A stretch of 64,000 bases of DNA from a bacterium (GTDB lineage Bacteria > Desulfobacterota > Binatia > DP-6), in NCBI GenBank assembly GCA_026129405.1, contig JAHCID010000006.1:62001-126000 (forward strand). Reading direction: 5' to 3'. The position numbers were made by a program, and so were the translations under genes. The notes below the pieces were generated by a model, which made no database searches, was not told where the DNA came from, and saw only the letters and a list, made by a program, of their open reading frames with translations. Shown one piece after another: positions 1 to 64,000 of the stretch. Each line of letters begins with the position of its first letter. Positions within the stretch are counted from its first letter, which is position 1.

Positions 1-2
1 CG

Positions 3-659
<657 letters not shown>

Positions 660-684
660 CGCGCGCGTCGGCCGTTGCCTGGAC

Positions 685-2148
685 TCACACCTCGCGGCCG
701 AAGAGGAGATCCAGCAGCGTCCGGTGCTCCGGCGTCACGAAGACGCAGACGTGGTCCCCTGCCCGCAGCTCGGTGTCGCCGCGCGGCGCGATCACCCGAT
801 CCCCACGCAGCACGAGCACGAGCACGCACGCCTCCGGGATCGGCAGGTCGCGGACCGGCGCCCCCGCCACCGCCGACGCGGCATCGACGTGGAACCAGAC
901 GAACTCGCCGCGGTAGTCCCGGTGCGAGACCAGCTCGACCGTCGCCGTGGGCGATTCCGGGCCGCCCATCGTGAGCCCGAGCCGACGGGCGACGAGCGAC
1001 ACGGTGGCCCCCGGAATCAGGCTCGATACCAGCACGATGAAGAAGACGAGGTGGAATATCTCCTCGCCGCGGTGCGCGCCGCCCAGCACCGGATAGATCG
1101 CGAGCACGATCGGCACTGCGCCGCGCAGCCCGACCCAGGCGATGAACCCCCGCTCCCGCCACGGCGTGGGAAACGGCGCCAGCGACACGAGCACGGCGAG
1201 CGGCCGGGCGACGAACGCGAGCGTCAGCCCGAGGATCAGCCCCTCGTCGGCCAACGGCCAGAGCCGCGACGGCGAGACGAGGAGCCCGAGCAGCAGGAAC
1301 ATCGAGAGCTGCGCGAGCCAGGCGAGCCCGTCGTGGACGCGGCGCACCCCCGCACGGTACGGCAGCGGCCCCGCGCCGATGACGATGGCCGCGACGTACA
1401 CCGCGAGGAAGCCGCTGCCGTCGACCAGCGTCGTCGCGCCGTACGCGAGGAACGCCAGCCCCACCGTCACGACCGGATAGAGCCCCGCGGCCGGCAGCGT
1501 CGCGCCCGGCAGGATCAGACGCCCGAGGCCGCCGAACAGGAGGCCGCCGACGACGCCGACCACGAACTCCTGGAGCACGAACAGCACGGTGTCGACGCCG
1601 AGCTGCGCCTCCCCGAGCACGACCCGCGCCGCCACCGTCGTCAGCACGACCGCCATCGGATCGTTGAGGCCCGACTCGACCTCGACCGTGGCGTTCGTGC
1701 GCTCCTCGAGACGCACGCCGCTTCCCCGCAGGACGGAGAAGACCGCGGCCGCATCGGTCGACGACACCACGGCACCCACCAGCACCGCGAGCGGCACCGG
1801 CAGGCCGACGAGGATCCCGGCCCCGGCCACCACCGCCGCCGTGATCACCACGCCGAGCGTGGCGAGCGAAACGGCGCGGGCCACCACGCCCCGCAACACC
1901 GCGAGCGGCGTATTGAGACCGCCGTCGAAGAGAATCAGCACGAGCGCGATCGAGCCGATGCGAAAGGCGAAGGCGTAGTCGTCGAACGGAATGCCGCCGA
2001 GCCCGTCGGAGCCGGCGATCATGCCGAGGACGATGAACAGCACGAGCGCCGGCACGCCGAGGCGCTGCGACACCGGGCTCACGAGCGTCGCGACGAGCAG
2101 CAACGTTCCCGTCGCCGCGAGCACGAGGGCGGTCGGATCGTGCCCCAC
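685..2148 (-). CDS. Potassium/proton antiporter, CPA1 (NhaP2/CvrA-like) with C-terminal TrkA-C domain
   Basis: A 487-residue inner-membrane cation/proton antiporter. Residues 1 to about 395 form roughly 12 hydrophobic segments containing the CPA1 hallmarks LILFDGGLNT (about 80) and VESGLNDPMAV (about 165), which carries the essential Asp, plus GLRGAVPIV near 335. The last 80 residues (from about 405) are soluble and match a TrkA-C/RCK-C regulatory domain, as in CvrA/NhaP2 proteins. This favours K+/H+ over Na+/H+ exchange (inference from domain architecture). The start is a GTG at 2148. The gene is divergent from the MarR gene across 227 nt, so the MarR protein might also control it, although the palindrome lies much nearer marR. 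Confidence 0.9.
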   Translation of the reverse strand: MGHDPTALVLAATGTLLLVATLVSPVSQRLGVPALVLFIVLGMIAGSDGLGGIPFDDYAFAFRIGSIALVLILFDGGLNTPLAVLRGVVARAVSLATLGVVITAAVVAGAGILVGLPVPLAVLVGAVVSSTDAAAVFSVLRGSGVRLEERTNATVEVESGLNDPMAVVLTTVAARVVLGEAQLGVDTVLFVLQEFVVGVVGGLLFGGLGRLILPGATLPAAGLYPVVTVGLAFLAYGATTLVDGSGFLAVYVAAIVIGAGPLPYRAGVRRVHDGLAWLAQLSMFLLLGLLVSPSRLWPLADEGLILGLTLAFVARPLAVLVSLAPFPTPWRERGFIAWVGLRGAVPIVLAIYPVLGGAHRGEEIFHLVFFIVLVSSLIPGATVSLVARRLGLTMGGPESPTATVELVSHRDYRGEFVWFHVDAASAVAGAPVRDLPIPEACVLVLVLRGDRVIAPRGDTELRAGDHVCVFVTPEHRTLLDLLFGREV

Positions 2149-2336
2149 GCTCAGTGCGCCCTGGACGCGTGGCAGCGCCGCGACATGGTCGAGCGAACGG
2201 AACAGCGGCGGCGCATGGCGAACCGTGGCTAGCAGAGGGCCGGTACCGGAGCGAGGCGCACGGCCCGCCGGCGCCCACGTGCACGAGGGGTGTGGCGACC
2301 GTGCCTGCCCGGTCGCACCCGGCAGCGCCGGCGGCC

Positions 2337-2365
2337 TTGACTCCGATACTTAACCATAGTTAATC
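2337..2365 (+). promoter_or_regulatory. Predicted marR promoter
   Basis: TTGACT at 2337-2342 and TTAATC at 2360-2365 are separated by 17 nt, in an AT-rich island within otherwise very GC-rich DNA. The GTG start of the MarR gene is only 10 nt past the -10 element, so the transcript should have almost no 5' leader. Assigned by eye from sigma-70 consensus. Confidence 0.6.
2350..2363. promoter_or_regulatory. Palindromic operator overlapping the marR -10 region
   Basis: TTAACCATAGTTAA consists of perfect 5-nt arms TTAAC/GTTAA around a 4-nt centre. It lies across the spacer and -10 element of the predicted marR promoter. Dimeric MarR proteins bind AT-rich palindromes of this size and often repress themselves from such a position, so autorepression is the natural inference. 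No second copy was noticed nearby. Confidence 0.6.
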
Positions 2366-2375
2366 ATTTGCCAGC

Positions 2376-2825
2376 GTGAAGCCATCTCCAGACGCCGTGC
2401 ACGGAGCCATCGTCCAGCTCCAGCGCCTCGCCGAGCTCTTCCGGCGGCGCCGCGTGCAGCTGGCGCAGGCGGTCGGGCTCACCGAGGAGCAGTGGCGCGT
2501 GCTGGAGCAGATCGCGACCGAGCACTTCATGCCGTCGCTGTTCGCCCGCCGCCGCGAGACGTCGGCGGCGGCCGTGTCGCGCACGATCCGGCAGCTGCTC
2601 GACAAGAAGCTGGTGTCGGTGAGCGTGGCCCGCGACGACGGCCGCCAGCGCCGCTACGTGCCGACGGCGAAGGGCACGCGCACCCTCGACGGCCTGCGCG
2701 AGCGCCGGCGCGCCGCGATCGACGCCATCTGGATGGATCTCGATCCCGCCCAGCTCGACGCCTTCACCCGCTTCAGCGGCGAGCTGGCGACGCGCCTCGA
2801 GGCCTATGCCGCCGACGAGAAGTAG
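2376..2825 (+). CDS. MarR-family transcriptional regulator
   Basis: A 149-residue dimeric winged-helix DNA-binding protein starting at GTG 2376. Residues about 15-35 form the N-terminal dimerisation helix. LTEEQWRVLEQIA (about 37-49) is the start of the MarR winged helix. The recognition-helix region SAAAVSRTIRQLLDKKLV (about 67-84) and the wing VARDDGRQRRYVPT follow, and a C-terminal helix pair closes the dimer interface. Its length is typical for the family. The ligand is unknown. A perfect palindrome in its own promoter suggests autoregulation. It is divergent from the K+/H+ antiporter and 66 nt upstream of leuC, which has its own ribosome binding site, so it may form the start of a leuCD transcript. 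Nothing shows that it regulates leucine genes. Confidence 0.9.
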   Translation: MKPSPDAVHGAIVQLQRLAELFRRRRVQLAQAVGLTEEQWRVLEQIATEHFMPSLFARRRETSAAAVSRTIRQLLDKKLVSVSVARDDGRQRRYVPTAKGTRTLDGLRERRRAAIDAIWMDLDPAQLDAFTRFSGELATRLEAYAADEK

Positions 2826-2891
2826 CCGACGCGACGTGACCGCAGAGCCGTCACCGACCACGCCGACACGCGAGAGACCGGAGGAGGTCCG

Positions 2892-4319
2892 ATGGGACAG
2901 ACGCTGTACGACAAGGTGTTCGAACGCCACACGGTGCGCCGGCTGCCGTCCGGGCAGTACCAGGTGCTGATGGGCCTCCACCTCATCCACGAGGTGACGT
3001 CGCCGCAGGCCTTCTCGATGCTCCGCCAGCGGGGCCTTTCCGTCCTCCACCCCGAGCGCACGTTCGCGACCGTCGACCACATCGTCCCGACGCACCGCCA
3101 GACGCGCCCGCTCGCCGACGCGCTCGCCGAGGAGATGCTGGTCGAGCTGGAGAAGAACGTCGCCGAGCACGGCATCCGCTTCTTCGCGCCCACGGGCGGC
3201 GAGCAGGGGATCGTGCACGTCATCGGCCCCGAGCAGGGCCTCACCCAGCCGGGCATGACGATCTGCTGCGGCGACTCGCACACCTCGACGCACGGGGCCT
3301 TCGGCGCCATCGCCTTCGGCATCGGCACGTCGCAGGTGCGCGACGTGCTGGCGACGCAGTGTCTCGCGCTCGACCGCCTGAAGGTGCGCCGTATCGAGGT
3401 GACGGGTCGCCTGCGCCCCGGCGTCTACGCCAAGGACGTGGCCCTCGCGATCATCGCCGAGCTCGGCGTGCAGGGCGGCGTCGGTTACGCCTACGAGTAC
3501 GCCGGCGAGGTCTTCGACCGCTTCTCCATGGAGGAGCGCATGACCGTCTGCAACATGTCGATCGAGGGCGGCGCGCGCTGCGGCTACGTGAATCCCGACC
3601 AGACGACCTACGCCTATCTCCAGGGACGCCCCTACGCGCCGAAGGGCTCCGCCTGGGATCGCGCCGTGGCGTGGTGGGACTCCATGCGCTCGGACGCCGA
3701 CGCGCACTACGACGACGTCGTCACGCTGCGCGGCGAGGACATCGAGCCCGTCGTCACCTGGGGCATCACCCCCGCGCAGTCGACGCCGATCGGCGCGCCC
3801 CTGCCCCGGCCGGAGCAGTTCGAGGCCGAGGAGCGGGCGCTCATCGACGAGGCCTACCAGTACATGCAGCTGCGACCGGGCGCGCCGATCCTCGGCACGA
3901 AGATCGACGTCGCGTTCATCGGCTCGTGCACGAACGGCCGCGTCTCCGACTTCGAGGAGGTGGTGCGCCACATCCAGGGTCGCGGTCTGAAGGTCGCCCC
4001 GCACGTGAAGGCGCTGATCGTCCCGGGCTCGCAGGCGGTCCGCAACGAGCTCGTCCGCCGCGGCTACGACGACGTCTTCCGCGAGGCCGGCTTCGAGTTT
4101 CGCGAGGCCGGCTGCTCGATGTGCCTCGCGATGAACCCCGACAAGCTCGAGGGCGCGCAGCTCTGCGCCTCTTCGTCGAACCGCAACTTCAAGGGCCGCC
4201 AGGGCTCGCCCACCGGCCGCACGCTCCTGATGTCGCCGGTCATGGTCGCCGCGGCGGCGATCGCGGGCGAGGTCGCGGACGCCCGTCAGGTGTTCCACAT
4301 CCCGCAGGAGGCCCGCTGA
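2892..4319 (+). CDS. leuC: 3-Isopropylmalate dehydratase, large subunit
   Basis: With LeuD this cytoplasmic aconitase-family enzyme isomerises 2-isopropylmalate to 3-isopropylmalate in leucine synthesis. It has 475 residues, the normal length for bacterial LeuC. The three [4Fe-4S] ligands are visible: Cys346 in SCTNGR, and Cys408 and Cys411 in [24 protein letters not shown] (about 138-156) is the conserved substrate/cluster loop. A strong Shine-Dalgarno (GGAGG, 2881-2885) lies just before ATG 2892, which fixes the start. leuD begins 1 nt after the stop. The leuA and leuB genes are 13-18 kb away on the other strand, so the pathway is split into two operons. Confidence 0.98.
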
Positions 4320-4320
4320 C

Positions 4321-4935
4321 ATGGACGATTCGAAGCGCACCGTCGTCATCGGCCCGGCCGTCCCGGTCCGCGGCCACGACATCGACACCGACCGCATCAT
4401 CCCCGCACGCTTCCTTCGCTGCGTCGTCTTCGACGGGCTCGGGGCGCACGCGTTCGAGGACGACCGCGCGCAGACGGCCGCGAAGGGCCAGCCGCATCCC
4501 TTCGACGACCCGCGTTTCGCGCGCGGCCGCATCCTCTTCGCCAACCGCAACTTCGGCTGCGGGTCGTCGCGCGAGCACGCCCCGCAGGCGATCATGCGCT
4601 GGGGCAAGGGCATCCAGGCGATCGTCGGCGAGTCGTTCGCCGAGATCTTCTTCGGCAACTGCCTGGCACTCGGCATCCCCTGCGCCGTCGCCGACGAAGC
4701 CGGCGTGCGCGCGCTCATGGCCCGCGCCGAGGCCGAACCGGCGGCCGAGTTCCGCCTCGACCTCGCGGCGGGGACGATCAGCACCGGCGACCTGGTCGTG
4801 CCGGTGACGATTCCCGAAGGCCCCCGCTCCCAGCTCCTGGCGGGAACCTGGGACTCGACCGGCGAGCTGCTCGCGGGGCGCGATGCGATCGCGCAGACCG
4901 CGGCGTCCCTGCCCTACTTCTCGACCTTCGCCTGA
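4321..4935 (+). CDS. leuD: 3-Isopropylmalate dehydratase, small subunit
   Basis: The swivelling small domain of the isopropylmalate isomerase, 204 residues. HDIDTDRIIPARFL (about 19-32) and FANRNFGCGSSREHAPQAI (about 76-94) are the LeuD substrate-specificity and active-site signatures. Translation starts 1 nt after the leuC stop, consistent with coupled synthesis of the heterodimer. A GC-rich imperfect hairpin (4949-4978) follows. Confidence 0.97.
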   Translation: MDDSKRTVVIGPAVPVRGHDIDTDRIIPARFLRCVVFDGLGAHAFEDDRAQTAAKGQPHPFDDPRFARGRILFANRNFGCGSSREHAPQAIMRWGKGIQAIVGESFAEIFFGNCLALGIPCAVADEAGVRALMARAEAEPAAEFRLDLAAGTISTGDLVVPVTIPEGPRSQLLAGTWDSTGELLAGRDAIAQTAASLPYFSTFA

Positions 4936-4948
4936 CGTCCGCCGCGGC

Positions 4949-4978
4949 GCGGCCCGGGCCGTCCGTAGGCCCGGCCGC
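4949..4978. terminator. GC-rich hairpin after leuD
   Basis: GCGGCCCGGGCC (4949-4960) can pair with GGCCCGGCCGC (4968-4978) with one bulged base and a 7-nt loop. No T-tract follows, so this may be a weak or factor-assisted terminator, or only GC-rich sequence. Confidence 0.3.
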
Positions 4979-5028
4979 CGCCGTGGCCCCTGGCGGCCCG
5001 GGCCGCGGCACGCTAACCGGAACGGGTC

Positions 5029-5637
5029 GTGGAGACGATCCAGAGCCTCGGCCTCGTGCTCGGCACCGCCTTCGCCTCGGGGCTCAACATCTATGCGACC
5101 GTCGCCACGCTGGGGCTCCTGCACGAGTACGGCGTGGTGACGCTGCCGGCGCCGCTCCTGCCGCTCGCGCACCCCGCCGTGATCGTCCTCGCGACGGTGC
5201 TGTTCGCCGTCGAGTTCGTCGCCGACAAGCTGCCGATCGTCGACACGGCTTGGGACGTCGCCCACACGCTGATCCGCCCGCCCGCCGCCGCGCTGCTCGC
5301 GTTCGCAGCGGTGAGCACCGTGCCCGAGCCGTGGCCGCTCGTCGCCGCCCTGCTCGCCGGCGGCGTCGCGCTCACCGCCCACGGCGCCAAGGCGTCGACG
5401 CGCGCCGCGGTGAACGTCAGCCCCGAGCCGTTCACGAACTGGACGCTCAGCCTGGGCGAGGACGCCGCCGCCGTCGGCCTCACCTGGCTCGCGCTCGCGC
5501 ATCCGTTCCTCGCCGCCGGTCTCGTCGCCGTGCTGCTGGTCGGCGCGATCGTGCTGCTGGCGCTGCTCTTCCGCTTCCTGCGCGGCGCGCTCCGCGCCCT
5601 CGGCGGCCGCCGCACCGGACCGGCGCCGGCCGCCTGA
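5029..5637 (+). CDS. DUF4126 family membrane protein
   Basis: A 202-residue very hydrophobic protein with about five membrane segments (around residues 5-30, 45-65, 85-115, 145-165 and 167-190). The opening GTAFASGLNIYATVATLGL and the central GAKASTRAAVNVSPEPFTNW are typical of the DUF4126 family, whose function is not known. The start is GTG 5029; no clear Shine-Dalgarno is visible. It sits alone between leuD and the convergent FkbH-like gene, 8 nt stop to stop. Confidence 0.8.
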   Translation: METIQSLGLVLGTAFASGLNIYATVATLGLLHEYGVVTLPAPLLPLAHPAVIVLATVLFAVEFVADKLPIVDTAWDVAHTLIRPPAAALLAFAAVSTVPEPWPLVAALLAGGVALTAHGAKASTRAAVNVSPEPFTNWTLSLGEDAAAVGLTWLALAHPFLAAGLVAVLLVGAIVLLALLFRFLRGALRALGGRRTGPAPAA

Positions 5638-5645
5638 CCCTCGCG

Positions 5646-7544
5646 TCAGCTCGCGAGGGACGCGGGATCGTCGCGCCGGATGCGGATCGGCGGCGGCGTG
5701 CGAGGGGGACGTGCGCCCAGGTCGAGCGTATAGGCGCCCTCGCCCGCCGGCGTGAAGCCGTGGTCGTCCCAGAAGCGCGCGACGAGCGCGTTCTTCGGCG
5801 TCGGCACGAAGGCGGCGCGCACCGTGCGCACTCCCCGGCGCGCCAGCTCGTCGAGGAGATGGCCCAGGAACGCGGTCTCCGCGCCGCGGCCGATCACGCG
5901 ACAGGACATGAGCAGGGTGTCGACGTCGGCCGTGTCGCCGTCCACCTGCAGCATGGTGACGCCGACGAGGCCGCTGTCGCCGAACGCGTCGGCGAGCGAG
6001 AAGTGGGCGACGATCCAGGCCGGGTCGCCCATGCGCGCGCGGATGTCGGCCTCGGTGTAGCGGCGGGTGGTGACGTTGAACTGGTTCGTCTTCTGCGTCA
6101 GCTGCGCGATGCGCGGCGCGTGCCGCGGGTCGTCGAGGCCGACGGTCATCACCATGTCGAGGCTCTGGAGGTACTCCTCCAGGTTGCCCACCGCGGCCTG
6201 CCGCTCCTTGCGCTCGCGCTCCTGCGCGTACATCGCCGTGCGGGCACGGTCCTCGGCGGTGAGCCCGAGGATCTCCAGCTGCGGCAGATCCTCCAGGATC
6301 TCCGCCACGAGGAGCGCATCGTGCGGCGTCTGCACGACGGTCACCTGCGGCAGCTCGGCCTCGACGTGGCCGCACTCGTGATCGCTGTCGTCGACGAAGA
6401 CGAACGCCTCGAGCCCGAGATTGAGCTCCCGGGCGAGCTCGCGCAGGTTCTGCGGCTTCGGCTGCCAGTTCACACGCACGGCGGCGAAGTGCTCGGGCCG
6501 CAGCACCTGGTGCGGGTGCCCGGTCAGGATCTCCTGCACGTCGTCGGGATTGTTCTTCGAGTTGAGGACGAGGAGGAAGCCGCGCTGCTGATAGGCGAGC
6601 AGGCGACGCTGGAACGCGACGAAGCCCGAGCCGGGGTAGTCGGGACCGAGCTTGATGCCGTCCGGGCCGTCCTCGCCCACGATCCCGCCCCAGAGCGTGT
6701 TGTCGGCGTCGAGCGCGATCACCTTGGCCTTCGGCTGCTTCAGGAGGACGCCGTAGGCGAGCAGGCGCCGCACCAGCGACTGCGCGCCGGCGACCGAGAA
6801 CGGGAAGCGCGCCATGTGCCACATGCGCGCCTCGAACGCGCCACGCCGGCCGAGCTGATCCACGAGCGCGTCGAGGTCACAGAGGTAGACCGACGGCAGC
6901 GCGGCGGCGACACGCTCGGCGAGCCGCGCCTTCAGGGCGCCGCGGAACGCGGCCTCGGAGTCCGCCGCCATGGCGTCGAACGCGCCCAGCTCCGGCCCCG
7001 CGAAGGGCGGCAGCAGCGTCACCACGACGAGGCCCGGCACGAGACCCCGCACGGCGGCGAGGAGCTGCTCGACGCGCGCGACGGCGTCGTCGACGAGGCG
7101 GGCGCGCTGCGCCCCGTTCCCCGCCATCACCGGTCCCGCGAGCCGCGGGTCGACGTCCTCCCAGCGCAGGAGCAGGCAGGTGACGTCGGGCTCGTGGGCG
7201 GCGAGCCCGGAGCCCGGCTGACACTCCTGCAGGAGCGCGCCGTACGGGGCGTCGTAGAGCGCGAGGTCGAAGCCCTGGAGCAGCGCCTCGAAGCGCCAGT
7301 ACGGCGCCAGCGGCTCGCTCGCATAGGTGCGCAGGACGGCGACCCGCAGCGGCTGCCGCGGCTCGTCCAGCGCCGCCAGGCGGGCGGCGAGGCGCTGGAC
7401 GTCGGCCATGCCGAGATCGTCGCGGCGCGGGCGCAGCGCCCGCAGCATCGCTCGGCGCGACGGAGCTCCGAGGGCGGCGGCGAGCCGGTCGCGCCCGCGG
7501 GGGGGCGCGGCGGGCCGGGTCGGTGCGGATTCGGACGGCGGCAT
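5646..7544 (-). CDS. FkbH-like protein (HAD domain plus GNAT-like acyltransferase)
   Basis: A 632-residue protein of the FkbH/HAD-superfamily subfamily IIIC. Members dephosphorylate 1,3-bisphosphoglycerate and load a glyceryl unit on an acyl carrier protein. The N-terminal 260 residues resemble the SGNH-like region of long FkbH proteins. The HAD core has ALDADNTLWGGIVGEDG (about 275-291), with both nucleophile-motif aspartates, and FVDDSDHE (about 385) as motif 3. The C-terminus is an acetyltransferase-like fold with MSCRVIGRGAE and PKNALVARFWDDHGF. Start chosen at ATG 7544, because the frame runs on upstream through non-coding sequence. No ACP, polyketide synthase or glycan gene is adjacent, so its acceptor is unknown. 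The downstream neighbour is convergent. Confidence 0.85.
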   Translation of the reverse strand: MPPSESAPTRPAAPPRGRDRLAAALGAPSRRAMLRALRPRRDDLGMADVQRLAARLAALDEPRQPLRVAVLRTYASEPLAPYWRFEALLQGFDLALYDAPYGALLQECQPGSGLAAHEPDVTCLLLRWEDVDPRLAGPVMAGNGAQRARLVDDAVARVEQLLAAVRGLVPGLVVVTLLPPFAGPELGAFDAMAADSEAAFRGALKARLAERVAAALPSVYLCDLDALVDQLGRRGAFEARMWHMARFPFSVAGAQSLVRRLLAYGVLLKQPKAKVIALDADNTLWGGIVGEDGPDGIKLGPDYPGSGFVAFQRRLLAYQQRGFLLVLNSKNNPDDVQEILTGHPHQVLRPEHFAAVRVNWQPKPQNLRELARELNLGLEAFVFVDDSDHECGHVEAELPQVTVVQTPHDALLVAEILEDLPQLEILGLTAEDRARTAMYAQERERKERQAAVGNLEEYLQSLDMVMTVGLDDPRHAPRIAQLTQKTNQFNVTTRRYTEADIRARMGDPAWIVAHFSLADAFGDSGLVGVTMLQVDGDTADVDTLLMSCRVIGRGAETAFLGHLLDELARRGVRTVRAAFVPTPKNALVARFWDDHGFTPAGEGAYTLDLGARPPRTPPPIRIRRDDPASLAS

Positions 7545-7627
7545 GGACTCGGCGCCGGGCGCGGCGATTCCTCTGGAGTTACCGTGAAGACCGGCGGAGT
7601 CGCAAGCACGCGCCGGCGCGACGGGCG

Positions 7628-10549
<2,922 letters not shown>

Positions 10550-11081
10550 ACGGTCCGGTTGGCCTCGCGCCTTTTGCAAGGCGCATGCCCCTGTCGTGCG
10601 CGAGCCGCACGCACTCATCCCGGGGCGAACCGGCGCAAAGCCGGCATTTCCGTGGCGGAGGAGACGAGGTGGTACCACACGCGGCGGTGTCGACCGCGGC
10701 GCCCACTCTTCCAGCTAGCAAGACCACGGCACTCACCCATGGATGAGCGGGCGCATCGGCAGCATCGCAGGGCGACCGCGCAGCGGGCCATGCTCTCGCC
10801 GCAGGCGGCGGCGCCACGCCCGGCCCGGCCCGATGCGGATCGTTCGACCCCCACATGCCGCGCCTCGAAGCGCGCAGGCACGGCGATCCCTGTGCCGCCG
10901 TGACGCACCCCGCCCCCCATGCGGCGCGAGCGCGTCGCCCTCGTGGGCCGTCAGTAGCCCGTTACGGCCCAGGTACCGAGCACGGTCACGAGTCCGGGGT
11001 TCTCGGGCACCGCGAAGACGACCCCGCCTCAACCGAAGCAGCACAGGACGGCGAACTCTTCCACGCCCGCGAGAAGTGGAG
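10550..11081. other. Gene-poor stretch with a small hairpin
   Basis: About 530 nt between the hybrid kinase start and tRNA-Ala in which I see no convincing gene on either strand. It should contain the promoter of the hybrid kinase. The only structure noted is a 5-bp stem CCGGC/GCCGG with a GCAAA loop at 10630-10644, too small to call a riboswitch. Confidence 0.5.
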
Positions 11082-11154
<73 letters not shown>

Positions 11155-11240
11155 ACAGATCGATGGGATGGATACGGGCGGTGGTGCGAGGACCGCCGAT
11201 ATAGCCGCCCTCTCCCAGACGGTCAACGCGGACGCGGGTT

Positions 11241-12161
11241 TCAGCCTCCCGCCATGAAGAGCGCCGGCGCCAGGCGGTCGTGCTGGGCGCGGCTGGCCGA
11301 CTGGAGATAGCAGGCGGGGTCGATCGGCTCGCCGCCGACGCGAACCTCGTAGTGCAGGTGCGGGCCCGACGAGCGGCCGCTCGTGCCGACGGCGCCGATG
11401 ACGTCGCCGCGGCGGATACGACGGCCCTCGGTCGCATAGATCGCGGAGAGATGGGCGTAGAGCGTCTTCACGTCGTTGCCGTGATCGACGACCACCATGC
11501 TTCCGTAGCCGCTCATGGCGCCGCTGAAGACGACCTGTCCGCCGGCGGACGCGGTCACCGGCGTGCCGTAGCGGGCCCGGATGTCGACGCCGCGGTGGAA
11601 GCCCGCGCCGTGGCTCACGGCACGGGTCCCGAAGCTCGACGAGACCTCGCCCCGCACGGGCCAACGCGTCGGCAGGCCGTCGCCCTGCACACGCGCATTC
11701 TTGAGGAGCGCCGACAGGAGGCTCACCGACTCGCTCAGCGCGGCGGACTGCGACTCCACCACCGCGAGCTGCTCGAAGGCCCGGCCGCCCTCCTCGGTCC
11801 ACAGCGGGCCGCCGGGCACGAGCCCCGTCAGGACCTTCAGCGGCGACTGCTCGGGCTCGCGACTCTCCTCGAGGTGGGCCGCCCGGCGAAGCTGGGCCGC
11901 GCGCTCACGCGCACCGCCGACCAGCTTCGCCACGCGGTCCACCTGCCCCGACAGCTGCACGATCTCCTGCTGCTGGCGTCGCACCAGCGTCCGCTTCTCG
12001 GCCAGCCGCGCGCGGATCTGTGCGAGCTCCTCTTCGGTTGCCTTGCGGGCGCTCCACGCGCCGTGGAGCGCCACGGCGGCCGCGATCGCGACCAGCGCCG
12101 TCGCCGCCGGCCAGGCCGCGCTGCGGGCCCCGGCCAGCAGGGTGAGACGTCCTGCGAGCAT
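11241..12161 (-). CDS. M23 family (LytM-type) peptidase, membrane anchored
   Basis: A 306-residue predicted murein endopeptidase or divisome-activator-like protein. It has an N-terminal signal anchor (about residues 17-35) and a coiled coil (about 40-95, rich in Gln/Arg/Glu), giving the layout of EnvC/NlpD-like or MepM-like proteins. The LytM domain (about 170-275) keeps the zinc ligands in FHRGVDI and HLHYEVRV and the LYAHLS strand, so catalysis is likely. It would face the periplasm. The next gene in its direction is tRNA-Ala; upstream is recN across 53 nt. The exact substrate bond is not predictable. Confidence 0.9.
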   Translation of the reverse strand: MLAGRLTLLAGARSAAWPAATALVAIAAAVALHGAWSARKATEEELAQIRARLAEKRTLVRRQQQEIVQLSGQVDRVAKLVGGARERAAQLRRAAHLEESREPEQSPLKVLTGLVPGGPLWTEEGGRAFEQLAVVESQSAALSESVSLLSALLKNARVQGDGLPTRWPVRGEVSSSFGTRAVSHGAGFHRGVDIRARYGTPVTASAGGQVVFSGAMSGYGSMVVVDHGNDVKTLYAHLSAIYATEGRRIRRGDVIGAVGTSGRSSGPHLHYEVRVGGEPIDPACYLQSASRAQHDRLAPALFMAGG

Positions 12162-12214
12162 CGGTCCTCCTTCTCGGTCGGGTCGGGTCGGCTACCGCGA
12201 AGGGCCCACCCCGG

Positions 12215-13900
12215 TCAACCCGGCCGATTTCCACCCTGACGCAGCAGCTCTTCCGCGTGCTCCTGCGCCTCGCGCGTCAGCCGCGCGCCACCCAGCATCC
12301 TCGCCAGCTCCGTCACCCGCTCCGAGTTCGAGAGCGGCTTGGCCGACGAGACCGTGCGTCCCTCCACCACGTCCTTCGCCACCATCACGTGATGCTCCGC
12401 GAAGGCGGCGATCACCGGCAGGTGCGTGACGTTCAGCACCTGGCGGCGACGCCCCAGCTGGCGGAGCTTCTTGCCGATGGTCTCGGCGACGGCCCCGCCG
12501 ACGCCGGCGTCGACCTCGTCGAAGATCAGCGTCGCGCCGTGCTCCTCGGCCGCGGTGAGCGTCTTCAGGGCGAGCATGATGCGCGACAGCTCGCCGCCCG
12601 ACGCCACCTTCGCCAGCGGGCGGAGCTCCTCGCCGCGGTTGGCGGCGAGATAGAACTCGACCTCGTCCCACCCGGTCGGCCACAGGGGCTTGTTCTCGCC
12701 CTCGGTGAAGCGGACCTGGAACCGCGCGCCGTCGAACGAGAGCTGCTTCAGCTCGGCGACGAGCGAGCGCTCGAGCGACATCGCCACGCGCCGCCGCTCG
12801 ACCGACAGCCGTTTCGCCCACTCGCGCGCATCGCGCTCGGCAGCGTCGAGCGTGGCGACCAGCTCGTCGAGCGCCTCGTCGCCGCGCTCGAGCGCCTGGA
12901 GCTCGAGCACGACCTGGTCGCGGCGATGCACCAGCTCGTCGATGCCGACGCCGTACTTGCGCTTGAGACGGCCCAGCTCCGCGAGCCGGTCCTCGACCTG
13001 CTCGAGCCGCGCCGGATCGTGCTGGAGACCGCGCGTGTACTTGCCCAGCGCGGCGCCGGCCTCCTCGAGCTCGGCGAGCGCGCCTTCGACGAGGGTACGC
13101 ACCGGCTCGACGGCCGCATCGACCTTCTCCGCTTCGCGCAGGAAGCCGAGCGCGCGCCCGATGGCGTCGACCGCCGCGCCGTCGTCGGAGTACAGCGTGC
13201 GCTCGGCCGAGCCGGCGAGCATGCCGAGCCGCTCGGCGTGCGCGAGACGCGTGCGCTCCGCCGTGAGCGCCGCCTCTTCCCCGGCCTCCGGGTTCGACTT
13301 CGCCAGCTCCTCGGCCTGGAAGCGCAGCAGCTCGGCGCGCTCGGTGACGGCGGCGCGGCTCTTCTTCGCGTCTTCCAACGCCTGCTTCGCCGCCGTGTAC
13401 GTGGCGTGACGGCGGCGCATCTCCTCGACCGTGCTGGCGAGACCGCCGGCGGCGTCGAGCAGCTCGCGGTGGCTCTCCACCCGGCGCAGCGCCTGGTGCT
13501 CGTCCTGGCCGTAGACGCGGACGAGGTGCGGCGCGAGGTCGCGCAGCAGCGCCAGCGTGCCCATCGAGCCGTTCACGTAGCAGCGCGTGCGGCCTCCGGC
13601 CGCGATCACCCGGCGGATCACGAGGTCGTCGCCGCCGTCCTGGCCGGGGAGCCCGCCGGCCTTCAGGACCTCGCGCGCCGCCTCGGGGACGTCGGTGAAC
13701 AACGCCTCGACGACGGCCTCGTCCTTGCCCGTGCGCACGAGATCCGCGTCGGGACGACCGCCGAGCGCGACGTCGAGCGCCTGGAGCAGGATCGACTTGC
13801 CCGCGCCCGTCTCGCCCGTGACGACGTTGAACCCGGGTTCGAGGATGAGCTCGATCTCGTCGATGATCGCGAGATCAGAGACGCGCAGCGCGCGCAGCAT
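12215..13900 (-). CDS. recN: DNA repair protein RecN
   Basis: An SMC-like ATPase that acts early in double-strand break repair with RecA. It has 561 residues, the usual size. Walker A is GETGAGKS (about 29-36). Two long coiled-coil arms rich in Arg/Glu/Leu occupy about 160-370. The signature ASGGELSRIMLA (about 430) and Walker B LIFDEVDAGVGG (about 455-466) close the head. The start (ATG 13900) overlaps the end of nadK by 26 nt, indicating translational coupling; nadK-recN adjacency is widespread. Confidence 0.97.
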   Translation of the reverse strand: MLRALRVSDLAIIDEIELILEPGFNVVTGETGAGKSILLQALDVALGGRPDADLVRTGKDEAVVEALFTDVPEAAREVLKAGGLPGQDGGDDLVIRRVIAAGGRTRCYVNGSMGTLALLRDLAPHLVRVYGQDEHQALRRVESHRELLDAAGGLASTVEEMRRRHATYTAAKQALEDAKKSRAAVTERAELLRFQAEELAKSNPEAGEEAALTAERTRLAHAERLGMLAGSAERTLYSDDGAAVDAIGRALGFLREAEKVDAAVEPVRTLVEGALAELEEAGAALGKYTRGLQHDPARLEQVEDRLAELGRLKRKYGVGIDELVHRRDQVVLELQALERGDEALDELVATLDAAERDAREWAKRLSVERRRVAMSLERSLVAELKQLSFDGARFQVRFTEGENKPLWPTGWDEVEFYLAANRGEELRPLAKVASGGELSRIMLALKTLTAAEEHGATLIFDEVDAGVGGAVAETIGKKLRQLGRRRQVLNVTHLPVIAAFAEHHVMVAKDVVEGRTVSSAKPLSNSERVTELARMLGGARLTREAQEHAEELLRQGGNRPG

Positions 13901-14762
13901 GACCGCCTCCGTGGTTCGTGCCCCAGCCCAGCTTCGAGCGCAGCACGTCGTAGTGGGTGCGATCCGGCGAGCGGATCAGCGACACCGCCGTCCGGGCACG
14001 CCGCACGACGATCGCGTCGCCCCCCTCGAGGGCCATGCCCTCCTGCCCGTCGACCGTGAGCACCACGTCCTGCTGCCGCGGCGCGACCTCCAGGCGAACG
14101 ACCGAGTCGGGCCGCAGGACCATCGGCCGGTTCGTCAGCGTGTGCGGCGAGATCGGCGACACGAGGATGACCTCGACGGTGGGCTCGACGATCGGCCCGC
14201 CGGCCGACAGCGAATACGCCGTCGAGCCGGTCGGCGTCGCGACGATGACGCCGTCGGCGCGGTACTCCGCCAGCGGCAGGCCGTCGACCAGCATCGTGAA
14301 GCGGATGATGCGGGCGCGCGCGCCGTTGGCGATGACGACGTCGTTCAGCGCCCGCCACCGCTGCCGAGGCGCCCCCGGGCGCTCGAGCTCGGCGCGCAGC
14401 ATCATGCGGCGTTCGACTTCGTAGTCGCCGGCGAGCACGCGCTGGAGCATCGGCAGCGCCTCGGCCTCGGCGATCTCGGTGAGATAGCCGAGCTCGCCCA
14501 TGTTGACGCCCAGGATCGGCGTGTGCTGGTCGGCGCGGCGGGCGACCGAGAGGAGCGTCCCGTCGCCGCCCAGCACGACGATGAGGTCCACCCGCTGCGG
14601 GCGGGCGCTCTTCGGGCGCGGCGGCGCTTCCGGCGCGCCCGAGTCGTCGACCACGACGGCGATACGCCGGCGCCGCAGATACGCGTGCAGGCGCTGCGCG
14701 AGACGCACGGCACGGGGCCGGTCGCGCTTCACCACCAGGCCGACGGTCCGGATGCGCCCCAT
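13875..14762 (-). CDS. nadK: NAD kinase
   Basis: Phosphorylates NAD+ to NADP+ in the cytoplasm. It has 295 residues. The diagnostic VLGGDGTLL (about 62-70) with the catalytic Asp, the NMGELGYL motif (about 87-94) and the ATPTGSTAYSLSAGGPI nucleotide site (about 172-188) are all present. The start ATG 14762 was chosen because it immediately precedes the IRTVGLVVKR beta-strand; the open frame extends upstream only as antisense of rarA. It overlaps recN by 26 nt. Confidence 0.96.
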   Translation of the reverse strand: MGRIRTVGLVVKRDRPRAVRLAQRLHAYLRRRRIAVVVDDSGAPEAPPRPKSARPQRVDLIVVLGGDGTLLSVARRADQHTPILGVNMGELGYLTEIAEAEALPMLQRVLAGDYEVERRMMLRAELERPGAPRQRWRALNDVVIANGARARIIRFTMLVDGLPLAEYRADGVIVATPTGSTAYSLSAGGPIVEPTVEVILVSPISPHTLTNRPMVLRPDSVVRLEVAPRQQDVVLTVDGQEGMALEGGDAIVVRRARTAVSLIRSPDRTHYDVLRSKLGWGTNHGGGHAARAARL

Positions 14763-14808
14763 CTCCACCCCCAGGCGGGGCGCAGACGTACCACGCACCC
14801 CATGCCTG

Positions 14809-14836
14809 TTCCAGTCCGAAACCCGCGTGCTACACG
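14809..14836 (+). promoter_or_regulatory. Possible rarA promoter
   Basis: TTCCAG (14809-14814) and TACACG (14831-14836) lie 16 nt apart, and the rarA ATG comes 7 nt after the -10. Both boxes are weak, but the geometry matches other starts in this window. Confidence 0.35.
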
Positions 14837-14843
14837 AGACGTC

Positions 14844-16196
14844 ATGGCGCAGCAGCCCGAGCTCTTCTCGCGTCCGGATCCCGCGCCCCGGCCTCCCGCC
14901 GCGCATGCCCCGCTCGCCGAGCGGATGCGGCCGCGGACGGTCGCGGAGTTCGTCGGCCAGCGCCACCTGCTCGCGCCGGGTCGCGTCCTGCACGACCTGC
15001 TCGCCGCGGGCACGCTCGAGTCGCTCATCCTCTGGGGCCCGCCCGGGACCGGCAAGACGACGCTCGCGCGCCTGCTCGGGGCAGCCAGCAACGCACCCAC
15101 CGCGTCCTTCTCCGGCGTGCTCCACGGCATCAAGGAGCTGCGCCAGATCATCGACCAGGCCACCGACGAGCTGCGCCGCAGCGGCCGGCCCACCGTGCTG
15201 TTCGTCGACGAGATCCACCGCCTCAACAAGGCGCAGCAGGACGCCTTCCTGCCGCACGTCGAGGCGGGCACCGTCATCCTGATCGGCGCCACCACCGAGA
15301 ACCCGTCCTTCGAGGTGATCCCGGCGCTGCTCTCGCGCAGCCGCGTGCTCGTGCTGGAGCCCCTCGCGGCGGACGACCTGGGCGACCTCGTCGACCGCGC
15401 GCTCGCCGACGCGGAGCGCGGGCTCGGCGGCCAGCGGCTGACGCTCGCGGGTGACGCGCGCGGCTTCCTTCTGGACCACGCCCAGGGCGACGCGCGCGTC
15501 GCGCTCGGCACCCTCGAGGTCGCGGGCCGCATCGCCGCGGGACGCCGCACGCGCACCCTCGACCTCGCGCTCCTCGAAGAGGCCGCGCAGCAGCGCGCGC
15601 TGCGCTACGACAAGGGCGGCGAGGAGCACTACAACGTCGTCTCCGCGTTCATCAAGAGCATGCGCGGCAGCGACCCCGACGCCGCCGTCTACTGGCTCAT
15701 GCGGATGCTCGCTGCGGGCGAGGACCCGCTCTTCGTGGCCCGGCGCATGGTGATCTTCGCGGCCGAGGACGTCGGCAACGCCGAGCCGCAGGCGCTCGCG
15801 CTCGCGCTCGCCGCGAAGGACGCCGTCCACTTCGTCGGCCTGCCCGAGGGCCGCATCCCGCTCGCGCAGGCGGCGACCTACCTCGCCACCTGCCCCAAAT
15901 CGAACGCCGCCTACGTGGCCATGAACGCCGCCGCCGCGGAGGTCGAACGCAGCGGTGCCTTGCCCGTGCCCATGCATCTCCGCAACGCGCCGACGCCGCT
16001 CATGAAGGGGCTCGGCTACGGCGCGGGCTACCAGTACGCCCACGACCAGCCGGATGCGGTCGCCGAGCAGGGCCACCTGCCCGAGGCGCTGGGCGAGGCC
16101 CAGTACTACGAGCCCACGGACCGTGGACACGAACGCGTCATCGCCGAACGGCTCGCCATCTGGCGCGCCGCCCGGCGCGGCAACCCGCCGCGCTGA
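14844..16196 (+). CDS. rarA: Replication-associated recombination protein A (MgsA/RarA AAA ATPase)
   Basis: A 450-residue clamp-loader-like ATPase that acts at stalled replication forks. It begins with a short segment containing QPELF (residues 3-7), a common N-terminal feature, then Walker A GPPGTGKTT (about 65) and Walker B VLFVDEIHRLNK (about 118-129), sensor 1 GATTENPSFEV, and the C-terminal MgsA tetramerisation domain (YDKGGEEHYN, MRGSDPDA, RRMVIFAAEDVGNA). The start ATG 14844 precedes the conserved sequence directly. The neighbours are divergent (nadK) and convergent (truA), so it is monocistronic. Confidence 0.96.
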   Translation: MAQQPELFSRPDPAPRPPAAHAPLAERMRPRTVAEFVGQRHLLAPGRVLHDLLAAGTLESLILWGPPGTGKTTLARLLGAASNAPTASFSGVLHGIKELRQIIDQATDELRRSGRPTVLFVDEIHRLNKAQQDAFLPHVEAGTVILIGATTENPSFEVIPALLSRSRVLVLEPLAADDLGDLVDRALADAERGLGGQRLTLAGDARGFLLDHAQGDARVALGTLEVAGRIAAGRRTRTLDLALLEEAAQQRALRYDKGGEEHYNVVSAFIKSMRGSDPDAAVYWLMRMLAAGEDPLFVARRMVIFAAEDVGNAEPQALALALAAKDAVHFVGLPEGRIPLAQAATYLATCPKSNAAYVAMNAAAAEVERSGALPVPMHLRNAPTPLMKGLGYGAGYQYAHDQPDAVAEQGHLPEALGEAQYYEPTDRGHERVIAERLAIWRAARRGNPPR

Positions 16197-16305
16197 CCGC
16201 CACCACACCACCACCGCGTTCCACGCGAGCAAGCCCGGTGCCAGCGCCGAGCGCCCGCAACTCGGGGGATACCGTGCGCGGGACTGCACGCGCCTGAACG
16301 CGGTG

Positions 16306-17067
16306 TCAGCCGGTTGACCCTCGGGGACCGTAGCGCACCGCCGCGAGGACGAGTCCCTCGGGCGGGCACGTCTGCCCGGCGCGGGTCCGATCGCGCGCTG
16401 CGAGCAGGGCCGGCATGGCCGTCGCCGGCCGCTCGCCGAGCCCGATCTCGACGAGCGTCCCGACCACGTTGCGCACCATGTGCTTCAGGAAAGCGGTGGC
16501 CTCGATGCGCAGGAGGAGAATCGGCCCCTCGTCGACGAATCGGCATGCGAGCACGCGACGCACCGTCGACTGGACCGGCGCCGCGGGATCGGCGCCGCAG
16601 AAGGTCGCGAAGTCGTGCTCGCCGACGAGCTCCGCCGCCGCCGCCGCCATCGCCGCGACGTCGAGCGGGCGCGGATAGTGCCAGCACCAGCGTCGCCAGA
16701 ACACCGACGGCGCGGACTCGCGCCAGATGCGGTACTCGTACACGCGGCTGCTGGCGTCGCGCCGCGGGTCGAACGCGTCGTCGACCAGGGTCACCTCGCG
16801 GATCGCGACGTCGTCGGGCGTGAGCGCGTTCAGGCTGCGCGACAGACGGCGGAGGTCGGGCGGCGCCGTGGTGATCGCGGCGGCGGCCACCTGGCCCCAC
16901 GCGTGCACGCCCGCGTCGGTGCGCCCCGCACCGCGAACCCGCACCCGCTCGCGCAGCGCCGTGTGCAGGGCCTGCTCGAGCACGCCCTGCACCGTCGGGC
17001 CGTCGGGTTGCAGCTGCCACCCGAGGTACCGGGTGCCCTCGTACTCCACGAGCAGGCGCAGCTGCAT
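16306..17067 (-). CDS. truA: tRNA pseudouridine synthase A
   Basis: Converts U38-U40 of tRNA anticodon stems to pseudouridine. It has 253 residues. The catalytic aspartate lies in GRTDAGVHAWGQ (about residue 51). FLKHMVRNVVGTL (about 200) and the N-terminal LLVEYEGTRYLGWQ are family signatures. It is the last gene of the long minus-strand block, 11 nt after the usg/asd homologue. The same asd/usg-truA adjacency is known in gammaproteobacteria. Confidence 0.96.
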   Translation of the reverse strand: MQLRLLVEYEGTRYLGWQLQPDGPTVQGVLEQALHTALRERVRVRGAGRTDAGVHAWGQVAAAAITTAPPDLRRLSRSLNALTPDDVAIREVTLVDDAFDPRRDASSRVYEYRIWRESAPSVFWRRWCWHYPRPLDVAAMAAAAAELVGEHDFATFCGADPAAPVQSTVRRVLACRFVDEGPILLLRIEATAFLKHMVRNVVGTLVEIGLGERPATAMPALLAARDRTRAGQTCPPEGLVLAAVRYGPRGSTG

Positions 17068-17078
17068 CGCTGCGCCGG

Positions 17079-18098
17079 TCAGCGGTGATCGCGGACGAGG
17101 ATCTCGGCGATCTGGACCGCGTTGAGGGCGCTGCCCTTGCCCACGTTGTCGATCGCGATCCAACACGCGAGTCCGTGCTCGACCGTGGGATCGATGCGCA
17201 CGCGGCCGACGTGGGTGGCGCCGGTGCCGATGACGTCGGCCGGCGTGGGGTACGGATCGGCATCGCCCCGGTGCAGCACGATGCCGCGCGCGTCGCGCAG
17301 CAGCGCTGCGGCGGCGTCGGGCGGCAGCGCGCGCTCCGTCTCGATGGTGCAGTCGATGCCGGTGCCGAAGAAGGTCGGCACGCGCGCCGCGCCGACGTGG
17401 AGCCGCAGCGCGGGCTGCTCCAGCACGCGACGCACCTCGGCCAGGACCTGCACCTCGTGCGTCGTCGCACCGCCCGGCTCGAGCGCGCCGACCTGCGGCA
17501 CGACGTTGAACGCGAGGTTGTGCACGAGCTTGTTGCGGCGGCTGCCCCGGCCGCTCAGCAACGCCGCCGACTGGCGCGCGAGCGCGTCGAGTGCCCGCCG
17601 GCCGCGCGGCGCGATGCTCTGGTAGGTGATGGCGGTCACGCGGCGCAGGCCGGCTTCGGCGAGGATCGGCGCCAGCACCACCGCGAGCCCGATCGCCGTG
17701 CTGCTCGGGCTGGCGACGATACCCTGCTCGCGCCACGCCGCGATCGCCGGCGCGTTCACCTCGGGCACCACGAGCGGAATGTGCGGGTCGAAGCGGAAGC
17801 GGCTCGAGGTGTCGATCACCGCCGCACCGGCGGCCGTCGCGGCGGCCGCCCACTCGCCCGCCAGCGCCGGCCCCCCGGAGAAGATCGCGACGTCGACGTC
17901 CTCGAACGCCTCCGCACGCACGAGGTCGACGCGTCCGCTTCGCTCGCCCTCCTCGAAGGGCGCACCGGCCGTGCGGGGCGAGCCCAGCAGGCGCAGCGCG
18001 CGCATGGGGAACTGGCGCTCGTCGAGGAGCCGAACGACCTCGCGGCCGGCGAGGCCCGCCGCGCCGAGAACCGCGACCGTGAGTGCGTCGTCGGCCAT
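17079..18098 (-). CDS. Aspartate-semialdehyde dehydrogenase homologue (USG-1-like), catalytic residues missing
   Basis: A 339-residue member of the Asd/USG-1 family. The NAD(P)-binding start VAVLGAAGLAGREVVRLL (about 8-25) and the family motifs DTSSRFR, LVVPEVNAP and NVGKGSALNAVQIAE are intact. However, the active-site Cys of true Asd (in a NCST-type motif) is replaced: the sequence reads ASPSSTAIG (about residue 130). The usual catalytic His region reads VPTFFGTGID (about 240) with no His. The segment GRRALDALARQSAALLSG resembles E. coli Usg more than Asd. It lies between leuB (4-nt gap) and truA, the classic place for either protein. I infer a USG-1 type paralogue without dehydrogenase activity; a true asd should exist elsewhere. 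Confidence 0.8.
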   Translation of the reverse strand: MADDALTVAVLGAAGLAGREVVRLLDERQFPMRALRLLGSPRTAGAPFEEGERSGRVDLVRAEAFEDVDVAIFSGGPALAGEWAAAATAAGAAVIDTSSRFRFDPHIPLVVPEVNAPAIAAWREQGIVASPSSTAIGLAVVLAPILAEAGLRRVTAITYQSIAPRGRRALDALARQSAALLSGRGSRRNKLVHNLAFNVVPQVGALEPGGATTHEVQVLAEVRRVLEQPALRLHVGAARVPTFFGTGIDCTIETERALPPDAAAALLRDARGIVLHRGDADPYPTPADVIGTGATHVGRVRIDPTVEHGLACWIAIDNVGKGSALNAVQIAEILVRDHR

Positions 18099-18102
18099 GG
18101 TG

Positions 18103-19203
18103 CTACCGCACCAGCCGATCGCGCACGAGCTTGCCCATCGCGCGGCAGCCGATCGTCGTCTCGCCGGCCTGCGCCAGGTCGGCCGTGCGATGGCCCTCGT
18201 CGAGCACGGCGGCGACGGCGGCCTCGATGGCGGCCGCAGCCGGTGCGCAGCCCAGCGAGTAGCGGCAGAGCATCGCCGCGGACAGGATCGCCGCGAGCGG
18301 ATTCGCACGGTCCTGCCCGGCGATGTCGGGCGCCGACCCGTGGATCGGCTCGTAGAGCCCCGCGCAGCGCGTGCCGGGCGTCGGCGCGCCCGCGAGCGAC
18401 GCCGACGGCAGCATGCCCATCGAGCCCGCCAGCATCGACGCCTCGTCGGTGAGGATGTCGCCGAAGAGGTTCTCCGTGGCGATGACGTCGAAGTCCTTCG
18501 GGCGACGGATGAGATGCATCGCCATGGCGTCGACCAGGACGTGCTCGAACTGCACGTCGGGGTAGTCGCGCGACACCTCCGTCGCGACCTCGCGCCACAG
18601 GCGCGACGACGAGAGCACGTTGGCCTTGTCGACCGACGTCAGCTTCTTCCGCCGCTGGCGCGCGAGCGCGAAGGACGCGTGCATGAGGCGCGCGACCTCG
18701 CCCTCGCCGTAGATCATGGTGTCGACCGCCTCGCGGTTGGGCGCCTCGCCGCGGCGCTCGCTCGGCTTGCCGAAGTAGACGCCACCCGTCAGCTCGCGCA
18801 CGACTACGAGGTCGACGCCGTCGAGCGTCTCGGGCTTGAGCGTCGAGGACTCGACGAGCGCGGGCACCGTCCACACGGGGCGGAGGTTGGCGTAGACGTT
18901 GAGGCCCTTGCGCAGCCCGAGGAGCGCCTGCTCCGGCCGAACCTTCGCCTTCGGGTCGTCCCACTTCGGGCCGCCGACGGCGCCGAGGAGGACGGCGTCG
19001 GCCTGCCGGGCGCGGGCGAGCTCCGCAGCGGGGAGCGGCTCGCCGGTGGCGTCGATCGCGGCGCCGCCCACGACGCCCGGATCGAACCTCAGCGAGAAGT
19101 CGTGGCGCGGCGCCACCAGCTCGAGCACGGCCTGCGCCTCGGCCGTCACCTCCGGTCCGATGCCGTCCCCGGGAAAGACTGCGATGGTCGCCTTCGTGCT
19201 CAC
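18103..19203 (-). CDS. leuB: 3-Isopropylmalate dehydrogenase
   Basis: Oxidatively decarboxylates 3-isopropylmalate with NAD+. It has 366 residues. GDGIGPEVTAEA (about 12-23), the substrate loop ELTGGVYFGKPSERRG (about 139-154), and the metal site GSAPDIAGQDRANPLA (about 288-303) are all present. It overlaps leuA by 4 nt (ATGA) and is followed 4 nt later by the usg/asd homologue, so it belongs to the attenuated leuAB unit. Confidence 0.97.
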   Translation of the reverse strand: MSTKATIAVFPGDGIGPEVTAEAQAVLELVAPRHDFSLRFDPGVVGGAAIDATGEPLPAAELARARQADAVLLGAVGGPKWDDPKAKVRPEQALLGLRKGLNVYANLRPVWTVPALVESSTLKPETLDGVDLVVVRELTGGVYFGKPSERRGEAPNREAVDTMIYGEGEVARLMHASFALARQRRKKLTSVDKANVLSSSRLWREVATEVSRDYPDVQFEHVLVDAMAMHLIRRPKDFDVIATENLFGDILTDEASMLAGSMGMLPSASLAGAPTPGTRCAGLYEPIHGSAPDIAGQDRANPLAAILSAAMLCRYSLGCAPAAAAIEAAVAAVLDEGHRTADLAQAGETTIGCRAMGKLVRDRLVR

Positions 19204-20753
19204 GGACCCACCTCGACCTGCGGATGCAGCTGGCGGTGCAGACGCCGGTACTCCAGCTTGTTCAGCGCGTTCAGATAGGCCAGCGCGCTGGCCTGGATGA
19301 TGTCGGTGTGGCTACCCTGCCCGGTGACGGTGACGCCGTCCTCGGTGAGGAGGCAGCTCACCTCGCCCAGCGCGTCGGTGCCGCCGGTGATCGCCTTCAC
19401 GGCGTAGCGGTCGAGGCGCGGGTGCTGCCCGGTGAGGTCGCCGATCACCTTGAAGCAGGCGTCGACCATGCCGTCGCCGGCGCCCGAGCCGGTGACCTCG
19501 TCGCCGTCGATCCTGAGCTTCACGGTCGCGTAGGGAACGGCCATGCTCGACGAGGTGACGTTCAGGTACACCAGCTCGTAGCGATCGCGGATGCCGGGGT
19601 GGCGCACCGACTCCTGCGCGACGAGGGCGATGATGTCCTCGTCGTAGACCGTCTTCTTCGCGTCGGCGAGCGCCTTGAAGGCGTCGAACAGGCGGTTCAT
19701 GTCGACCGACGTCGTGTCGAGCCCCAGCTCGCGGATGCGGTTCACCAGCGCGTGGCGGCCCGAGTGCTTGCCCAGGACCAGGCGATTCGAGCTCAGCCCG
19801 ACGTCTTCGGGATTCATGATCTCGTAGTTCTGCCGGTACTTGAGGACGCCGTCCTGGTGGATGCCGGCCTCGTGGGCGAAGGCGTTCTCGCCGACGATGG
19901 CCTTGTTCACCTGCACGGCGAGGCCCGTGATCTGCGTCACCAGGCGGCTCGTCGGGTAGATCTCCTGCGACACGATGCCGGTGTCGACGCCGAAGTGCGG
20001 GCCGCGCGTGCGCATGGCCATCACGACCTCTTCCATGGCGGTGTTACCGGCGCGCTCGCCGATGCCGTTGACGGTGCACTCGATCTGGCGGCAGCCGTTC
20101 TCGACCGCCGACAGCGAGTTGGCGGTCGCCAGCCCGAGGTCGTTGTGGCAGTGCGCGCTCCAGATCACCTCGTCGGCGCCCGGCACCCGCTCGCGCAGCA
20201 TGCGGAACAGCTCCCCGTACTCGTGGGGCATGGCGTAGCCGGTGGTGTCGGGGACGTTGATGACGCGGGCCCCGGCCTCGATGACGGCCGTGAAGACCTC
20301 GACGAGATAATCGAGATCGCTGCGCGAGGCGTCCTCGGCGGAGAACTCGACGTAGTCGAGATGCTGCTTCGCGCGGGTGATGGCCCAGACGGCGGCGTCA
20401 CGCACGTCCTGCCGGCTCATCATGAGCTTGTGCTTCAGGTGGATGTCGGAGGTGGCGATGAAGATGTGGATCCCCGGGTTCTTGGCCTTCTCGACGGCGG
20501 CGATGGCGCGGTCGATGTCCTGCTCCCGGGTCCGCGCCAGCGACAGCACGATCGGCTTCGTGACTGCGGAGGCGACGCGCCGGACGGCTTCGAAGTCGCC
20601 GTCGGACGAGGCGGCGAAGCCGGCCTCGATGACGTCGACGCCCAGCCGCTCGAGCTGGCGCGCGATCGCCACCTTCTCCTCCATGTTCATGGTGGCGCCC
20701 GGCGATTGCTCGCCGTCGCGCAGCGTCGTGTCGAAGATCTGTACTCGGTCCAT
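19200..20753 (-). CDS. leuA: 2-Isopropylmalate synthase
   Basis: Claisen condensation of acetyl-CoA with 2-oxoisovalerate, the committed step to leucine. It has 517 residues. The N-terminal TIM barrel begins IFDTTLRDGEQSPGATM, with the metal-binding HCHND motif near residue 205. The C-terminal LeuA regulatory domain (about 390-510) is present, so leucine feedback inhibition is expected. Start ATG 20753 follows GGAAGGGAG; a longer frame from 20789 is less likely. It is preceded by a leader peptide and attenuator (see 20864-20950 and 20799-20838). Confidence 0.97.
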   Translation of the reverse strand: MDRVQIFDTTLRDGEQSPGATMNMEEKVAIARQLERLGVDVIEAGFAASSDGDFEAVRRVASAVTKPIVLSLARTREQDIDRAIAAVEKAKNPGIHIFIATSDIHLKHKLMMSRQDVRDAAVWAITRAKQHLDYVEFSAEDASRSDLDYLVEVFTAVIEAGARVINVPDTTGYAMPHEYGELFRMLRERVPGADEVIWSAHCHNDLGLATANSLSAVENGCRQIECTVNGIGERAGNTAMEEVVMAMRTRGPHFGVDTGIVSQEIYPTSRLVTQITGLAVQVNKAIVGENAFAHEAGIHQDGVLKYRQNYEIMNPEDVGLSSNRLVLGKHSGRHALVNRIRELGLDTTSVDMNRLFDAFKALADAKKTVYDEDIIALVAQESVRHPGIRDRYELVYLNVTSSSMAVPYATVKLRIDGDEVTGSGAGDGMVDACFKVIGDLTGQHPRLDRYAVKAITGGTDALGEVSCLLTEDGVTVTGQGSHTDIIQASALAYLNALNKLEYRRLHRQLHPQVEVGP

Positions 20754-20798
20754 CGGGGGTCTCCCTTCCGCCACCTTCGGGTCAACCACCCAGGGCCC

Positions 20799-20838
20799 AG
20801 AAACAGAAATGCCACGGAGCGGATGACCCGCCCGTGGC
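20799..20838 (-). terminator. Attenuator terminator in the leuA leader
   Basis: On the minus strand a hairpin GCCACGG-GCGG / CCGC-CCGTGGC (20811-20838, 11 bp with one bulge and a 5-nt loop) is followed by the T-rich run ATTTCTGTTTCT. It lies 25 nt after the leader peptide stop and 45 nt before the leuA start. This is the layout of transcription attenuators of amino acid operons. Confidence 0.7.
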
Positions 20839-20863
20839 TTTGCGACGTTTCGGTCCCTGCGTC

Positions 20864-20950
20864 TCAGACCACGACGTCGGCCACGGACGGGCTCGTAAGG
20901 AGGAGCTCGCCGAGCAGGGCCGCATCGAGGAGGAGAAACGCACGGGACAT
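20864..20950 (-). CDS. leuL: Leucine operon leader peptide
   Basis: A 28-residue open frame with eight leucines, six in two LLL runs (residues 6-8, FLLLD, and 16-18, ELLLT), and a closing VVV. It starts with ATG 20950, 11 nt beyond a -10-like element. A rho-independent hairpin follows its stop. Ribosome stalling at the Leu codons under leucine starvation would let transcription continue into leuA. This is inferred from the classical leuL model; no homologue search was possible. Confidence 0.7.
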   Translation of the reverse strand: MSRAFLLLDAALLGELLLTSPSVADVVV

Positions 20951-20961
20951 TCCGTCGTCGG

Positions 20962-20989
20962 GCTTAACCGCGGCCCCCCGGCGTGTCAA
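20962..20989 (-). promoter_or_regulatory. Predicted leu operon promoter
   Basis: A perfect -35 TTGACA (plus-strand TGTCAA, 20984-20989) and TTAAGC (GCTTAA, 20962-20967) are 16 nt apart. The -35 lies inside the last codons of pssA. The leader peptide start is 11 nt downstream of the -10. Confidence 0.6.
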
Positions 20990-21836
20990 GCACGACGGAC
21001 GCGGATCCGCCCACTTGCGGACCGGATTGGGTTCCCGCTTGCGGCGGCTCCGCCGGCGGCGCCGCCCCGCCCCGTCCCGTCAGGACGCGCCACAGCGAGG
21101 CGACCGGCGCCGACAGCGCGTACGTCGTGATGCCGAGGAAGAGCATCGGCTCGGGCTCGGCGATGGTCAGCATCGCGACGATGATGATGCCCAGCAGCAC
21201 CGGGAACGGGTGGCGGCGGTGGAGCTGTACCTCCTTGAAGGAGAAATAGCGGAACTCGCTCACCATGAGCGCCGCCACCGCGTAGATGACGATGAGCATC
21301 ATGACCCGCTTGTGCGCCGCCCCCTGCCCGCCCAGGTAGAAGTACATCAGCACGGTGGCAGCGATGACGTTCGCCGCCGCCGGAATCGGGAGGCCGAGGA
21401 AATGCCGCCGCTCGACGGTGCCGACCTGGACGTTGAAGCGGGCCAGGCGCAGCGCGCCGCAGGTGACGTAGAGCGTGGCCGCGAGCCACCCCCAGCGGCC
21501 CCAGGGTTTGAGCGCCCAGGTGTAGACGAGGATGCCCGGCGCGACGCCGAACGCGATCAGATCGGCGAGCGAGTCGTACTGCACGCCGAACGAGCTCGAC
21601 GAGCGCGTCAGACGCGCGATGCGGCCGTCGAGCACGTCGCACAGCTGGGCGACGAGGATCATGATCGCCGCCAGCCGGTAGTCGTGGTTCAGGGTCGCGA
21701 TGATCGAGTAGAAGCCCGAGAAGAGGCCGGCGGTCGTGATCAGGTTGGGAAGGAGGTAGACGCCCTTGCGCAGCGGCGGAATGCGTCGCCGCGCCCGTGG
21801 CGCCGCCTCGAGGCGCCCGAGACGGCGCACCCTCAC
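20964..21836 (-). CDS. pssA: CDP-diacylglycerol-serine O-phosphatidyltransferase
   Basis: Makes phosphatidylserine at the inner membrane. It has 290 residues with about seven hydrophobic segments. The CDP-alcohol phosphatidyltransferase signature D-x2-D-G-x2-A-R-x8-G-x3-D-x3-D is complete (about 66-90, DVLDGRIAR ... GVQYDSLAD). A short proline/glycine-rich cytoplasmic tail (from about 258) follows the last helix. It starts with GTG 21836, overlapping the psd stop by 4 nt. The leu promoter lies at its 3' end. Confidence 0.95.
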
Positions 21837-22495
21837 GCCGCTCCCCGCGGCAGCTCCGCGATGACGGTGGCCCCGGCGACGACGCGATCGCCGCGTCCGA
21901 CGCGCGGGGTCACGTCGGGCGGTACGTACACGTCGACACGCGACCCGAACATGATCATGCCGTAGCGCTCGCCGCGGCGGAGCTGGTCGCCCGCCGTGCG
22001 GTGGCAGACGATGCGCCGGGCGACCGCGCCGGCGATCTGCACGACGAGGAAGCGCCGGCCGTGGCTGCGCAGCACCATCGCGGTACGCTCGTTGTCGACC
22101 GACGCCTTGTCGGCGAAGGCGGCGCGGAACCTTCCGTCGGTGTGCCGCACCTCCTCGACCGTACCGTCGAGCGGGGCCCGGTTCACGTGCACATCGAGCG
22201 GCGACATGAAGATGCTGATGCGGGTGGCCGGCGCCTTGAGGAACGTCTCCTCACGCATCGGCGTGACGTCGAGCACACGACCGTCGGCGGGCGAAACCAT
22301 GAGGGCGTCGTCCAGGGGCGGCTGGCGCTCGGGGTCGCGGAAGAACCACAGGCTGAAGCCGAGCGCCAGCACGAGCGGCAGCACCGCGATCGGATGGCCC
22401 GCGGCCGTGCCGACGGTCGCGACCAGGCCGAGCACTCCGGCCACGGTCGCGATCACCGGCACGCCCTCGCGGGCGAATGGGAGACGAGCAGGCAT
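21833..22495 (-). CDS. psd: Phosphatidylserine decarboxylase proenzyme
   Basis: Decarboxylates phosphatidylserine to phosphatidylethanolamine. It has 220 residues and belongs to the short, archaeal/deltaproteobacterial-like subclass. It has N-terminal hydrophobic segments (about 14-50), [10 protein letters not shown] (about 66-75), [10 protein letters not shown] (about 96-105), and the self-cleavage site MFGSRVDV (about 181-188), where the Ser becomes the pyruvoyl group. pssA overlaps by 4 nt, so the two successive enzymes are translated together. Confidence 0.95.
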
Positions 22496-22528
22496 GCGGG
22501 GCGTCGCCGGAACGCCGCGGCGTCCGGC

Positions 22529-23545
22529 TCAGTTACGGGAACGATCGACGAGGCGGTCGTGCTTCAGCCACGGCATCAGGCCCCGCAGCTTCTCGCCCAC
22601 CCCTTCGATCGGATGCTTCGACTGCTCCTGGCGCAGCTCGCGGAAGTGCGGCATGCCGCACCGGTACTCCGTGATCCACTCGTCCGCGAACTTGCCGGAC
22701 TGGATCTCGTCGAGGATCTGGCCCATGGCCTTGCGCGTCTCGTCGGTGACGATGCGCTTGCCGCGGGTCATGTCGCCGTACTCCGCCGTGTTGCTGATCG
22801 AGTAGCGCATGTTGGCGATGCCGCCCTCGTAGATGAGATCGACGATGAGCTTCACCTCGTGCAGGCACTCGAAGTAGGCCATCTCGGGTGAGTAGCCGCG
22901 GCTGACGAGCGTCTCGTAGCCGGCGCGGATGAGCTCGGTGAGCCCGCCGCACAGCACCGCCTGCTCGCCGAAGAGGTCCGTCTCGGTCTCTTCCTTGAAG
23001 GTGGTCTCGAGCGCCGCCGCGCGCGTGCCGCCGATGCCCTTCGCCCAGGCGAGCGCGATCTGCTTCGTGTCGCCGCTCGGATCCTGGTGGATGGCGATGA
23101 GGCACGGCACGCCGCGCCCCTTCTGGTACTCGCCGCGCACGAGATGCCCGGGCCCCTTCGGCGCGATCATGAGGACGTTGACGTCGGCCGGCGGCACGAT
23201 CTTCTTGAAGTGGATGTTGAAGCCGTGACCGAAGGCCAGGTACTTGCCGGCCTTCATCGCCGGCGCGATCTCCTTCTCGTAGATCTCGCCGCCCTGCTCG
23301 TCGGGAACGAGCATCATGACGATGTCGGCCTCCTGCGCAGCCGTGGCGGCATCGACCACCCGCAGCCCTTCGGCCTGGGCCTTCTTCACCGAGGCGCTGT
23401 CCGGACGCAGCCCGACGCGGACGTCGAGGCCGCTGTCACGCAGGTTGAGCGCGTGTGCGTGGCCCTGGCTGCCGTAACCGATGACGGCGATCTTCTTGCC
23501 CTGGAGCGGCTCGAGGCTGGCGTCCTGATCGTGGTAGATGTTCAT
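22529..23545 (-). CDS. ilvC: Ketol-acid reductoisomerase (class I)
   Basis: Converts acetolactate or acetohydroxybutyrate to the dihydroxy acids with NADPH and Mg2+. It has 338 residues, the class I length. [20 protein letters not shown] (about 20-39) is the Rossmann motif, and the C-terminal knotted domain contains [13 protein letters not shown], with metal-binding Asp/Glu, and [17 protein letters not shown]. It overlaps ilvN by 4 nt. Confidence 0.98.
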
Positions 23546-24069
23546 GCGGCGTGTTCCTTCTCCTTGCCGTCGACGGTGAAAACCTGCGAGCCGCGGAACG
23601 TCGCCACCCGTCCGGTGCGCACGATCTCGAGGATGCCGATCGGCCGTAGCAGCTCGATCAGCGCGTCGATCTTGTCTTCGGTTCCGGTGGCTTCGACGAC
23701 GTAGGACGTGCCGGCCACGTCGACGATCTTCCCGCGGAAGATCTCGACGATGGAGGCCACCTCGCCGCGCGTCGTGTCGTCGACCCGGACCTTGATGAGC
23801 ACGAGCTCGCGCTCGACGTGGGGCTGGGGCGTGAAGTCGACCACCTTGATGACGCTGATGAGCTTGTTCAGCTGCTTCTCGATCTGCTCGAGGACCTGCG
23901 CGTCGCCACGCGTGACGAGCGTGATGCGGGAGACGGTCGGATCCATCGTCTCGCCCACGGAGAGGCTCTCGATGTTGTAGCCGCGCCCACTGAACATCCC
24001 GGCGACGCGCGCCAGGACGCCGAACTCGTTCTCGACCAGGATGGAGATGGTGTGACGCACGGGAGCCAT
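23542..24069 (-). CDS. ilvN: Acetolactate synthase, small (regulatory) subunit
   Basis: The valine-sensing regulatory subunit of acetohydroxyacid synthase, 175 residues. An ACT domain at residues 5-75 ([31 protein letters not shown]) is followed by the ALS-SS C-terminal domain (about 85-160). The start ATG 24069 overlaps the stop of the preceding small gene (TGATG). The catalytic partner IlvB is not present in this window, which is unusual because ilvB normally precedes ilvN. Confidence 0.96.
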
Positions 24070-24293
24070 CAATGGGCGCGGTGGCGGGCGAGGATCTCCA
24101 TGATCTTGTCCTTGCCCTGGAGCTTCCGCTTCTGGAGGCGCTTCTTCTCCACCTCCTCCTCCGGCGTCAGGTACATCTTCGACTGGAGCGATCCCAGCTG
24201 GCGTTCGAGGAGGGCGTGCTCCTCGTAGTAGCGGCGCAACTCCGGCTCCCGGTCCAGGAGGGTCGAGATCAGCTCCTCGTCGCGTTTTTCCAT
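24069..24293 (-). CDS. DUF465 (YdcH-like) small coiled-coil protein
   Basis: A 74-residue charged helical protein beginning MEKRDEELI. It has the DUF465 pattern of two short helices with alternating acidic and basic residues ([32 protein letters not shown]). Function unknown. Start chosen at ATG 24293, which follows GGGAGTGGA; a longer frame is not supported. It is the first gene after a predicted promoter and overlaps ilvN by 1 nt. Confidence 0.85.
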
Positions 24294-24327
24294 GCTCCAC
24301 TCCCTCGAGATCGGGCGTTCGGCGACG

Positions 24328-24354
24328 GTATTACGCGCCAAAAGGGGTTGTCAA
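24328..24354 (-). promoter_or_regulatory. Possible promoter for the ydcH-like/ilvN/ilvC/psd/pssA unit
   Basis: A perfect TTGACA (plus-strand TGTCAA, 24349-24354) overlaps the tsaB stop. TAATAC (plus-strand GTATTA, 24328-24333) follows after 15 nt, shorter than the ideal 17. It is the only AT-rich gap in this part of the block. Confidence 0.45.
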
Positions 24355-25037
24355 CGCGATGCACCGTGCGGCAGCTGCGCGTCGGGAGGACGCACGTACG
24401 TGGGCTCGAGCGTTCCCGGTTCGGCCCGCTCCCCGCGCGCGAGACGTCGCGCTCCGAGCCGCGCGACGATGCCGCCCGACGGCTCGGACGCGTCCGCCGG
24501 CAGCACGGCGGCGGCGCGCGGCGCCAGCGCGTCGGCGTAGGCGGCGCCCGCATCGCCGACCACGACGGCTCCCACCGGCAGCCGCGCGGCGAGGTCGTCG
24601 GGTGTCGCGGTGAAGTCGTCCCCCAGCCGGATCAGATCCCCGCCTTCGCCGACGCGGAACAGCGCCGCCCAGCACTCCCGCCGGCGCGCATCGAGCGCCG
24701 CGCACACGGTCGCCCCGGCCGGCGCCCCGGCGACGTGCGCCAGCGCCTCCAGCGTCGGCACCGCCACCAGCGCGAGCCCGCGGGCATAGCAGAGCCCCTT
24801 GGCGAGACCGAGGCCGATGCGCAGGCCGGTGAACGAGCCCGGGCCGATCGACACCGCCACGGCGTCGACGTCAGCCAGCTCGAGGCCGGCCTGCGCAAGC
24901 ACCTCGTCGATCAGGGCCGGCACCATGCGCACGTGCGAAGCCGCGGCGCGGCGCGACGCCGCCGCCAGAACGGTGTCGTCGCGTGCGACACCGACGGCGG
25001 CCGTCCAAGTCGCGGTATCGAGCCCGAGAACGACCAG
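24351..25037 (-). CDS. tsaB: tRNA threonylcarbamoyladenosine biosynthesis protein TsaB
   Basis: The ASKHA-fold partner of TsaD in making t6A37 of tRNA. It is 228 residues when read from CTG 25037. The N-terminal strand VVLGLDTATWTAAVGV and the motif SIGPGSFTGLRIGLGLAKGL (about 64-83) are diagnostic. There is no ATG, GTG or TTG between the rseP stop and the conserved LDTAT motif, so I place the start at a CTG 3 nt after that stop. The first conventional start (GTG 24932) would remove the first 35 residues, including the nucleotide-fold strand. Confidence 0.85.
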   Translation of the reverse strand: MVVLGLDTATWTAAVGVARDDTVLAAASRRAAASHVRMVPALIDEVLAQAGLELADVDAVAVSIGPGSFTGLRIGLGLAKGLCYARGLALVAVPTLEALAHVAGAPAGATVCAALDARRRECWAALFRVGEGGDLIRLGDDFTATPDDLAARLPVGAVVVGDAGAAYADALAPRAAAVLPADASEPSGGIVARLGARRLARGERAEPGTLEPTYVRPPDAQLPHGASR

Positions 25038-25040
25038 GGC

Positions 25041-26123
25041 TCAGCCCTGCACCAGCCGGTGGATGTCGTTGTAGAACACGAACACCATCAGGCTGAGGAG
25101 CAGCAGCAGACCGACCTGCTGCGCGATCTCGCGATGCCGGGGCCGCAGCGGGCGCCCCATCGCCGTCTCGACGCCGAGCAACGCCAGATGCCCGCCGTCG
25201 AGCACCGGCACCGGAAGCAGGTTGAGCACGCCCAGGTTGATCGACAGGAACGCGAGCATACTGAGGAAGTACTTGAGACCGGCGCGCGCCTGCTGGCCTG
25301 CCGCGCGTGCGATCGCGATCGGCCCGCCGAGCTCGCGCAGGGGGACGCGACCCTGGACCATCAGTACGAGGCCCTGGAGCACGACCCAGGACGCCATCAC
25401 CGTCTGCTGCCCCGCCATGGACACCGCCTCGGCCGGGCCTACCGCCTTCCAGTCGTGCGAGCCCTCGATGCCGATGAGCCAGCTCTTCCCCGTCTCCTCG
25501 CCGAAGAGGTTGCGCGTCTCGCGCAGCGCCGGCGTGACGGTGATGGCCATCGGCGTCCCGTCGCGATCGACGTCGAGCGTCAGCGTCTTGCCGTCGGACT
25601 CACGCACGCGCGTGGCGAGCGCGTCCCAGGTCTCGACGGACGTGCCGTCGATCTTCGTGACACGGTCGCCGACCGCGAGGCCGGCTTGCTCGGCAGGCGT
25701 CCCCTGCCCGACCCCGCCGATGCGTGGCTCCGTGGACGGGATCTCGGCGCCGACGGCCGCGAACAGGACCGTGTAGACGAGGAACGCGAACAGGAAGTTC
25801 ATGGCCGGGCCGGCGATGACGATCGCCGCGCGCCGCCACGGCTTCTGGTTCCCGAAGGCGCGCTCCGGCTCCGTCACCGGCTCGCCGTCCTCGTCCTCGC
25901 CCAGCATCTTCACGTAGCCGCCGAGCGGAACGGCGGACAGCGCGTACTCCGTCTCGCCGCGCTGGCGGCGCCACAGGATCGGCCCGAAGCCGATCGAGAA
26001 GCGCAGGACCTTCACGCCGAGACGCTTCGCCACGCCGAAGTGGCCGAGCTCGTGCACGAACACGAGCACCCCGAGCGCGACGACGAACGCGACGACGGTG
26101 ACGACGGGTGCGGGAAGCTCCAT
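25041..26123 (-). CDS. rseP: Site-2 intramembrane zinc metalloprotease
   Basis: Cleaves membrane-embedded anti-sigma factors and signal peptide remnants. It has 360 residues. The zinc motif HELGH (about 25-29) is in the first membrane segment, one PDZ domain (about 125-205) follows, and the second active-site motif NLLPVPVLDGGH (about 300-311) precedes the final helix. Having one PDZ rather than two makes it shorter than E. coli RseP. It lies 12 nt after cdsA; dxr, often between them, is missing. Confidence 0.95.
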   Translation of the reverse strand: MELPAPVVTVVAFVVALGVLVFVHELGHFGVAKRLGVKVLRFSIGFGPILWRRQRGETEYALSAVPLGGYVKMLGEDEDGEPVTEPERAFGNQKPWRRAAIVIAGPAMNFLFAFLVYTVLFAAVGAEIPSTEPRIGGVGQGTPAEQAGLAVGDRVTKIDGTSVETWDALATRVRESDGKTLTLDVDRDGTPMAITVTPALRETRNLFGEETGKSWLIGIEGSHDWKAVGPAEAVSMAGQQTVMASWVVLQGLVLMVQGRVPLRELGGPIAIARAAGQQARAGLKYFLSMLAFLSINLGVLNLLPVPVLDGGHLALLGVETAMGRPLRPRHREIAQQVGLLLLLSLMVFVFYNDIHRLVQG

Positions 26124-26135
26124 GCGCCGGAAACC

Positions 26136-26936
26136 TCAGCCGCGCGCGACCACGGCCGCGTAGTAGTAGGCGAAGACGAACGGGAACAGCAGGCTGTCCA
26201 GACGGTCCAGGATGCCACCGTGCCCCGGGATAATCCACCCCGAGTCCTTGGCCCCGAACGCACGCTTGAGCGCGGACTCGCAGAGGTCGCCGAACTGCGC
26301 GAGCAGCCCGATGCCGAGCGCGAACCCGATCGTCGGCCCCAGGGCCATGCGATCGAAGAACATCGCGCGGCAGAAGAGCGCGATCACGATCGCCCCCGCC
26401 ACCGCCCCGAGCGCGCCTTCGACCGTCTTGCTGGGACTGATCGCCGGCGCGAGCTTGCGCCTGCCGAAGTACCGTCCGGCAAAGTAGCCGCCCGAGTCCG
26501 AGCCCATCGCCGTGTAGACGGTGAAGAGCACCCAGCGCCATCCCTCCGGTTCCTGGCGCAGCAGGATCATGTGGGGGACGAAGAAGCCGACGTAGAGCAC
26601 CCCGAGGACGATCAGCCCGAGCGCTTCGACCGAGCGGCGCATGTCCGCGTGACGCACGAGCGGCAGCGCGAGGCCGCCGATCACCGTCACCGAGAGCGCC
26701 CCGCCGACCCACGCCAGCTGCCCGGTGAGGACCGTGGCGGCGATGAGGAGTCCTAGGCCGACGCCGACCGCCACCATCGGCGAGTCGTCGGGGAACGCCA
26801 TCGTGAAGTACTCGTACAGGGCGACCGCGGCGACGGAGACGATGAAGCCGTTGAACAGCGGCGTCCAGAGGTACTGGATGATCAGCCACAGCGCCGGCAG
26901 GGCGACCGCGGCCGTCGCGAGACGGGTCCGCAGCAT
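26136..26936 (-). CDS. cdsA: Phosphatidate cytidylyltransferase
   Basis: Makes CDP-diacylglycerol from phosphatidate and CTP in the inner membrane, the precursor used by PssA downstream. It has 266 residues with about seven or eight membrane segments. The CdsA signature is complete near the C-terminus: SDSGGYFAGRYFG, SPSKTVEGALG, and KDSGWIIPGHGGILDRLDS (about 227-245). It follows uppS by 36 nt. Confidence 0.95.
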   Translation of the reverse strand: MLRTRLATAAVALPALWLIIQYLWTPLFNGFIVSVAAVALYEYFTMAFPDDSPMVAVGVGLGLLIAATVLTGQLAWVGGALSVTVIGGLALPLVRHADMRRSVEALGLIVLGVLYVGFFVPHMILLRQEPEGWRWVLFTVYTAMGSDSGGYFAGRYFGRRKLAPAISPSKTVEGALGAVAGAIVIALFCRAMFFDRMALGPTIGFALGIGLLAQFGDLCESALKRAFGAKDSGWIIPGHGGILDRLDSLLFPFVFAYYYAAVVARG

Positions 26937-26972
26937 GACTCGGGGGCGGCGCGACCGTCGGACGTCGCGCGC

Positions 26973-27725
26973 TCAGACCGCGCGCCGCCGCTCCTGCTCC
27001 GCCTGCGCCTGGGTGCGGCCGAAACGCCGCTGGCGCTGCTGGTAGAGCGCGAGCGTCTGGAGATAGTCGCGCTCGCGGAAGTCCGGCCACAGCGTGTCGG
27101 TGACCACGATCTCGGTGTAGGCCAGCTGCCAGAGGAAGAAGTTGCTGATCCGCATCTCGCCGCTGGTGCGGATCAGCAGGTCGGGGTCCGGGATGTCGCG
27201 AGTGCCGAGCGCCTCGGAGAACATGCCCTCGCTGATCTGGCTGGGACGCAGCTCGCCGCGCTGCACGCGCCGCGCGATCGCCCGCGTCGCCCGCACGATC
27301 TCCTCGCGGCCGCCGTAGCTGACCGCGAGAATGACCGTCATGCCCGTGTTGTGACGCGTCGCCTCGATGCTGGCCCGCAGCGCCTCGCGTACCGCCGGCG
27401 GCAAGCGTCGCAGGCTGCCGACGGCGAGGAGCCGGATCTGGTGCTTCATCATCTTCCCCAGCTCGCTCGCGAGGTACTTGCGGAGAAGCGTCATGAGGCC
27501 GTCGACCTCACGCGGCGGCCGGTGCCAATTCTCGGTGGAGAAGGCGAACAGCGAGAGATAGCGAATGCCGAGCTGGCGACTCTGCTCGACGATCGCACGG
27601 ACGGAGTCCTTGCCGACGCGATGGCCGTGGAGACGGGACAGGCCACGCTGTTCCGCCCATCGGCCGTTGCCGTCCATGATCACCGCGACGTGGCGCGGCA
27701 GTCGCGTGAGATCAAGCTCCACCAT
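26973..27725 (-). CDS. uppS: Undecaprenyl diphosphate synthase (cis-prenyltransferase)
   Basis: Makes the C55 lipid carrier for peptidoglycan and glycan synthesis. It has 250 residues. The catalytic Asp lies in VAVIMDGNGRWAEQRG (about 14-29). SLFAFSTENW (about 67-76) and LLIRTSGEMRISNFFLWQLA (about 188-207) are the substrate motifs. The start ATG 27725 is used; a GTG at 27734 overlapping the frr stop (GTGA) is an equally possible start that adds three residues. Confidence 0.96.
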   Translation of the reverse strand: MVELDLTRLPRHVAVIMDGNGRWAEQRGLSRLHGHRVGKDSVRAIVEQSRQLGIRYLSLFAFSTENWHRPPREVDGLMTLLRKYLASELGKMMKHQIRLLAVGSLRRLPPAVREALRASIEATRHNTGMTVILAVSYGGREEIVRATRAIARRVQRGELRPSQISEGMFSEALGTRDIPDPDLLIRTSGEMRISNFFLWQLAYTEIVVTDTLWPDFRERDYLQTLALYQQRQRRFGRTQAQAEQERRRAV

Positions 27726-27730
27726 CTCGC

Positions 27731-28288
27731 TCACACCGCCATGATCTCTTTTTCTTTCGCCTTGAGAATCTCCTCGAGGCGATCGATCGAATCCTTGGTG
27801 ACGCCTTCGATCTTCTCGGCCGCGTGCCGCCGGTCGTCCTCGGTGATCGACTTGTCCTTCTCGAGCTCCTTCAGCATCTCGAGCGCGTCGCGACGATGGC
27901 TGCGGACGGAGACGCGGAAGTCCTCGGCCAGCTTGCGGACGTGCTTCACGAGATCCTTGCGGCGCTCCTCGGTGAGGCTCGGGATCGGGACGCGGATCAG
28001 CTTGCCGTCGTTGACCGGGTTGAGCCCGAGGTTCGAGCCATGGATGGCCTTCTCGATCGCGCCGATGGCGCCTTTGTCGAACGGCTGGACGACGAGGAGC
28101 GTGGCCTCGGGCGCCGAGAGCGTCGCCACCTGGTTGAGCGGCATGCGCGTGCCGTAGTGCTCGACCAGGAGGCCATCGAGCAGCGCGGTCGACGCGCGGC
28201 CGGTGCGGACGTGCGACAGCTCCTTCTTGAAGGCCGCGAACGTCTTCTCCATGTCCTGCCGGCAGGACGCGATGACGTCGTCGGTCAT
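27731..28288 (-). CDS. frr: Ribosome recycling factor
   Basis: Splits post-termination ribosomes with EF-G. It has 185 residues, the standard length. The three-helix bundle motifs [13 protein letters not shown] (about 21-33) and [16 protein letters not shown] (about 103-118) are clear. It overlaps pyrH by 4 nt. Confidence 0.98.
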
Positions 28289-29082
28289 GAGCGGCCTCCC
28301 CCATGGACCAGCGTGCCGATACGGTCGCCCGAGACGGCGCGCTGGATGTTGCCCGGCTCCATCATGTTGAACACGAGGATCGGCAGGGCGTTGTCCATGC
28401 ACAGCGAGATCGCCGTCGAGTCCATGACCGCAAGGCCGCGATTGAGCACGTCGATGTAGGTGAGGGACTCGAAGCGCTGCGCCGTCGGAACCTTCTCGGG
28501 ATCGGCGTCGTAGACGCCGTCGACGCGCGTCGCCTTGAAGATCACTTCGGCGCCGATCTCCATCGCGCGCAGGCTGGCGGCCGTATCGGTGGTGAAGAAC
28601 GGGTTGCCCGTCCCGGCGGCGAAGATGACGACGCGTCCCTTCTCGAGATGCCGCGTGGCGCGGCGCCGGATGTACGGCTCCGCGATCTGCTGCATGTCGA
28701 TCGCCGACAGCACGCGCGTCGGCACGCCGAGCTTCTCGAGCGCGTCTTGCAGGGCCAAGGCGTTGATCACCGTGGCCAGCATCCCCATGTAGTCGCCGGT
28801 CGCGCGATCGACGCCGCGCGCGCTCGCGGCGATCCCGCGGAAGATGTTGCCGCCGCCGATGACGAGCGCGAGCTCGCAACCCGCGGCGTGGACGTCACGC
28901 AGCTCGGCCGAGAAACGGCCGAGCACGGTCGGGTCGATGCCGTAGCCAGCGGTGCCCGCGAGGGCCTCCCCGCTGATCTTCAAGAGAACGCGGCGGTACC
29001 TTCCCTGGCCGGCGCTCTCTGCCGTCGGCTCAGGCTCCGGCCTCGCCTCCAGGGGCGCTCTCCTTCTCGGTCTGCTCCGCAC
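28285..29082 (-). CDS. pyrH: UMP kinase (uridylate kinase)
   Basis: Phosphorylates UMP to UDP; hexameric cytoplasmic enzyme. The conserved body begins [13 protein letters not shown] and contains [22 protein letters not shown] and [10 protein letters not shown]. The start is uncertain. No ATG, GTG or TTG lies in the 15 codons before the first strand, and the only conventional upstream start in frame is GTG 29082, inside the 3' end of tsf (53-nt overlap), which gives 265 residues instead of about 240. A TTG within the first strand would be too late. A CTG start is another possibility. Confidence 0.9.
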
Positions 29083-29676
29083 CCCGCTCGAGTCCCTCGC
29101 CGAGCTGGAAGCGTGCGAACCGCCGAATGCTGATGTTCTCACCGAGGCGGGCGACCGCCTCCTGCACGACGTCCTGCACCGAGCGGTCGCCCTGCTTGAT
29201 GTAGGGCTGCTCGAGGAGGCAGGCATCCTTGTAGAAGCGATCGAGCTGGCCGGTCACGATACGCTCGATCACCTGCGCCGGCTTGCCGCTCTGCTCGGCC
29301 TGCTTGCGGTAGATCGCGCGCTCGTTCTCGATCTCGGCCTCCGGCACCTCCTCGCGGCGCACGAAGCGCGGGCTCGCCGCGGCAACCTGCATCGCGAGCT
29401 CGCGCAGCAGCTGCTGGAACTCGTCCGTCTTCGCGACGAAGTCGGTCTCGCAGTTGAGCTCGAGCAGAACGCCGATCTTGCCGCCGGGGTGGATGTAGGT
29501 TCCGACCGCGCCCTCCGAGGCGACGCGGCCCGAGCGCTTCGCCGCCTTCGCCAGTCCGCGCTCGCGCAGCAGCCGCAGCGCCTTCTCGACGTCGCCCTCG
29601 GCCTCGCCGAGCGCCTTCTGACAGTCGAGGAGGCCCGCGCCGGTCTTCTCGCGCAGCTCCTTCACCAGGGAGAGGC

Positions 29677-29680
<4 letters not shown>
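29030..29680 (-). CDS. tsf: Elongation factor Ts
   Basis: The nucleotide exchange factor for EF-Tu. It has 216 residues, the short form with one core dimerisation repeat. The N-terminal [15 protein letters not shown] (about 14-28) and the [17 protein letters not shown] motif (about 68-84) are diagnostic. It overlaps the rpsB stop by 4 nt, and the pyrH frame probably begins inside its 3' end. Confidence 0.98.
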
Positions 29681-30456
<776 letters not shown>

Positions 30457-30544
30457 ACGCGCTCCGGGGGACGGCCCTCCTTCCAAGCGTAACTGGCGAA
30501 ATGTTGGCCTGTAGCAGAAACCGCGCGGCCGGCGCAACGTACGG

Positions 30545-31915
30545 TCACTGGCTCATCGAGTCCAGGAACTCGCGGTTGCCCTTCGTGCCCTTCAGCCGGT
30601 CGACCAGGAACTCCATCGCCTCGATGGTGTTCTGCTGGGTAAGCAGCTTGCGCAGGATCCACACCCGGTTCATCACGCCGGGGGCCACCAGCAACTCCTC
30701 CTTGCGGGTGCCCGAGCGGGTGACGTCCATGGCCGGGAACATGCGGCGGTCCATCAGCCGGCGATCGAGGTGCACCTCCATGTTGCCGGTGCCCTTGAAC
30801 TCCTCGAAGATCACCTCGTCCATGCGGCTGCCCGTGTCGACGAGGGCGGTTCCGAGGATCGTGAGGCTGCCGCCCTCCTCGATGTTGCGCGCCGCGCCGA
30901 AGAACTTCTTCGGACCGCGCAGCGCGTTCGAGTCGACGCCGCCGGAGAGTATCTTGCCGCTCGGCGGCACGACGGCGTTGTAGGCCCGCGCCAGACGGGT
31001 GATCGAGTCGAGCAGGATGACGACGTCGCGTCCGTGCTCGACCAGCCGTTTGGCCTTCTCGATCACCATCTCGGCAACCTGGACGTGGCGCGTCGGCGGC
31101 TCGTCGAAGGTGGAGCTCACCACCTCGCCCTGCACCGAGCGCTGCATGTCGGTGACCTCCTCGGGCCGCTCGTCGATGAGGAGAACGATCAGCACGACCT
31201 CGGGATGGTTCGCGGTGATGCCGTGAGCGATGTTCTGGAGCATCATCGTCTTGCCGGTCCGCGGCGCGGCGACGATGAGCCCGCGCTGCCCTTTGCCCAC
31301 CGGCACGAGGAGATCGATGATGCGCGTCGTCAGCTCCTCGGGCTCGAACTCGAGCCGGAGCTGCTCCTGCGGATACAGCGGCGTCAGGTTGTCGAAGAGG
31401 ATCTTGTCGCGCGCCCGCTCCGGCTCCTCGAAGTTGATGGTCTCGACCTTGAGGAGCGCGAAGTAGCGCTCGCCCTCCTTGGGTGGGCGGATCTGACCAT
31501 AGACGACGTCGCCGGTGCGGAGATTGAAGCGCCGGACCTGGCTCGGAGAGACGTAGATGTCGTCTGGGCCGGGCAGATAGTTGCAGTCCGGGGCGCGCAG
31601 GAAGCCGAAGCCGTCGGGCAGGATCTCGAGGACGCCCTCCCCGCTCACGGCGCCGTTCTGCTCCGCCTGGGCCTGGAGGATCGCGAAGATCAGCTCCTGC
31701 TTGCGCAACGCCGCCGCGCCCTCGACCCGCATCGAACGCGCGAGCGCCGCCAGGTCGGCGATCTTCCTGTCCTTCAGCTCCTTCAGGTTGAGCGGCGGAA
31801 CGTCGGGTGACGGCGCCGGCGGCGGCGCCTCGGCCGGCTCCGGCATCGGCGGCTCGACGGCCGCCACGCGGCTGCGGGCGCGAGCCTCGCTGGCCGAACG
31901 CTCGCGCGAGCTCAC
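30545..31915 (-). CDS. rho: Transcription termination factor Rho
   Basis: A hexameric RNA helicase that terminates transcription. It has 456 residues from a GTG start. An Ala/Pro-rich N-terminal 40 residues precede the Rho-N domain (about 42-75), the cold-shock-like RNA-binding domain with [15 protein letters not shown] (about 93-107), Walker [10 protein letters not shown] (about 215), and the Q- and R-loop motifs [12 protein letters not shown] and GGVDSNAL. Length and motifs are normal. It precedes rpsB in the same direction. Confidence 0.98.
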
Positions 31916-32039
31916 GGCGCGGCAACCTGCGGGAATCGGAGCATGCGCGTCGGGAAAAAGAACGACTGAACGAGGGGGATGCGATACGGCGGGATGGGCG
32001 ACAAGCCCGCGCCGAAGTTATGGAAGCCCCCCCAGGGTG

Positions 32040-33020
32040 TCAAGCTGGATCGTGGCCGCCGCCGAGCGCGCGCAGGCCCTCGACGAGCGCCCGGAGGTCC
32101 GCGGGCCACGGCGCGGCGATCTCCATCGCCTCGCCGCTTCCGGGATGCCGGAAGCGCAGCGCTTCTGCATGCAGTGCTTGCCGGGGACAGGCGCCGAGAA
32201 CGGCGGCGACCCGTGCGGACACGCCGGCCGTCCGAAGGCGGTCGCCGCCGTACACGCGATCGGCGGCGATGGGATGCCCGAGCGACGCCAGGTGCACGCG
32301 TAGCTGGTGCGTTCGCCCCGTCTCCGGCACCAGCGCGACCAGCGTCGCGCCGGGCAGATACTCCAGCACCTCCCAACGCGTCACCGCGGCCCGCCCCCCC
32401 TCGCGGACGACGCGCATCCGTTTGCGGTCGACGACGTCGCGCGCGATCGCCCGATCGACGGTGCCGCGCGCCGGCGCGAGCCGGCCGTGCACGACCGCGA
32501 CGTAGCGCTTCGACAGCGTGCGCTTGCGGAATTGTCGCGCGAGGTACTCGTGCGCGCGCGGCGTGCGCGCGACGACGAGCACGCCGGACGTGTCGCGGTC
32601 GAGCCGATGTACGATGCCCGGGCGCGCGGGATCGCCGCCCTCGAGTGCGCCGAGCCGATGCAGCAGCGCATTCACCACCGTACCCGTCCGTGCCCCGGGC
32701 GCCGGATGGACGACCATTCCCGGTGCCTTGTCGAGCGCGACGAGATGCGCGTCCTCGAACAGCACCGAGAGCGGCAGCGCTTCGGCAAGCAGCGTCGAGG
32801 GGGGCGGCGGGGGCACGAGAGCGACGACGCGCTCGCCGCCGCGCAGCGTGTACGACGCCCGCCGCGCCCGGCCGTCTACGGTCACCCGCTCGGCGAGCAG
32901 CAGCTGCTGCGCCCGCGAGCGAGTGCCCACCGCGGGCAACCCGCCGAGGAATCGGTCGAGCCGCTCGCCGACGGCCGCCGGCGGGACCACCACCTCGACC
33001 CGCTCGTCCGTGGCGTCCAC
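32040..33020 (-). CDS. rluD: Ribosomal large-subunit pseudouridine synthase, RluD type
   Basis: Modifies 23S rRNA uridines near helix 69. It has 326 residues from GTG 33020. An N-terminal S4 RNA-binding domain (about 15-65) precedes the catalytic domain with the essential Asp in HRLDRDTSGVLVVA (about 141-154) and ETGRTHQLRVHL (about 240). RluD is the best guess among the RluA family, by the S4 domain. It lies 8 nt after ribF and 124 nt before rho. Confidence 0.9.
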   Translation of the reverse strand: MDATDERVEVVVPPAAVGERLDRFLGGLPAVGTRSRAQQLLLAERVTVDGRARRASYTLRGGERVVALVPPPPPSTLLAEALPLSVLFEDAHLVALDKAPGMVVHPAPGARTGTVVNALLHRLGALEGGDPARPGIVHRLDRDTSGVLVVARTPRAHEYLARQFRKRTLSKRYVAVVHGRLAPARGTVDRAIARDVVDRKRMRVVREGGRAAVTRWEVLEYLPGATLVALVPETGRTHQLRVHLASLGHPIAADRVYGGDRLRTAGVSARVAAVLGACPRQALHAEALRFRHPGSGEAMEIAAPWPADLRALVEGLRALGGGHDPA

Positions 33021-33028
33021 CGGACTCG

Positions 33029-33976
33029 TCAGGTGCCCGTGCCGAGCACGCCGCGCGCCTGCGCCACGTCGGCCGCGATCTGGGCCTGCAGGGCCTCGAC
33101 GCCGGCGAAGCGCTGCTCGCCGCGCAGGCGCGCGACGAGCTCGACCGCAAGCCAGCGCCCGTAGAGATCGCCGTCGAAGTCGAGCAGGTACGCCTCGACC
33201 GTGTGCCGCAGACCACCGAAGGTCGGGCGGACGCCGACGTTCATGACGGCGGACCGTGTCGTGCCGTCGAGCCGTGCCCGCACCGCGTAGACGCCGTCAG
33301 GCGGCAGGAGGACCCCGGGCTTCAGGTGCAGGTTCGCGGTCGGAAAGCCGAGGGTCCGGCCGCGGCGATCGCCCGCCATGACCCGTCCCCGCAGCACGTG
33401 CGGGCGGCCGAGCAGCTCGGCGGCGCGTCCGACGTCGCCCGCAGCCAGCTCCCGGCGCAGCGCGGTGCTGCTCACCTCGGCACCGGCTGCGGTCACGGGG
33501 CCTACGTCCTCGACCGTGAACCCATGCCGCGCGCCGAGCATGCGCAGCGTGTCCACCGTGCCTTCGCGGCGTCGCCCGAAGCTGACGTTGTGCCCCACGA
33601 CGACGTGGACCACCGCGAGACGTGGGAGCAGGAAGTCGGTGACGAAGGCCTCGGCACCGACGGCGGCGAAAGCGGGGGTGAAGCGGCGCACGACGGCGAG
33701 ATCGACCCCGAGGTCGCAAAAGCGCTCGAGCCGATCGTGCAGCGGCTGGATACGCGCCGACGCCCGCTCCGGAGCGAGCACGGCCACCGGGTGCGGATGA
33801 AAGGTCAGGACGGCGGCGGCAGCGGCGCGCGAACGCGCCTCGTCCACGGCGCGGCAGATGATCGCCTCGTGCCCACGATGGACCCCGTCGAAGTTCCCCA
33901 GGGTCAGCACCACCGGGCCGAGCCGTGGCGACACGTGCTCGAGATGGCGGACGACCCGCATCGGTCCGGCCTTCAT
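33029..33976 (-). CDS. ribF: Bifunctional riboflavin kinase / FMN adenylyltransferase
   Basis: Makes FMN and FAD from riboflavin. It has 315 residues. The N-terminal adenylyltransferase domain has TLGNFDGVHRGHEAII (about 24-39) and TFHPHPVAVL (about 57-66). The C-terminal kinase domain has GRTLGFPTANL (about 195-205) and NVGVRPTF. Start ATG 33976 is chosen; ATG 33961 is also plausible. It lies between the Tol-Pal genes and rluD in the same direction. Confidence 0.95.
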   Translation of the reverse strand: MKAGPMRVVRHLEHVSPRLGPVVLTLGNFDGVHRGHEAIICRAVDEARSRAAAAAVLTFHPHPVAVLAPERASARIQPLHDRLERFCDLGVDLAVVRRFTPAFAAVGAEAFVTDFLLPRLAVVHVVVGHNVSFGRRREGTVDTLRMLGARHGFTVEDVGPVTAAGAEVSSTALRRELAAGDVGRAAELLGRPHVLRGRVMAGDRRGRTLGFPTANLHLKPGVLLPPDGVYAVRARLDGTTRSAVMNVGVRPTFGGLRHTVEAYLLDFDGDLYGRWLAVELVARLRGEQRFAGVEALQAQIAADVAQARGVLGTGT

Positions 33977-34007
33977 AGCCCAGCGATCGGGGCCTTTGAA
34001 GGATCGC

Positions 34008-34844
34008 CTACTGGTCGATCTCGGAGAGCTTCTGGCGCGCCTGCGCGGCCTCGGGCGAGTTCGGGTAGTCACGGATCAGCTTGCCGAGGGCGAGACGGGC
34101 GTCGGGCGTGTCGCCGATCTGGAGGAAGAGGTTGCCCTGCTGCCAGAGCGCGGCCGGCGCCTTGTCGCTCTTTGGATAGCGCGTGACCACGTCGTAGAAC
34201 TTCGAGATCGCCTGGTTCTGGTCGCCGCGGGCGGCGTAGCAGCGGGCCGCCCAGTAGAGCGCGTTGTCGGCGAGTGCCGAACCCTTCGACTTGGACGCGA
34301 TCCCGTTCAGCTGCGGAACCGACGACACGCAGTCCTTGCGCGCGACGCCGTCGAGCGCCGCGAGGTATTCGGCCTTCTCCGGCACGTTCATGGTGCCGAC
34401 CGCGGCCTGCTCCTGCGCCACGTCGCGGGCCCAGGCGTCGTCGACCGGCGGCCGCGCGGGCGGTGGGATCGTCGTGGGCGGCGTCTGCGCGGCGATCTCG
34501 GGCGGCGCCGTATCGTCGCCCGGCAGCGCGACGTCGGGCGGAACCGGCGTCTCGCCGGTGAGGGCTTCCGACGGGTGTCCCGCGCGCTCGCGCTCGAGCG
34601 TCGCGAGGCGTTGCTCGAGAAGCGCGACGCGGTCGTCGCCGCCGCGCGCGCGTCCGCCTCCGCCCTCGTCGACGTCGGCGCGCAGCCGCTCGACCTCGCG
34701 CCGGAGCTGATCGATCGCCTTGCGCTGCTCGTTCAGCATCGCCCGGACGCGACGATCCTGCTGGAGAAGGTCGGCCCGCGTGGCACAACCCGACGCGACG
34801 GCCGCGAGCAACGCCGCGACCAGCGCCAGGCGCGGCGACGTCAT
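34008..34844 (-). CDS. cpoB: Cell division coordinator CpoB (YbgF-type Tol-associated TPR protein)
   Basis: A periplasmic partner of TolA/PBP1B that couples outer-membrane constriction to peptidoglycan synthesis. It has 278 residues. The signal sequence ends in a lipobox-like VASGC (about 16-20), so a lipoprotein is likely. A coiled-coil trimerisation segment (about 24-85), a Pro/Ala-rich linker and three C-terminal TPRs (about 170-278, ALADNALYWAARCYAARGD, KAPAALWQQGNLFLQIGD) follow. It starts inside the pal stop (4-nt overlap). Confidence 0.92.
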   Translation of the reverse strand: MTSPRLALVAALLAAVASGCATRADLLQQDRRVRAMLNEQRKAIDQLRREVERLRADVDEGGGGRARGGDDRVALLEQRLATLERERAGHPSEALTGETPVPPDVALPGDDTAPPEIAAQTPPTTIPPPARPPVDDAWARDVAQEQAAVGTMNVPEKAEYLAALDGVARKDCVSSVPQLNGIASKSKGSALADNALYWAARCYAARGDQNQAISKFYDVVTRYPKSDKAPAALWQQGNLFLQIGDTPDARLALGKLIRDYPNSPEAAQARQKLSEIDQ

Positions 34845-35374
34845 TGGCCGAGGACGACGAAGTGCACGCGCCGATTGCGCGCCCAACACGATTCCGTTTC
34901 CTCCTGGCAGAGGGGAAGCTCCTTACCGTAGCTGATGGTCGAGATGCGATCCGGTGCGACGCCGTGCCCGATCAGCCAATCCTTGACCGACTTCGCACGC
35001 TTGGCGCCGAGCGCGAGGTTGTACTCGATCGTCCCGCGGCTGTCACAGTGCCCCTCGAGCTCGACCTTCGCGCGCGGGTTCTGCTGGAGCCAGTCGAGGT
35101 TCTGCTCGAGCACGGAAGTTTCGCCAGGCTCGACGTCGTCGCTGTCGTAGCCGAAGTTGACGTCCTTGAGGATGCCGTCTTCCTCGGGCGCCAGTCCCTT
35201 CTGCGCGCGACCGAGGCTCGAGCCACCGGCGAGACCTTCCTCGCCCATGCCGTAGGTGGAGTCCGGACCGCCGACGCCATCTTCCGGACCGGGGCCCTTC
35301 TTCTTGCACGCGCCGACGAGCGGCACGCACAGGCAGAGCGTCACGAGCAAGATCGAGCTGCGCCGCCTCATCAT
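34841..35374 (-). CDS. pal: Peptidoglycan-associated lipoprotein
   Basis: An outer-membrane lipoprotein binding peptidoglycan and TolB. It has 177 residues. The lipobox is VGAC (about 20-23), followed by a Gly-rich linker. The OmpA-like domain contains VELEGHCDSRGTIEYNLALG (about 104-123) and ISTISYGKELPLC. Start ATG 35374 lies 8 nt after AGAGG; GTG 35380 and ATG 35371 are alternatives. The gene begins 12 nt after the tolB stop. Confidence 0.96.
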   Translation of the reverse strand: MMRRRSSILLVTLCLCVPLVGACKKKGPGPEDGVGGPDSTYGMGEEGLAGGSSLGRAQKGLAPEEDGILKDVNFGYDSDDVEPGETSVLEQNLDWLQQNPRAKVELEGHCDSRGTIEYNLALGAKRAKSVKDWLIGHGVAPDRISTISYGKELPLCQEETESCWARNRRVHFVVLGQ

Positions 35375-35386
35375 TCCCACATCCTC

Positions 35387-36700
35387 TCAGTCCATCCGCC
35401 GCGACCAGTTGGGCGACGTATCATCGCCCGCTCCGGTGGTCAATTCTTTCTGGACCCGTCCATCACGATCGGCGAGCCACAACTTGCGTCCGCGACCGCG
35501 CGTCGACGAGAACACGAGATAGCGACCGTCGGGCGCCCACGACGGATCCTCGTTGCTGCCGCTCGACGTGATCGCGCGGCCCGCGCCGCTGCCGTCGGCC
35601 GGCGCGACGACGATCTGGAATCCACCACCGCCGCGCATCGCGTAGGCGATGTAGTCGCCCTTCGGCGACCAGGACGGCGAGGTGTTGTAGTTGCCGAGCC
35701 GCGATACGCGCCGCGGCTCGCCGCCGTCGACCGACATCGCATAGATCTGCGGCGCGCCGCCGCGCGCCGAGCAGAAGACGAAGCGCCGACCGTCGGGCGC
35801 CCAGGACGGCGAGACGTCGATGCCCCAATGATCCGTCAGGCGGCGCACGACCGCGCCGGAGCGATCGACGAGGTAGATGTCCGAGTTGCCCGCCTCCTCG
35901 CGAACCGCGAGCAACCTGGTGCCGTCGGGCGACCAGGCGCCGCCGATCCAGGTTCCACCGCCGGCGATCAGACGCGACACGCCGCGCGTCGCCAGATCGA
36001 CCTGGAACAGCTTCGGCTGGTGCTCGCTGTAGGCGGTGAAGAGGATCGCGCGCAGGTCCGGGCGCCAGCTCGGGGCGACGACGAGCGAGCGCACGTTCGT
36101 GACCTTCGTCGGCGCCGTCTGGTCGAAGGTGTACGTATAGATCTCCTTCAGCGGACCGCCGCGCGTGCTGGTGAGGGTGATCTTCGAATCGAAAGGCCCG
36201 CGCTCGCCCGTCATCAGCTCGAGGATGCCGTCGGCCATCCGGTGCGCCATGCGCGGCAGATCGGCACGGGCGCCCGAGAAGCGCCGGCTCACCTGCGGGA
36301 CGTCCCGGCGCTCCGCGACGTCGAAGAGCCGCACCTCGACGGTGATCGTGTCGCCGGAGACCGCGACCGTGCCCTTCACCACCTCGGCCGCGCCGATGGC
36401 GGCCCAGCCGACGAAGTCGGTGGTCTCGGCCGTCACGCCGGCGGTCCGGGAATCTTCCACGAAGGTCTTCGGATCGACCAGGCGGAAGTAGCCGGAGAGG
36501 TCGAGGTCGCGCGAGAGCACGCGCGCGAACTCGCGGCCGAGCGCGCCACCCGCGTCGCCGCCGGCGTCCTTCAGCGGCATCACCGCGATCGGGAAGGCCT
36601 CGCTGCCGGGACCGAAGATGGATCCCGTGACCACGGCGTCAGTGCGCATCGCCACACCGAGCACCAGCGTCATCACCACGAACCAGCGACGGAACGTCAT
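35387..36700 (-). CDS. tolB: Tol-Pal system beta-propeller protein TolB
   Basis: A periplasmic protein linking TolA to Pal. It has 437 residues. An N-terminal signal peptide (about 1-22) is followed by the TolB N-domain (about 30-160) and a six-bladed propeller made of WD-like repeats such as [13 protein letters not shown] and [15 protein letters not shown] (about 210-430). It overlaps tolA by 4 nt. Confidence 0.97.
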
Positions 36701-37976
36701 CCCGTACCCTGCCCTCCTTCTTCGGAATGGAACTCGATCAGGAACTCGCGAAACTCGTTCTTGTAGCGCGGCGGCGGCGGCGGCAGCGGATTCGCGCGCT
36801 GCACGGCCCGCGTCGCCGAGAGATCGTAGGTCTGATCGCCCGACGGCTGCACCAGCCGCACGGCGCTGATGACGCCGTCGGGCCCGATCTGGAACTGGAC
36901 CTTGGCGACGAGCCCCGGCCGCCGGATCGGATTCGCCCACACGCCCTTCACCGTCGCGACCACGCGCTGACGATAGGCAAGGAACTCGACCCCGGTCGCC
37001 TGCCCACCGCCGCCCCCGTCACCGCCCGCTCCCATCGGCCCCTCGGCCGGCTTGCCCCCCAACCCACCGCCCTCGCCGGCGCGTGAGCGCCAACGCTCCG
37101 CCGCGGCGGCGTACGCGTCGCTCGCGCCCTCGCCTGCCCCGGCCGCCCCGGCCCCGGCGGCGACCGCGGGCTTCTTGCCCGCGTCGGCGGCCGCGGACGT
37201 CGGGGTGGCCGGCCGGGCGGACGTCTCGGGCTTCACATCCGGCTTCGAGGCGGCGGAGGTCGATGGCTTCGACGCGTCGGGCTTCGCCGTCTCCGTCGGC
37301 CTGGGCGCGTCCGCCTTCTTCGCGTCGGGCGTCGCTGCCGGCGCGGGCTTCGGTTCGGGTTTCGCCGCGGCCTTGGGCTCGGGCTTCGGTTGTGGCTTGG
37401 GCTCGGGCTTGGGCTCGGGCTTGGGTTCCGGCTTCGGCTCGGGCTTGGGTTCCGGCTTGGGTTCGGGTTTGGGTTCCGGCTTCGGTTCGGGCTTGGGCGC
37501 CGGCTTCGGCTCGGGCTTGGGCGCCGGCGTTGGCTCAGGCTTCGATGCCGGCTCCGGCCGGGGCGGTGGCGCGACCTGCTCGGGCGGCTTCGGCGCCGCG
37601 GGCTCGGGCTTCGCCACCGGCGGAGCGGGCGGCTCAGGCGCCGCGACCGGCGGCTCGGCGGCTCGCGGCGCCGGCGTACCGGCGGCGCCGGGCTCGGCGT
37701 CACGGTCGGCTTCGCGCTGGCGCTGCCGGCAGTCTTGCGCGGCGGCGCCCCCGGCTCGCGATCGAGCGGGCCTGCCGCAAGCCGTCCGCCGAGCGACGCG
37801 CCGTCCATGAGCTCGACCGTGTAGGCGGTCAGCGGACGCGAGCGCAGCGGCGTCAGCAGCTGCGCGACGACGATCACGAGGAGCACGGCGACGTGACCCG
37901 CCGCCGAGACCCCCATCATGCGCGTGTACTGCGGGTCCCACTCCGGAGCGAGCCGCAGCGGCCGGGGGCGCGCCAC
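36697..37976 (-). pseudogene. tolA: TolA/TonB-type energy transducer, frame broken once
   Basis: The trans-envelope protein that passes proton-motive energy from TolQR to TolB-Pal. The N-terminal frame begins [14 protein letters not shown] at 37976 and has one membrane helix ([13 protein letters not shown]). The C-terminal frame has an (E/A)PKP repeat stalk and a TonB/TolA C-terminal domain ([18 protein letters not shown] ... [13 protein letters not shown]). The two frames are offset by one base. The switch must lie near 37680-37710, in a GC-only run: the sum 1280 nt is one short of a multiple of three. Since all neighbours are intact, a single-base assembly error is the simplest explanation; real inactivation or programmed frameshifting are alternatives. 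Confidence 0.85.
37370..37543 (-). repeat. EPKP-coding short tandem repeat in tolA
   Basis: A 12-nt-type repeat, encoding Glu-Pro-Lys-Pro about a dozen times, with Ala and Gln variants. It forms the extended periplasmic stalk, as in many TonB/TolA proteins. Such repeats vary in copy number and are a hot spot for assembly error. Confidence 0.9.
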
Positions 37977-37979
37977 GTC

Positions 37980-38399
37980 TCACCTCGCGTCGGGCGGCGG
38001 CTCGGTGACGAGGCCGACCCGCTGCATGCCGGCGTCGCGGACCGCGGCCATGGCGCGCATGACGTCGCCATACGGCACGGCCTGATCGGCACGCACGTAG
38101 ATGGTGCGGTCGGGACGGGCGGCGGCGATCGCCTGCAGCTTCTCCGTCAGCTGCGGCAGCGCATACGGCGTGTCGTTGAGATACACCTCGCCCGTCCGCG
38201 CGACGTTGACGACGAGCTGCTCCTCCTCGCCCGCGAGCGGAGCCGCGGCGACCTTGGGCAGGTCGATAGGCACGCCCTGCTGGAGGATGGGCGCGGTCAC
38301 CATGAAGATGACGAGGAGCACCAGCATCACGTCGACCAGCGGGGTGACGTTGATGTCGGAGATCGCGCCGCCGCTCTCGCCCTGCGATCCGAACGCCAT
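37980..38399 (-). CDS. tolR: Biopolymer transport protein TolR/ExbD
   Basis: The proton-channel partner of TolQ. It has 139 residues. One N-terminal membrane helix carries the channel aspartate in [17 protein letters not shown] (about 20-36), followed by a periplasmic domain ([30 protein letters not shown]). It lies 3 nt before the tolA start and 3 nt after tolQ. Confidence 0.95.
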
Positions 38400-38402
38400 G
38401 CT

Positions 38403-39170
<768 letters not shown>

Positions 39171-39265
39171 GCACCGTGCGGCCGCGTGCCGCCCCTCCCC
39201 ACACCAACGTGCGACCGTCCTACCGAAGGGGTCCGAAGGCGTCAAATTCCTGGCGTTTCGTTTTC

Positions 39266-39294
39266 TTGACCGCCTCCTGCACGCGTGGGATACG
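39266..39294 (+). promoter_or_regulatory. Predicted pgk promoter
   Basis: TTGACC (39266-39271) and GATACG (39289-39294) are separated by exactly 17 nt. The pgk ATG follows the -10 by 13 nt and has no Shine-Dalgarno, so the transcript is probably leaderless or nearly so. Confidence 0.6.
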
Positions 39295-39307
39295 GACCGA
39301 TCCCGCC

Positions 39308-40483
39308 ATGCGCACGCTCGACCAGGTCGACGTCACCGGCAAGCGCGTGTTCGTCCGCGTCGACTTCAACGTCCCGCTGCAGGATGGGCGTGTGACCGAT
39401 GCGACGCGAATCACGGCCACCCTGCCGACGCTGCGCGCGCTGCTCGATCGCGGCGCGGCGCTCGTCCTGGCGTCGCATCTCGGCCGTCCGAAGGGGAAGC
39501 GCAACCCCGACTACTCGCTGGCGCCGGTGGTCGCCGTGCTCGCGAAGGAGCTGGGGCGCGAGGTCCGGCTCGCCCCCGACTGCGTCGGCGCCGAGACCGA
39601 AGCGCTGGCGAGCGCACTGAATCCCGGCGACGTCCTCCTGCTGGAGAACCTGCGCTTCCACGCCGAGGAGGAGAAGAACGACCCCGCCTTCGCCGCCCGG
39701 CTCGCGACGCTCGCCGACGTCTACGTGAACGACGCCTTCGGCGCCGCGCACCGCGCGCACGCCTCGACCGAAGGCATCGCGCGGCTGATGCCGCAGCGCG
39801 CGGCCGGCCTGCTGCTGGCGCGCGAGGTCGCGGTGCTGGGTCGGCTGCTCGCCGCGCCCGAGAAGCCCTTCGTCGCGATCCTCGGCGGCGCCAAGGTCTC
39901 CGACAAGATCGCCGTCATCGAGCATCTCCTCGGCCGCGTGCAGACCCTCGTCATCGGCGGGGCGATGGCCTACACGTTCCTGCGCGCGCAGGGGAAGCCG
40001 ATCGGCCGCTCCCGCGTCGAGGAGGACCGCATCGAGCTGGCGCGCGAGACGCTGGCGCGCGCCCGGCAGGCCGGCGTCGACCTGCTGCTACCGTCGGACC
40101 ACCTCGCCGCCGACAAACCCGAAGCCGGCGCCACGACACAGATCGTCTCCGCCGACGCCTTTCCCGACGACCTCCTCGGCGTCGACATCGGCCCTGACAC
40201 CGCGAAGCGTTACGGCGACGTGGTGGCGGCGGCCCGCACGGTCCTCTGGAACGGCCCCATGGGCATCTTCGAGATCGACGCCTTCGCCCAGGGCACGATG
40301 GCGATCGCCGAGGCGCTGGCGCGCTGCACGGGCACCACCGTCGTCGGCGGCGGCGACTCGGTGGCGGCGCTCGCACGCGCCGGCAAGAGCGACGCGGTGA
40401 CGCACGTGTCGACCGGCGGGGGCGCGTCGCTCGAGTTCCTCGAGGGCAAGACGCTGCCCGGCGTGGCGGCACTGGAGGACTGA
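39308..40483 (+). CDS. pgk: Phosphoglycerate kinase
   Basis: A glycolytic ATP-forming enzyme. It has 391 residues. [14 protein letters not shown] (about 14-27), [26 protein letters not shown] and the nucleotide-domain motif NGPMGIFE and [10 protein letters not shown] are all present. Start ATG 39308; no SD is visible. tpiA begins 1 nt after the stop, so pgk-tpiA-secG form an operon. Confidence 0.98.
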
Positions 40484-40484
40484 C

Positions 40485-41249
40485 GTGGCGCGCGTCCCGA
40501 TGCTCGCCGGCAACTGGAAGATGCACGGCACGCGCACCGAAGCGACGGCGCTCGCCGGTGCGCTCGCGCAGCGGGTCGGCCGGGTGCAGAGCCGCGAGGT
40601 GGTGATCGCCCCGCCCTTCACCGCGCTCTCGGCGGCGGCCGACGCGATCCGCGGCACGGCCATCCGCCTCGCGGCGCAGAACGTCCACGGCGAGCCGAAG
40701 GGCGCGTTCACCGGCGAGGTGTCGGCGGCCATGCTGGTCGAGGCCGGCTGCTCGCACGTCATCGTCGGCCACTCCGAGCGCCGCCAGCACTTCGGCGAGA
40801 CCGACGCGAGCGTCAATGCGCGCGTCCTCGGCGCGCTCGGCGCCGCGCTCACGCCGATCGTCTGCGTCGGCGAGACGCTCGCCGAGCGCGAGGCGGGCAC
40901 CACCGACACGATCGTCGCACGCCAGGTGCGCGGCGGCCTTGCAGGCCTCACGCCCGAGCAGGTCGACGCCTGCGTGATCGCCTACGAGCCGGTCTGGGCG
41001 ATCGGCACCGGCCGCACCGCGACCCCGGACCAGGCCCAGGACGTGCACGCCGCCATCCGCGCGCTCCTCGCCGACCTCACAGGCGCGGCGGTGGCGTCCC
41101 GCGTCCGCATCCTGTACGGCGGCAGCGTCAAGCCCGACAACATCGATACCCTCATGGCCCAGCCCGACATCGACGGTGCGCTCGTCGGCGGGGCCAGCCT
41201 CGACGCCGAGGGATTCGCCCGCATCGTGGAGTTCCAGGAGCCGCAATGA
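40485..41249 (+). CDS. tpiA: Triosephosphate isomerase
   Basis: Interconverts glyceraldehyde-3-phosphate and dihydroxyacetone phosphate. It has 254 residues from GTG 40485. GNWKMHGT (about 7-14), [15 protein letters not shown] (catalytic His near 96), [11 protein letters not shown] (catalytic Glu near 167) and [10 protein letters not shown] are complete. It overlaps secG by 4 nt. Confidence 0.98.
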
Positions 41250-41731
41250 GCTACGTGTTGTTCTCGTACGTCGTCCCGACCATCCACATCCTCACCTGCG
41301 TGCTGCTGGTGGTCGTGGTGCTGCTCCAGACGGGCAAGGGCGCCGACATGGGTGCCGTCTTCGGCGGCGGCAGCAGCCAGACGTTCTTCGGCTCGAGCGG
41401 CGCCGGCAACTTTCTCACCAAGCTCACCACCGGTGGTGCGATCGTCTTCATGCTGACGTCGCTCATCCTCACCCACGGCCAGGCGGGCCCCCTGGCAGTC
41501 GAGGGTGACGTCGGAGGCGAGGATCCGCACCCCGCGCGTCCAGGTGCAGGACGGATCGAGGTGCGAGCTCAGCGTGACGTCGACCCGCTCGTTCGCGTGG
41601 CTGCAATCGATCAGTTGCGACCCCGGGTCCGGCGTCGCCCAGGCCGGCGCCACGAGCGCCAGCGCGACCAGCCCCCCCATCCCGAACGAGAACGCGCGCA
41701 TCCCCTGCCGCTAGGGGGGCGGCGCGAGTGA
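41246..41731 (+). CDS. secG: Preprotein translocase subunit SecG with an aberrant C-terminal tail
   Basis: The accessory SecYEG membrane subunit. Residues 1-76 are a normal SecG: two membrane helices (about 8-28 and 63-76), the QTGKGADMGAVFGGGSSQTFFG loop region, and IVFMLTSLIL. After about residue 76 the frame continues for 85 more residues of Arg/Pro-rich sequence unlike SecG, which is the antisense of a broken beta-helix gene (41480-41701). The natural C-terminus therefore appears replaced at about 41475-41490. SecG tails tolerate variation, so the protein may still work. Confidence 0.8.
   Translation: MSYVLFSYVVPTIHILTCVLLVVVVLLQTGKGADMGAVFGGGSSQTFFGSSGAGNFLTKLTTGGAIVFMLTSLILTHGQAGPLAVEGDVGGEDPHPARPGAGRIEVRAQRDVDPLVRVAAIDQLRPRVRRRPGRRHERQRDQPPHPERERAHPLPLGGRRE
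41480..41701 (-). pseudogene. N-terminal fragment of a secreted beta-helix-type protein
   Basis: From ATG 41701 the minus strand encodes a good signal peptide (FSFGMGGLVALALVAPAWA, cut near 22), then a short segment ending in ASDVTLDCQGARL. That is the usual first coil of right-handed parallel beta-helix proteins of the VTLDCQG type. The homology stops abruptly at about 41480, where the reverse strand is secG. The rest of the gene is absent from the window. It is a remnant from rearrangement, or the mark of a mis-joined assembly. Confidence 0.6.
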
Positions 41732-41845
41732 GTCAAGCCGTAACGAGCCAAACCGCCGCCACCCGCGCCTCATCGGCGCCGTCGCCGACCTCGTCTTGAC
41801 GCCCGCCAGCCCCGCCGCTATTTCCGTCACCTCCGACGCGCCCAC

Positions 41846-41928
41846 GCGAAAGTGGCGGAATGGCAGACGCGCTAGATTGAGGGGCTAGTGGGGTAACACC
41901 CGTGGGGGTTCAAGTCCCCCTCCTCGCA
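41846..41928 (+). tRNA. tRNA-Leu (anticodon GAG)
   Basis: A type II tRNA with a long variable arm. The 5' part GCGAAAGTGGCGGAATGGCAGACGC and the T arm GGGGGTTCAAGTCCCCC are typical of tRNA-Leu. The anticodon loop TTGAGGG gives GAG. The anticodon stem CTAGA/GCTAG shows one A-G mismatch at its loop end, and the acceptor stem has A-C mismatches (one also occurs in E. coli tRNA-Leu). CCA is not encoded. Confidence 0.9.
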
Positions 41929-42433
41929 CTCATCACGCCGCCCGGGTCGACGGCGCCCTCCCCGTCGATCCCCGCGCGCCGCGGCGCGCGTTCCGTCGCG
42001 ACGCTCGAGGCGGCGCGGTCGCCTCCGCCATGCGCGTTCCCGACAGCGACGGACGGGCGCATCCGGCGTCCCGGCGAAGACCTCGCCCTACGACGCGACG
42101 CGCGCGTGCCGGGCGCACTACGCAGGCCTGCTCGAAGAGCGTCGACGCGGCGCCGCTCGACGCGGGCCCCGCGCACCTCGGCTTACGGTGGGACCCGCAC
42201 GACGTGATCGTCGCCCCGGTGCCTGCTCGAGTGCCTGACAGGAGCATCTCGATCCCAGTCACTGCCCCTTGTCCGAGCACGGACTACAGCCTCGCGGGTC
42301 AAGACTTCCGCACGCCCGTCAAGCTCGTCCGAAGGTACCTGCCACCTTCCACCGATTCGTGACGGACGCCCGGCCGGCAGGTTTCCCTGGCCGCGTTCAC
42401 GAAAAACGCAGAATCCTCGTCCGAGGTGTGAGA
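41929..42433. other. Gene-poor stretch downstream of tRNA-Leu
   Basis: About 500 nt with no convincing gene, repeat or direct copy of the tRNA 3' end that would mark an integrated island. Short Arg-rich open frames occur on both strands, as expected by chance at this GC content. Confidence 0.5.
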
Positions 42434-42967
42434 ATGGACGACTGGGTCACCGGCGACGGGTCGCCGGCACTCGTCTTGCACGTCGAGGATTGCGTGCCGT
42501 CCGCTGCCCTGTCGACCCGGATCGATCAGCTCACGCGGCGCGCGGGCGCGGTGTATCGGCGCTTCGCCGAGCTCGACTGCGGCGACGCCGAGCTGCATGA
42601 GCTGTGGATGGCCCTCGCGCTCGACGACGACGCCCGCGTCGCCGCCGCCCCGAGCCGCAACGGCCACGGCGGCTCCGTCGCCATCGACGGGCTCGAAGCG
42701 AGCGTCCTTGAGACGGCCCGCCGCCTGGCCGCTGCCGAGCGACTCGGCGTGCATGATCACCGCGATCGCCGGCTCGGCGCCGCTCTCGGGATCGAGCTCG
42801 CACGCCTCGAGCTCATGCGCCGCCGCGACGATGCCGAGCAGCGGGACGGCATCCACGTACGTGCCCTCGCCGACCTCGCCGTCAAGCGCTCGCAGAATCG
42901 CGGCGTCCGCCTGGCGGCCGCCCTCCTCCTCACCCGGCGCACGCTACGCGGCAGCCTCCCGCGCTGA
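42434..42967 (+). CDS. Hypothetical protein, possibly degenerate ferritin/rubrerythrin-like
   Basis: A 177-residue predicted soluble, mostly helical protein. The first half (RIDQLTRRAGAVYRRFAELD ... ELHELWMALALDDDARVAA) resembles the helix pair of rubrerythrin-like ferritins, in which the second helix normally carries E-x2-H metal ligands; here those positions are Asp and Arg, so di-iron binding is unlikely. This resemblance is weak and judged by eye. Start ATG 42434 has a GAGG about 9 nt upstream. It is followed 98 nt later by the two-component pair in the same direction. Confidence 0.5.
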   Translation: MDDWVTGDGSPALVLHVEDCVPSAALSTRIDQLTRRAGAVYRRFAELDCGDAELHELWMALALDDDARVAAAPSRNGHGGSVAIDGLEASVLETARRLAAAERLGVHDHRDRRLGAALGIELARLELMRRRDDAEQRDGIHVRALADLAVKRSQNRGVRLAAALLLTRRTLRGSLPR

Positions 42968-43028
42968 CGTCGCCGCGTCATCGACGCCGATTTCGTTGCG
43001 TGCGCCGCCACGCACGTTGCGGTGGCAC

Positions 43029-43057
43029 TTGCCCCGTCGCGCGGCCCGGGACTAGAA
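43029..43057 (+). promoter_or_regulatory. Possible promoter of the NtrC-family/globin kinase operon
   Basis: TTGCCC (43029-43034) and CTAGAA (43052-43057) are 17 nt apart; the ATG is 8 nt after the -10. No Shine-Dalgarno is seen, again suggesting a leaderless mRNA. Confidence 0.45.
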
Positions 43058-43065
43058 GCCAGCCC

Positions 43066-44395
<1,330 letters not shown>

Positions 44396-44421
<26 letters not shown>

Positions 44422-45706
44422 CGTCGGGACGCGCCACCCGCTCCTCAGCGAGCTCACCGGCCTCGATCCGGCGCAGCAGGCGGAACGTCTCGCGTACTTC
44501 GACCTCGGCCCCGACGACGCCGCCCAGCTGCGCGGCCTCGCGGCGTCGGCGGAGCGCAACGTCGACGAGGTGGTCGAGCGCTTCTACGAGCACCTCCTGC
44601 AGTTCCCCGAGCTCGCCACGCTCCTCAACGCCGAGCCCGGCCGCGTGGCGCGGGTGAAGGAGGCGCAGCGCGCCTACTTCCTCGCCATCACCGAGGGCCG
44701 CTTCGACGAAACCTACTTCGAGAGCCGGCTCCGCGTCGGCGATGCCCATCAGCGGGTCGGCCTGCGACCCGCCTGGTACCTCGGCGCCTTCTCGCTCTAC
44801 CTGCGGCTGGCGCTGCACACGGTGTTCGCCGACTCGCCCGAGGGGGCCCGCCTCCTGCCCGCCGCCGAAGCGCTCATCAAGGTCGTGTTTCTCGACATGT
44901 CGCTGGCGATGAACACCTACATCTACGGCGGCTTCGTCCAGCGCGAGTTCGCGGCCGAGCTCGAGCGCGCCGCCGCCGTCGCCGAAGAGGCCCTCCGCGT
45001 CCACGCCGAGGTCGAGCAGCTGAAGGACGACCTCGCGCGCATGGTCGTGCACGATCTCAAGAATCCCGTGAGCGGCATCTCGATGCTGGCGCAGCTGGCG
45101 CTGCGCAAGGGACAGGACCTCGGGGCCGCGCATCGCGGCTATCTCCAGCAGATCGACCGTACCTGTGGCGAGATGATGCGGCTCATCCAGAACCTCCTCG
45201 AGATCGCGAAGATCGAGGAGGGCAAGATGCCGGTGGTGCTCGAGCCGGTGCCCCTGGGCCCGGTCGTCGACGAGGTCGTCGCCGAGCTCGCGCCCGGGGC
45301 CGCCGACGGACGGCGGACGATCCGCGTCGCGCTGCCGGACGGCGTCCCCGCGCTCGTCGCCGACCGCTGGCTGCTGCGCCGGGTGCTCACCAATCTCCTC
45401 GTGAACGCCGTGCGCCACAGCGGCAGCCAGGACGTGGTGATCGACGCCGCGGTCGACGCCGCCGCGGACACCGTCACGCTGCGCGTGACCGACTTCGGCC
45501 GCGGCATCCCCGAGGAGGACCAGGCGGCGATCTTCGAGAAGTTCCGCAGCGGCCGGCGCTCCCCGATCGGCGATCCCGGCGGCGACACCGGGCTCGGGCT
45601 CGCGTTCTGTCGCCTCGCCGTCGAGCACATGGGTGGACAGATCGCCGTCAGCAGCCGCCCCGGCGAGACCGTCTTCGGCGTGACGCTCCCCGCGAGCGCG
45701 GGCTGA
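44396..45706 (+). CDS. Globin-coupled sensor histidine kinase
   Basis: A 436-residue soluble kinase. Residues about 20-185 form a protoglobin-type sensor domain, with the likely proximal haem ligand His118 in RVGDAHQRVGLRPAWYLGAF. After a short coiled coil, HisKA has the phospho-site His219 in MVVHDLKNPVSGIS. The ATPase domain has N (NLLVNAVRHS), G1 (DFGRGIPEED) and G2 (GDTGLGLAFC) boxes. It should sense O2 or another haem ligand and signal to the overlapping NtrC-family regulator. The start ATG 44396 lies inside that gene. It is not an integral membrane protein. Confidence 0.92.
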
Positions 45707-45758
45707 AGATCGCAATCCGGCCGCGGGCCGCCTCGGCCCGACACCGCTGCGACGGCCG

Positions 45759-46742
45759 TCAGGGCACGAGCACCGCGGCGCCCTCGAAGCGCCCGGCGCG
45801 CAGATCGTCGAGTGCCGCGTTCGCCGCCTCGAGCGGATACGTGCAGGTGGTCGTCTCGACGGGCACGCGTGGCGCGATCGCCAGGAAGTCGCTCGCATCG
45901 GCGCGTGTCAGGTTCGCCACCGAGCGCACCACCCGCTCGCTCCACAGGAGGTCGTAGGAGAACGCCGGGATGTCGCTCATGTGGATGCCGCCGCACACCA
46001 CGACGCCGGCGCGATCGACGGCCCGCAGCGCGGACGGCACGAGCGCGCCCACCGGCGCGAACAGGATGGCGGCGTCGAGCGGCACCGGCGCCGGCGCGTC
46101 CGAGCCGCCGGCCCAGGCGGCGCCGCAGCGCCGCGCGAACGCCGTCGCCGCCGTGTCGCCCGGACGCACGAAGGCATATACCTCGCGGCCCTCGTACCGC
46201 GCCACCTGGGTCACGATGTGGGCCGCCGCGCCGAACCCGTAGATGCCGAGACGACGTGCGGCGCCCGCCATGCGCAGGCTGCGATGGCCGATCAGCCCGG
46301 CACAGAGCAGCGGCGCGGCCGCGACCGGCGTATAGCCGGCGGGGATCGGGAAGCAGAAGCGGTGGTCCGCCGCCACCAGCTCCGCGTAGCCGCCGTCGTG
46401 CTGATAGCCGGTGAAGCGCGCCCGCTCGCAGAGATTCTCGCGGCCGCTCGTGCACCAGCGGCAGACGCCGCAGGTCCACCCGAGCCACGGCACGCCGACG
46501 ACGTCGCCCTCGCGCGGCGCCGACACCCCGGCGCCGACCTCGACCACGGTCCCGACGATCTCGTGCCCCGGAACCAGCGGCAGCGCGGGATGCGGCAGCT
46601 CGCCGTCGACGACGTGCAGGTCGGTGCGACAGACGGCGCACGCCAGCACGCGCAGCACCACCTGGCCCGGGCCGGCGACCGGGGACGGGACGTCGCACAG
46701 GGCCAGCGGCCGGCCGGATGCCTCGAGCACCATGGCGCGCAT
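45759..46742 (-). CDS. Zinc-dependent alcohol dehydrogenase family protein
   Basis: A 327-residue medium-chain dehydrogenase. Catalytic zinc ligands are Cys and His in CAVCRTDLHVVDGELP (about 35-50) and PGHEIVGTV (about 58-66). Structural zinc cysteines lie in CGVCRWCTSGRENLC (about 90-104). The Rossmann motif is shortened to GIYGFGAAAH (about 166). It is close to the AdhA/YogA-like aldehyde-reducing group. Start ATG 46742; ATG 46733 is also possible. It is convergent with the globin kinase, and 45 nt downstream of the HAD/ATPase gene. Confidence 0.9.
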   Translation of the reverse strand: MRAMVLEASGRPLALCDVPSPVAGPGQVVLRVLACAVCRTDLHVVDGELPHPALPLVPGHEIVGTVVEVGAGVSAPREGDVVGVPWLGWTCGVCRWCTSGRENLCERARFTGYQHDGGYAELVAADHRFCFPIPAGYTPVAAAPLLCAGLIGHRSLRMAGAARRLGIYGFGAAAHIVTQVARYEGREVYAFVRPGDTAATAFARRCGAAWAGGSDAPAPVPLDAAILFAPVGALVPSALRAVDRAGVVVCGGIHMSDIPAFSYDLLWSERVVRSVANLTRADASDFLAIAPRVPVETTTCTYPLEAANAALDDLRAGRFEGAAVLVP

Positions 46743-46786
46743 CAGCGCTCCATGCCGTCCGCCGCGGCCCCGCGACAAGTCGGCGA

Positions 46787-48538
46787 TCATGCCGAGACCG
46801 CCTCGCCGAAGCTCCGCGGCGAGATCACGTAGCGGTCCTCGACGTGCGCCACGATCTCGTCCCGGCTGGCGGCGGCACCGGCGGCGGCCGCGTGCTCGAG
46901 CTTCGCCAGGCCCGCGGCGAGCAGCGGCTCGCCCAGCACCGCCTCCGCCCAGCGCGAGAAGTCGCCCGCGGCGAGATGGTGCTGGAGCGACGCGAGCGGC
47001 ACCCGGCGGACCGCGTCGCAGAACTCCCGCACGTTGCGCGCGACGCAGATCACGCCGTCCGGCGGCAGGCGGAACGCGAACCCCTTCTCCGGGGGCAATT
47101 CGCCGTCGGCGTACTTGCGCCGGTGATGCACGTGCGGCGACGCGCGCTGCCCGGGCTCGAACACCTGCCACCGCGGTCCCCCGGGCGTCTGCACGAGGAG
47201 GCCGGCGCGCGGCATGCACAGCCGGGCGAGCGCGTCCGGCGGCACCAGACCGGGAGGCCCGTGACTGCGCAGCAGGCCGTCGACGAAGTAGCGCTCCTCG
47301 TCGACTACCGTGCGCGTGACGACGTGGGCGGTGACGGAGGCGTGCACCGCCTCGGCGAGGAGGCTCGGGCGATAGGTGACGAGCACGAGGTTGCCCGTCT
47401 CGGACACGAGCCCGGCGCACGACGGGGCACCGTCGTGGAAGAAGTACTGCGCCTCGTCGACGACGATCCAGTGCGGCAGGCCGCTGCGCCGGCGCTCGGC
47501 GGCCAGCGCCGCGAGCACGGCGCACGCCCAGGCGCAGCGCTCGTCCGCGGAAAGCGCGCTCAACGTCAGCACCACGCCGCAGCCCGTGCGCCGCAGCAGC
47601 GCCGGCACCGCTTCGGGCGCAGGCAGCGGCAGGTTCCGCCCGAGCACGAGCACCCCGGGACGCTCGCCGAGGGTGTCGTATTCGCCCTCCGGATCGATCA
47701 CACAGATGCCGTAGCCCGCCTCGACGAGCCGCTCGGCGACGAGGCCGCTCAGCCACGACTTGCCCGAGCGTGGATCGCCGCTCACGAGGACGTTGCCCCC
47801 GACCGGCAGCCGCGCCGGCGCGCCGTCGGTGGCGCGGCCGAGGGCGAGCGCGTGACGCGCTGGCGTCGGCAGCTCCCAGCCGCTCGCGGCGAGCCGGCGG
47901 ACGTAGTGCGCCACGCCGCTCGTCCCCGGCTGCGACAGGTGATCGTCCGCGATCCGCGCCACCGCCGGTACCGCGCCGCGCGCGGCGACCCCCACCTCGG
48001 CGAGGGCGAAGAGCGGCAGGTCGTTCTCGGCGTCGCCGAACGCGACCATGTTGTGCGCCGAGCGCCCGAGCTCGCCGAGCGCGCGGCGCACGCCGACGGC
48101 CTTGTTGACCCCGGTCGGGAGGAGCATCACCGCCGCGCGGTTGAACACCAGCTGGAGGTCGGCCCCCTCGTCGCGGATCAGCTGGAGCGCCTGCGCGGCG
48201 TGGCCTTCCCACGTCCCGACGACGACCGCGCCGACGTGGAACGGCACGCCCGCCGCGCGCAGCCGGCCGAGGAAGTCGGGTGACGGCGCCCCGCCGAGCT
48301 GGATGATGCGATCCGACTCGGGAAGCCAGACCATCGCACCATTCTCGGCGACGACCGCATCGAAGGCGCCGAAGTCGACGTTGCCGAGGCGGAGATCCTC
48401 GAGCACCCGGCCGGTGACGAGGAGCGTGGCGACGCCCGCCGCGCGCGCGGCGATCAGCGCGTCGCACACCTCGGGCGCCAGCCGGCCCCCGGCGGCGCCG
48501 GTTCCGTCGAAGTCGCAAGCGAGGACGCGCGTGTACAT
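46787..48538 (-). CDS. HAD phosphatase - HerA/DUF87-type ATPase fusion
   Basis: A 583-residue two-domain protein. Residues 1 to about 215 are a Cof/HAD-IIB hydrolase: VLACDFDGTGA (5-15) with both catalytic aspartates, a cap domain, and VAFGDAENDLPLF as motif 4 (about 163-175). From about 240 there is a P-loop ATPase of the HerA/DUF87 kind: VLVSGDPRSGKSWLSG (about 250-265), VIDPEGEYDTL, and Walker B HWIVVDEAQYFFHDG (about 355-369), followed by VLVTYRPSLLA. The ATPase usually remodels DNA or other polymers; here no partner nuclease such as NurA is adjacent. Start ATG 48538. Neighbours are stress genes and a dehydrogenase. Function unknown. Confidence 0.85.
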   Translation of the reverse strand: MYTRVLACDFDGTGAAGGRLAPEVCDALIAARAAGVATLLVTGRVLEDLRLGNVDFGAFDAVVAENGAMVWLPESDRIIQLGGAPSPDFLGRLRAAGVPFHVGAVVVGTWEGHAAQALQLIRDEGADLQLVFNRAAVMLLPTGVNKAVGVRRALGELGRSAHNMVAFGDAENDLPLFALAEVGVAARGAVPAVARIADDHLSQPGTSGVAHYVRRLAASGWELPTPARHALALGRATDGAPARLPVGGNVLVSGDPRSGKSWLSGLVAERLVEAGYGICVIDPEGEYDTLGERPGVLVLGRNLPLPAPEAVPALLRRTGCGVVLTLSALSADERCAWACAVLAALAAERRRSGLPHWIVVDEAQYFFHDGAPSCAGLVSETGNLVLVTYRPSLLAEAVHASVTAHVVTRTVVDEERYFVDGLLRSHGPPGLVPPDALARLCMPRAGLLVQTPGGPRWQVFEPGQRASPHVHHRRKYADGELPPEKGFAFRLPPDGVICVARNVREFCDAVRRVPLASLQHHLAAGDFSRWAEAVLGEPLLAAGLAKLEHAAAAGAAASRDEIVAHVEDRYVISPRSFGEAVSA

Positions 48539-48732
48539 GGGAGCCCGCCCGACCCTTTGCAAGAACGTCTCCACGTCGCGGCGAACCCGAGGCGCAACGC
48601 GCGTTCCCATCGCCGGGACCGTGCCCCGCGTCGCATTGCCGGATCCCGGAAGCGTGCCACCCCCGCATGCGGCGCGCGGGATGGCCACGAAGTTGCTCCT
48701 GCGAACGACGACTCCAACGAAAGGATCCCCCG

Positions 48733-49221
48733 ATGCCGTCGAGTCCCTTCCGCCGGATTCTCGTCCCACACGATTTCTCCGCCGCTGCAGACCACGCCCT
48801 GCGACAGGCCGCCGCGCTCGCACGCGCCGCGCGTGGCCGCCTGCGCGTGCTCCACGTGCTCGAGCCGATGTACGTGCCGATCAACGTGCCGGGCCAGGCG
48901 CTGCCGGATCCGTACGCGCTCGTGCCGACCCAGCAGGCCGCGCTCGAGCAGCACGTCCGCAAGCTGCTCGGCTCGGGGGCACCGCCCTTCACGGTCGAGG
49001 TGCGCGTCGCGCAGCCCACTGTCGCCATCCTCGAGGCCGCGCGGCGCGCGGACTCGATCGTGATGTCGACCCACGGCCGCACCGGCCTGCGCCATCTGCT
49101 CCTCGGCAGCGTCGCCGAGCGCGTCGTCCGCGCCTCGCCCATCCCCGTCCTCACCGTGCGGCCCACGCCGTCACGACGCGCGCGCAAGCCGCGCCCCAGC
49201 CGCACCCGGCGCGCCGCCTGA
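48733..49221 (+). CDS. Universal stress protein (UspA family)
   Basis: A 162-residue single USP domain. It begins FRRILVPHDFSAAADHALRQ and ends with the ATP-binding signature MSTHGRTGLRHLLLGSVAERVVRASPIPVLTV (G-2x-G-9x-G-S/T pattern), so nucleotide binding is likely. A basic C-terminal tail (about 148-162) is unusual. Start ATG 48733 follows AAAGGATC. It faces the second USP gene across the hairpin at 49256-49310. Confidence 0.93.
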   Translation: MPSSPFRRILVPHDFSAAADHALRQAAALARAARGRLRVLHVLEPMYVPINVPGQALPDPYALVPTQQAALEQHVRKLLGSGAPPFTVEVRVAQPTVAILEAARRADSIVMSTHGRTGLRHLLLGSVAERVVRASPIPVLTVRPTPSRRARKPRPSRTRRAA

Positions 49222-49255
49222 TTCGGCGGGGCCGACGCACCCCGGGATTCGCGTG

Positions 49256-49310
49256 CGCCGAGCCGCCCGCCGTTCGTCCCGAGCTCGGACGAACGGCGGA
49301 CGGCTCGGCG
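49256..49310. terminator. Strong bidirectional terminator hairpin
   Basis: Two 24-nt arms (49256-49279 and 49287-49310) pair at 23 of 24 positions around a 7-nt loop. It fills the 94-nt gap between two convergent universal stress protein genes. No long T-run follows on either side, so termination may depend on hairpin strength or Rho. Confidence 0.75.
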
Positions 49311-49315
49311 GGGGC

Positions 49316-49804
49316 TCAATGCACCACCAGAACGGGCCGGTCCGTCGCGCCGAGGATGCGATGCGCGACGCTCCCCAACACCGCCCCCGCGACGGCCCCG
49401 TGGCCGCGGCTGCCCATCACGATGAGATCCGCATCCGCGGCGGCGGCGACGATGGCACGCACGGGGATATCGAACACGACCGCGCTCGTGCACGGCACGC
49501 CGGCGGCGGCGCAGACGTCGCGCACGCGCTGGAGGTCCGTCTCCGCAGCCGCCCGCAGCGCCTGCTCGATGCCGCGGATGGCCTCGCCGATGGTCCCCGA
49601 CGGCAGCACGGCGCCGAGGCCGCGCAGGCCCTGCGGCTCGATCGCCGACAGCAGCCGCACGGTACCGCCCCCGGCACGCGCCAGGCGACAGGCCATCACC
49701 GCCGCCCGCAGCGCGGGGTCCGAACCGTCGAAGGGAACGAGGAGGCGTTGCGGTAGGGGCGCCGTCGCCTGCTCGCCCGGCAGCGGAGATCCGGCCCCGG
49801 CCAT
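49316..49804 (-). CDS. Universal stress protein (UspA family)
   Basis: A 162-residue USP domain with QRLLVPFDGSDPALRAAV (about 19-36) and the nucleotide-binding signature VMGSRGHGAVAGAVLGSVAHRILGATDRPVLVV. It is distinct in sequence from the plus-strand paralogue but of the same length. It lies 10 nt downstream of the small conserved gene at 49815-50147, likely co-transcribed. Confidence 0.93.
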   Translation of the reverse strand: MAGAGSPLPGEQATAPLPQRLLVPFDGSDPALRAAVMACRLARAGGGTVRLLSAIEPQGLRGLGAVLPSGTIGEAIRGIEQALRAAAETDLQRVRDVCAAAGVPCTSAVVFDIPVRAIVAAAADADLIVMGSRGHGAVAGAVLGSVAHRILGATDRPVLVVH

Positions 49805-49814
49805 CGCTCCCACC

Positions 49815-50147
49815 TCAGGCCGCCACCGGCGTCGCGGCGTCGAGACCGAGACGCGTGCGCACGGCGGCGGGGTCGAGGTGGAAGTGGTCGCACACGGCCG
49901 CGAAGTCGAACGGCGAGTCGAGCGCGTCGGACCGGAACCAGTCGCGCAGCTCGCCGCGCAGGCGAACGGCCCGGCGACCGTGGGCATGCGCATAGCTGCG
50001 CCAGCAGCGCACTGCATCCTCCAGCACCGCCGCCAGGAGACGGTCCTCCCCTCGCGTCGGACGCTCGGTGGCGGCGAGCAGCAGCGGCCCGGCGGCGGCG
50101 CCGGCGCAGAGGGTCGTGAGCAATGGCTCGGTAGGATGGCTCCGCAT
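49815..50147 (-). CDS. Conserved hypothetical protein
   Basis: A 110-residue soluble protein. Its core (AVLEDAVRCWRSYAHAHGRR, ELRDWFRSDALDSPFDFAAV, CDHFHLDPAAVRTRLGL) follows a pattern I recognise from uncharacterised proteins of deltaproteobacteria-like genomes: a helical segment, a WxxSD...PF.F motif and a closing LxLDPxxxRxxL helix. Function unknown. Start ATG 50147 has GAGG 5 nt upstream; an in-frame GTG at 50210 would add 21 residues. Confidence 0.65.
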   Translation of the reverse strand: MRSHPTEPLLTTLCAGAAAGPLLLAATERPTRGEDRLLAAVLEDAVRCWRSYAHAHGRRAVRLRGELRDWFRSDALDSPFDFAAVCDHFHLDPAAVRTRLGLDAATPVAA

Positions 50148-50335
50148 GCGAGCCTCGAAGAGCACGCCGCATGCCAGCACCCATCGCGTCCGTGCCGAAT
50201 CGAATCGCACCCGGGCGCGGGCGCCGTTCGCAGCGGCGCGAAACGCACGGCGGCCGCGTTCTCGCCCCTGCGCCCCACTGTGCTGCGCCTCGGCGCTTGC
50301 CCCGCGGCAGGTTTCTTGCCTTGTGACGTCGGACC

Positions 50336-51985
50336 ATGCCGGCGACCGACCAGCGGGACGTGCTCGCCCTGCTCGCGCGCCCCGCGGCCTATCCGCACGC
50401 CGCGCCGGAGCCCGTGCACGTGCAGACGCACATCTCCCACGTGTTCCTCGCCGGCGCGCACGTCTACAAGCTGAAGAAGGCAGCGCAGCTGCCGTTCGTC
50501 GATCAGAGCACGACGGCCCGCCGCGCGGCGCTGTGCACGGCCGAGGTGGAGCTGAACCGCCAGCTCGCGGCGCCGGTCTATCTCGGCTGCGTCACCGTCA
50601 CGCGCGAGCGGGACGGCCGACTCGCGCTCGGCGGCGGCGGGACGCCCGTCGAGACGCTCGTCCACATGCGCCGCCTTCCGGACCAGCGCGCCCTCGCGCG
50701 CCTGGTCGAGCGCGGCCTCGCCGACGTGCGCATGATGACCGCGATCGCCCAGCGCCTCGCCGCCTTCCATACGACCGCCCCGTCCGGCGCCGGCGCGGCC
50801 CGCGAGGGCACCCGCCGGCGCGTGCGCGCGAACTGGGACCGCGTGCTGGCGCTGACCGCGTCGCTCCCGCCCGCCGTGCTGCGGCCGCTCGAACGCCGCC
50901 TCCTCACCGACGCCGGGCCGACGGTGCTCGGCGCGCGGGCGGCCTGCTTCGATCGCCGTCGCGCGCGCGGCCGCATCCGGGAAGGACACGGCGACCTGCA
51001 CGCCGAGCAGGTATATGTCCTCGCGACCGCGTTGCCGGCGCTCCCGCCCTACCCGCGCGTGCCCGCGGGACCGTGGCTCGTCGATCGGCTGGAGTTCTCG
51101 CAGGCGCTGCGCTGCTGCGACGTCGCCTCGGAGGTCGCGTTCCTGGCGATGGACCTCGAGCGGCTCGGCCGTCGCGACCTCGGCGACGCCTTCGTGGCCG
51201 CGTATCGCACCGCCAGCGGCGATACCGAGATCGACGACGTGCTGCCGTTCTACGTCGCGTACCGCGCCTGCATCCGCGGCGCCGTCGAGGGCATGAAGGC
51301 GCAGGAGCCCGAGGTCGACGCCGCCGACGCCGAGGCGGCGCGGGTGCGCGCGCGCCGCTTCTTCGCCGTTGCGCTGCAGGCGGTCTGGCGCACGGGCCCA
51401 CCGCCGATCCTCGCCTGCGCCGGGCCGAGCGGCAGCGGCAAGAGCACCGTCGCCGAAGCGCTCGCAGCGGCGACGGGCTTCGCGCACGTGAGCTCGGACC
51501 GGCTGCGCAAGCAGCGCGCCGGCCTGCGCGCCGGCGAGCGCGCGCGCCGCCGCCGCCTGACGCGAGCGGCGCGCGCGGCTGTCTACGACGCGCTCGGGCG
51601 CGCCATCGGCCGGCAGCTCGCCGCCGGTCGGGGCGTGGTCGCCGATGCGACGTTCCTACGCCGCGAGGAGCGCGCCCGGCTCGCCGCCGTCGCGGCCCGC
51701 CACGGCGCGCCCCTGTGCTTCGTGGCGTGCGACGCGCGTCCCGCGACCATCCGCTCTCGTCTCGCGACCCGCCCGCCGGGCTGGTCCGACGCCACCTGGG
51801 AGGTGTACGTGCGACAGCAGCAGACCCGCGACCCGTTCGCGCCCGACGAGCTGGTGATCACCCTCGACACGAACCACGAGCGCACGCTGGTCGCCGATGC
51901 GGCGCTCGCTGCGTGCTGGAGCTGGTACGGACGCCACGCGCTGCCGCGCTCCGGCCGGCGCAGCCTGCGGCAGGCGCGGCGATGA
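50336..51985 (+). CDS. Bifunctional aminoglycoside-phosphotransferase-like / AAA (zeta-toxin-like) kinase
   Basis: A 549-residue fusion. The N-terminal 330 residues follow the COG2187-type APH-like kinase fold, with HVYKLKKAAQLPFVD (about 41-55) and a catalytic-loop variant EGHGDLHAEQVY (about 215-226). The C-terminal part has a P-loop ACAGPSGSGKST (about 359-370) and SSDRLRKQR, a helix-rich lid and an ADATF motif, as in small P-loop kinases. The same domain pair is common in bacteria but its substrate is unknown; antibiotic resistance should not be assumed. It overlaps the cytochrome c gene by 4 nt. Confidence 0.88.
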   Translation: MPATDQRDVLALLARPAAYPHAAPEPVHVQTHISHVFLAGAHVYKLKKAAQLPFVDQSTTARRAALCTAEVELNRQLAAPVYLGCVTVTRERDGRLALGGGGTPVETLVHMRRLPDQRALARLVERGLADVRMMTAIAQRLAAFHTTAPSGAGAAREGTRRRVRANWDRVLALTASLPPAVLRPLERRLLTDAGPTVLGARAACFDRRRARGRIREGHGDLHAEQVYVLATALPALPPYPRVPAGPWLVDRLEFSQALRCCDVASEVAFLAMDLERLGRRDLGDAFVAAYRTASGDTEIDDVLPFYVAYRACIRGAVEGMKAQEPEVDAADAEAARVRARRFFAVALQAVWRTGPPPILACAGPSGSGKSTVAEALAAATGFAHVSSDRLRKQRAGLRAGERARRRRLTRAARAAVYDALGRAIGRQLAAGRGVVADATFLRREERARLAAVAARHGAPLCFVACDARPATIRSRLATRPPGWSDATWEVYVRQQQTRDPFAPDELVITLDTNHERTLVADAALAACWSWYGRHALPRSGRRSLRQARR

Positions 51986-52446
51986 GGCGCACCGCGACCG
52001 GGCTCGCGCTGGCCGCGCTCGCGACCGTCGTCGGCGCCTGCGCCCGCCCGACCACGCCGGCCGCGCCGCCCGCGGCGGCAGCGGCGGCCGATGCGGGCGC
52101 CATCTTCCACCGGCGTTGCGCGGCCTGCCACGGCGACGATGCGCGTGGCGACGGGCCGGTGGCACCGACGCTGCGCACGCCGCCGCCCGATCTGACCCGC
52201 CTCGCGGCGGACAACGGCGGCGTCTTCCCGCGCACGCGCGTGATCGACGTCGTCAGCGGCGAGATACCCATCGCCGCGCACGGCACGCGCGACATGCCGG
52301 TCTGGAGCCTGCGCTTCCGTCCATCGTCGGGCGCCGCCACGGCGGCCAGCCTGTGGAGCACGCGACAGCTCGAGCTGCTGACATCATACCTGGAGACGAT
52401 CCAGGTACCGGCGAGCGCCGCGACATCGCCCGCAGGTAGCCGGTGA
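51982..52446 (+). CDS. Monohaem cytochrome c lipoprotein
   Basis: A 154-residue exported protein. A signal sequence ends in VGAC (about 17-20), a likely lipobox, followed by an Ala/Pro linker. The haem c site is CAACH (46-50), and the axial Met is probably in DMPVWSLRF (about 109). It would carry electrons in the periplasm, attached to a membrane. It overlaps the upstream fusion-kinase gene (ATGA) and is convergent with the next gene. Confidence 0.9.
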   Translation: MRRTATGLALAALATVVGACARPTTPAAPPAAAAAADAGAIFHRRCAACHGDDARGDGPVAPTLRTPPPDLTRLAADNGGVFPRTRVIDVVSGEIPIAAHGTRDMPVWSLRFRPSSGAATAASLWSTRQLELLTSYLETIQVPASAATSPAGSR

Positions 52447-52501
52447 GCTCGCGGCCGCGAGCGCGGACGAGGTTCGGTCCGGATGTGCGCGGTGGCGCTG
52501 C

Positions 52502-53539
52502 TCACGGCGCCGCGGCGGATGGTGCCTCCGGCGCCGACGGGTCGGGCGCGGGCGGTCCGACGCCCGCCGCGACGCGGCCGACGAGCTGCCCGCCTTCGGT
52601 GAGCACCTTGGTCTCGACCGTCCCGTCCGCAGGCACCGGCACGGGTCCCCAGAGCCGATAGCCGCCCGCACGACCCCCTTCGACCGCGAGCGGCCGGCTG
52701 GCGGCGTCGCCGATCACGAGGTGCACCGTCTCGTGGAGTCCGCGCGGCGCCTCGACGGCGACGAAGACGTAGGCCGGCTCGTCCCGTCCGGCCGGCAGCG
52801 CGGCGACCGGCGCCACCGGATCGAGGCCGTCGCGACCGAGCGCGAAGGTCGCGGATACGAGCCGCATCGGTGCCGGCGCGAGCAGCGGCAGCGCCAGGCG
52901 CCCGACGACCGCGCCCACGGCCGCCGCCCCCAGGGTCGCCGCGACCATCGTGACGGGGCGACCGCGGCGTACGACGAGCAACACGACTGCCGGGCCGGCG
53001 AGCGCCCCCGCCGCCCAGGCGGTGTGGCGCGGCGGGACGCCCGTCAGCACGGGCAGGAAGAGCTGCAGGGTCGTGAGCGCGACGGGCCCGACGAAGGCGG
53101 CGGTCAGCGCCGGACGGCGCAGCAAATGCTCGCGCAGGACGAGATCGAAGCACGAGATCACGGCGAGCGCCACGAGCAGCAGCGTCCAGGGCGCGTTGCG
53201 CGACGGCCACGTGGTGGCGAGCACGACGAACGGCAGGACGAACCAGATCGCGTTCTGGGCCAGGCCCACCGTGGCCCACCAGGCCGCCTCGCCGAGCCAC
53301 GTCGCGACCCCGCCGCCCGCACCGCGCCGCCACGGCGGCGCGACGACGAGGAGGGTCACCGCCCCGAACAGCGACGCCAGCACGAAGGCGGCGCGCACAC
53401 CGTCGACGCCCTCCCGCCACAAGACCGCGAACGCGACACCGCTCGCCAGGGACACCCACGGCATCACCCGCGCGTTGAGCCAGGACCACGTCTCGGCGAG
53501 CCGCGCGATGCTGGGCACGGACGCCGACCTACGCCACAT
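52502..53539 (-). CDS. Multi-pass membrane protein, DUF5924/DUF2914-like
   Basis: A 345-residue protein. Seven or eight hydrophobic segments lie between about residues 25 and 235. The C-terminal 110 residues are soluble (YVFVAVEAPRGLHETVHLVIG ... GTVETKVLTEGGQLVGRVAAG) and resemble a DUF2914-type beta domain, the usual partner of DUF5924; this is by recall. Function unknown. Start ATG 53539, just before the first conserved segment; a GTG shortly downstream is possible. Divergent from the large secreted repeat protein. Confidence 0.65.
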   Translation of the reverse strand: MWRRSASVPSIARLAETWSWLNARVMPWVSLASGVAFAVLWREGVDGVRAAFVLASLFGAVTLLVVAPPWRRGAGGGVATWLGEAAWWATVGLAQNAIWFVLPFVVLATTWPSRNAPWTLLLVALAVISCFDLVLREHLLRRPALTAAFVGPVALTTLQLFLPVLTGVPPRHTAWAAGALAGPAVVLLVVRRGRPVTMVAATLGAAAVGAVVGRLALPLLAPAPMRLVSATFALGRDGLDPVAPVAALPAGRDEPAYVFVAVEAPRGLHETVHLVIGDAASRPLAVEGGRAGGYRLWGPVPVPADGTVETKVLTEGGQLVGRVAAGVGPPAPDPSAPEAPSAAAP

Positions 53540-53645
53540 CGTGCAGCTTCGCCAGGTTCGGTGCGTTCGATGACTCCTGTGCACGATATGCCGCAGTGCA
53601 TACAGCCCCACGGCGCCCGATCACGAAAGTTTGCCAGAATTCAGA

Positions 53646-53675
53646 TTGACATCGGAATCCGACGCCGGGTACACC
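53646..53675 (+). promoter_or_regulatory. Predicted promoter of the disintegrin-repeat protein gene
   Basis: A perfect TTGACA (53646-53651) with TACACC (53670-53675) 18 nt downstream. The ATG is 43 nt further on and has a strong GGGGGA Shine-Dalgarno, so this gene, unlike several others here, has a normal 5' leader. Confidence 0.5.
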
Positions 53676-53718
53676 GCCCGCGCTGGTTCAGATCACGGCC
53701 ACCGATAAGGGGGACTCC

Positions 53719-56085
53719 ATGAGGACGCGGACAGGTTTTTGTAGGACGGCGATGCTCGCCGTGACGGCCTTCGCCGTCATGGCAACGGCGCCGGCATGGG
53801 CAGGCATCATCGGACTGAGCGCGAGCAAGAACGCCGGCAACAGTCCGGACGAAATCTCTGACGGCCTCCTGTCGAGCTACCAGCGTACCTCGACGGTCGC
53901 GGTCACCAACCTGAGCCCCGGCCTCGTGGCGCGCGTCCGGTACGCGTCCACCGTGGCGACCGACACCGGTCTCCTCACCAGCCGTACCGAGACGCTGAAC
54001 TCGGACTACAACATCAACTTCAACGTCGATGCCCCCGGCGCCTACGACCTCATCATCACCACGAGCCTCAACGGCGCCTTCACGCTCGTGAACGACGGCA
54101 GCGCCGCCGCGACGGCGAGCGGCACGGCCGTGAGCTATACGGGCGGCACACTCGCGAGCGGCGGCCTCGCGCTGACCTCGCCCGGCTCGTTCTCGAGCAA
54201 CAACGGCGGCGACGTGCCGTTCAACCGCACCAACCAGGCCACCATCCAGGGGTCGAGCTACGGTGTGGCCCAGCCGCACTCGCTGCGCTTCACCTGGACC
54301 ACCCAGTGTCAGAGCGGCAGCGGGCTGACGGGCGGCGACGAGTGCGCCGTGCGCCTCGGTCTCCCCGCCACGATCGGCGGCCAGACCGCCGGCGTGTACC
54401 CGGGTGTCGGCAACCGCGTCCAGGCGGACGACGGTCACTTCGTGACCATCTCCTTCGTCTCCCTGTGCGGCAACGGCACGGTCGAGGGCGGCCGCGGTGA
54501 GCAGTGCGACCTCGGAGCCTTCAACGGCCAGCCCGGCTCCTGCTGCACCACGAGCTGCCAGTTCGCTCCCTCGTCGACCCTCTGTCGCGACGTCGCCGGC
54601 GTCTGCGACGTCGCCGACTTCTGCAGCGGCAGCAGCGACACCTGCCCGGCCGACATCAAGCAGCCGAACGGCGCGGCCTGCCCGTCGGACGGCAACCCGT
54701 GCAGCCTCGACGTCTGCGACGGCGTGAACGACGCCTGTCAGCATCCCGCCGGCAACGCCGGTGCCACCTGCCGCGCCTCCGGCGGCATCTGTGACGTGGT
54801 CGAGGTCTGCGACGGCGCCAGCACCGTCTGCCCGGCCGACGCGGTCGCCGACGACACCGTCGTCTGCAACCCGGGATCGGGCGATCTCTGCGACCCCGAC
54901 GAGTACTGTGACGGCGTCAACAAGGCCTGCCCCGCCGACAGCGTGACGGGCGCCTTCGTAGTCTGCCGTCCGGGCTCGGGCGACCTCTGCGATCCGGACG
55001 AGTACTGCACCGGCATCGCCGACCAGGCCTGTCCGCCCGACAGTGTCTCCGGCGCGTTCGTCACCTGCCGCGCCAGCGCCGGCGACTGCGACCCGGCCGA
55101 GTTCTGCACCGGCAACGCCGGCGAGGCCTGCCCCGGCGACGCGCGCGAGCCCAACACCACGCTCTGCCGTGCCGCTGCCGGCGTCTGTGACGTCGCCGAC
55201 TTCTGCGACGGCACCAATGTCGCCTGCCCCGCCGACGCCAAGAGCACCGCGGTCTGCCGCGGCTCGGCCGGCGTCTGCGACATCGTCGACTTCTGCGACG
55301 GTGTGAACAACGACTGCCCCGCGGATGCGCGTCAGCCCAACACTACCGTCTGCCGCCCGGCGGTCGACGCGTGTGACGTGACCGACTACTGCGACGGCAA
55401 CGTCGACTGCCCGGCCGACCAGGTCGTGCCCGACACCGACGGCGACGGCTTCTGCGACGCCATCGACCTCTGCCCGCTGGTCCCCGACCCGCTCCAGCTG
55501 GACAGCGACAACGACGGTCAGGGCGACCTGTGTGACGTCTGCACCCAGCTGCCGCCGGGTACCTTCGGCGACCGCCACAAGGTGCAGATCACGAGCCTCA
55601 ACAAGCCGGTGGGTCAGCAGCGCCTGAAGGCGCAGGCCCGCTGCCTCGGCTACCCGAACGTCGAGAACATCGACGTGGTGGCCAACGGCGTCCGCCTCGT
55701 CGGCACGGCTTCGAACGGGACCGTGATCTTCGACGCTCAGATCCCGGGCGGCGCCTGGAATCAGAGCCAGAAGGCCGGCTGGAAGTCGCACGGCTTCCCG
55801 ACGGGCTTCACGGCCTCCTACTTCAACGCCGGCACGGTGGTTCCGCTGGTGAACGGCTTCCAGCGCGTGAAGTTCGTCACCAAGGCCGGCGTCGGCATCA
55901 CGAAGTTCACGGCGGTGGCGAAGAACGGCGCCTTCCCGCTGGCCGTCAACGGCATCCCCGTGAAGTTCACGATTGCCACCGCGTTCCCGGCGGCGAACGG
56001 CGAGTGCTGCGAGCTGCAGTTCCCCGCCACCGCGCCCGCCAAGCCGAGCTGCGTGCTCTCCGGCAGCAAGGTGACCTGCAAGTAG
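53719..56085 (+). CDS. Secreted cysteine-rich protein with disintegrin-like repeats and TSP3-like calcium motifs
   Basis: A 788-residue exported protein. The signal peptide (1-28) ends in AWA. Residues about 29-250 form a beta-rich adhesin-like domain. A CGNGTVEGGRGEQCD cysteine segment (about 254-285) of the bacterial Cys-rich repeat type follows. Nine tandem repeats of about 32 residues (289-570) have the pattern C(R)...CDxxDxCDGxxxxCPAD, close to the disintegrin domain of metalloproteases, but no protease domain is present. DTDGDGFCDAIDLCP and DSDNDGQGDLCD (about 571-607) are thrombospondin type-3-like calcium motifs. The remaining 180 residues look like a beta-sandwich. It should be disulfide-rich and act outside the cell, probably in adhesion or surface structure (inference). 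Two terminators follow. Confidence 0.88.
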   Translation: MRTRTGFCRTAMLAVTAFAVMATAPAWAGIIGLSASKNAGNSPDEISDGLLSSYQRTSTVAVTNLSPGLVARVRYASTVATDTGLLTSRTETLNSDYNINFNVDAPGAYDLIITTSLNGAFTLVNDGSAAATASGTAVSYTGGTLASGGLALTSPGSFSSNNGGDVPFNRTNQATIQGSSYGVAQPHSLRFTWTTQCQSGSGLTGGDECAVRLGLPATIGGQTAGVYPGVGNRVQADDGHFVTISFVSLCGNGTVEGGRGEQCDLGAFNGQPGSCCTTSCQFAPSSTLCRDVAGVCDVADFCSGSSDTCPADIKQPNGAACPSDGNPCSLDVCDGVNDACQHPAGNAGATCRASGGICDVVEVCDGASTVCPADAVADDTVVCNPGSGDLCDPDEYCDGVNKACPADSVTGAFVVCRPGSGDLCDPDEYCTGIADQACPPDSVSGAFVTCRASAGDCDPAEFCTGNAGEACPGDAREPNTTLCRAAAGVCDVADFCDGTNVACPADAKSTAVCRGSAGVCDIVDFCDGVNNDCPADARQPNTTVCRPAVDACDVTDYCDGNVDCPADQVVPDTDGDGFCDAIDLCPLVPDPLQLDSDNDGQGDLCDVCTQLPPGTFGDRHKVQITSLNKPVGQQRLKAQARCLGYPNVENIDVVANGVRLVGTASNGTVIFDAQIPGGAWNQSQKAGWKSHGFPTGFTASYFNAGTVVPLVNGFQRVKFVTKAGVGITKFTAVAKNGAFPLAVNGIPVKFTIATAFPAANGECCELQFPATAPAKPSCVLSGSKVTCK
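54583..55428 (+). repeat. Nine tandem disintegrin-like coding repeats
   Basis: Units of about 90-100 nt, with near-constant codons for CDVADFCDG and CPAD cores and variable linkers. Units 4 and 5 (GSGDLCDPDEYC) are most alike, suggesting recent duplication. One unit (the second) is divergent. Confidence 0.88.
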
Positions 56086-56100
56086 CAACCAGCACGGACG

Positions 56101-56133
56101 CCGGTCGCGGTTCCTCGTAGGGACCGCGACCGG
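56101..56133 (+). repeat. Long inverted repeat after the secreted protein gene
   Basis: Arms 56101-56114 and 56120-56133 (14 nt each, one T-G pair) enclose a 5-nt loop. No T-tract follows. Only 26 nt before a canonical terminator, it may protect the 3' end or help terminate. Confidence 0.6.
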
Positions 56134-56159
56134 TGGCCCGAAACCCCCAGTGAGACAGG

Positions 56160-56190
56160 AAGCGGGACCCTCGGGTCCCGCTTCGCTTTT
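56160..56190 (+). terminator. Rho-independent terminator
   Basis: AAGCGGGACC (56160-56169) pairs perfectly with GGTCCCGCTT (56174-56183) around CTCG, followed by CGCTTTT. This is the clearest intrinsic terminator in the window and ends the secreted-protein transcript. Confidence 0.85.
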
Positions 56191-56344
56191 GGGGCGCCGC
56201 CGCGCACACGACTTGCGCGCGCTCGGCATGCGGCGCCCCCGCGAGCGGCAGGCGACCCCGACGAGCTTCGGGCCTAGGTCGATCGCGACGTGCGGCACGG
56301 CCGTCGCCCCACGGCATCCTGACGCTGCGCCGCCACCCGGCGCC

Positions 56345-58366
56345 TCAGGCGCGCAGATCGGCGTCGAGCATCGAGAGCAGCGCTTCCGTGAGGGTGGGAT
56401 CGAACTGGCTCCCGGCGCAGCGGCGCAGCTCGGCGACGGCGTCCGCCGCCGGCATCGCGCGCCGGTACGGCCGATCGGTCGTCATCGCGTGCCAGGCGTC
56501 GACCACGGCGATGATGCGCGCGGCGATCGGGATGTCCTCGCCGCACAGCTGCTCCGGATAGCCGCCGCCGTCCCAGTGCTCCTGGCAGGCGTGCGCCACC
56601 GCCGCGAGATGGCGCGTTTCCGGTACCGCGGTGAGCAGCGCCGTGCCGAGCGGGACGTGGCGCTCCATGACGATACGCTCCGTGTCGTCGAGCGGCCCCG
56701 GCTTGAGGAGCACCTCGTCGGGCACGTGCAGCTTGCCGACGTCGTGCAGGACCCCGGCCTGGGCCGCGAGCGCGATCTGGTCCTGCGGCAGGTCGAGGAA
56801 TCGGGCAAGCCGGGCGGCGAGGCCGCCCACCCGCGCCGAGTGCTCGGCCGTCGCAGGGTCCTTCAGCGTCAGCGCATGGAAGAGCGCCCGCACGATGCCG
56901 GCGGTGCCTCGGTAGCCCGGCTCGGGCGCCGGCACCGGCACGGGACCGGCCGCCACCTCGACGCGGTTGCGACCCGCCTGCTTGCCGCGCAGCATCGCCG
57001 CGTCGGCGAGCGTCACGAGGGACGCCGCGTCGGAGCCGTCGTCGGGAAACGTCGCCACGCCGATCGTCGCCGTCACCGCCGGCCCGTCCGGGATGGCGCG
57101 CATGGTCTCCGCCGCGACGGCGGCCCGCACCCGCTCCGCCGCGATAGCGGCGCCGGCACGGTCGACCTCCGGCAGGAGGACGACGAATTCCTCGCCGCCG
57201 TAGCGCGCAATCACGTCGGCCGCCCGCAGCGCGCTGCGCAGCGCCGTGCCGACCGCGCGCAGGACGGCGTCGCCGCGGTCGTGCCCGAGCGTGTCGTTGA
57301 CGCGCTTGAAGTGGTCGAGGTCGAGAAAGAGCACGGCGAGGGGCTGGCGATGGAGACGCGCGCGCCGCAGCTCCTCGCCGAGCCGCCGGTCGAGGTAGCG
57401 CCGGTTCGCGAGGCCGGTGACGGCGTCGGTGCGCGCCGCCGCCTCCGCGGCGGCGAAGCGCTGCGCGGCGTCCAGCGCCAGAGCGGCCTCGACGCAGAAG
57501 AAGCCGGCGAGGCTGCTCGACGCGCGCGCCGGCCCCGGGCCCTGGATCGAGAGCACGCCGATCGGCTCGGCGGCCACGGTGAGCGGCACGTGCTGCACGT
57601 CGTCCGCCTCCACCGCGCGGCGCGTACGCCATGCCTCGGCGACAGGCCCCTCGCCGGCGAGGGCCACCGGCGCCGGCGGCGCCGGCGCGCTGGTCGCGAG
57701 CGGCACGAGGCTCGGCCCGGCCGACACCCACAGCGTCGCGGCCTCCGCACCGAGCAGGGGCTCGGCCAGCTGGACGACGGTCTGCGCGACGCGATCGGCG
57801 GTGACGCCGGCGGCGACGGTCTGGTGCAGGCGCAGGACGGCCGACACGAGCCGCCCGTGGCTCGCCACCTGGGTGCGCAGCCGCTGGCGCTCGGCCAGCA
57901 GCGAGCGCACGAGATCGTTGGCCGGCACCCCACGGACGTCCATGATCTCGTCGCCGAGCACGTCGGCGAGCGGATCGTCGTTCGGATCCTCGGGGTCGCG
58001 GGCGAGCACCTCGGTGACGGCCACGACCAGGTCGACGGTGGCCACGGGCTTGGCGAGGAACGCGCGCGCGCCCATCGCCAGGCACTGGATGCGCGTGGCC
58101 GCGTCGCTGCGGCTCGACGAGAACACCACCGGGATCTTGGCGAGCGTCGGGTCGGCCTGGAGCCGGCGCAGCACGTCGGGCCCGCTCTCGCCCGGCAGCT
58201 CGATGTCGAGCAGCACGAGCGCGGTGTCGGACGCGAGCTTGTGCCAGGCCTCTTCGCCGCTCGCGGCGACGTCGCAGCAGAAGCCGGCCCGTTCCAACGC
58301 CACGCGCATCGCGAGCGCGGTCGCGGCGCTGTCTTCGACGATGAGGATGCGCGGACCTGCCTTCAT
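56345..58366 (-). CDS. REC-GAF-GGDEF-HD-GYP cyclic-di-GMP enzyme
   Basis: A 673-residue soluble regulator. REC (1-120) has its Asp near 54 in VLLDIELPG. A GAF-like domain (about 160-310) follows. The GGDEF domain (about 315-475) has RYGGEEF and an RxxD inhibitory site five residues before it, so cyclase activity with product inhibition is expected. HD-GYP (about 490-650) keeps HDVGK, ERHVPLG and DGGGYP, but the HHE metal motif reads CQE (in ACQEHWDGGGYP), so phosphodiesterase activity is doubtful. Its start overlaps the glucanase stop by 4 nt, making it the last gene of the polysaccharide operon; it probably sets local c-di-GMP. Confidence 0.9.
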   Translation of the reverse strand: MKAGPRILIVEDSAATALAMRVALERAGFCCDVAASGEEAWHKLASDTALVLLDIELPGESGPDVLRRLQADPTLAKIPVVFSSSRSDAATRIQCLAMGARAFLAKPVATVDLVVAVTEVLARDPEDPNDDPLADVLGDEIMDVRGVPANDLVRSLLAERQRLRTQVASHGRLVSAVLRLHQTVAAGVTADRVAQTVVQLAEPLLGAEAATLWVSAGPSLVPLATSAPAPPAPVALAGEGPVAEAWRTRRAVEADDVQHVPLTVAAEPIGVLSIQGPGPARASSSLAGFFCVEAALALDAAQRFAAAEAAARTDAVTGLANRRYLDRRLGEELRRARLHRQPLAVLFLDLDHFKRVNDTLGHDRGDAVLRAVGTALRSALRAADVIARYGGEEFVVLLPEVDRAGAAIAAERVRAAVAAETMRAIPDGPAVTATIGVATFPDDGSDAASLVTLADAAMLRGKQAGRNRVEVAAGPVPVPAPEPGYRGTAGIVRALFHALTLKDPATAEHSARVGGLAARLARFLDLPQDQIALAAQAGVLHDVGKLHVPDEVLLKPGPLDDTERIVMERHVPLGTALLTAVPETRHLAAVAHACQEHWDGGGYPEQLCGEDIPIAARIIAVVDAWHAMTTDRPYRRAMPAADAVAELRRCAGSQFDPTLTEALLSMLDADLRA

Positions 58367-59466
58367 ACGCCCGGATAGCCCTCCCCGACCGCGAGCCCGA
58401 ACCAGGCCCAGTTGAGGTCGTAGTAACGGTCTGGCGCGCGCAGGATCGGCCGCAGCGCGGCCTGCGAGAGCCGTCCCGCGCGCAGCCGGCGTGCGGCTTC
58501 CGGCGCGTGCTGCTCGAACGCCGGGAGCACGCAGCCGTAGAAGCTGAGCGACTCCTCGTCGCTCTCCGCCCTACCGTCGAGCGCGTAGCGCGTGACGAGC
58601 CGGCCGTCGCGCTCGAGGCGTGCGGCCAGCGCCGCGGCGTGGAGCGGATCGGCGCACGCGACGGGCCGACCGTGCAGCCGGCAGTCGGCGGCCAGGCGCA
58701 TGTAGAGGCGGACCGCGTCGAACGAGAACGCCCGGCTCAGCGTCGACCCGGCCGGCAGCGGCGCCACGCCGCCGTCCGGCGTCGCCACCATGAAGTCGGG
58801 CGGGAACACGACGCCCGGTCGCGCCATCGCGGCGGCGAGGAGCGCGTAGCCGGTGTCGAGTGCCTGCTCCCAGCCCCCGTCGGGATCGGCGCGGGCGAAG
58901 TCGCCGTAGGCGTACGGCAGGAAGTACGAGAGGTTGACGATGCGCTCGCCGACCGCCCAGTTGCCGGCGCTCGGGAACCAGCCCGCACCGACCGGGATGC
59001 CGGTGTGCGTCCGCACCGCGCGCAGGATCTCCGCCGCACGCGCGACGAGCCAGGGACGCTCGAAGCGTCTCGCCGCCATCAGCAGCGCTTCCGCGATCTC
59101 CTGGTCGCCGTCGGTGGCGGTGTTGGCGTCGAGGATGCGGCCGCCGTCGCGCGGCGTCCAGCGCCAGGCGTACATGCCGTCGGGGCGCCGCAGCGTGCGC
59201 TCGGTCCAGGCGAAGACGCGGTCGAAGGTCTCGGTGTCGCCCTCCCAGGCGGCGCGCAGGAGGGCGTAGCCCTGCCCTTCCGAGATCACCTCGCCCTCCC
59301 CGCGCGTGCGATCGAGGACGTAGCCCTCGGGCGACACGTACGTCGCCACGTAGTCGGTCCACGCCGTGCGCAGGAAGGTGGGCAACGGGACCTCGGTGCG
59401 CGACGCGCAGCCGGCGAGCAGGATGGCGAGGCCGAGGCCGACGAACGCCGGGAACGTGCGGCTCAT
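58363..59466 (-). CDS. bcsZ: Endo-1,4-beta-glucanase, GH8 family lipoprotein (BcsZ-like)
   Basis: A 367-residue periplasmic glycan hydrolase that edits nascent beta-glucan. The lipobox is LLAGC (about 16-20). GH8 signatures are GEGEVISEGQGYALLRAAW (about 58-76; catalytic Glu) and DANTATDGDQEIAEALL (about 113-129; catalytic Asp), with NLSYFLPYAYGDFA further on. Length and order match BcsZ. It overlaps the barrel gene upstream and the c-di-GMP enzyme downstream by 4 nt each. Confidence 0.92.
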   Translation of the reverse strand: MSRTFPAFVGLGLAILLAGCASRTEVPLPTFLRTAWTDYVATYVSPEGYVLDRTRGEGEVISEGQGYALLRAAWEGDTETFDRVFAWTERTLRRPDGMYAWRWTPRDGGRILDANTATDGDQEIAEALLMAARRFERPWLVARAAEILRAVRTHTGIPVGAGWFPSAGNWAVGERIVNLSYFLPYAYGDFARADPDGGWEQALDTGYALLAAAMARPGVVFPPDFMVATPDGGVAPLPAGSTLSRAFSFDAVRLYMRLAADCRLHGRPVACADPLHAAALAARLERDGRLVTRYALDGRAESDEESLSFYGCVLPAFEQHAPEAARRLRAGRLSQAALRPILRAPDRYYDLNWAWFGLAVGEGYPGV

Positions 59467-62059
59467 CGGAAGGCCACCTCGACGCGGGCCATCGCCCGCC
59501 AGAGCCAGTAGTCGTCGGTGCCGTCCCAGAAACCGAACCCCGCGACGCCGACGCGCGCCGGGCCGACCTGCACGCTGAGATCGACGAGCGCGTGCCCGCC
59601 CGGCGCGACGTCGCCGGCGCTGCCGATGATCATCTGCGGGTTCAGCTCCGCTTCGAGCCGCACCCGGCCGTGCTCCTGGATCGTGTGCCCCATGAGGCCG
59701 ATCGCGGAGTGGACGCGCGGGCTGAAGTAGGCCGGCCGATCCGGATCGGAGAAGGCTTCCACGTAGCCGTTCGGGCGCAGGACGGTCCACGAGCCCGGGC
59801 GCGCGTCGAGCGGCAGCTGGTAGTGTACGTAGCCGGTGCCGCGCACGTTGCCGTCCTCGTAGTGCTGGATGCCCAGCTCGGCGTAGAGCCGGTCGTCGGC
59901 GCCGTCGCGCAGGTGCTTGTCGAGCCCGAGGCGGCCGCCGTCGACGGCGAAGCTCGGACCCAGGGCCTCAAGGTCGATGATGCGGTTCCAGGCGCGGATC
60001 TCGTTGTCGTCGTGCGCCGTCAGGAGCGACTCGCGCCGGCCCGTGAGCGTCAGCGTGGAGGTGTCGCGGAAGTACTTGCGCACGCTGGCGTCGGCGATCG
60101 CGAGCGCGCCGCTCCCGGCCCCCCCGGCATAGTTCTCGAAGCCGGCGCGGCCGGCGAGCTCGAGGTCGGGGCGCACGTACCAGCGGTCGACACCGATCGT
60201 GGCGCCGGTGCGGGTGTAGTCGACGTCGCGCTGCTCGACCACGCCGGCGAGCGCCTGCGCCGTCAGCCGCAGCGCCGGCGACGGCCAGAAGAAGCCGCTG
60301 GCGACGCCCTCGGAGAGACGGATGTCGTTGGCGTCGCCGAAGAACACGGGGCGCAACCCGGCGCCGGGCGCGAGCGCGCGCGCCAGACGGTCCGCGGCGA
60401 CGACCCCGCGCAGCACGGCGCCGCCGGCGACAGCGTCGTGGTAGGCCCCGGCGGCGCGCGCGTAGTCGCCGCGGCGCACGGCCGCGTCGCCTTCGAGCAG
60501 CGCCAGGTCGGCACGCAGCGGCGGCGTGCACCCGTCGCAGGCCGCCACCAGCGCGCGGCGCGTCCTCCTCGGCGGCGAGATGGCGGTCGCGCGCCATCGC
60601 CGCGCGCGGCAGGCGGGATCGTCGCTGGCGGCGACCGCGGCGACCGCGAACAGCGGCTCCACCTCGCCGCGCCGGCCCTGGAGCGCCACGCTCTGCGCCA
60701 GCGCGAGCCGGGTCTCGGCGTCGCCCGTGCCCTCGGCAGTGCCCGCAACGCCTCGGCTTCGGCCTCGGCGTAGCGGCCGCCGGCGGCGCGGTGCGGGCGA
60801 TCTCGGTATGCAGGCCGTCGCCGCCGCGCGCAGCCTCGACCGCCGATAGGCCGCGAGCGCGCGCGCCCGGCTCGCCGGCGTTGACCCGTCCGTGCAGCCT
60901 CGAGCCGTGCCGCCACGTCGTCGGGACGCGCGGCGAGGTAGCGCGCGTAGCCGTCGACCGCGGCCATGCGCGCCGAGGCCGGCGGCGGCGCGGGCCGCGG
61001 CCAGCATCTTCTCCGGGCTCGCCGGCAGCGTCGCCGCCGCGGCCGCAACGCCGCCCTGCGCGCGCGGCGTCTTCGTCGCCGATCCGGCGATCGTGGTCGG
61101 CGAGCCAGGCCCGCTCGTCGAGGTCGAGCGGCGCGCGCCGCTCGGGCGGGCGAGCGTCGCCGCGGCGAGCGCATCCTCGGCTGCCGCCAGCGCGCCACGC
61201 GGGCGAGCGCTCGCAGCGCCGTGGGATCGTCGGGGCGGGCCGCCAGCACGGCCTCCTGCGACGCCTGCGCCGTGGTCGCCGGCCCATTCCTCGAGCCCGG
61301 CAGCGGACGCGCTCGGCGATGAGCAACCCGTCCGGGGCCGCACGTGCGACAGCGCCTCGCGCGCCGCCGCGCAGTCCCCCGCTCACGAGCGCGACCTCGG
61401 CCTGCACCATGCGCGCGTCCGGGTCGCGCGGCCGGCGCGTCAACCAGCGTCAGTGAGCGGCGCCCACCTCCGCGCCGCGGCCGGCCCAGAGCGCGGTGTG
61501 CGCGGCGAGCCGGAGCGCCACCGGGTCGTCCGCGGCAGCGTGCGCGCGATCGGCCAGGCCTCGTCCCCAGCGCCCCGCGACGTTGAGCGCGTGCACGCGG
61601 GCGACGCGGGCGGCGACGCTGCTTACCGGCGGGGCGAGGCGGTGCCGCAGACGCGCTCCGCGCTCCGCCGCCGCGGCCTCCCGCAGCGGCGACGCTGCCC
61701 GCAGCCACGCCACCGCCCGCCAGGGCCCCCGCCGCCGCCGCGCCGGTCGCAGCGTCGGCCGCACCGGCGCCGGCCGTCTCCGCGGCCCGGCGACCTGCTC
61801 GTCGTCGTCCGCCGCCGCGCCCCGCGCCGCCGCCGCGCCCACAGCGCCGGCGTGCCCGCCGCCCACCGGCATTGGCGCGCGCCGCCGCCACGGCCGGCGC
61901 CGCCGGTGTGGCGGTCGCGCGCCGGGGCCGCGAGCCGGCCGCGAGCTCGCGCCCGGCGTCGACCCAGAAGCCCGGCTCGAGGCGATCGAGGAGCAGCATG
62001 ATGGCCCCGGCCCAGAGGCCGAGCAGGAGTGCGCGCCTAAGCGACTTTCGAGCGACCAT
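59463..62059 (-). pseudogene. TPR / outer-membrane beta-barrel exporter (BcsC-like), multiply frameshifted
   Basis: Coding sequence is recognisable over the whole span but in shifting frames. It starts MVARKSLRRALLLGLWAG (a membrane anchor or signal, 62059). TPR-like pieces include a HALNVAGRWGRGLADRA segment (near 61550), EAVLAARPDDPTALRALARV (near 61220), VDGYARYLAARPDDVAARLE (near 60920) and DAETRLALAQSVALQGR (near 60700). An intact C-terminal frame from about 60550 to the stop encodes about 360 residues of outer-membrane beta-barrel ending in MARVEVAFR. At least seven frame changes are needed between 61920 and 60550. It overlaps the synthase gene (23 nt) and bcsZ (4 nt), the place of bcsC. 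Either decayed, or affected by clustered sequencing errors. Confidence 0.75.
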
Positions 62060-63665
62060 AGAACTCGAGCGGGTGGCGGCGCGGCGCCCAGCGATGGCGT
62101 CCCAGCGCCGCATCGAGCGCGCTCCACAGCGTCCAGATGGCGACCGCGGACACGAGCGCGTTGACGGCGATCACCCGCGCCGACGTGGTGTGCGCCAGCG
62201 CGGCATAGAGCGGCAGGAAGAGGTTCGCAGCGATGAGCACGACCTGCGGCAGCACTGCGAGGACCGCCGGACGGCGGCGACGCTTGCCGGCGTTGTTGGG
62301 CCGATAGCCCGGCTTACCGCGACGCCAGCGCAGGGCCCGCAGCGTCCCCATGAGGTAGATCGGGAAGAAGCCGACGAGCATCTGGAACTGGCGCCCCGGC
62401 TGCTCGCCGCGGGCGAGATAGCGCAGCGCCCAGGCCATGGCGCCGAAGTAGACGCCGCGCGCGATCGCGAAGTGCACGGCGGAGCAGAGCAGGACCTCCT
62501 GCCCGGTGACGTAGGTCCACGGCGGCACCACGAAGAGGAACGGCACCGCGAAGCCGACGGTGAGATAGGTGAAACCGATGAGGAAGTAGTTGAGCCGCTT
62601 GCGCCACGGGAGCCCGCGCTTCACCAGCGGGTTGTCCCAGAAGAAGAGGCGCATGGTGTCGAGCGCCCACTGTCCGCGCTGCCGGTACACGCCCCACACG
62701 TCCTCGGGCGCGAGACCCTCCGAGAGCGGGTACGGATAGTAGAACGACTTCCAGCCCTTCGCGTGCAGGTGGTACGAGGTCGTCAGATCCTCGACCAGGT
62801 TCCAGGTCGCGAAGCCGCCGATGTCCTCGAGCGCCGCACGCCGGTAGAGTACGCCGGAGCCGCACGAGATCACGGTGTCGTGCGCATCCATGGCGAGTTG
62901 CACGGCGCCGTAGAACACGCGGTCCTCGTTGAAGAGCGGATCGCCCTCGGCGACGAGGTACGACTGCCGCGACTGGACGAACGCGAGGCGCTCGAAGCGG
63001 AAGTAGCCGGCCAGCGACTCGAGGATGTCGGGGTGCGGGACCTGGTCCGCGTCGAGCACGAGCACGAGATCGCCGTGCGAGCGCGCGAGACCGAAGTTCA
63101 TGTTCCCGGCCTTGGCGTCGTCCTTCGCGACGCCGTCGCGGGGCCGCGAGTGGTAGGCGAAGCCGAGCCGCCGCACGACGGCCTCGACGTCGGCCGAGCC
63201 GCCGTCGTCGAGCACGTGCACGGCGAGCGGCCCCGACCAGCGGATGCGCGTCACCGCCTCGAGCGTGGTCGTGATCACCTCGATCGGCTCGCCGCACACC
63301 GGCACGAGCACGTCGATGGCGTACGCCTTCTCCGGCACCGGCGATCGCCGCGGCTTGAAGCGCAGCCGCCAGAGGCTGGAGCCGCCGATGGTGAACAGGA
63401 CGAGGCAGGCGCTCTCGCTGAGCAGGAACGCGATCCCCATGAGGAGATGCGCCGGGTTGATCGCCGTCGCGACCCACCCGATGTAGACGCCGCCGGTGAC
63501 GACGGTGAGGAGGACGAGGGCCTGGGCGCGGATGCGCCGCGGCCGATCCTCCCCGTCCCCGAAGCGCCGGTACGTGATCTCCTCGGGACGCAGCGCCTCC
63601 TCGAGCAACCCACCGATCACCGGCACCCGACCGTACCAACGCCGCGGGCGCTCCATCACGGTCAT
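62037..63665 (-). CDS. bcsA: GT2 family beta-glycan synthase, cellulose synthase-like (no PilZ)
   Basis: A 542-residue inner-membrane processive glycosyltransferase. Two membrane helices (about 45-95) precede the GT domain: VHVLDDGGSADV (about 151-162), DD-x-D site LDADQVPH, GSGVLYRRAAL and the TED-like VEDLTTSYHLHAKGW, then YRQRGQWALDTM. Four or five more helices follow. Compared with BcsA the C-terminal PilZ domain is missing and the Q-x-x-R-W motif reads QRGQW. The product may therefore be cellulose or another beta-glucan; the symbol is by analogy. Start ATG 63665; ATG 63656 is possible. It leads the four-gene exopolysaccharide operon. Confidence 0.85.
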   Translation of the reverse strand: MTVMERPRRWYGRVPVIGGLLEEALRPEEITYRRFGDGEDRPRRIRAQALVLLTVVTGGVYIGWVATAINPAHLLMGIAFLLSESACLVLFTIGGSSLWRLRFKPRRSPVPEKAYAIDVLVPVCGEPIEVITTTLEAVTRIRWSGPLAVHVLDDGGSADVEAVVRRLGFAYHSRPRDGVAKDDAKAGNMNFGLARSHGDLVLVLDADQVPHPDILESLAGYFRFERLAFVQSRQSYLVAEGDPLFNEDRVFYGAVQLAMDAHDTVISCGSGVLYRRAALEDIGGFATWNLVEDLTTSYHLHAKGWKSFYYPYPLSEGLAPEDVWGVYRQRGQWALDTMRLFFWDNPLVKRGLPWRKRLNYFLIGFTYLTVGFAVPFLFVVPPWTYVTGQEVLLCSAVHFAIARGVYFGAMAWALRYLARGEQPGRQFQMLVGFFPIYLMGTLRALRWRRGKPGYRPNNAGKRRRRPAVLAVLPQVVLIAANLFLPLYAALAHTTSARVIAVNALVSAVAIWTLWSALDAALGRHRWAPRRHPLEFYGRSKVA

Positions 63666-63706
63666 TCTCGGTCGGAGGGCGCCCGTAGTTGAGCCCGGCA
63701 CGCCCT

Positions 63707-63731
63707 GGCGGCGGCAATCCTTGCCGCCGCC
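63707..63731. promoter_or_regulatory. Perfect palindrome between the divergent bcsA-like and cysK genes
   Basis: GGCGGCGGCAA and TTGCCGCCGCC form an 11-bp perfect inverted repeat with a 3-nt centre, 42 nt upstream of the synthase start and about 79 nt upstream of cysK. It could be an operator for either gene or an mRNA hairpin; GC-rich palindromes are not rare here. Confidence 0.4.
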
Positions 63732-63809
63732 GCCGGGCGGCGGTGGGCGCCGTGCACCCGGCGTCCGCCGATGCTGGAACGATGCGCGGCGGCGGGATAG
63801 CAACGACCC

Positions 63810-64000
63810 ATGGGTCACGTCTTCGAGGACAACTCCCGCTCCATCGGCGGCACGCCGCTCGTGGAGCTCCGGCGCGTCACCGCCGGCGCGCCGGCACGCC
63901 TCCTCGCCAAGGTCGAGGGGCGCAATCCCGCCTACTCGGTGAAGTGTCGTATCGGCGCCGCGATGATCTGGGCCGCCGAGGAGGAGGGCGTCCTCACGCC
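63810..64000 (+). CDS. cysK: Cysteine synthase A, 5' part (3' end outside window)
   Basis: A PLP enzyme that forms cysteine from O-acetylserine and sulfide. The 63 visible residues follow the CysK N-terminus closely: [44 protein letters not shown], with the PLP lysine in SVKCR (about residue 44). A GATAGC -10-like element 8 nt before the ATG again suggests a leaderless transcript. The gene runs off the right edge. Serine acetyltransferase, its partner in the cysteine synthase complex, lies at the left edge on the same strand. Confidence 0.95.

Follow-up and report, generated by a model that had tools for sequence, protein, structure and literature searches.

The minus strand of the window (the whole 64,000-nucleotide stretch of DNA that was analysed) carries, from position 63,665 down to 56,345, four genes that overlap head to tail and encode a GT2 synthase, a TPR/beta-barrel protein, a GH8 lipoprotein and a REC-GAF-GGDEF-HD-GYP protein. 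The features of the locus are as follows.

62,037–63,665, minus strand: GT2 synthase of about 542 residues, BcsA-like fold, motif QRGQW
59,463–62,059, minus strand: putative TPR/beta-barrel export protein with a BcsC/PgaA-like layout, its TPR part frame-shifted in the assembly
60,351–62,050, no strand: GC island reaching 0.877, site of 10 frame switches
58,363–59,466, minus strand: GH8 glucanase with the lipoprotein signal LAGC, SEGQGY and SFDAVRLYM kept
56,345–58,366, minus strand: REC-GAF(weak)-GGDEF-HD-GYP protein with GGEEF, an intact RxxD I-site and a degenerate HD-GYP part

Read directly from the sequence, the synthase and TPR genes share 23 nt, and the TPR/GH8 and GH8/cyclase junctions are 4-nt overlaps, both ATGA. 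The first-pass annotation had described an overlapping set of four minus-strand genes; its order, domains and overlaps hold, but the genes are not all intact, as the frame of the TPR/barrel gene is broken. Upstream, a gene that runs in the opposite direction from 63,810 out of the window has a start resembling cysteine synthase, judged from the sequence rather than a profile; downstream, a cysteine-rich repeat protein (53,719–56,085) is convergent to the operon. No additional polysaccharide gene was seen adjoining the four.

A BcsA-like synthase without PilZ or BcsB

Profile searches of the synthase return GT2 matches (PF13632, PF13641 and a partial CelA), and the GT-A motifs DDG, DAD and VED are retained. 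The curated family models are not reached (198 bits against a cut-off of 699 for TIGR03030, the BcsA model, and 58 against 422 for TIGR03937, the PgaC model), and the profile comparison thus assigns the enzyme to no known family. Structure prediction, also proposed at the outset, finds BcsA to be the nearest fold: an AlphaFold2 model built from 12 sequences (mean pLDDT 71, pTM 0.65) has a GT-A domain plus a channel fold as in BcsA, and its best Foldseek matches are bacterial BcsA structures (TM 0.72–0.75, E 1e-24 to 1e-22).

The synthase does end before a PilZ domain, as first described, and a profile search of the protein detects none. About 20 residues follow the final predicted transmembrane helix; because the model stops about 20 residues past the last long helix, there is no room for PilZ or for a domain of the BgsA type. 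The motif QRGQW stands where BcsA has QxxRW, and the gating-loop position reads YRPNN compared with FNVTAK in E. coli BcsA, such that FxVTxK is absent.

BcsB is the usual partner protein of BcsA, and PilZ its usual c-di-GMP switch. The lack of BcsB reported from the window extends to the organism's own genome, which is 100% complete: neither BcsB (at Pfam sensitivity) nor PilZ (by profile search) was found anywhere in it. BcsB is likewise missing from all 19 genomes considered, namely this one and 18 others that encode the synthase or its degraded relative. In 17 of those 18, PilZ proteins do occur, and none lies within the relatives' operons that were read. An ordinary bcs cellulose operon with BcsB or PilZ encoded elsewhere would account for the BcsA-like fold and for the GH8 and TPR/barrel genes found together; we nevertheless regard it as very improbable, given a complete genome devoid of both proteins, the 18 further genomes devoid of BcsB, and a synthase that is missing key BcsA motifs. 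A distant BcsB or PilZ is ruled out by the genome searches at Pfam sensitivity.

A clade of QxxQW synthases

In bacterial beta-glucan synthases, the arginine of QxxRW and the gating loop FxVTxK count as standard parts. QxxRW is present in six references (E. coli BcsA, PgaC and NfrB, Agrobacterium CrdS, Sinorhizobium BgsA and a Jannaschia synthase), and FxVTxK is retained in BcsA, BgsA, CrdS and the Jannaschia protein; CrdS and BgsA come from plasmid records with generic annotation or none, and were recognized there from their position, flanking genes and similarity rather than by name. QRxQW is found in 29 of 30 members of the clade that contains the window synthase. The exception, L084 from a Gemmatimonadota sample, is a degraded sequence that still groups within the clade although QxxQW and other motifs are gone, and it is omitted from the family description. 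The QRGQW noted in the first-pass annotation is therefore real, but it marks a whole clade and is no oddity of a single gene. Its conservation throughout the close family rules out a sequencing error or a sign of an inactive enzyme. At the gating-loop position, close relatives have YRVNN-like sequences, and a sister group associated with GH26 keeps more of the loop (YRVTVK or YRVNVK); loss of FxVTxK characterizes the window's half of the QxxQW clade. What QxxRW and the gating loop do is described in PMC6821405.

On the synthase tree, whose deep branches are long and of uncertain order, the window synthase falls outside BcsA, CrdS and BgsA in a separate clade (support 88/100), where it pairs with a Gemmatimonadales synthase (100/98). 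A search of the literature available outside subscription journals gave no description of a QxxQW synthase family with a conserved TPR/barrel pair, and the clade apparently represents a branch of the cellulose synthase family that has yet to be described.

Gene order and distribution among relatives

A scan of genome contigs recovered 23 relatives of the synthase at 42–51% identity, mostly in Desulfobacca and other deltaproteobacterial MAGs, with one in a Gemmatimonadales MAG. In all 23, a TPR gene directly follows the synthase gene, overlapping or abutting it. The TPR proteins form one cluster of 22, which the Gemmatimonadales protein, although TPR-rich, is too divergent to join; when full-length, they span about 1,320–1,470 residues, and the two that were scanned give a weak PgaA-type barrel match. 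In each of the 19 loci long enough to include a third gene, that gene encodes an M48 peptidase-like lipoprotein (four assigned by Pfam scan and the remainder by clustering). Since M48 occupies the position held by GH8 in the window, the conserved core is the synthase–TPR/barrel pair, and the third gene varies. The four-gene order, for which a synteny survey of related genomes had been proposed, did not recur: GH8 and the cyclase lie within the operon only here. On the sister branch, the synthase accompanies GH26 in the four loci scanned, a BcsS-like protein is present in two of these four, and one synthase carries a SPOR domain by Pfam.

Among 148 genomes of the organism's class, the synthase system occurs in one, its own. 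In the phylum sample, 17 of 395 genomes contain the synthase at the family score level, 16 of them from two families. This patchy distribution suggests horizontal transfer into the organism's lineage. The arrangement of four genes seen in the window rests on one genome.

A broken frame in the TPR/barrel gene

No reading frame spans the whole TPR/barrel gene. A Viterbi path through codon usage has to change frame 10 times from 61,873 to 60,753. The remaining operon genes need no switch, and other ORFs of the window, some of which are doubtful calls, need 0 to 3. The GC-by-codon-position pattern is lost from about 62.0 to 60.7 kb, and the three other operon genes show full codon periodicity. All of the switches lie where the GC content of the window is highest (60,351–62,050, peak 0.877), and the gene reads cleanly only in its C-terminal part, from about 60,750 to 59,463.

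Enough of the gene persists for comparison with its relatives. Its start, at about 62,059–61,960, encodes a transmembrane anchor followed by FW, similar to the N-terminus of the relatives, and TPR-like segments survive in several frames. The barrel part begins near 60,350, and 181 columns of the profile made from the relatives' barrels can be aligned with it (P 2e-4); with the barrel HMM it is the top match among all frames in the window (E 0.0012). The frame-shifted gene yields no Pfam match, the barrel profile matched no solved structure, and a fold model of the barrel alone is uninformative (pLDDT 35). No close relative supplies an intact copy of the gene for comparison, the system being in no other genome among the 148 of the class.

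A locus in decay, with the TPR/barrel gene a pseudogene and the polymer not exported, would explain both the 10 switches and the want of a spanning frame. We judge such decay decidedly unlikely, as the other three operon genes are periodic and free of switches, the switches are confined to the GC-richest stretch, and TPR-like segments survive; moreover, the essential genes tsf, pyrH, frr and uppS elsewhere in the window are intact, and a local fault is what read errors would be expected to produce. Intactness of the same four genes rules out genome-wide poor sequence as the source of the frame shifts and, together with confinement of the switches to the GC peak, marks the fault as local. We therefore prefer local sequencing error in extreme GC as the origin of the frame shifts.

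The GH8 hydrolase and the nature of the product

The third gene encodes a GH8 protein (PF01270, 2e-30) that preserves the catalytic Glu (in SEGQGY) and Asp (in SFDAVRLYM) when aligned to E. coli BcsZ; it scores 113 bits against the NCBIfam BcsZ model and does not reach the cut-off of 299. In a sample of 297 genomes, GH8 was present in 11 of 11 with the synthase and in 11 of 286 without it (Fisher 2e-14, ignoring relatedness and with most positives from two families). In the relatives checked, these GH8 homologues are unlinked and lie elsewhere in the genome, and the Gemmatimonadales genome with the synthase contains no GH8.

The product may not be a glucan at all, but another beta-glycan, for example a mannan or a polymer with uronic acid or galactose units, that the GH8 protein would then hydrolyse. 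The Arg-to-Gln change in QxxQW is invariant in the close family, and the sister branch carries GH26, a family that includes mannanases as well as mixed-linkage glucanases. In 12 relatives a gene like those for sugar-nucleotide epimerases or dehydratases lies immediately upstream of the synthase, although none of these reaches a curated cut-off. A glucan is favoured by the fold and sequence of the synthase, which are nearest to cellulose synthases, and by BcsZ-like catalytic residues in GH8 that fit a beta-1,4-glucan; on this evidence, we consider a non-glucan product unlikely.

The cyclase gene and c-di-GMP

The fourth gene encodes GGDEF (PF00990, 4e-48), HD_5 (4e-37) and REC (2e-20) domains, together with a GAF match that is weak and below cut-off. 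The receiver Asp, the GGEEF active site and the RxxD inhibition site are intact. Within HD-GYP proteins, the two His of HHE and the Glu of ExRDP are among the metal ligands. Here, CQE replaces HHE, as first reported, and ExRDP has lost its Glu, compared with HD-GYP proteins near related operons that keep HHE. The early suggestion that the enzyme is mainly a cyclase gains support from this pattern: judging from the residues, the HD-GYP phosphodiesterase half is probably dead and the protein probably a cyclase only. It is one of just three GGDEF proteins in the 5.6-Mb genome, and its scores are the highest of the three.

Two types of c-di-GMP receptor domain, PilZ and MshEN, were searched for in the organism's genome, and MshEN alone is present; none of its five copies lies in the operon, and the one that was read belongs to a PilB-like ATPase. 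Conceivably, the cyclase is a passenger that shares the transcript and has its targets elsewhere, such as type IV pilus ATPases with MshEN. An operon that contains no known c-di-GMP receptor domain, in a genome with five MshEN domains, is compatible with such a role, as are the relatives, whose operons lack a cyclase and whose HD-GYP or GGDEF genes, in some loci only, lie downstream on the other strand and outside the operon. A dedicated role is argued for by the ATGA overlap with the GH8 gene and by the mere three GGDEF proteins of the genome, and an HD-GYP-type gene lies near the operon, several kb downstream, in eight relatives too. We think it rather improbable that the cyclase is only a passenger.

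Proposed mode of action

Taken together, these results indicate, with a probability of about two in three, that the four genes form an operon for synthase-dependent secretion of an exopolysaccharide, devoid of BcsB and PilZ and built on a synthase of the QxxQW clade; its product would be a beta-glycan, most likely a slime polymer resembling cellulose. The first-pass proposal of a minimal BcsA-like export system without BcsB and PilZ is borne out to the extent that the genome encodes neither protein and the synthase fits no known profile.

The computations establish gene order, family, fold, the absent parts, the conserved synthase–TPR/barrel pair and the co-occurrence of GH8; the substrate, the product, a role for the barrel in export and control of the system by the cyclase are inferred. 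The synthase would polymerize a UDP-sugar, UDP-glucose being the likeliest, to a beta-linked chain and, without the help of BcsB, would pass this chain through a membrane channel of its own. From there the TPR/beta-barrel protein may carry it through the periplasm and the outer membrane, and the GH8 lipoprotein, to go by its catalytic residues, would trim or clear the polymer. On phosphorylation of its receiver, the cyclase presumably makes c-di-GMP, in keeping with the residues it retains, and c-di-GMP would change synthase output by a further route, as the linkage of the genes suggests. The synthase lacks both parts that relay c-di-GMP in BcsA, PilZ and the gating loop, and has no C-terminal domain such as the one that serves this purpose in BgsA. 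Gating of the BcsA type is therefore unlikely; if c-di-GMP does control the synthase, its effect is most likely indirect or exerted at a site other than PilZ.

More tentatively, the QxxQW lineage as a whole may comprise processive GT2 synthases that polymerize and translocate as a lone protein without BcsB, that combine with swappable outer-membrane and hydrolase modules, and whose product or gating differs from that of BcsA, CrdS and BgsA. The module sets might then be TPR/barrel with GH8 or M48, and BcsS-like protein with GH26. A clade that replaces both the QxxRW arginine and the gating loop, in the absence of BcsB and PilZ, lends itself to working out which parts polymerization, translocation and switching require. 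With its three GGDEF proteins and its lack of PilZ, the organism's genome also offers a simple setting for a c-di-GMP route to an exopolysaccharide system.

Comparison with known systems

The locus resembles bcs operons (BcsA/BcsC/BcsZ) in the fold of its synthase, the GT2 catalytic motifs and the presence in one operon of a putative TPR/beta-barrel exporter and GH8. It differs from the BcsA system in that it has no BcsB, PilZ or FxVTxK, carries QxxQW for QxxRW, has a shorter N-terminus and scores far below the TIGR03030 cut-off. BgsA, which makes a mixed-linkage beta-glucan in Sinorhizobium, is likewise a BcsA-like synthase without PilZ; unlike the window synthase, it has QxxRW (as QRERW) and FKVTPK, and its c-di-GMP-binding C-terminal domain is about 139 residues long (PMC5567048), compared with a tail of about 20 residues here. 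CrdS, the curdlan synthase of Agrobacterium, is a PilZ-less beta-glucan synthase of the BcsA superfamily, but it has QRTRW and FKVTEK, other flanking genes and a position outside the QxxQW clade. The Pga (PNAG) system may share a TPR/beta-barrel porin of the PgaA type, to which relatives of the window protein give a weak barrel match; the window synthase, however, reaches only 58 of 422 bits with the PgaC profile, and neither PgaB nor PgaD adjoins it. Type IV and cyanobacterial XcsA systems with an HlyD-like protein also employ a BcsA-like synthase without BcsB. These systems use HlyD-like proteins and TolC-type exporters and have a PilZ or PCR domain (PMC12430437), whereas the locus described here has a putative TPR/barrel protein and neither domain. 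Thus, PilZ-less synthases (CrdS, BgsA), BcsB-less systems in cyanobacteria (PMC12430437), TPR/barrel exporters of bcs and pga operons, and GH8 hydrolases are already known; what is new relative to the literature searched is a QxxQW clade with a conserved TPR/barrel pair.

Signalling genes and the operon's downstream neighbour

The c-di-GMP network of the genome from which the window derives (G000, 5.6 Mb) is unusually small: the genome encodes just three GGDEF proteins and lacks PilZ. Several kb downstream of the related operon, loci of the relatives repeatedly carry genes for a histidine kinase, a response regulator and an HD-GYP protein, encoded on the opposite strand:

L032:17109-20030, L043:12747-15883 and L044:7923-11053, strand opposite to the operon, histidine kinase/response regulator/HD-GYP genes

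Directly downstream of the window operon lies a gene whose product contains numerous cysteine-rich, CDVADFCDG-like repeats:

53719-56085, + strand, secreted-looking cysteine-rich repeat protein

Divergent relatives and the conserved lipoprotein

In a sister group of loci, a GH26 hydrolase gene adjoins that of the QRxQW synthase (L092, L093, L094 and L096; L095 is partial). Two of these loci, L093 and L094, also include a gene for a BcsS-like protein; the synthase of L093 has a SPOR domain at its C-terminus. This GH26-linked group possibly represents a second, distinct export system. A distant synthase relative from genome G812 (L084/L103) has lost QxxQW, reading ERGGK at this position, and its further motifs appear degraded; no TPR gene adjoins it at the locus. 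This protein may be a dead or repurposed enzyme.

The third operon gene of the relatives is conserved:

L040:12331-13524 and 18 other loci, M48 peptidase-like lipoprotein

The lipoprotein, which shows a weak PDZ match, is encoded beside the putative polysaccharide porin and recalls outer-membrane assembly proteases.
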